Shown here: one piece after another, positions 1 to 20,610 of the stretch
Layout of the letters: the number at the start of each line of letters is the position of its first letter
Numbering within the stretch: the first letter of the stretch is position 1
IMG/VR virus record: IMGVR_UViG_3300032242_002619
Span: 1-20,610 of that record
Length of the DNA stretch: 20,610 bases
Source: a virus
Direction: 5' to 3' (one strand)
Position numbers and translations under genes: made by a program
Notes under the pieces: generated by a model
What the model saw: the letters and a program-made list of their open reading frames with translations, nothing else
The model's database searches: none
What the model was told of the DNA's origin: nothing

Positions 1-301
1 CTTCTGTTCCCACCCAAGCAGTTCGGTTAATAACTTCCCATATTTCCTCATCTGTTAGTGTCTTTGCTGGCGGTTTAAATCCGGCCAAATCAAAAGAACA
101 CTCCAATGTTTGATTGGGTTTATATTCTTTTGCTGGCTGCCTATCAAATCCCCAAGGCTCGCTTACCAAATCCCAGTTGCGGTTTTTCAACGCCTCTATT
201 TCAGCTTGTTGCTGGCGTAGCATGGTGGCGGCTTGTCTATACGGGCTTTCTTCCCAATCGGTAATGTCTTCCAAGTAAACGGCTAGTTCATTTGCGTTCA
301 T
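1..301 (-). CDS. Hypothetical phage protein, truncated by window edge
   Basis: An open frame starts at ATG 301 and runs off the left edge after about 100 codons without a stop. The product begins MNANELAVYLEDITDWEESP and has a short charged helix (MLRQQQAEIEALKNR) followed by a segment reading TLTDEEIWEVINR near the visible end. The start overlaps the end of the upstream 51-codon gene by 14 bases, the packing seen along the whole arm. I do not recognise a family. The helical N-terminus and the LTDEEI stretch are common in small accessory phage proteins, but that assigns no function. Confidence 0.75.
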   Translation of the reverse strand, partial: MNANELAVYLEDITDWEESPYRQAATMLRQQQAEIEALKNRNWDLVSEPWGFDRQPAKEYKPNQTLECSFDLAGFKPPAKTLTDEEIWEVINRTAWVGTE

Positions 302-443
302 GTTGTGCCTTTTTACGTTGTTCTTCCAACTCAGGCAAAGTGGGTATGCCTTTTCTAAAAATGGCGTCCCAGTTAGCCTCAAACTGTTCTCTATTCTGTG
401 GAGGGATTTGTTTATCCCCTTTGCCACCATCGTGGTTTGCCAT
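288..443 (-). CDS. Small hypothetical phage protein (51 aa)
   Basis: The product starts MANHDGGKGDKQIPPQNREQ and is polar and charged throughout. A longer in-frame start exists at 482, but the ATG at 443 has a clear AGGAG five bases upstream and lies just past the TAG stop of the preceding gene (445-447), so the shorter form is preferred. It overlaps the next gene by 14 bases. I have the impression that the MANHDGGKGDKQ-type N-terminus recurs in small proteins of aquatic phages; this is memory, not a search result. Function unknown. Confidence 0.65.
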   Translation of the reverse strand: MANHDGGKGDKQIPPQNREQFEANWDAIFRKGIPTLPELEEQRKKAQHERK

Positions 444-444
444 A

Positions 445-687
445 CTATCTCCTAAACTGCGGTATTGGTTTACGTCTACCATACTTTAAACGAATTCTAA
501 GTGCCTGTAAAGTTCCAATTACTCTGTTACGCCAACCTTGGTGAGCGCGACGAATCATTTGCATTCTTGTGCGTTTAGCTTTGTTAATTCGTTTACTAAA
601 AAACACAGTGCGCCGCCTGCCTACGCTACCAAAAATGGTAGTAAAGAAAGTGCGCGGTGTGCTTTTACGAAAATTAAGCCGCTTCAC
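445..687 (-). CDS. Very basic small protein (80 aa), unknown function
   Basis: The frame opens with GTG at 687, inside the last codons of the upstream 70-codon gene (14-base overlap), and stops two bases before the next start. Arginine and lysine make up roughly a third of the product, spread over its length (GRRRTVFF, KRINKAKRTR, RIRLKYGRRKP). Such a charge suggests contact with nucleic acid, but there is no recognisable fold, zinc site or nuclease motif. Only a weak AAGAAAG precedes the GTG, so translation is probably coupled to the upstream gene. An opposite-strand frame across the same bases looks like a shadow. Confidence 0.6.
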   Translation of the reverse strand: MKRLNFRKSTPRTFFTTIFGSVGRRRTVFFSKRINKAKRTRMQMIRRAHQGWRNRVIGTLQALRIRLKYGRRKPIPQFRR

Positions 688-886
688 TTTTTGCTTTCTT
701 GAGTTTTTTAATTTCTGCCATCATTTTCTTAGCGTCTTTCTCCATCTCATCAATGATAGTTGCCATCGCTTTGATCATGGTCTGGCAGGTATCAAACCCA
801 AGCTCAAACATCTCTTGATCGGTATACACTCGCATGTTGACTTTATGTGAGTCTTTCCAGTTTTTGTATGCGGTCTTAGCGTCCAT
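674..886 (-). CDS. Small helical protein (70 aa), unknown function
   Basis: The ATG shares its A with the TAA stop of the primase-helicase gene (TAATG), so translation is probably coupled to it. The product has a long amphipathic C-terminal helix (from about TMIKAMATIIDEMEKDAKKM to the KKLKKAKSEAA tail) with coiled-coil character and a lysine-rich end. No family recognised. Its place directly after the primase gene makes a replication accessory role possible, but only by position. Confidence 0.65.
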   Translation of the reverse strand: MDAKTAYKNWKDSHKVNMRVYTDQEMFELGFDTCQTMIKAMATIIDEMEKDAKKMMAEIKKLKKAKSEAA

Positions 887-3207
887 TAAAATATACTTTC
901 ATTGTGCATTACGTTTTCATCAATGTACTTCTGTGCCTTCTCGTTTAGTTTTACACCAAGATAGACATGACTGCGACTACCCTTGGTTCTATCTAAAGCG
1001 GTTTGAATAGCATACTCCTGAGTTGCAGCAAGGAACCTGCGCTTAAATGCCAGCTCTGTGCCATATGGGATATTCTTTCTTGTAGCCCAATGTTTGTAGC
1101 AAGCAAAAACTTCGTCCTTGTTTACCTTAGCCTCGGGTTCAAATATCAATGCCTCGTCTACAAACGAACCGATTGGATTACCAAGTTCAGACATTAACTC
1201 CAATAAGTCTTTGCCGGACTGCGGCTGTAAGAAGTGACCGCCTCTGGCCAGTCTGCGCTCTAAGCCTTCCATCGCCCAGTTAAAGATGCCGGATAACTCT
1301 TTGGATAACTTGTGCGATAGGTCGGTATCTTCTTTGTCATAAAATGATTTAGTCATCTTGAGCACAATCATACGACCCGTGAGCGCGTTGGAGTTCTCAG
1401 TTAGTTGTAGTGCTTCGTTGCTATATATAACAATACGAGTAGGCAGGTAACCATTCCAAGCTTCTTTGTTCTTTCGGTTGACCGTAATAGTGTCTCCACC
1501 AACAATACGGAGAAGCTGAGAAACCACAGCACTGCGGTTACGCTCAGGAGCGCGCGCATCAGTAAAGGAAGCCAAAAGTTTACCAAGCCAAGGTTGTAGT
1601 CCAAAGGAATCACAAAGTTCTCCTAGTTCTGGTGCGACTGTATTGTGTTGTCCTAATAGGTCAACTAGCACCTTGTTAATCGTTCCTTTGCCAGAACGAC
1701 GTGGGCCAATCAGGTTAAAGAACTTCTGCTGACGAGTATCTCCGCTGATGATATACCCGAACATTTCTTGCAATGTGTCTTTGGATTCTTGATCTTCTGG
1801 CCATACAGAGTTTAAAAAGTTGTGCCATGTTGGGCACTGTGCCTGCTCATCATAATCAAACGGCAATGAGTTCTGGGTAAAGAAACCCAATGAGTGCGGT
1901 ATCAATACGCGGTCTTCTAAATGAAAGATGCCGTTAGCCAAACTGATCAGTTTAGAAGCATCGGGTTTATTGAACCGATACTCTTCTAACCAAATCGGTG
2001 GGCGCGTGTTTTGATGATTCTGTAAGTGCACGATAGACTTAACGGCATCAATCGCGGCAGAGACGCTGGCTGGCGCAGGGTTAAATGGAGCTAGTTCACC
2101 CTTCTTGGCAGTCTTCTTGCACCGGTCTAAAAACTTATACAGAGCTGAGCGAATAGTCGCTTCTTCAATGATCTCGTAGTGCGTTTTAGAATGCACGAAA
2201 AAGTCATCGGCATAATGTACTAAGCTGTAACCTTCTTCCGTTGTGTAGGAGTTGTCGAGAAAGGTACGGGCGTGGTTCATCGCACCTTGATCAAGAATGA
2301 TCTCACCGCGATCTAATGCTTCTTGCCTTTTCTGTTGGTTGATCTTAAAGATCAGTGAGCGCAGAGTCGCGCCCGATCCTTTAAACGTCTGCCACTTTTT
2401 ATCGCACTGGTGCGGTGTGTAGTTAGCAACCGACCCATCACCATACGACCATCTATCCCACAGCTCTAGCGCCTCATAGTCGCCTCCAAACTGGTGGTGT
2501 AATGCCATACCGACTGAGAGCCAATCTGTGTAGCCACAGTGTGGATCCATGTTCTCCAAAATCTCTGTCTCGACTCTGTGGATGTCATAGTTTGGAACGG
2601 GCGGTGTGTAGTCTGCAAACGCGTCACCGGTTCTTCTAATCTCGCGCTCAGGAATGACGGCAGTCAAGTCTTGCTCGCTCTCAGGGATACTGCCTAAGAT
2701 AATGTGCCCAGTTACTGTGAAGTATCTGCCTTTGGGGTAGAACTCCAAACCCTTGTCATGGTCAACGTGGGCAGCTTGCATGAGGGCGCGGGTAAAAATC
2801 TTGACCCCTGTACCTGATGGGCTGATTTCCATATAGCCCTGAACCGAGTTGGCAATATGCTGCAGTGCAGCATCAGTGAAAACGCCCTCAAGATGGTCAT
2901 AACAATCATCAAGGTCGATTCCGACTAGGTTATCGTCGTCATTGAAAACAAACCCCACTCCATCAAAACGGTGGTTGTTGGTTTCATAGGCAGCTTGGAC
3001 TGTCAAAAAGTCTGACCAAGTTGTCTCGTCTGTTGAGGAAGCTGGTTGCCCGTTTGCCTGTGTGGGGAGTTTTGACCAGCGCTTAGTGTTTTCATCACCA
3101 ATCTCTACAAATCGCCATAATACCCACCTAGGAGTGCGTTTTAGCTGCATTGGGATGTTGTCAAAGAGAACTGGGAGGGAGTTTGGTTTGGTATTTATCA
3201 TCTTCAT
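886..3207 (-). CDS. PrimPol / D5-type primase-helicase (SF3)
   Basis: A 773-residue replication protein likely to prime and unwind phage DNA. The N-terminal third fits a primase-polymerase domain: GFVFNDDDNLVGIDLDDC (85-102, with the metal-binding D98 and D100), SPSGTGVKIF (129-138) and GLEFYPKGRYFTVTG (153-167). A PriCT_2-like segment follows (about 210-290, with DPHCGYTDWLSVGMALHH). A D5_N-like stretch covers about 320-450, then an SF3 helicase with Walker A GPRRSGKGT (501-509). The architecture is that of P4-alpha and D5-like primases. ATG 3207 or ATG 3201 could be the start; neither has a Shine-Dalgarno. A promoter-like TTTGCATTAGTATTA lies just upstream, so the message may be nearly leaderless. 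Iterons at 3282-3497 lie upstream of it. Confidence 0.93.
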   Translation of the reverse strand: MKMINTKPNSLPVLFDNIPMQLKRTPRWVLWRFVEIGDENTKRWSKLPTQANGQPASSTDETTWSDFLTVQAAYETNNHRFDGVGFVFNDDDNLVGIDLDDCYDHLEGVFTDAALQHIANSVQGYMEISPSGTGVKIFTRALMQAAHVDHDKGLEFYPKGRYFTVTGHIILGSIPESEQDLTAVIPEREIRRTGDAFADYTPPVPNYDIHRVETEILENMDPHCGYTDWLSVGMALHHQFGGDYEALELWDRWSYGDGSVANYTPHQCDKKWQTFKGSGATLRSLIFKINQQKRQEALDRGEIILDQGAMNHARTFLDNSYTTEEGYSLVHYADDFFVHSKTHYEIIEEATIRSALYKFLDRCKKTAKKGELAPFNPAPASVSAAIDAVKSIVHLQNHQNTRPPIWLEEYRFNKPDASKLISLANGIFHLEDRVLIPHSLGFFTQNSLPFDYDEQAQCPTWHNFLNSVWPEDQESKDTLQEMFGYIISGDTRQQKFFNLIGPRRSGKGTINKVLVDLLGQHNTVAPELGELCDSFGLQPWLGKLLASFTDARAPERNRSAVVSQLLRIVGGDTITVNRKNKEAWNGYLPTRIVIYSNEALQLTENSNALTGRMIVLKMTKSFYDKEDTDLSHKLSKELSGIFNWAMEGLERRLARGGHFLQPQSGKDLLELMSELGNPIGSFVDEALIFEPEAKVNKDEVFACYKHWATRKNIPYGTELAFKRRFLAATQEYAIQTALDRTKGSRSHVYLGVKLNEKAQKYIDENVMHNESIF

Positions 3208-3211
3208 TCAG

Positions 3212-3226
3212 TAATACTAATGCAAA
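3212..3226 (-). promoter_or_regulatory. Promoter-like half motif before the primase gene
   Basis: On the minus strand this reads TTTGCATTAGTATTA, identical over 15 bases to the downstream half of the late promoter motif before the portal gene (15684-15698). The upstream half (TTGGGRCGGAA) is absent at the expected distance; GATATGTATAT is there instead. The motif ends five bases before the primase ATG. It may be a promoter of the same sigma that depends only on a -10-like element. Confidence 0.45.
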
Positions 3227-3281
3227 AATGGCTTTTTATATACATATCTTTTTGTTATATATACATTACCAAAAGTTTAAA

Positions 3282-3321
3282 TTGTCAGGGTTGTCAGGGT
3301 ATGGTTTAAAAATTGTCAGGG
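3282..3321 (+). repeat. Three TTGTCAGGG iterons
   Basis: Three exact 9-bp copies of TTGTCAGGG occur at 3282-3290, 3291-3299 and 3313-3321. They share the TTGTCA core with the outer units of the two 120-bp elements at 3377 and 12781; the same nonamer appears inverted as the last unit of the second element. They lie between the first element and the primase gene, where iterons bound by an initiator would be expected. Confidence 0.7.
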
Positions 3322-3376
3322 TATAGATGATAATCATTCTTATTTGAGTACCAAGAATCAATGACTTACAAACAAA

Positions 3377-3497
3377 TTGTCATAGTAGTCATAGTAGTCA
3401 CCCTCTAAACGTATTATTTTTATTATTTTTAAAAAAGAAAATAAATTTATACGGAGTAAAGTGATTTAGACCCTGACTACTGTGACTACTGTGACAA
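3377..3497. repeat. 120-bp iteron element, copy 1 (possible origin)
   Basis: Left arm is three adjoining 9-bp units: TTGTCATAG, TAGTCATAG, TAGTCACCC. A 67-base core, almost all A and T, follows. The right arm is the inverted form of TTGTCACAG, TAGTCACAG, TAGTCAGGG. The arms match at 23 of 27 positions as an inverted repeat, and the whole is repeated in the same orientation at 12781-12900. The right arm overlaps the last codons and TAG stop of the glycosyltransferase-like gene. Iterons around an AT-rich core suggest a replication origin or a large operator; a bidirectional terminator hairpin is the alternative. Confidence 0.7.
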
Positions 3498-4103
3498 AAT
3501 CTCCTTGGCTTTGTTCACAAACCGTTCTACGTTAACATTTTCCCTTACTTCAAACAGGTGATAGGTGGTGTCATCGTAGTTTGTACCGATGCCATATGAC
3601 ATAGGGCGGTTTGGAAGGTTCCATTTGGCTACCTCAAAATCTTTGACCGGAAGTAAGTGGACGGGAAAACCCCGATAGTTCCAGCTGTCCGTTAGCATTT
3701 GAGCCACATCGCCATCGTAAGTGGCTTTGCATGATGGTTTACCCACAGCTCGCCAAATCCGTCTTGGGATACAGATAAAGGAAGGTGCGGCAAACAGCCT
3801 AGAAGGGTCAAGGTGGTTCGATGCCTGCTCGTTGCCTACTAGGCTACCACCAGCTGCCATAGTGATACAGTGATTGATCTTTTGGGCATTTAACGGAATA
3901 CAGTCAATATCAAAAAATACCAGTACATCAAGATCATCTCGAGAGTTGAGAACCCAATCCATCCACTCGCCATGATCTAGTCCGTGGATCTTGTGCTGAA
4001 CCATTGGAATGCCAAAGTGATCCATGACTTTCTTTTGGTAATCTACCACTCTAGGATCAATGTTATCCCAGTATAGTGAAAATATGCCGGCTCTTAGTTC
4101 CAT
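3486..4103 (-). CDS. Glycosyltransferase-like protein (GT-A fold, DxD)
   Basis: The 205-residue product carries a DxD-type motif in VLVFFDIDCIPLN (about residues 79-91), preceded by a hydrophobic strand, as in GT-A glycosyltransferases that bind a nucleotide sugar through a metal. It opens MELRAGIFSLYWDNIDPRVV. ATG 4103 is chosen over an in-frame start at 4151 because it forms a TAATG overlap with the preceding stop and has AGGATA just upstream. It is last of a three-gene glycosyltransferase group, and its final codons lie in a 120-bp iteron element. Acceptor unknown: modified phage DNA, virion protein or host surface sugar are all possible. The family is less certain than for its neighbours. 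Confidence 0.65.
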   Translation of the reverse strand: MELRAGIFSLYWDNIDPRVVDYQKKVMDHFGIPMVQHKIHGLDHGEWMDWVLNSRDDLDVLVFFDIDCIPLNAQKINHCITMAAGGSLVGNEQASNHLDPSRLFAAPSFICIPRRIWRAVGKPSCKATYDGDVAQMLTDSWNYRGFPVHLLPVKDFEVAKWNLPNRPMSYGIGTNYDDTTYHLFEVRENVNVERFVNKAKEILSQ

Positions 4104-4297
4104 TATCCTGCCACCTCGTAGCCAAGTTGACGAACCATCTTGTATGACCATTTACGAAAGAACTCACGATGCTCTGAGTCTTGTGGATCATTCTCGTCCC
4201 AGACCGATTGGACAACAAACGACCCGGCATGATCATAAAACTCAATATGGGTTAGGTTGCCATCTTTGTCATATACATCTGTTGGTATTACATTCAT
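4103..4297 (-). CDS. Small hypothetical protein (64 aa)
   Basis: The product begins MNVIPTDVYDKDGNLTHIEF and ends in a helix (REFFRKWSYKMVRQLGYEVA). ATG 4297 overlaps the stop of the upstream glycosyltransferase-like gene, and GGAG lies nine bases before it. The stop overlaps the next ATG. Translation of all three is therefore probably coupled. No family recognised; its place between two glycosyltransferase-like genes suggests a partner role, but this is position only. Confidence 0.65.
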   Translation of the reverse strand: MNVIPTDVYDKDGNLTHIEFYDHAGSFVVQSVWDENDPQDSEHREFFRKWSYKMVRQLGYEVAG

Positions 4298-5061
4298 TGT
4301 CTATCACTCCTTGATAAGCCGCCGCTGAAAATATGTGTACCAGTATGGGTAAGTTGTGCCCATGGTGCTGCATGAATTTTAAACCCGTTTGCGCGGGCTA
4401 GGTCACAGAAATGATAGTCTTCTGACATATAACGATTATCAGCCGGTGATATAGATGTATCAAACATATTGGCAATCAAAGTACCAACATCTTTTGGATT
4501 TACTACGGTAAACATATCGTTGGAGTAATGGGGAACGACCTCTTTAATTTTCGCTATGACATCGCGCTTAATTAACATAAACCCCGTACCGCCTTTCTCA
4601 ATCTCAATAGGCTGATCAATCCGTCCTGTGGCATCTTTCTTGTCAATCGTGTTGACTACGAATGAGCCTGTGTAGTTATGCAGCTCTTCCGCTGCAACAC
4701 CACGATTAACGGCTGCGTGAACTTCATGCCAGTTAATTTCTTTCTTTGGATAAATACCACAAATAACATCCACATCCGCTCTAACCATCTGCACAATGTC
4801 GTATGGGCGCCAACCAATGTCCGCATCAATAAACATCAGATGGGTGCAGTCACTAGCCAAGAAGTCGTGTGCCATACGGTTACGGGCACGGGTAATCAAA
4901 CTCTCATTTAACATCATGGAATAATTCATATCAATTCCATTTTGATTGAGAGCTGGTGCCGTTGCACATAAGTTAATAGCGTATGTACCCGTACACATTC
5001 CGCCATACATCGGTGTTGCAATAAATAGTCTTGGTTTCACAGACTTCTGTTTTTTGTCCAT
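4294..5061 (-). CDS. Glycosyltransferase, GT-A fold, phage type
   Basis: The 255-residue product has the arrangement of phage GT-A glycosyltransferases: an N-terminal strand with RLFIATPMYGGM (about 11-22), LITRARNRMAHDFLAS (about 55-70), and the metal-binding DxD in THLMFIDADIGW (about 73-84). A later MSEDYHFCDLARANGFKI segment resembles the catalytic-acid region of GT2-like enzymes. The start is preceded by AAGGA nine bases upstream and lies inside the end of the 230-residue GT2-like gene. Phages use such enzymes to sugar-coat DNA, virion proteins or the host surface; nothing here identifies the acceptor. Confidence 0.8.
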   Translation of the reverse strand: MDKKQKSVKPRLFIATPMYGGMCTGTYAINLCATAPALNQNGIDMNYSMMLNESLITRARNRMAHDFLASDCTHLMFIDADIGWRPYDIVQMVRADVDVICGIYPKKEINWHEVHAAVNRGVAAEELHNYTGSFVVNTIDKKDATGRIDQPIEIEKGGTGFMLIKRDVIAKIKEVVPHYSNDMFTVVNPKDVGTLIANMFDTSISPADNRYMSEDYHFCDLARANGFKIHAAPWAQLTHTGTHIFSGGLSRSDRQ

Positions 5062-5729
5062 GGATAATTTCCTTGATAGTGTTGTAATGTTGCTTTGTTT
5101 CCTTGGCGGTGCATCTCTTCATGGTGCGGTCTAACGCGATAATTGATTGTATGCTCGCCATTACAATCAAACTCTGGTAAAGCTTTTTCCATCGCACCAT
5201 AAAATAGGCGATCCATATAAAACGAATCACCAAAGAACTGGTAAGAATGGCGCATCAAATATTTGCGTTTAAAGCAATAGCAATTGGTATCTACAAAATG
5301 GTGATGCGGTGCAAATACTGAAGGCCACTTGCCTAAGCTTTCACAATTATCTGCAATTACAAAATCACCATCTTGCCCAACAATATTGCGTAAACTGTAT
5401 GCCCATTGTAAATCTTTTTGTTCAATAAAGTTAACCAATTTTTCTACATGATCGGGCTCGAACCAATTATCTTCGTCAAGAAACAAAATGTAATCAGCGT
5501 CCGTTAACATTGGAAAAGCAGCATAAATACGGTGCCCATTGTAGCCATCATGTCCAGTATTCTCATTAAGCAAAATGGTGCGTCCGTTACCATATACTTT
5601 AAATTCGTTGTCAACACGCCCATCACAAACAATTAAATGTTCTGTCGGCATAGTTTGATCGCGCACACTGTCAATCGCCTGTTGCACATGTTTAGTGCCA
5701 ATTGTTGGGGTTATAACTTGGATACGCAT
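5037..5729 (-). CDS. Family 2-like glycosyltransferase
   Basis: The 230-residue product begins with the classic GT2 opening, RIQVITPTIGTKHVQQAIDS, followed by HLIVCDG and, after about 80 residues, the DxD-type motif in YILFLDEDNWFEPDHV. It should transfer a sugar from a nucleotide donor. The ATG overlaps the stop of the upstream gene (TAATG), with GGGGGAATA before it. It overlaps the next glycosyltransferase by 25 bases. It is the first of three such genes read in the same direction, which suggests a small glycan pathway, though a shared acceptor is inference. Confidence 0.85.
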   Translation of the reverse strand: MRIQVITPTIGTKHVQQAIDSVRDQTMPTEHLIVCDGRVDNEFKVYGNGRTILLNENTGHDGYNGHRIYAAFPMLTDADYILFLDEDNWFEPDHVEKLVNFIEQKDLQWAYSLRNIVGQDGDFVIADNCESLGKWPSVFAPHHHFVDTNCYCFKRKYLMRHSYQFFGDSFYMDRLFYGAMEKALPEFDCNGEHTINYRVRPHHEEMHRQGNKATLQHYQGNYPWTKNRSL

Positions 5730-6094
5730 TATTCCCCCAACTTATCTGCGCTATCTTGTAATCGGGTCTTGCGTTCTTCCCAATTATCTTGCACCCCATA
5801 ATCGCCGCGGCTTGCTCTCATACGCTCATAAAATCTAAACTCAGGTTCTACTTTAAGCCATTCTTGAAATGCTTCTTTATATTCCAAGTACTCATCATTG
5901 ACAACAAATAGCGGGTGATTCATGCCAGCAATATCTACGCAAGCAAGATAGTCAGAAGAAGGTATCCATTTTGGTTTTGAAATTGAATTGGATTGAGTTT
6001 TAGCCCCCCTACCAATTCCCATTTTATTTCGGGCTCGAATAAAACGATCGTAAGCTCTCTGCTGTTCGTCATTTAATTGTAATAATTTAGTCAT
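5729..6094 (-). CDS. Hypothetical protein (121 aa) between sigma and GT genes
   Basis: The product begins MTKLLQLNDEQQRAYDRFIR, which looks helical, and ends in charged helices (EERKTRLQDSADKLGE). I see no helix-turn-helix and nothing like the missing sigma region 4, although the gene directly follows the sigma gene and overlaps it by eight bases. AGAGGATCAAG precedes the ATG. I do not recognise the family. Confidence 0.7.
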   Translation of the reverse strand: MTKLLQLNDEQQRAYDRFIRARNKMGIGRGAKTQSNSISKPKWIPSSDYLACVDIAGMNHPLFVVNDEYLEYKEAFQEWLKVEPEFRFYERMRASRGDYGVQDNWEERKTRLQDSADKLGE

Positions 6095-6662
6095 CTTGAT
6101 CCTCTGTGTATTTCTCCTGATTGTTGCTATCGATGGATACAGGCTCTTGGTTGATGTATCCCCTGATTTGGTTTATTTTGCCCTCTGATGTATCCATTAT
6201 CTTTGCCAGCTCGGTTGTCGTTGGTTTACGGCCTAACAATTGGGTCAGGGCTCGCTCGTTATAATTGAGCTTTTTAACTGCTTCCATGATATTGATAGGT
6301 AAGCGGATAATGTTGGCCGTATTGTCTAACTCTCTTCGCACATCTTTGAGAATGAAGTTTTTAGCGTAGGTTGCAAATCGAGCATTATTTTTGGGACGCC
6401 ATCGTAATGCCGCTTTAAGTAAGGCCTCATTGCCTAGCCCAATCATGTCCTCTACAGGTACTTTGCCATGCTGCCATGCCGTCATTTTGCTTACTAAATA
6501 AACAACAAAACGCAAGTTATGGGTAACAAGGGTATCGACTGCCCCATCATCACCCATAGCTATGCGTTCTGCCAGCTGGTGCTCTTGCTCGGTTGTTAGC
6601 GGCTCAATGCCGTAAAGTGACTGTAAATAATCATCAAGTAAATCATTTTCTTTTATACCCAT
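6087..6662 (-). CDS. Phage sigma-70-family factor lacking region 4
   Basis: The 191-residue product follows sigma-70 order. Region 1.2-like DLLDDYLQSLYGIEPLTTEQ (7-26) leads to region 2 (about 41-115: HNLRFVVYLVSK, VEDMIGLGNEALLKAALRWR, ARFATYAKNFILKDVRREL), the core-RNA-polymerase and -10 binding part. Region 3 follows (about 119-172: IRLPINIMEAVKKLN, LGRKPTTTELAKIMDTSEGK). The protein then ends in a short acidic tail; region 4, which reads the -35 box, is missing. Start has GGAG seven bases upstream. Late sigma gp55 of T4 also lacks a normal region 4. It may direct host polymerase to the TTTGCATTAGT motifs before late genes. Confidence 0.9.
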   Translation of the reverse strand: MGIKENDLLDDYLQSLYGIEPLTTEQEHQLAERIAMGDDGAVDTLVTHNLRFVVYLVSKMTAWQHGKVPVEDMIGLGNEALLKAALRWRPKNNARFATYAKNFILKDVRRELDNTANIIRLPINIMEAVKKLNYNERALTQLLGRKPTTTELAKIMDTSEGKINQIRGYINQEPVSIDSNNQEKYTEDQDD

Positions 6663-6810
6663 TGATAAACTCCACCACCCGCAAATGGATGTAATCTGGA
6701 ATCATCAACGCAATACCTAAAACAAACCATCCTAAGCCTCCAAGGGTAAATTGTACGGAGAGGCTATACATGCCGCAAAACATTAGGAAAAAACCTAGAC
6801 TGGCAAGCAT
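6643..6810 (-). CDS. Small membrane protein (55 aa)
   Basis: The frame begins MLASLGFFLMFCGMYSLSVQ and continues FTLGGLGWFVLGIALMIPDY, giving two hydrophobic segments (about 2-20 and 22-38) before a basic tail ending GYKRK. A hairpin of two inner-membrane helices is the simplest reading. The ATG overlaps the preceding stop (TAATG) with AAGGAG seven bases upstream, and the end overlaps the sigma start by 20 bases. Role unknown. Confidence 0.7.
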   Translation of the reverse strand: MLASLGFFLMFCGMYSLSVQFTLGGLGWFVLGIALMIPDYIHLRVVEFINGYKRK

Positions 6811-7127
6811 TATTTGTCTCCTTGTTGCAATTTTACCACAACTGAAGAAATATGTTGTATTTTTGTTACAGACTTTACAATTTCAGGTTCTAGCATGTTG
6901 CGTACTAATGTTGTATCAATCGTGGCGCGCTCATATTGCTGTACCTCGGCCATATAATTGACACCTTGGTATTTGCCAGCCCCTCTTGCAATGAGCTCGG
7001 CCTTTATACGGCGCGCAGTCGATTCTAATTCTTTAATCTGCCGGTCAATTACGCCCAGCTCATCTACTAAGTTATCGCGGGGTTGAAAAAAATCTTCTAC
7101 TGCTTTAAGGGTTAATTCAGTTAGCAT
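6810..7127 (-). CDS. Hypothetical phage protein (105 aa), helical
   Basis: The product has an N-terminal helical half (LVDELGVIDRQIKELESTARRIKAE is continuous helix-prone sequence) and then AGKYQGVNYMAEVQQYERAT followed by LEPEIVKSVTKIQHISSVVV. This layout of a coiled-coil start, a G-x-NY strand and an ERATIDT turn recalls a frequent family of small phage proteins without assigned function; this is from memory. GGAGAG stands four bases before the ATG. Ends in a TAATG overlap with the small membrane protein gene. Confidence 0.72.
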   Translation of the reverse strand: MLTELTLKAVEDFFQPRDNLVDELGVIDRQIKELESTARRIKAELIARGAGKYQGVNYMAEVQQYERATIDTTLVRNMLEPEIVKSVTKIQHISSVVVKLQQGDK

Positions 7128-7239
7128 TTTGCTCTCCTAAGTGTAAAACCAAACTGACTGGCGCCAAACTGTACAATTGGTTTTCTATAATCCAGTTTAG
7201 TAAATCGTTGATATTATCGAATTTTACTGTGTGATTCAT
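7117..7239 (-). CDS. Very small protein (40 aa)
   Basis: A 40-codon frame, MNHTVKFDNINDLLNWIIEN followed by QLYSLAPVSLVLHLGEQNAN, fills the gap between two other genes exactly. Its start overlaps the previous stop by four bases and its end overlaps the next start by eleven. Its last codons contain the GGAGAG that serves the next gene. AAAGG precedes the ATG. Function unknown; called mainly from packing. Confidence 0.55.
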   Translation of the reverse strand: MNHTVKFDNINDLLNWIIENQLYSLAPVSLVLHLGEQNAN

Positions 7240-7478
7240 TTTTTGCCTTTACTTTTATTCAATTTTAAAAATTGATCGAATGGTAATGCCGCTTGATAAT
7301 ATGGTGTAATGCTTTGTTGGATTTTATTCATTACAGTATATTTAATATCATAGTCATCAATTAAATTGTTTTCCATAAGAGATACCACTAGCGCCAATAA
7401 CTGGTGCAATTTATCGATCTCGCACGACATATCTAGTAAATCGTTTTCCAGTTCATCTATTTTGTTTTGGTTAGTCAT
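7236..7478 (-). CDS. Helical protein (80 aa), unknown function
   Basis: The product opens MTNQNKIDELENDLLDMSCE and continues with leucine-spaced helix, so a short coiled coil is likely over the first 40 residues; the tail is lysine-rich. Three in-frame ATGs lie close together (7490, 7481, 7478). I chose 7478 because GGAG sits six bases upstream of it and only three upstream of 7481. It overlaps the cysteine-rich gene before it by eight bases. No family recognised. Confidence 0.65.
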   Translation of the reverse strand: MTNQNKIDELENDLLDMSCEIDKLHQLLALVVSLMENNLIDDYDIKYTVMNKIQQSITPYYQAALPFDQFLKLNKSKGKK

Positions 7479-7626
7479 CATATTCTCCATTTAATTGATC
7501 TGCCATATCTAGCATGCAACATAAGCAAGTAGGGCAAAACTGCACCGGCAATATGCCAAACTCGCCGGCAATGCCGCCTTCGTCCTCTAGCGAAAATTCG
7601 CAGCTGCAAATTGAGCATTCTGTCAT
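7471..7626 (-). CDS. Small cysteine-rich, probable zinc-binding protein (51 aa)
   Basis: The frame reads MTECSICSCEFSLEDEGGIA then GEFGILPVQFCPTCLCCMLD. Paired cysteines at 4, 7 and 9 and at 31, 34, 36 and 37 surround an acidic EDEGG and a GEFGILPV strand, as in zinc ribbons. Small phage proteins with this EEGGI...GILPV.FCP.C pattern are familiar to me, but no role is known. It overlaps the genes on both sides (four bases before, eight after), which supports it strongly despite its size. Confidence 0.72.
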   Translation of the reverse strand: MTECSICSCEFSLEDEGGIAGEFGILPVQFCPTCLCCMLDMADQLNGEYDD

Positions 7627-7799
7627 AATGCCCCCAATTCAAATACATCGTCAATCTGCCAGTCATCATCGGATAAATGCGCGTCAAAACATCCGCCGTC
7701 TAATTCTTTGGCAATTTGATACGCCTCTTGCTGATCTTCGGCCTCGACAATCGTCTCGCATGTTGAGATATAGCTAGCCTTTACTTTATAGCGCTTCAT
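7623..7799 (-). CDS. Small hypothetical protein (58 aa)
   Basis: The product begins MKRYKVKASYISTCETIVEA and carries EAEDQQEAYQIAKELDGG, a beta-strand start then a helix with paired acidic residues. It resembles small phage proteins that begin with a strand ending in an A-x-D/E-x-x-E-A helix. The inner ATG 7799 is chosen over one at 7820: AAGGAGGAAG lies just upstream and the ATG forms a TAATG overlap with the previous stop. Its layout is similar to that of the preceding gene, suggesting possible paralogues. Confidence 0.68.
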   Translation of the reverse strand: MKRYKVKASYISTCETIVEAEDQQEAYQIAKELDGGCFDAHLSDDDWQIDDVFELGAL

Positions 7800-7969
7800 A
7801 ATGCTTCCTCCTTTTCCCATTGTTTAACCTGCATATAAACATTTTGGATATATCCACAAAATGGTATTGCTTTGCACAATTCAACGGCTTCAAACTGATC
7901 CTCGGCTAAAAATTCCTCATACTTATAACCTTCTGAATCATGATGATATTCAATTAAATAGTAATTCAT
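7796..7969 (-). CDS. Small hypothetical protein (57 aa)
   Basis: The product begins MNYYLIEYHHDSEGYKYEEF and continues LAEDQFEAVELCKAIPFCGY. The strand followed by AEDQFEAVELCK parallels EAEDQQEAYQIAK in the next gene, so the two may descend from a duplication. ATG 7969 is preferred to one at 8002 because GGAGG lies four bases upstream and the ATG overlaps the preceding TGA. Function unknown. Confidence 0.68.
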   Translation of the reverse strand: MNYYLIEYHHDSEGYKYEEFLAEDQFEAVELCKAIPFCGYIQNVYMQVKQWEKEEAL

Positions 7970-8160
7970 GCGGCCTCCGCTTTCGCTTGTAAGCGCTTGC
8001 AATACTTGTTAATCAATCTATTAGCTTCTTTGATCTCCTTGTGCATAGCGTCTATGCCATCCCAGCGATCATCCTCTAAATAGGTCTCAATTGACTCGGT
8101 TAAGCGAATCAATAGATCCATCGTATAGGCCACTTCTAAATCATCCATATTCTTGCTCAT
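7966..8160 (-). CDS. Small helical protein (64 aa)
   Basis: The product is helical and charged from end to end (MSKNMDDLEVAYTMDLLIRL, then ESIETYLEDD, MHKEIKEANRLINKYCKRLQ). AAGGAG lies six bases before the ATG, inside the end of the 54-codon gene upstream, and the start and stop both overlap neighbours. No family recognised. Confidence 0.68.
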   Translation of the reverse strand: MSKNMDDLEVAYTMDLLIRLTESIETYLEDDRWDGIDAMHKEIKEANRLINKYCKRLQAKAEAA

Positions 8161-8321
8161 AATTCACTCCTTGATAATTGGTTAATCAATCTCTCAATTT
8201 TATTCCATGCCTTGTCGGCTTCTTTTGTAGTCTTATTTGTTAGATGTTCGTCTACTGTCAATTCTGTATAGTATTCGATCATCATTCTTAAATCACTAGC
8301 TATAATTTGCTTATCTAACAT
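8157..8321 (-). CDS. Small helical protein (54 aa)
   Basis: A 54-codon frame, MLDKQIIASDLRMMIEYYTE then LTVDEHLTNKTTKEADKAWN, fits exactly between two other genes: the start forms TAATG with the previous stop and the end forms ATGA with the next start. GGGAGGGAAG lies close upstream. It resembles the following gene in size and helical character (both end in an LIN-containing helix), so the pair may be distant paralogues. Confidence 0.68.
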   Translation of the reverse strand: MLDKQIIASDLRMMIEYYTELTVDEHLTNKTTKEADKAWNKIERLINQLSRSEL

Positions 8322-8506
8322 TATGCTTCCCTCCCTTTATCAATTTGATTACATTCGCAATTAAAACAGATGTAATCGTTGATTACGTCGCATTGTTTGC
8401 ATTCAGGATCAGGCTTTAGCGGCAAACCCTTGGCCAAGTGTTGATCAATTAAATCAAGGCGATAATTGATCCATTCGTTGCTAGTCATTTTGTCAATATC
8501 TACCAT
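8321..8506 (-). CDS. Small cysteine-rich protein (61 aa)
   Basis: The C-terminal half holds five cysteines in PECKQCDVINDYICFNCECN, consistent with one zinc-binding knuckle; the N-terminal half is a charged helix (MVDIDKMTSNEWINYRLDLI). The ATG shares a base with the preceding TAA. It is the second small probable zinc protein in this chain. Function unknown. Confidence 0.68.
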   Translation of the reverse strand: MVDIDKMTSNEWINYRLDLIDQHLAKGLPLKPDPECKQCDVINDYICFNCECNQIDKGREA

Positions 8507-8808
8507 TATGCCCTCACCATTAAATCAGCCCAGTCTTGGCCGCGCTCATCGCGTACAAAATCATATGATCCCTTCGTGCCAGCTTGTACATCATCGCGGC
8601 TGGGAATAGTATTTCCATAATAATCACTGGCGCGATTGTGGCCAAGCATACATAAACCGGCGCTGATGGCGTCCATCATGGCGCGACCGTAGGATCCTTG
8701 CATACCCCACATGCCGCTATTGATGGCGCGTTGCATGGCTAGATAATACTCTTCCATGCTGGCCTCTTCGTCGCATTCAATTGTGTTGATATCGTCTAAT
8801 GTAATCAT
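8506..8808 (-). CDS. Hypothetical protein (100 aa)
   Basis: The product begins MITLDDINTIECDEEASMEE and has a glycine- and methionine-rich middle (AINSGMWGMQGSYGRAMMDA, ISAGLCMLGHNRASDYYG) and an acidic end. There is no signal peptide or membrane segment and I do not recognise it. It overlaps the upstream gene by four bases and ends in a TAATG overlap with the cysteine-rich gene. Confidence 0.7.
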   Translation of the reverse strand: MITLDDINTIECDEEASMEEYYLAMQRAINSGMWGMQGSYGRAMMDAISAGLCMLGHNRASDYYGNTIPSRDDVQAGTKGSYDFVRDERGQDWADLMVRA

Positions 8809-9188
8809 TTGTATAGCTCCTCAAAATTATCTAATTCATAAACTACTTTGGCGTTAAAACGACTTGAATCTGCGTCCATTAATTCGCGAATCTTGGCATG
8901 ATCGCCTTTAAACTTACCGAACAATGGGCAGCAGCGCTGGCGCTCTGGCAATTCATTGAGCGCTTGTGCAAACTTCATTAAATTAGGTATTGTGGCCTCA
9001 AGGCGTCTTTCATTTTGCGCGTACCATTCATTGTATTTATCAATTGAACCCCACTTAGCTGTATCAGCTTTAGACCATTCCTCAGTAATTTTCTGTGGTT
9101 TGTCTTGATAAATATAGTCGCCGCAAGGTAACCCATTGAGATCACACTCCCTACGCGCTTGTGCTGCTATTGATTGAATTGATCGCAT
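8805..9188 (-). CDS. Hypothetical protein (127 aa), first gene of the 9.2-0 kb chain
   Basis: The product begins MRSIQSIAAQARRECDLNGL and has four cysteines, two adjoining in RQRCCPLFGKFKGD. AAAGGAAAATGAT precedes the ATG. It is the first gene after a 342-base spacer, so a promoter probably lies upstream. Not recognised. Confidence 0.72.
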   Translation of the reverse strand: MRSIQSIAAQARRECDLNGLPCGDYIYQDKPQKITEEWSKADTAKWGSIDKYNEWYAQNERRLEATIPNLMKFAQALNELPERQRCCPLFGKFKGDHAKIRELMDADSSRFNAKVVYELDNFEELYK

Positions 9189-9274
9189 ATCATTTTCCTT
9201 TCAGTTAAACTACATAGTGATTGTGATACTAGTACAACATTAAAACTATTAGGACAAACCCTAATTTCAAACCT

Positions 9275-9298
9275 ATTGAGAGATAACCCCCTCTCAAT
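9275..9298. other. Perfect 8-bp hairpin in spacer
   Basis: ATTGAGAG and CTCTCAAT pair perfectly around an eight-base loop (ATAACCCC). There is no clean T run on either side, so it is not a convincing terminator; it may be a leader structure or a binding site. Confidence 0.45.
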
Positions 9299-9376
9299 TT
9301 AGAATTCAAAATGGATCGTATTGAAAACTAACCCCCTACCCCATAATGCTAAAGATTTGCCAAAAACAGTCTATAG

Positions 9377-9408
9377 GGGTTTACCCTATTAGGGTTTACC
9401 CTTATATG
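9377..9408. promoter_or_regulatory. Operator-like block, copy 1
   Basis: GGGTTTACCC (GGGT-NN-ACCC, palindromic) occurs at 9377-9386 and again at 9392-9401, around the palindrome CCCTATTAGGG (9384-9394). The 25 bases from 9384 match 12205-12229 at 23 positions. Both copies lie in gene-free spacers before minus-strand gene blocks, which suggests a shared regulator. Confidence 0.5.
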
Positions 9409-9530
9409 CGCTGCAGCAATTGCACAATAAATAGGCAAACCCGTTTTAAGGCCGTTTTCCGGCGATTGTAGGCGCTTTATGGTTTTTCTATACTATCCCC
9501 TTATCTATTCTTAATCATGCGCTTATACGC

Positions 9531-9812
9531 TCATTTAATGGCCAAGATTTTAAAATGATCCACAATGAAGGCCGCTATATCGTTTAATTCTGCCGCGATA
9601 TTTTGGCCGCTCTCTTGGCTTATGCTGCCGGCGCCATGCCATGTACGGCGCGCGCTGCTATAGGTTAATTCTATGGTTTGGCCTTGCCATTCTAGATCTA
9701 TGGCCTTATGGCCGGCCGCTAAATATACGCCGGCAATTCGCATAATAAGCGCATGCGACGGCGCGCGCTTACTATTAAGCTTGGCCGTTGCGATTGTATG
9801 CAATTCGCTCAT
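9531..9812 (-). CDS. Hypothetical protein (93 aa)
   Basis: The product begins MSELHTIATAKLNSKRAPSH and contains a possible strand-rich middle (HKAIDLEWQGQTIELTYSSA) and a C-terminal helix (AAELNDIAAFIVDHFKILAI). GGAGGG precedes the ATG in the form GGAGGGTAAAACC, a leader shared in pattern with the two genes upstream. Base use is rich in GCGC, GGCC and GCCGGC, unlike the flanking chain. Last gene of its block; not recognised. Confidence 0.65.
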   Translation of the reverse strand: MSELHTIATAKLNSKRAPSHALIMRIAGVYLAAGHKAIDLEWQGQTIELTYSSARRTWHGAGSISQESGQNIAAELNDIAAFIVDHFKILAIK

Positions 9813-9836
9813 GGTTTTACCCTCCGATTTTTAACC

Positions 9837-9885
9837 GGTTTGCACAATGCAAACCCCTAAGCCGCCGCACAATGGCAGCGGCTTA
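9837..9885. other. Two adjacent hairpins between genes
   Basis: GGTTTGCA/TGCAAACC form an 8-bp stem with a three-base loop (9837-9855), and TAAGCCGC/GCGGCTTA form an 8-bp stem with a 12-base loop (9858-9885). They fill the 86-base gap between two minus-strand genes. Neither has a T run after it; RNA processing, attenuation or protein binding are all possible. Confidence 0.5.
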
Positions 9886-9898
9886 AAGGCCGCACTAT

Positions 9899-10300
9899 TT
9901 AAAGCAAAACGAAGGGTTTATTCCATTGGCCTATATCTAGGTGCATATAATAGGCCGTATCAAAGTAATCTATTTGCGCATTGCTATTGTCATAATATCC
10001 GGCGGCCTTGAGCGCCTCGGCGGCCTCGCTTAGTACTTGCGCGGCCTCGCCGGTAAAGTGCTCATTTATCCAATATAAATTAACTTGTAAATGGTCAAAA
10101 TTGCCGCTTAACCTATGCCGGTATTTATCGCCATTTTTGGCCAAAAAATTACCTATAAAATCAATTGGCGCCGCCGTTATGGTGCAAGTAATGCTCATAT
10201 GATCGCGAACCCTTAGCGAATATTTTACGCCGCGCGGCTTTAATACTTTATCTAGTGCGGCCTTAATAATTGCCTTTTTACTTTGGTTCATATATGCCAT
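9899..10300 (-). CDS. Hypothetical protein (133 aa)
   Basis: The product begins MAYMNQSKKAIIKAALDKVL, then KPRGVKYSLRVRDHMSITCT and a strand-rich middle, and ends in a tyrosine-rich stretch (AQIDYFDTAYYMHLDIGQWN). ATG 10300 has GGAGGG seven bases upstream (GGAGGGTTAAATC). The N-terminal helix plus SLRVRDHMSI strand recalls small phage proteins of unknown role, from memory only. Base use resembles the rest of the 9.5-12.1 kb block. Confidence 0.72.
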   Translation of the reverse strand: MAYMNQSKKAIIKAALDKVLKPRGVKYSLRVRDHMSITCTITAAPIDFIGNFLAKNGDKYRHRLSGNFDHLQVNLYWINEHFTGEAAQVLSEAAEALKAAGYYDNSNAQIDYFDTAYYMHLDIGQWNKPFVLL

Positions 10301-10303
10301 GAT

Positions 10304-10594
10304 TTAACCCTCCAAAAATTGATAGTCTACTAAATCGCCACATGCGATCCACAATAAGCGCTCTAAATTATCGGCATGGTTTGCCAATTGCGCCGGCTCC
10401 CAGCCGCCGTATTCTTGCAATATGTCGGCCACTAGGCGCAGATTAAGCGCGGATAATTGGCCGCTTATCTCTGGCAATTGCATAAGCGCCGCGATATCAT
10501 CATCACAAGATCCGGAATGATACCCGCGCGCGGCATGCTCTAGGCTTAGATTTAATTCAATACGGCCACAAGATGATGTCCAATAGTTTTCCAT
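10304..10594 (-). CDS. Hypothetical protein (96 aa)
   Basis: The product begins MENYWTSSCGRIELNLSLEH and is otherwise helical and acidic (LRLVADILQEYGGWEPAQLA). AAAGGGTAATATC precedes the ATG, close in form to the leaders of the next two genes. Only three bases separate its stop from the next start. Not recognised. Confidence 0.68.
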   Translation of the reverse strand: MENYWTSSCGRIELNLSLEHAARGYHSGSCDDDIAALMQLPEISGQLSALNLRLVADILQEYGGWEPAQLANHADNLERLLWIACGDLVDYQFLEG

Positions 10595-10605
10595 GATATT
10601 ACCCT

Positions 10606-10755
10606 TTATAATTTGTCAAAAATGGATGATAAGCGGCTCTCAATACGGCCGCCGGTAAGCCGCGCGAATTGCTTAGCGCGGCGCATGTTATCAAAGGCCG
10701 CATTGTAATCTTGGCCTTGATAACGATAAAACACTAGGAATAGCGGCGCGCTCAT
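10606..10755 (-). CDS. Small hypothetical protein (49 aa)
   Basis: A 49-codon frame reads MSAPLFLVFYRYQGQDYNAA then FDNMRRAKQFARLTGGRIES. It begins two bases after the stop of the 247-codon gene, and its TAA overlaps the AAAGGG that serves the next gene. The strand followed by a basic helix suggests a small folded domain. No clear Shine-Dalgarno precedes it, so translation is probably coupled. Function unknown. Confidence 0.6.
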   Translation of the reverse strand: MSAPLFLVFYRYQGQDYNAAFDNMRRAKQFARLTGGRIESRLSSIFDKL

Positions 10756-10757
10756 GA

Positions 10758-11501
10758 TTAAGCCGCCACAATTGGAATAAAGCGGCTTTTTAATGATCCA
10801 TGGACGATGATTACTGGATCCGCGCGCTTGCTATCTATTCCGCCGTCGCATGCGCCGCATTCGCCGCACAATTTGCGCTTTCCGCCTTCCGCGCTTGCTG
10901 GGCAAATAAATTCGCCGGCTTCAATCGCCTCATTTTCGCCGCGTACCCTGAAAGTACGAAAGCCGGCCGCTTTGGCCGCCGCGCGCTCTAATGCATTATC
11001 GGCGCTTGCCATGCATAAGGCCATAATATCGGCGCCGGCCTTGCCGCTTTGCCATTGGTGCGAATATCCGGTATGGCCTTGCGCTTGATCAATAAGCGCT
11101 TGCCATATATAAGCCGGTACGGCGGCCGGATCGCCATAAGTACCTAAGCGCACCATGCGGCCGGCGCTGGCATTGGCCGCGGCCTGAATGCTGGCGGGAT
11201 AATTGCCCTTTAAATAGGCTTTATATACGGCGTTAGCGCCTTGCCCGATATTTACATAACAATCGCGCAATTCGCCATGATATCGCCGGTGTTTACAATC
11301 GCCGCATATGGCGTAATCGGCGCCGCTCTTGGCGCTATCTAATGGCGTCATGCCGTTATCGGCCAAAATGTAGGTTTGAACCATATTGCCGGTTTTTACA
11401 TTGGTTGATTTAATAATGGCAATGGCCACAATTGGCGCGCCGTTAAGCAATGAGGCGCCGCGATAAATGATAAAGCCGCTTGGTTTTTTGTTTGTTTGCA
11501 T
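10758..11501 (-). CDS. Conserved phage protein with CxxC motifs (247 aa)
   Basis: The product has C66-GD-C69, C81 in DCYVNIGQGAN, VRLGTYGDPAAVPAYIW (117-133), TGYSHQW (144-150), FRTFRVRGENE (181-191), C200 in CPASAEGG and a triple CxxCxxC at 212-218, then DPVIIVHG. Seven cysteines in pairs suggest zinc or an iron-sulfur cluster. I recognise this order of motifs as a family widespread in phages with no established function (a DUF, possibly DUF7227; number from memory). The start follows a shared 20-bp leader; a longer start at 11519 would read through that leader and is rejected. It is the largest gene in the block. Confidence 0.82.
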   Translation of the reverse strand: MQTNKKPSGFIIYRGASLLNGAPIVAIAIIKSTNVKTGNMVQTYILADNGMTPLDSAKSGADYAICGDCKHRRYHGELRDCYVNIGQGANAVYKAYLKGNYPASIQAAANASAGRMVRLGTYGDPAAVPAYIWQALIDQAQGHTGYSHQWQSGKAGADIMALCMASADNALERAAAKAAGFRTFRVRGENEAIEAGEFICPASAEGGKRKLCGECGACDGGIDSKRADPVIIVHGSLKSRFIPIVAA

Positions 11502-11518
11502 GATGATAATTCCTCTCA
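11499..11518 (-). promoter_or_regulatory. Start-associated leader repeat, copy 1
   Basis: The minus strand reads TGAGAGGAATTATCATCATG, the last three bases being the start codon of the 247-codon gene. It is identical to three other copies. GAGAGG is the likely Shine-Dalgarno, unusually far (10 bases) from the ATG. Confidence 0.85.
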
Positions 11519-11707
11519 TTAAATGGTAAATTCTGGCGCTTTATGCGCAATGTCAAAACCTAGATTTTTGATGATCGCTAAATCTACGCGGCCTAGGGTT
11601 TTCTTGCCGATAAGATTACAAAATTTTGCGGCCGTATCATTGGCCGGATAAATGAGCTCATTGCCGTAAACGGTTTTGACTTCAATAAGTACGGTATTGG
11701 TTAGCAT
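11519..11707 (-). CDS. Small hypothetical protein (62 aa)
   Basis: The product reads MLTNTVLIEVKTVYGNELIY then PANDTAAKFCNLIGKKTLGR, a strand-turn-strand opening followed by a helix. The start at 11707 is set by the leader repeat directly upstream; reading from 11725 would only translate that leader. Its stop directly precedes the next copy of the leader. Similar small proteins with a KFCNLIGKKTL-like middle appear familiar from phages, but no role is known. Confidence 0.68.
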   Translation of the reverse strand: MLTNTVLIEVKTVYGNELIYPANDTAAKFCNLIGKKTLGRVDLAIIKNLGFDIAHKAPEFTI

Positions 11708-11724
11708 GATGATAATTCCTCTCA
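11705..11724 (-). promoter_or_regulatory. Start-associated leader repeat, copy 2
   Basis: Identical 20-base leader ending in the ATG of the 62-codon gene. Its first three bases, TGA, are also the stop codon of the 30-codon gene upstream, so the repeat doubles as a gene junction. Confidence 0.85.
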
Positions 11725-11814
11725 AATATTAAAATGGATCAAGGCGGCCACAATGGCATTGCCTAGGATGATAGATAAAACAATTGCAATTCCTAAATGG
11801 ATCAATTCGCGCAT
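11722..11814 (-). CDS. Tiny single-helix membrane peptide (30 aa)
   Basis: The frame reads MRELIHLGIAIVLSIILGNA followed by IVAALIHFNI: a short charged start and one hydrophobic helix of about 20 residues. It begins with the same 20-base leader as its neighbours and stops in the first bases of the next leader, so it is probably translated despite its size. A small inner-membrane effector or regulator is plausible; holin function is not supported. Confidence 0.62.
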   Translation of the reverse strand: MRELIHLGIAIVLSIILGNAIVAALIHFNI

Positions 11815-11831
11815 GATGATAATTCCTCTCA
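11812..11831 (-). promoter_or_regulatory. Start-associated leader repeat, copy 3
   Basis: Identical 20-base leader ending in the ATG of the 30-codon membrane peptide gene. Its presence is the main reason to start that gene here and not at 11904. Confidence 0.85.
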
Positions 11832-11863
11832 AAAATTGGCGGCGCTGCGGCCGCCTTGGTTTA

Positions 11864-12091
11864 CTATACTTTAGCGCCGCGCTCATGCTGCGCGCATTCG
11901 CCACAATCGCATTCGATTACATCGCGCCGCGCTGCCGCTCTTACTTCGGCCAATGTATCAAACCCGCGGCAATGTACTAAGTCATCGGCAAACCGATAAC
12001 CGAAGGGCAGCCATAAAAAGTATTCATTGCCGCCATTCCAGTTTGGCGTAATATCTAGATCGCGCTTAATATCAAGCTTATATTTTGTCAT
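11864..12091 (-). CDS. Small hypothetical protein (75 aa), first gene of leftward arm
   Basis: The product begins MTKYKLDIKRDLDITPNWNG, has an aromatic stretch (NEYFLWLPFGYRFADD) and a C-terminal cysteine cluster (ECDCGECAQHE, C61, C63, C66, H69) that could bind zinc. The start is set by the leader repeat. It is the first gene leftward of the control region, with a promoter candidate 75-105 bases upstream. Not recognised. Confidence 0.68.
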   Translation of the reverse strand: MTKYKLDIKRDLDITPNWNGGNEYFLWLPFGYRFADDLVHCRGFDTLAEVRAAARRDVIECDCGECAQHERGAKV

Positions 12092-12108
12092 GATGATAAT
12101 TCCTCTCA
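12089..12108 (-). promoter_or_regulatory. Start-associated leader repeat, copy 4
   Basis: Identical 20-base leader ending in the ATG of the 75-codon gene. This copy borders the gene-free control region, so it is not just a by-product of gene overlap. Confidence 0.85.
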
Positions 12109-12166
12109 TTTAATATGGCCGCTTAATTGCTGCCATATACACAATATAACGGCGCGCTATATGGTT

Positions 12167-12196
12167 TGTATACTAGGGAAAACCCTAGGTTTGCAA
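12167..12196 (-). promoter_or_regulatory. Candidate sigma-70 promoter for leftward arm
   Basis: On the minus strand TTGCAA (12191-12196) and TATACA (12167-12172) are separated by 18 bases, a fair match to host -35 and -10 boxes. The spacer contains the inverted repeat CTAGGG-AAAA-CCCTAG (12173-12188), placed where a repressor would block polymerase. The first leftward gene starts about 75 bases downstream. Confidence 0.45.
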
Positions 12197-12204
12197 ACTA
12201 AAAA

Positions 12205-12229
12205 CCCTAATAGGGTTTACCCTAATATG
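12205..12229. promoter_or_regulatory. Operator-like block, copy 2
   Basis: CCCTAATAGGG followed by TTTACCCTAATATG matches 9384-9408 at 23 of 25 positions. It lies just upstream of the leftward promoter candidate. Confidence 0.5.
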
Positions 12230-12244
12230 GGGCAGCTGCTGCCC
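12230..12244. repeat. 15-bp perfect palindrome
   Basis: GGGCAGC-T-GCTGCCC is a perfect inverted repeat around one central base, directly adjoining the second operator-like block. Confidence 0.6.
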
Positions 12245-12367
12245 GCCTTGCTGCCGTTATCGCGCCGCACCTCTATTCCGGCCTACGCGCGCGCTTATCA
12301 AATTGCAGCCCCCTAAACCGGCCGCCATGGCCTTATTGCCGCATTGCCTAGGCTGCCCCCTTGCTGT

Positions 12368-12435
12368 ACTGGCAGCGCGCCTCTATGGCCGTTTAATCGT
12401 GCACCATTATGGTGCACTGGCAGCGCGCCTGTATG
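12368..12435 (+). repeat. 20-bp direct repeat around a 19-bp palindrome
   Basis: ACTGGCAGCGCGCCTCTATG (12368-12387) recurs with one change at 12416-12435. Between the copies stands the perfect palindrome GTGCACCAT-T-ATGGTGCAC (12399-12417), which just overlaps the second copy. Confidence 0.7.
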
Positions 12436-12487
12436 TTGCAGTGCAGCATAATGCAGCCCGCCTGCCTGCCAGTAAGCCGCGCGCCGG

Positions 12488-12503
12488 TAGTAAGCGCTTA
12501 CTA
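12488..12503. repeat. 16-bp perfect palindrome
   Basis: TAGTAAGCGCTTACTA is perfectly self-complementary with no spacer, suiting a dimeric DNA-binding protein. Confidence 0.65.
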
Positions 12504-12514
12504 ACATTATGGTG

Positions 12515-12544
12515 AAGTGAGTACTCACTTACATAGGCCGGCCT
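12515..12544. repeat. Two perfect palindromes, 16 and 10 bp
   Basis: AAGTGAGTACTCACTT (12515-12530) and AGGCCGGCCT (12535-12544) are both perfectly self-complementary. The second is followed by TTTTAT. They stand 12-20 bases from the preceding palindrome. Confidence 0.65.
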
Positions 12545-12730
12545 TTTTATATTGCAATGCACCCAAATTGAAGTACCCCCCTAGTAGGGTGGGAGGGCCC
12601 CACATAGATTGACAGCCCGTTTATTTTTCGTAGTTTGCACAAAACCTTTACCTGCAAAATTTTTTTTTGAAAAATTACAGGAAAAAGCATTTCATAATGT
12701 GGGAACCCTGACTACTGTTGCTTTAAGTAT

Positions 12731-12781
12731 CGCTTGTAAGTCGTTGATAGTTCGTTGAGGGTGCGCTTGTAAGTCCTTGAT
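12731..12781 (+). repeat. 18-bp direct repeat before iteron element
   Basis: CGCTTGTAAGTCGTTGAT (12731-12748) recurs with one change at 12764-12781, 33 bases apart. A lone CCCTGACTA unit like those of the adjacent element lies at 12706-12714. Confidence 0.6.
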
Positions 12782-12900
12782 TGTCACAGTAGTCATAGTA
12801 GTCACCCTTTATTCTTATTATTTTATTATTTTAAAAAAGAAAAAGATTTATCTTGGGGTAAAAGTGAAATAGACCCTGACTACTGTGACTACCCTGACAA
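12781..12900. repeat. 120-bp iteron element, copy 2 (possible origin)
   Basis: Left units are TTGTCACAG, TAGTCATAG and TAGTCACCC; a 66-base AT-rich core follows; the right units are inverted TTGTCAGGG, TAGTCACAG and TAGTCAGGG. Order, spacing and most core bases match the element at 3377-3497 in the same orientation. It lies just upstream of the first rightward promoter, 9.4 kb from copy 1. An origin, a regulator-binding site or a bidirectional terminator could each explain it. Confidence 0.7.
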
Positions 12901-12920
12901 TTTTTGGTTTATTTTTTGGA

Positions 12921-12953
12921 TTGGGACGGAAACAGCTATAATTTTGCATTAGT
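12921..12953 (+). promoter_or_regulatory. Phage-type promoter motif, copy 1
   Basis: TTGGGACGGAA, 11 bases, then TTTGCATTAGT, with the ATG of the first rightward gene six bases later. Two more copies have the same 22-base spacing between half starts. No Shine-Dalgarno lies between motif and ATG, so a leaderless or near-leaderless message is likely. Confidence 0.7.
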
Positions 12954-12959
12954 TAGATT

Positions 12960-13265
12960 ATGAGTAAATACGTATACCAAATCCAAGGTGCTCTAGAAAG
13001 CGAAGACGGCGTTCTTCGTGGCTTAAGGGTTATGGTTTGCGACCTCTATAACTTTGATTCTGTCGATGTGCCTATTGCTGTATTGGATAAAGAAACCCGC
13101 GCGTACCTCAAATACCGCCTAATGGTGACTGAAGCCATCAATATCCAGCAATTGCCCATCAGAATCCAAAACAACATACGAGCGCCGTTAGGGCGCTGGC
13201 TGGACCAATGGGTCCTTGATAATTTCCATGGCGATTCTAGCGAACGAAAAAGTATTAACCCTTGA
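12960..13265 (+). CDS. Hypothetical protein (101 aa), first gene of rightward arm
   Basis: The product begins MSKYVYQIQGALESEDGVLR and includes LRVMVCDLYNFDSVDVPIAV then helical sequence. Its place two genes before terL is where a small terminase subunit often lies, but I see no helix-turn-helix or other small-terminase feature and do not assign it. The start directly follows a phage-type promoter motif with no Shine-Dalgarno. Its end overlaps the intein-like gene by 38 bases in another frame. Confidence 0.72.
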   Translation: MSKYVYQIQGALESEDGVLRGLRVMVCDLYNFDSVDVPIAVLDKETRAYLKYRLMVTEAINIQQLPIRIQNNIRAPLGRWLDQWVLDNFHGDSSERKSINP

Positions 13266-14220
13266 TTATTGGAAGTATGCGCATACTTTGTCCGAAGGCG
13301 ATTACGTCTTTAACCGTGAAGGCAAGCTAGTACGCATCAAACTCATCCAAAAATACCGAGCCAATGAGTGCTATCAGGTTGTCTTTAACGACCACCTCAC
13401 TGTCTCTGGTGACAAAAACCTACACTTCCTGCTAGAAAACCCCAAGTACCGCAAACGCCTAAACGAATACAAAGGCAAGCGCCAGTTTTTGCGCCCGTTA
13501 AAAGATACTAAGCTAGAAGACTTACTGACTGCCAGCCTTAAAAACAATCATAACCGTTTGGCTTTCTCGGTTCCGTCTACAAAACCATTGGAACTACCGC
13601 ACCAAACGCTACCTGTCCCACCGTTTTTGTTTGGGTTTTGGTTTTTTAGTCGCCGCTCTACCAAAAAGTTAGCCGCGCCTCGTGGCAAATGGGGAGAAGT
13701 CGAACGCCAGTTCAAAGAACATGGATATCAGATTACCGTTGGCAAGAAGATTAACACCGGAGAGCGGGAGTTTTCGGTTTATCCATCAATTGAATCGCAA
13801 CTTATGCCAGATATTCCTTGGCAAATCCCAAACAACTATCTTTTGGGATCACATGAACAGCGCCTTGAGCTATTACGCGGAATCTTACACGCAAAAGCTA
13901 GGCAGTATTCCATAAAACGTGACCGGTTTCGGTTTACATCACAGCACCAACGCATTTTTAATCAAGTGCAGTTCCTTGTGGAATCATTAGGACACAAAAC
14001 AACTTGCACATTTGACGAAACCAAAGAATATTACACCGTATCATTCAAATCTAGGTTAAAATTACTAGATGAACAAGTATCTCCGCCACTAAAAGTACAT
14101 AACGATAGGCGATATATAAAACATATTGAACCCATGGGCGAACAGTTGTGCGTCCACATAGAAACTGAAGGAGCTGACAATAGCTTCTTGGTAGGAGCCG
14201 GTTTTATTTCATGTCTTTAA
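13228..14220 (+). CDS. Free-standing degenerate intein-like (Hint / LAGLIDADG) protein
   Basis: The 330-residue product aligns by eye with inteins of phage terminases. It opens with a Hint-like start (ANEKVLTLDYWKYAHTLSEG then DYVFNREGKLVRI), keeps a block-B-like SGDKNLHF, has a LAGLIDADG-block-like PPFLFGFWFF and a second NNYLLGSHEQRLELLRGILH, and ends in an intein-C-like LCVHIETEGADNSFLVGAGF. The key residues are gone: no Cys1, no acidic residue in either LAGLIDADG block, no terminal His-Asn (it ends FISCL). It overlaps terL by 10 bases. I use ATG 13228; a TTG at 13216 would add four residues. Splicing and cutting both look lost, yet the frame is intact. Confidence 0.72.
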   Translation: MAILANEKVLTLDYWKYAHTLSEGDYVFNREGKLVRIKLIQKYRANECYQVVFNDHLTVSGDKNLHFLLENPKYRKRLNEYKGKRQFLRPLKDTKLEDLLTASLKNNHNRLAFSVPSTKPLELPHQTLPVPPFLFGFWFFSRRSTKKLAAPRGKWGEVERQFKEHGYQITVGKKINTGEREFSVYPSIESQLMPDIPWQIPNNYLLGSHEQRLELLRGILHAKARQYSIKRDRFRFTSQHQRIFNQVQFLVESLGHKTTCTFDETKEYYTVSFKSRLKLLDEQVSPPLKVHNDRRYIKHIEPMGEQLCVHIETEGADNSFLVGAGFISCL

Positions 14221-15656
14221 CACCCAAACAAGAACTTACGCTAAAGAAGTTTGCGGAATCGCATAAGCATTGGCCTAAACCACAGCTTGATGCGGCTATC
14301 TGGCAGGTTAGATGGCACTTGCAAGCTTTAGATCACCAACGAGAACCAGAAGATGGAGAGTACGATACGTTTCTTATGCTTGCAGGCCGCGGCTCTGGTA
14401 AGACGCACACTGCTAGTCATTGGATTGGTATTCGCGCTTGGAAGTACAACCAGACCCGCTGGCTTGTCACCGCCCCAACCTCTAATGATATCCGTGCAAC
14501 TTGCTTCGAAGGAGACTCCGGTCTTCTTAATATCATACCCAAGAGCCTTATCCGAGATTACAACAAGTCCCTCTTTGAGATTACCCTCACAAACGGATCT
14601 CTTATTCAAGGTATCCCCGCCTCAGAGCCGGAACGATATCGTGGTAAACAATTCCATGGAGCTTGGTTTGACGAGTTGTGCGCCTTCGAGTATCTTGACG
14701 ATGCATACGATGGAGTACAGTTCACCCTCCGTCTGCGCGATCCTCGCATTGAGCGCGTCCAGCAAATCATTACCACAACCCCCAAACCAAAAGAACTTAT
14801 TGTCGACCTTGCCGAAGGAAAAATCGGCGGTGACGTCTACATGGTCAACGCGTCGTCATACGACAATCGGGCGAACCTCTCCGAGACATTTTTCAAACAG
14901 CTAGAAACTTACGACGGCACTGACATTGGTCGCCAAGAGATTTATGGTGAGATCCTTGACCCAGAACAAGCCGGTATCATCAAACGCAAACAGTTTCGTA
15001 TGTGGCCGGCAAACAAGCCAACCCCAGACCTTGAGTATGTTATTGCGTCATACGACCCAGCCACTTCAGAAAAAACTACCAACGACCCCACGGCTTGTAC
15101 AGTATGGGGTGTATTTGATACTCCTGATATTGGTGTAGGTATTATCCTCTTAGATGCTTGGGACGGCCACCTTGCCTACCCAGAGTTGCGCCGTAAAGTT
15201 ATCGACGATTACAAAGAGGTGGTCTATGGTGCAGACAATGACTTTGCCAAAGGTCGTAAAGCGGACATGGTGCTGATGGAAGATAAGTCTGCTGGTATTT
15301 CATTGATCCAAGAGTTGCAAGGATCAGGCATTGATGTGCGTGGTTACAACCCCGGTCGTGCCGATAAGGTGCAGCGTATCAACATTGTTGCGCCGCTAAT
15401 TGCCAAAGGTAAAGTCTGGATCCCAGAAGATGCTAAGATCAAAGGCGACTTTGCCGATTGGGCTAAACGGTTTCTCAGGCAAGTGTGTTCGTTCCCAGAA
15501 GGCGGTGGGCATGATGACTATGTAGACTCTTTATCACAAGCCTTGCGTGTTTTGCGCGATACTGGCTGGATTCAGCTCGACCCGTTACCTGCCCGCGATT
15601 ATTCGTATGCCGATGATGATTTCCGCAAAAGAACAGCAAATCCGTATGCCCAATAA
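14211..15656 (+). CDS. terL: Terminase large subunit (packaging ATPase and nuclease)
   Basis: The 481-residue protein drives DNA into the procapsid and cuts it. ATPase: Walker A AGRGSGKT (58-65), TAPTSNDIR (88-94), Walker B HGAWFDEL (149-156; D154, E155), and IITTTPKP (186-193) as coupling motif. RNase H-like nuclease: ASYDPA with D282, MEDKSAG with D358, and GGGHDDYVDSLSQAL with D435, D436 and D439. Length is normal and no intein interrupts it. The ATG overlaps the end of the intein-like gene; the nearest AGGAG is 13 bases upstream, so translation is probably coupled. Confidence 0.95.
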   Translation: MSLTPKQELTLKKFAESHKHWPKPQLDAAIWQVRWHLQALDHQREPEDGEYDTFLMLAGRGSGKTHTASHWIGIRAWKYNQTRWLVTAPTSNDIRATCFEGDSGLLNIIPKSLIRDYNKSLFEITLTNGSLIQGIPASEPERYRGKQFHGAWFDELCAFEYLDDAYDGVQFTLRLRDPRIERVQQIITTTPKPKELIVDLAEGKIGGDVYMVNASSYDNRANLSETFFKQLETYDGTDIGRQEIYGEILDPEQAGIIKRKQFRMWPANKPTPDLEYVIASYDPATSEKTTNDPTACTVWGVFDTPDIGVGIILLDAWDGHLAYPELRRKVIDDYKEVVYGADNDFAKGRKADMVLMEDKSAGISLIQELQGSGIDVRGYNPGRADKVQRINIVAPLIAKGKVWIPEDAKIKGDFADWAKRFLRQVCSFPEGGGHDDYVDSLSQALRVLRDTGWIQLDPLPARDYSYADDDFRKRTANPYAQ

Positions 15657-15661
15657 TGCGG

Positions 15662-15695
15662 TTGGGGCGGAAACCCCCGTTTATTTGCATTAGTA
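15662..15695 (+). promoter_or_regulatory. Phage-type promoter motif, copy 2
   Basis: TTGGGGCGGAA, 11 bases, TTTGCATTAGTA, in the gap between terL and the portal gene. The GGGG and CCCC around CGGAAA could also pair as a hairpin, so a terminator for terL messages may overlap it. The portal ATG is 38 bases downstream, leaving a real leader here. Confidence 0.7.
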
Positions 15696-15732
15696 TTAAT
15701 AGGAACAATTTCCACCAAATTTTATAGAACTT

Positions 15733-18609
15733 ATGGCAAATCCACAGTTACCCATCTCGCAAGGCGGCAATCTTCCCGGTTTAAACCGTGACGATGATAT
15801 TAAAGATGACGCCGAGCAAGAAGCGCAAAAAGAGCAGTTCGAGCAAGCACTGGGTTTAGATTCAGACGAAGTAGACCAAGAAGTTATCGAATTAGATGAC
15901 GGGTCGGTTGTCGTTAACTTTGTGCCAAAAGAAGGCCCACAAAAGAATCCTGAGTTCTATGCCAACTTGGCAGAAGAGCTTGATGAAGACGTCTTGCTCA
16001 AACTGGCATATGAGTATCTTGACTACATTGACGTAGACAAAGAAGCCCGTAAGCAACGCGACAAACAATACGAAGAAGGTTTGCGTCGTACTGGTCTAGG
16101 TAAAGACGCGCCCGGTGGTGCTGTGTTTGACGGCGCATCTAAAGTGGTGCACCCTGTCATGGCAGAAGCTTGCGTTGACTTTGCGGCATCATCATCCAAA
16201 GAATTGCTACCCCCTGAAGGTTTGGTCAAGACCAACATTAAGGGTAATGCTGACTTATTAAAACAAAAAACTGCAGAACGTAAAGCGGAGTTCCTTAACT
16301 GGCAACTTACGGAGCAAGTCCAAGAATACCGTGACGAGATGGAGCAGTTGCTCACTCAGTTACCCCTTGGTGGTTCACAGTTTCTTAAATGGCGTTTTGA
16401 TGAAGAACAAATGCGTCCTACTTGCGAGTGGGTGCCAATTGACAACATCATCCTGCCATACTCCTCTACCAATTTCTACACATCGCAACGCGTTACCGAA
16501 GTACAAGATATCACTGAAGACATTTATCTTCAGCGTATCGAGCAAGGTATTTACAAAGACATCGAGTCATTCACGACATCTGATGCACCGTTAACTGATC
16601 AGACTCGTTCTGAGGAAGCCAATAACAAAATCGAAGGCAAAGAAATGCCATCGAAAAATATTGACAACCTACGCAGAATTTACGAAATCACTTGCTTTAT
16701 ACGTTTAGAGTCAGATCCCGAAACAGAAGGACGTCGCGCACCTTACATCCTCACTATTGATGAGACAACAAGCGAAGTATTATCACTGCGCAGAAACTGG
16801 GAATGCAATGACGAAAAGCTCACGAAATTGGATTGGTATGTTGAATTCAAATTCATTCCTTGGCGTGGTGCTTACGCTATTGGTCTCCCCCATCTTATTG
16901 GCGGTTTGTCTGCTGCTCTCACTGGCGCTCTACGCGCTTTGCTTGACGCTGCTCATATCAACAACTCTCAGACATTACTTAAACTCAAAACTGGACGCGT
17001 GTCTGGACAGTCTGATAGGATTGAACCCACCCAAGTAGTAGAGGTAGAATCTGGTCCGGGTGTTGATGACATCCGTAAGATTGCAATGGCTATGCCGTTT
17101 AATCCACCATCTTCTGTTCTCATGGAATTGTTGGGTTGGTTAACGACTGCAGCTAAAGGCGTTGTCTCTACTTCTGAAGAAAAGATTGGCGAAGCTAACA
17201 ACAACATGCCTGTTGGTACAGCCCAAGCGTTGATTGAACAGGGCGCCAAAGTATTCTCTAGCATTCACGCACGTTTACATCGTAGCCAAGCTAAGTCTCT
17301 TGCTATCGTATCTCGTATCAACCATTGGTACTTGTCTGAGATGGACAACGAGTCTGGTACTGAGATTGAGGTTCGTGACTTTGCCGAAAACAATGACGTA
17401 CGTCCAGTATCTGATCCAAACATTTTCTCTGAGACACAACGTTTAGCTCAGACACAAGCAATCTTACAGTTAGCCACACAAGCTAACCAAATGCAACCCG
17501 GCACGTTTGATATGAGAGCGGTTTACAACCGCATTTTGCAGCAAATGAAAGTGCCAGAGATTGAAGAGATTATGCCTAATCCGCAAGGCGCGGCAGAATC
17601 CAACCCAGCGTTGGAAAACGTGGCGATGACTATGGGTCGTCCAGCTGCAGCCTACCCAGATCAAGATCATATTGCACATATCAAGGTACACCTTGAGTAT
17701 GCAAACAATCCTGCCTATGGCGGCAATCCTGTTATTGGACCTGCTTTTGCTCCCCATGCCCTTGATCATATCAAGCAGCATTTAACCTTACACTACTTAC
17801 AGTCTATGCGCTCTTATGTGGCGCAGGCATCTGGTGGACGCGATGTATTAGAGTTGCACACCGAGAAGCCATTAGACCTTGAGGCACAACAAGCGTTGGC
17901 ACTGGCATCACAATTGGTAGACGAAGACTCCAAGCGCATGATGACGCCGTATGTACAGCAGATTGCACAGTTGGCACAAAAAGTATCACAGATGCAACAG
18001 AACCAACAGCAAAATCAACTCATGTCTGATCCTACTGCTGCGGCAATTGTTAAGACTCAAATGGCTGAAACTCAGCGTAAAACACAAGAGTTCCAAAACA
18101 AGATGCAACTTGATGTACAAAAAGCGCAACAAGAGTATCAAGTTAAAGTTGCTGAGTTACAACAACAAGTTCAAGAGTTACAAGCTAAGTACAGCACTCA
18201 AACCAATATCGACAATCAGCGTAATGCTACCGATATCGCGATGGCAAACATTAACAACGCAGCCAAAGAGCGTATTGCAATGATTACCGCTGGTGCTCAG
18301 ATGGATCAGATGCAAGCTCAGTTAGAAGCTGAACAAGACGCATCTGCTAGAGAAGCCATCATCGCAGCCGAACAAGATATTCGCACTCATGGTTTAGCTG
18401 TTCAGCAACAAGCGTTTGAGCAACAAGCCGCTCAAGTCCAACAAGCCATTGAAGCACAAAACAAAATGGCTCAAGGACAACAACAACTGCAGCAAGACAT
18501 GCAGCAGCATCAACAACAATTAGCGCAAGCTGATCAGCAGCACCAGCAACAATTGCAACAAGCACAGCAGCAACAAGAAGTACAACAACCACCCACTGAG
18601 GAACAATAA
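15733..18609 (+). CDS. Portal protein, large P22-like with Q-rich tail
   Basis: The 958-residue protein should form the head vertex ring through which DNA passes. The core (about 80-640) carries portal-like features: WQLTEQVQEYRDEMEQLLTQ (about 189-208), LGGSQFLKWRFDEE, CEWVPIDNIILPYSSTNFYT, and a long helix-rich clip/stem region with GVVSTSEEKIGEANNNMPVG. From about 740 it becomes helical and then nearly all glutamine (QQQHQQQLQQAQQQQ), comparable to the helical barrel of P22 portal but far longer. The N-terminus has VIELDDGSVVVNF (51-63), echoed in the scaffold-like protein. No Shine-Dalgarno is obvious; the stop forms TAATG with the next gene. Confidence 0.9.
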   Translation: MANPQLPISQGGNLPGLNRDDDIKDDAEQEAQKEQFEQALGLDSDEVDQEVIELDDGSVVVNFVPKEGPQKNPEFYANLAEELDEDVLLKLAYEYLDYIDVDKEARKQRDKQYEEGLRRTGLGKDAPGGAVFDGASKVVHPVMAEACVDFAASSSKELLPPEGLVKTNIKGNADLLKQKTAERKAEFLNWQLTEQVQEYRDEMEQLLTQLPLGGSQFLKWRFDEEQMRPTCEWVPIDNIILPYSSTNFYTSQRVTEVQDITEDIYLQRIEQGIYKDIESFTTSDAPLTDQTRSEEANNKIEGKEMPSKNIDNLRRIYEITCFIRLESDPETEGRRAPYILTIDETTSEVLSLRRNWECNDEKLTKLDWYVEFKFIPWRGAYAIGLPHLIGGLSAALTGALRALLDAAHINNSQTLLKLKTGRVSGQSDRIEPTQVVEVESGPGVDDIRKIAMAMPFNPPSSVLMELLGWLTTAAKGVVSTSEEKIGEANNNMPVGTAQALIEQGAKVFSSIHARLHRSQAKSLAIVSRINHWYLSEMDNESGTEIEVRDFAENNDVRPVSDPNIFSETQRLAQTQAILQLATQANQMQPGTFDMRAVYNRILQQMKVPEIEEIMPNPQGAAESNPALENVAMTMGRPAAAYPDQDHIAHIKVHLEYANNPAYGGNPVIGPAFAPHALDHIKQHLTLHYLQSMRSYVAQASGGRDVLELHTEKPLDLEAQQALALASQLVDEDSKRMMTPYVQQIAQLAQKVSQMQQNQQQNQLMSDPTAAAIVKTQMAETQRKTQEFQNKMQLDVQKAQQEYQVKVAELQQQVQELQAKYSTQTNIDNQRNATDIAMANINNAAKERIAMITAGAQMDQMQAQLEAEQDASAREAIIAAEQDIRTHGLAVQQQAFEQQAAQVQQAIEAQNKMAQGQQQLQQDMQQHQQQLAQADQQHQQQLQQAQQQQEVQQPPTEEQ

Positions 18610-18824
18610 TGGCAAAAGATGAATTAGGTTTTCGTCAAACCTACAAACAAATGGGCAAGCAAAGCTCTGGCGGCGGTCCTGATGCTAAGTTAGATCAAGG
18701 CGACTCAGGTTCACATCGTGACAATAATTGGAAGATTGGCGCAGCGCAAGCTAAGATGGCTAAACCTTCTAAAGTTGGCCCAGATAAGAACCTAAACGAA
18801 ATCGGCGGCGGAAACTTTTATTAA
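18609..18824 (+). CDS. Small glycine- and lysine-rich protein (71 aa)
   Basis: The product reads MAKDELGFRQTYKQMGKQSS then GGGPDAKLDQGDSGSHRDNN: low-complexity, polar, probably disordered. The ATG overlaps the portal stop, so it is likely made with portal and may be a small head protein. Not recognised. Confidence 0.7.
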   Translation: MAKDELGFRQTYKQMGKQSSGGGPDAKLDQGDSGSHRDNNWKIGAAQAKMAKPSKVGPDKNLNEIGGGNFY

Positions 18825-18827
18825 TAT

Positions 18828-18860
18828 TTGGGGCGGAATGCTCCAAATGTTTGCATTAGT
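18828..18860 (+). promoter_or_regulatory. Phage-type promoter motif, copy 3
   Basis: TTGGGGCGGAA, 11 bases, TTTGCATTAGT, with an ATG six bases later, the same distance as in copy 1. TTTGGGG and CTCCAAA can pair around it with one G-T, so a hairpin is possible here too. Confidence 0.7.
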
Positions 18861-18866
18861 AAGAAT

Positions 18867-19061
18867 ATGAAGGACATACTAAGCGAAATTCTGGATAGAA
18901 TTAAAATCGCAGAAAAAGAAATGACGGAGGCAATAGCTTCCGCCGTTAATGTACATAGCTTTGATGCTTATCAAAGACTTGTAGGTAAACGAGAGGGTTT
19001 GTCCGATGCTCTTTCGATTATTGATAACATACTATCAGAGGACGACGAAGAAGATCTGTAA
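18867..19061 (+). CDS. Small helical protein (64 aa)
   Basis: The product begins MKDILSEILDRIKIAEKEMT and has HSFDAYQRLVGKREGLSDAL then a D/E-rich tail. The YQRLVGKREGL middle matches a recurring pattern in small phage head-module proteins, from memory. ATG 18867 is chosen because the motif upstream is a promoter; an in-frame TTG at 18828 would translate that motif. No Shine-Dalgarno, so probably leaderless. Confidence 0.72.
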   Translation: MKDILSEILDRIKIAEKEMTEAIASAVNVHSFDAYQRLVGKREGLSDALSIIDNILSEDDEEDL

Positions 19062-19081
19062 AGATCGCAGGAGGCAGCCGA

Positions 19082-19525
19082 ATGGCGGCATTTGATTTAA
19101 ACCAAAAAGACGAACCAGATTTACGCACGGAATTAGAGTGTTTTCCTGAAGTAGATCCCGGAGTCGATGTAGCTGGAGATCGAGTATTGGTGCAGTTACG
19201 CCGAGAAAAGACCACTAGCAAAGGCGGAATCATCCTAGTTGATGAAACCAAACAAACCTTACGTTTTAACGAGACTGTAGCTAAAGTAATCCAGATTGGA
19301 CCACTTGCATATAAGTCACCCGATACCTTAGAGCCTTGGATTGAAGGCCCATGGTGCAAAGTTGGTGATTTGGTAAGAACAATCAAATACGGCGGTGATC
19401 GTTTTGTTATTAATCCTAATGATGATGGCGCCCCAGTGGTGTTTATTACTCTTCAGGCACGTGAAATTATCTCTCGTATTCGTAGTTTTGAGTATGCGCA
19501 GAAGATGAAAGCGTTTGTAGATTAA
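19082..19525 (+). CDS. GroES-like co-chaperonin (Cpn10 family)
   Basis: The 147-residue product has the Cpn10 core: VAGDRVLVQLRREKTTSKGG (30-49), IILVDETKQT in place of the mobile-loop/strand region, TVAKVIQIGPLA (64-75), and KVGDLVRTIKYGGDRF (92-107). A phage version would pair with host GroEL to fold capsid or other late proteins, as gp31 does in T4. It is longer than bacterial GroES (about 97) by an N-terminal arm and a C-terminal helix. AGGAGG lies seven bases before the ATG, the best ribosome-binding site in the late arm. Confidence 0.8.
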   Translation: MAAFDLNQKDEPDLRTELECFPEVDPGVDVAGDRVLVQLRREKTTSKGGIILVDETKQTLRFNETVAKVIQIGPLAYKSPDTLEPWIEGPWCKVGDLVRTIKYGGDRFVINPNDDGAPVVFITLQAREIISRIRSFEYAQKMKAFVD

Positions 19526-19540
19526 TTTTGAAAGAAAATT

Positions 19541-20554
19541 ATGGCAGAAAATGAAAAAGATGTTCCTGTGAAGGAACTTGAAGACGGTTCAGCTTTAGTT
19601 AATGTTGAACTTCCAGAAGAATTGGAAGTAGAAACAGAAAACGACGAACCAAAAAAGAAGAAAAAAGACAAAAAAGCTGAAAAAGACGAAGATCACGAAG
19701 ACGACGAAGAAGCCCATGCCGCAGCCGATGATGAAGCTGCCGAAGAAGGCGAAACTGACGAAGAACGTGAAGCTATTCGTGAAGCTCGCAGAGAAGAACG
19801 CAGACTCAAGAAAGATTTAAAGAAGCAACGCGAAATTTCTGCAAGAAACAAGATTACTGCACTTGAACGACGCAATGCTGAGTTGGCAGAGCGCCTAGCT
19901 AAAGTGGAAAGCACTGCAACATCGTATCAATTTGCGCAATTAGATAAGGCTATCGAAGACGAAGCCGCTAAAATCGAATATGCCAAATTAAAGATGCTAG
20001 AAGCTGCTCGAAACAACGATGCTGCCGGACAAGTAGAATATTTGGAGCAATTGACTGACGCTAAACAGCGTTTTAATCAAGCGCAACATTATAAAAAACA
20101 ACAACTCGAGCAAGCTAAAGCACCAAAGCAAAATGTTCCTAACCCAGTTAACACTGAGGTTCAGCAAAATGCCACAAAATGGTTAAAAAAGAACTCTTGG
20201 TACGATCCACAGGCTCGAGACACAGATAGTAGAATTGCCAAAGTAGTTGACCAAGAACTTGCCCAAGATGGGTGGGATCCATCAGACCCAGAATACTGGG
20301 ACGAATTGGATAGTCGTTTATCATCACGATTACCTCACCGCTATACATCAAAAGGTGGTTCAAATCAACGTCGATCTGCAGGCCCAACGGCTTCTAGCCG
20401 CACAAGCAACCCATCGGGACAAAAACCCGGCACCATTACGCTAAGCCGTGATCGTGTACAAGCAATTAAAGATGCTGGTGCTTGGGATGATGTAGAAAGA
20501 CGCAACAAAATGATCCGCGCCTATGCGCAGTATGATCGTCAAAATAAAGGTTAA
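19541..20554 (+). CDS. Scaffold-like coiled-coil protein
   Basis: The 337-residue product has an N-terminal ELEDGSALVNVELPEE (12-27), a lysine then acid-rich stretch (about 35-75), a long coiled coil (about 73-200), and a basic, serine-rich end with a helical tail (RVQAIKDAGAWDDVERRNKM). Charge blocks plus coiled coil with a basic C-terminus are usual for phage scaffolding proteins, which shape the procapsid and then leave. Its place between portal and the next gene fits. No protease motif is visible. It may instead be a minor head protein. Confidence 0.72.
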   Translation: MAENEKDVPVKELEDGSALVNVELPEELEVETENDEPKKKKKDKKAEKDEDHEDDEEAHAAADDEAAEEGETDEEREAIREARREERRLKKDLKKQREISARNKITALERRNAELAERLAKVESTATSYQFAQLDKAIEDEAAKIEYAKLKMLEAARNNDAAGQVEYLEQLTDAKQRFNQAQHYKKQQLEQAKAPKQNVPNPVNTEVQQNATKWLKKNSWYDPQARDTDSRIAKVVDQELAQDGWDPSDPEYWDELDSRLSSRLPHRYTSKGGSNQRRSAGPTASSRTSNPSGQKPGTITLSRDRVQAIKDAGAWDDVERRNKMIRAYAQYDRQNKG

Positions 20555-20610
20555 TGAAAATGGCAAATACAAGAATTAAACGTGACTTAGATGATCGCTT
20601 AGCCGATCGA
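20554..20610 (+). CDS. Start of next late gene, truncated by window edge
   Basis: The frame opens MKMANTRIKRDLDDRLADR and runs off the edge. ATG 20554 overlaps the scaffold-like stop (TAATG); ATG 20560 is the alternative, with AAAGG nine bases upstream. In this order the next gene would often encode the major capsid protein, but 19 residues do not show that. Confidence 0.6.
   Translation, partial: MKMANTRIKRDLDDRLADR

Follow-up and report, generated by a model that had tools for sequence, protein, structure and literature searches.

A bipartite motif and its very probable role as late-gene promoter in a group of uncultured freshwater phages

Gene layout of the window and conservation of the motif

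The window, the whole stretch of 20,610 nucleotides that was analysed, comes from IMG/VR as a 20.6-kb fragment, whose early arm, on the minus strand, carries a primase/helicase, a sigma factor and small ORFs and whose late arm, on the plus strand, carries a terminase, a portal protein, GroES and others, the labels "early" and "late" being taken from gene content. The genes relevant to this analysis were as follows.

886-3207, minus strand: primase/helicase gene behind a candidate middle promoter
4103-4297, minus strand: 64-aa sigma-operon protein with a predicted beta-beta-beta-alpha fold
5729-6094, minus strand: 121-aa sigma-operon partner protein, overlapping the sigma stop codon
6087-6662, minus strand: phage sigma factor with regions 1.2, 2 and 3 and without region 4; proposed reader of the -10 block
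12960-13265, plus strand: conserved unit-1 gene of 101 aa, located before the terminase region
14211-15656, plus strand: terminase large subunit
15733-18609, plus strand: portal protein
18867-19061, plus strand: conserved 64-aa gene, predicted to be transcribed from promoter 3, with GroES next

Other features of the two arms were also recorded. The GroES-like co-chaperonin (19082-19525, plus strand) is phage-encoded and lies within the late operon. A 334-aa ORF (13216-14220, plus strand) precedes the terminase and overlaps it in a different frame; its PHROG matches fall in the N-terminal portion of terminase models (phrog_15, E 1e-10), and it looks like a Hint/endonuclease-type insert or a split terminase part and is kept in 13 relatives. 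On the minus strand, ATGAGAGGAATTATCATCATG occurs four times (11488-12114) before small early ORFs, giving repeated MRGIIIM starts, and is likely a repeated ribosome-binding leader. Three glycosyltransferase-like ORFs (3486-5729, minus strand) lie between the 121-aa and 64-aa sigma-operon genes, which are adjacent in other lineages. A direct repeat of ~120 nt with TGACTACTGTGACTAC iterons (3376-3497 and 12780-12900, 79-80% identity) adjoins the primase promoter and the unit-1 promoter, and may represent an origin or control region.

The initial annotation had described a two-part motif at three late units and had proposed that it was a promoter. The motif, TTGGGRCGGAA-N11-TTTGCATTAGT, was present in three exact plus-strand copies, each preceding a late-arm ORF: that at 12960 (101 aa, terminase downstream), the portal gene at 15733, and that at 18867 (64 aa, GroES downstream). 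No fourth copy was found in the window at up to three mismatches, and 0/100 dinucleotide shuffles yielded a match.

12921-12953, plus strand: predicted late promoter 1; -35 block 12921-12931, -10 block 12943-12953, putative +1 at 12960 (A of the start codon)
15662-15694, plus strand: predicted late promoter 2; -35 block 15662-15672, -10 block 15684-15694, putative +1 at 15701
18828-18860, plus strand: predicted late promoter 3; -35 block 18828-18838, -10 block 18850-18860, putative +1 at 18867 (A of the start codon)

Among 80 IMG/VR contigs with terminases 85-100% identical, the motif matched 144 times on the plus strand vs 4 times on the minus strand, and the reversed-sequence control gave 12 matches, 0 of them at spacing 11. 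The 11-base spacer was found at 134/148 sites in relatives, bearing out the fixed spacing between the halves that had been noted in the window. A matrix built from 87 distinct sites resolves three blocks, TRGGGCGGAW, TTTGCATTAGTA and TA[TG]GA, separated by mostly unconstrained stretches of 11 and 4 bases; the third block begins 5 bases 3' of TTTGCATTAGT, and the conserved signal is longer than first described. In a scan of the window together with 15 relatives, 16 clade contigs in all, each contig had 3-8 sites, with 0 sites in the reversed controls, and neither MW202545 nor Caulobacter phage RW, two named relatives that share homologous capsid genes, had the motif or such a sigma factor. Pattern scans of viral_contigs and genome_contigs, with at least 118 loci checked, found clade proteins encoded at 117/118 loci among the matches listed; the sole exception (L235, genome_contigs) shared no clade gene and was a single match, estimated to be within chance for that collection. 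Among the matches listed, the motif is essentially restricted to this phage clade. With the portal, sigma and region-4-like proteins as queries, the GenBank phage collection yielded no named phage belonging to the clade. Beta-proteobacterial/Burkholderiales MAG bins include clade contigs, which is weak evidence of the host.

Across dozens of relatives the motif stood before the same late genes, on the same strand and nearly always with the 11-base spacer. This conservation of position, strand and spacing, together with the restriction to one clade, strongly supports the proposed sigma-type promoter role and suggests that the motif is very probably the late-gene promoter of this uncultured freshwater phage group.

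Geometry of the predicted promoter and the phage sigma factor

The motif looks like a sigma-type promoter, with GGGCGG at -35 and an extended -10 element, TGCATTAGT. With C27 of the motif set at -12, GGGCGG spans -35 to -30 and the spacer is 17 bp; in an alternative register, in which TG is the canonical extended -10, all positions shift by one base. The motif had been described as unlike host sigma-70 boxes; this is refined here, in that the -10 half is an extended -10 element of divergent sequence, and hence the architecture is that of the sigma70 family.

Transcription had been predicted to start 5-8 bases after TTTGCATTAGT, and the relatives agreed with this prediction, as motif position 40, 7 bases 3' of TTTGCATTAGT, was A in 98% of sites and fits +1. 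This A was the first base of ATG in 33/33 unit-1 sites, a class assigned by the downstream 97-113-aa protein, and at 13 sites preceding the 64-aa protein (unit-3 type). Because the putative +1 coincides with the A of ATG in units 1 and 3, their mRNAs are predicted to be leaderless, which we regard as likely. At portal-type sites, the predicted RNA begins with AGGA and has a leader, of ~32 nt at promoter 2. Leaderless late mRNAs with ATG fixed to the start site would, if true, represent a mode of translation uncommon among phage late operons.

The 191-aa sigma factor contains Pfam regions 1.2, 2 and 3, all above cut-off, and its profile matched primary sigma chains in the PDB. It ends near the region 3.2 position in all homologues, with no region 4 in the same polypeptide; region-4 hits in the scan were sub-threshold, nearly all of them in sigma frames at the region-3 helix-turn-helix. 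In nearly all genomes the sites agreed with one another in their -10 variant, which had G, A or T at position 32 or CGT for TGC. Such uniformity inside a genome suggests a reader that acts in trans and changes together with the variant.

For covariation analysis, 63 distinct sigma sequences were each paired with the motif class of their own contig. The best sigma column for TGC vs CGT was N124 (N in 57/57, K in 6/6), the sole column fixed both ways, which aligns with H455 of E. coli sigma70 in our own alignment of conserved segments, the source of all E. coli sigma70 numbering given here. R109, aligned with T440, is replaced by E in CGT genomes, whose motif has T in place of C at position 27, and the best column for position 32 was T98, aligned with T429. 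Known promoter-reading residues of sigma70 include H455, E458, Q437 and T440; H455 and E458 contact the extended -10, and T440 is a suppressor site of -12 mutations (PMC2613000). Few independent evolutionary events lie behind the covariation, since the CGT genomes make up a single long-branched clade and the sigmas without T98 all belong to one supported group, within which a few changes occur. Its strength lies in the agreement of the best columns with residues that could be anticipated, which holds for N124 at least. Position 32 was a mixture of A and T in L206 and L208, which have A98, and was mixed in L224 as well, which is compatible with relaxed reading. Contrary evidence comes from contig G016: its sigma has 95% identity to that of the window, and one TGC site lies where the contig resembles the window, whereas the sites elsewhere are CGT. 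Its similarity (L357, L358) switches at ~14 kb from window-like to G004-like genes, as does its -10 class, which indicates a recombinant phage or a chimeric assembly.

The single -10 variant per genome, and its covariation with the DNA-reading residues of the phage sigma, support the sigma-type reader that had been proposed, and we consider it highly probable that the motif is a promoter read by a sigma factor. The 63 natural sigma/promoter pairs allow direct residue-base predictions of sigma specificity; for example, a sigma with K124/E109 would be expected to prefer CGTATTAGT. Promoter calling also becomes possible in many uncultured phage contigs of the clade.

Early-strand sites, a region-4-like protein and overlapping hairpins

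A second class of sites was found on the early strand, in which the genome's own -10 variant is kept and GGGCGG is absent. The window has one such site.

3215-3226, minus strand: -10 block TTTGCATTAGTA without GGGCGG, directly before the primase/helicase gene; candidate middle promoter

Many early-strand sites before the primase and a 172-aa gene had a palindrome, ATTTCACAWTGTGAAAT, centred at -41/-42, and 35/39 of the palindromes found near early-strand sites were so placed; we take this to be the place of a class II activator. Carriers of ATTTCACAWTGTGAAAT among the relatives include G007 (27108), L094 and L176, and the window lineage is without it. Other lineages, that of the window included, have a TATATAACTAAAAGATAT-like stretch or nothing recognisable in its place. 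Since the -10 was kept while the upstream elements varied, all classes share the -10 half and the upstream element is class-specific. The early-strand sites, before the primase and, in relatives, before the region-4-like gene, could act as middle promoters that are active before a second protein exists.

That second protein may be one of ~103 aa, encoded behind an early-strand site without GGGCGG in 49 contigs. It matched Pfam Sigma70_r4_2 weakly (sub-threshold in 14/34 members, best 0.0023) and the PHROG sigma factor family weakly (best 9e-5), and in NCBIfam mostly sigma models led, all of them weakly. The family profile gave no region-4 match against PDB sequences, with weak phosphoenolpyruvate carboxykinase and ribosomal hits, and tblastn of GenBank phage records found no detectable relative. 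A segment around LSYxDIxVTEKYWRYHFxKGIEFIKKEL is highly conserved, as is GGGCGG. In most contigs sigma is followed by this gene at a distance of 6-11 kb, which puts it beyond the end of the window contig. It was present in 41/48 contigs reaching 9.5 kb past sigma, and a whole-contig search of the remaining seven gave a match in 6/7; the match in G021 was cut by the contig end, and one match sits in the mosaic contig G016. We infer that the 103-aa protein is a detached sigma region 4 and that the system is a split sigma used in two steps, and a role of this protein as the -35 reader is favored, with some reserve. The claim of a sigma-type reader stood, with the refinement that this reader seems to consist of two proteins.

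Two products of the sigma operon were also considered and set aside. The 121-aa protein was rejected as the -35 reader, as it is missing in the G005 clade, where GGGCGG is kept; its model was poor (pLDDT 71), with no significant fold match. The 64-aa sigma-operon protein had a confident predicted fold (pLDDT 97), for which Foldseek returned no significant match. On re-examination phage Xp10 P7, which binds RNA polymerase, scored Z 4.7-4.8, below the level of common arrangements.

The strongest alternative is that the region-4-less sigma reads the -10 alone and that GGGCGG is the site of an unrelated phage or host activator, as the -41 palindrome appears to be at early-strand sites. The swapping of upstream elements at those sites with the -10 kept would fit this arrangement, as would the weakness of the region-4 match and the precedent of phiEco32 gp36, which has no region 4 and uses a single-element promoter (PMC8948821). 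However, GGGCGG lies exactly where a region 4 would read, the spacer being fixed at 17 bp, and its distribution is shared by a region-4-like protein that has an invariant helix; we therefore consider an unrelated activator rather unlikely. Reading by a single-subunit phage RNA polymerase or by the host's own sigma70 is very improbable. T7-type polymerases occur in many phages and the -10 half is somewhat like an extended -10, but the variants follow the phage sigma and no host factor, and the motif is missing from relatives without this sigma. PF00940, the model for a T7-type RNA polymerase, was absent in 15 relatives, whose contigs may be incomplete, while the T7 control was positive.

In many copies of the motif, GGGCGG pairs with spacer sequence to form a stem, and the T run within the -10 block comes next (e.g., GGGGCGGAATCGTCCGCCTTTTTTG in G002). 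Two such structures were found in the window.

15663-15679, plus strand: terminator-like hairpin overlapping the promoter 2 -35 block and spacer; no stronger than spacer shuffles (p 0.44)
18826-18848, plus strand: terminator-like hairpin (stem of 9 bp) that overlaps promoter 3; more stable, at -11.3 kcal/mol, than 200 spacer shuffles

Mean folding was -5.2 kcal/mol where a same-strand gene ended just upstream (80 sites) vs -2.9 kcal/mol where no upstream same-strand gene end was detected (74 sites; p 5e-5), and it was weakest at unit 1 (-2.3 kcal/mol), where no same-strand upstream gene end was detected. After related contigs were collapsed the difference stayed, at a modest level (p 0.012; paired, 12/21 clusters, p 0.035), and a nested terminator as a universal feature was rejected, being weaker after this clustering. 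The TAG of block 1 was the upstream gene's stop codon in 38/154 sites. Block 1 held 8.8 bits of information at unit 1 vs 14.1, while block 2 was equal at 17 bits, so that a share of the constraint on block 1 may come from termination or from looser reading. At many sites the hairpin of the -35 block and spacer might act as a terminator for the upstream gene, for which the balance of evidence is slightly favorable. That the element is only an RNA-level signal between genes, a terminator or processing site, and no promoter is hardly credible despite the many hairpins followed by a T run and the often embedded upstream stop codon, because unit-1 sites, which lack an upstream gene and usually a hairpin, keep block 2 fully and block 1 partly, the spacer is free in sequence but fixed in length, and the -10 half recurs at the primase without block 1.

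We return to the split sigma as the preferred reading. Host core RNA polymerase with the phage split sigma would transcribe from the three late promoters, the 191-aa protein (regions 1.2-2-3) reading the extended -10 block TGCATTAGT and the later-made, separate ~103-aa region-4-like protein reading GGGCGG at -35. The first half alone would serve the middle promoters, and paired with the region-4 half it would serve the late ones. As a whole, the combination of late promoters, split sigma, leaderless starts, middle promoters and overlapping hairpins is probably the best explanation of the sequence evidence. A split sigma could also explain how the phage times its genes. In such a two-step timer, for and against which we see the case as evenly poised, the -10-reading half alone would fire middle promoters, including that of its own -35-reading partner, and the complete pair would fire late promoters in which ~45 bases combine a stop codon, a terminator, the -35 and -10, the start site and ATG, giving leaderless late mRNAs.

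Comparison with known systems

In the open-licence literature, no described equivalent was found of a region-4-less sigma combined with a -35 element and a detached region-4-like protein, and the nearest systems share parts of this arrangement. In E. coli sigma70 extended -10 promoters, as in the clade, TG lies just upstream of the -10 and is read by regions 2.4/3.0, with a spacing of ~17 (PMC2613000, PMC4593229); the clade differs from E. coli sigma70 promoters in its -10, CATTAG/ATTAGT with clade-specific variants, and in its -35, GGGCGG. In Bacillus subtilis, SigO-RsoA places Sigma2 and sigma4 functions on two cooperating proteins, similar to our proposal (PMC8103513, PMC10141391), but that pair is chromosomal, non-phage and of a separate family (PMC8103513).

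Among phages, phiEco32 gp36 and 7-11 gp47 are sigma factors that redirect host polymerase to middle and late promoters, as proposed for the clade (PMC8948821). The single-element promoters of phiEco32 gp36 differ from the bipartite late sites of the clade (PMC8948821), and promoters of that kind would fit the clade's early-strand sites without GGGCGG. The 7-11 gp47 has its own region 4 and bipartite promoters, whereas the clade has bipartite promoters and a sigma without region 4 (PMC8948821).

The proposed division of labor resembles that of T4 gp55 and gp33, in which a small phage sigma without region 4 works with another phage protein that takes that region's place; the two are called a split sigma, and their genes are far apart, as are those of the candidate pair here (PMC2988020). 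The region-4-less sigma is matched in the clade, and the separate region-4 substitute is a candidate. T4 differs in that gp33 reads no DNA and its late promoters have no -35 element, whereas the clade's late sites conserve GGGCGG (PMC2988020). A review of T4 late transcription asked why the halves of a split sigma always have separate, separately regulated genes (PMC2988020). The clade would offer a testable answer, namely that the two halves have different jobs in time.
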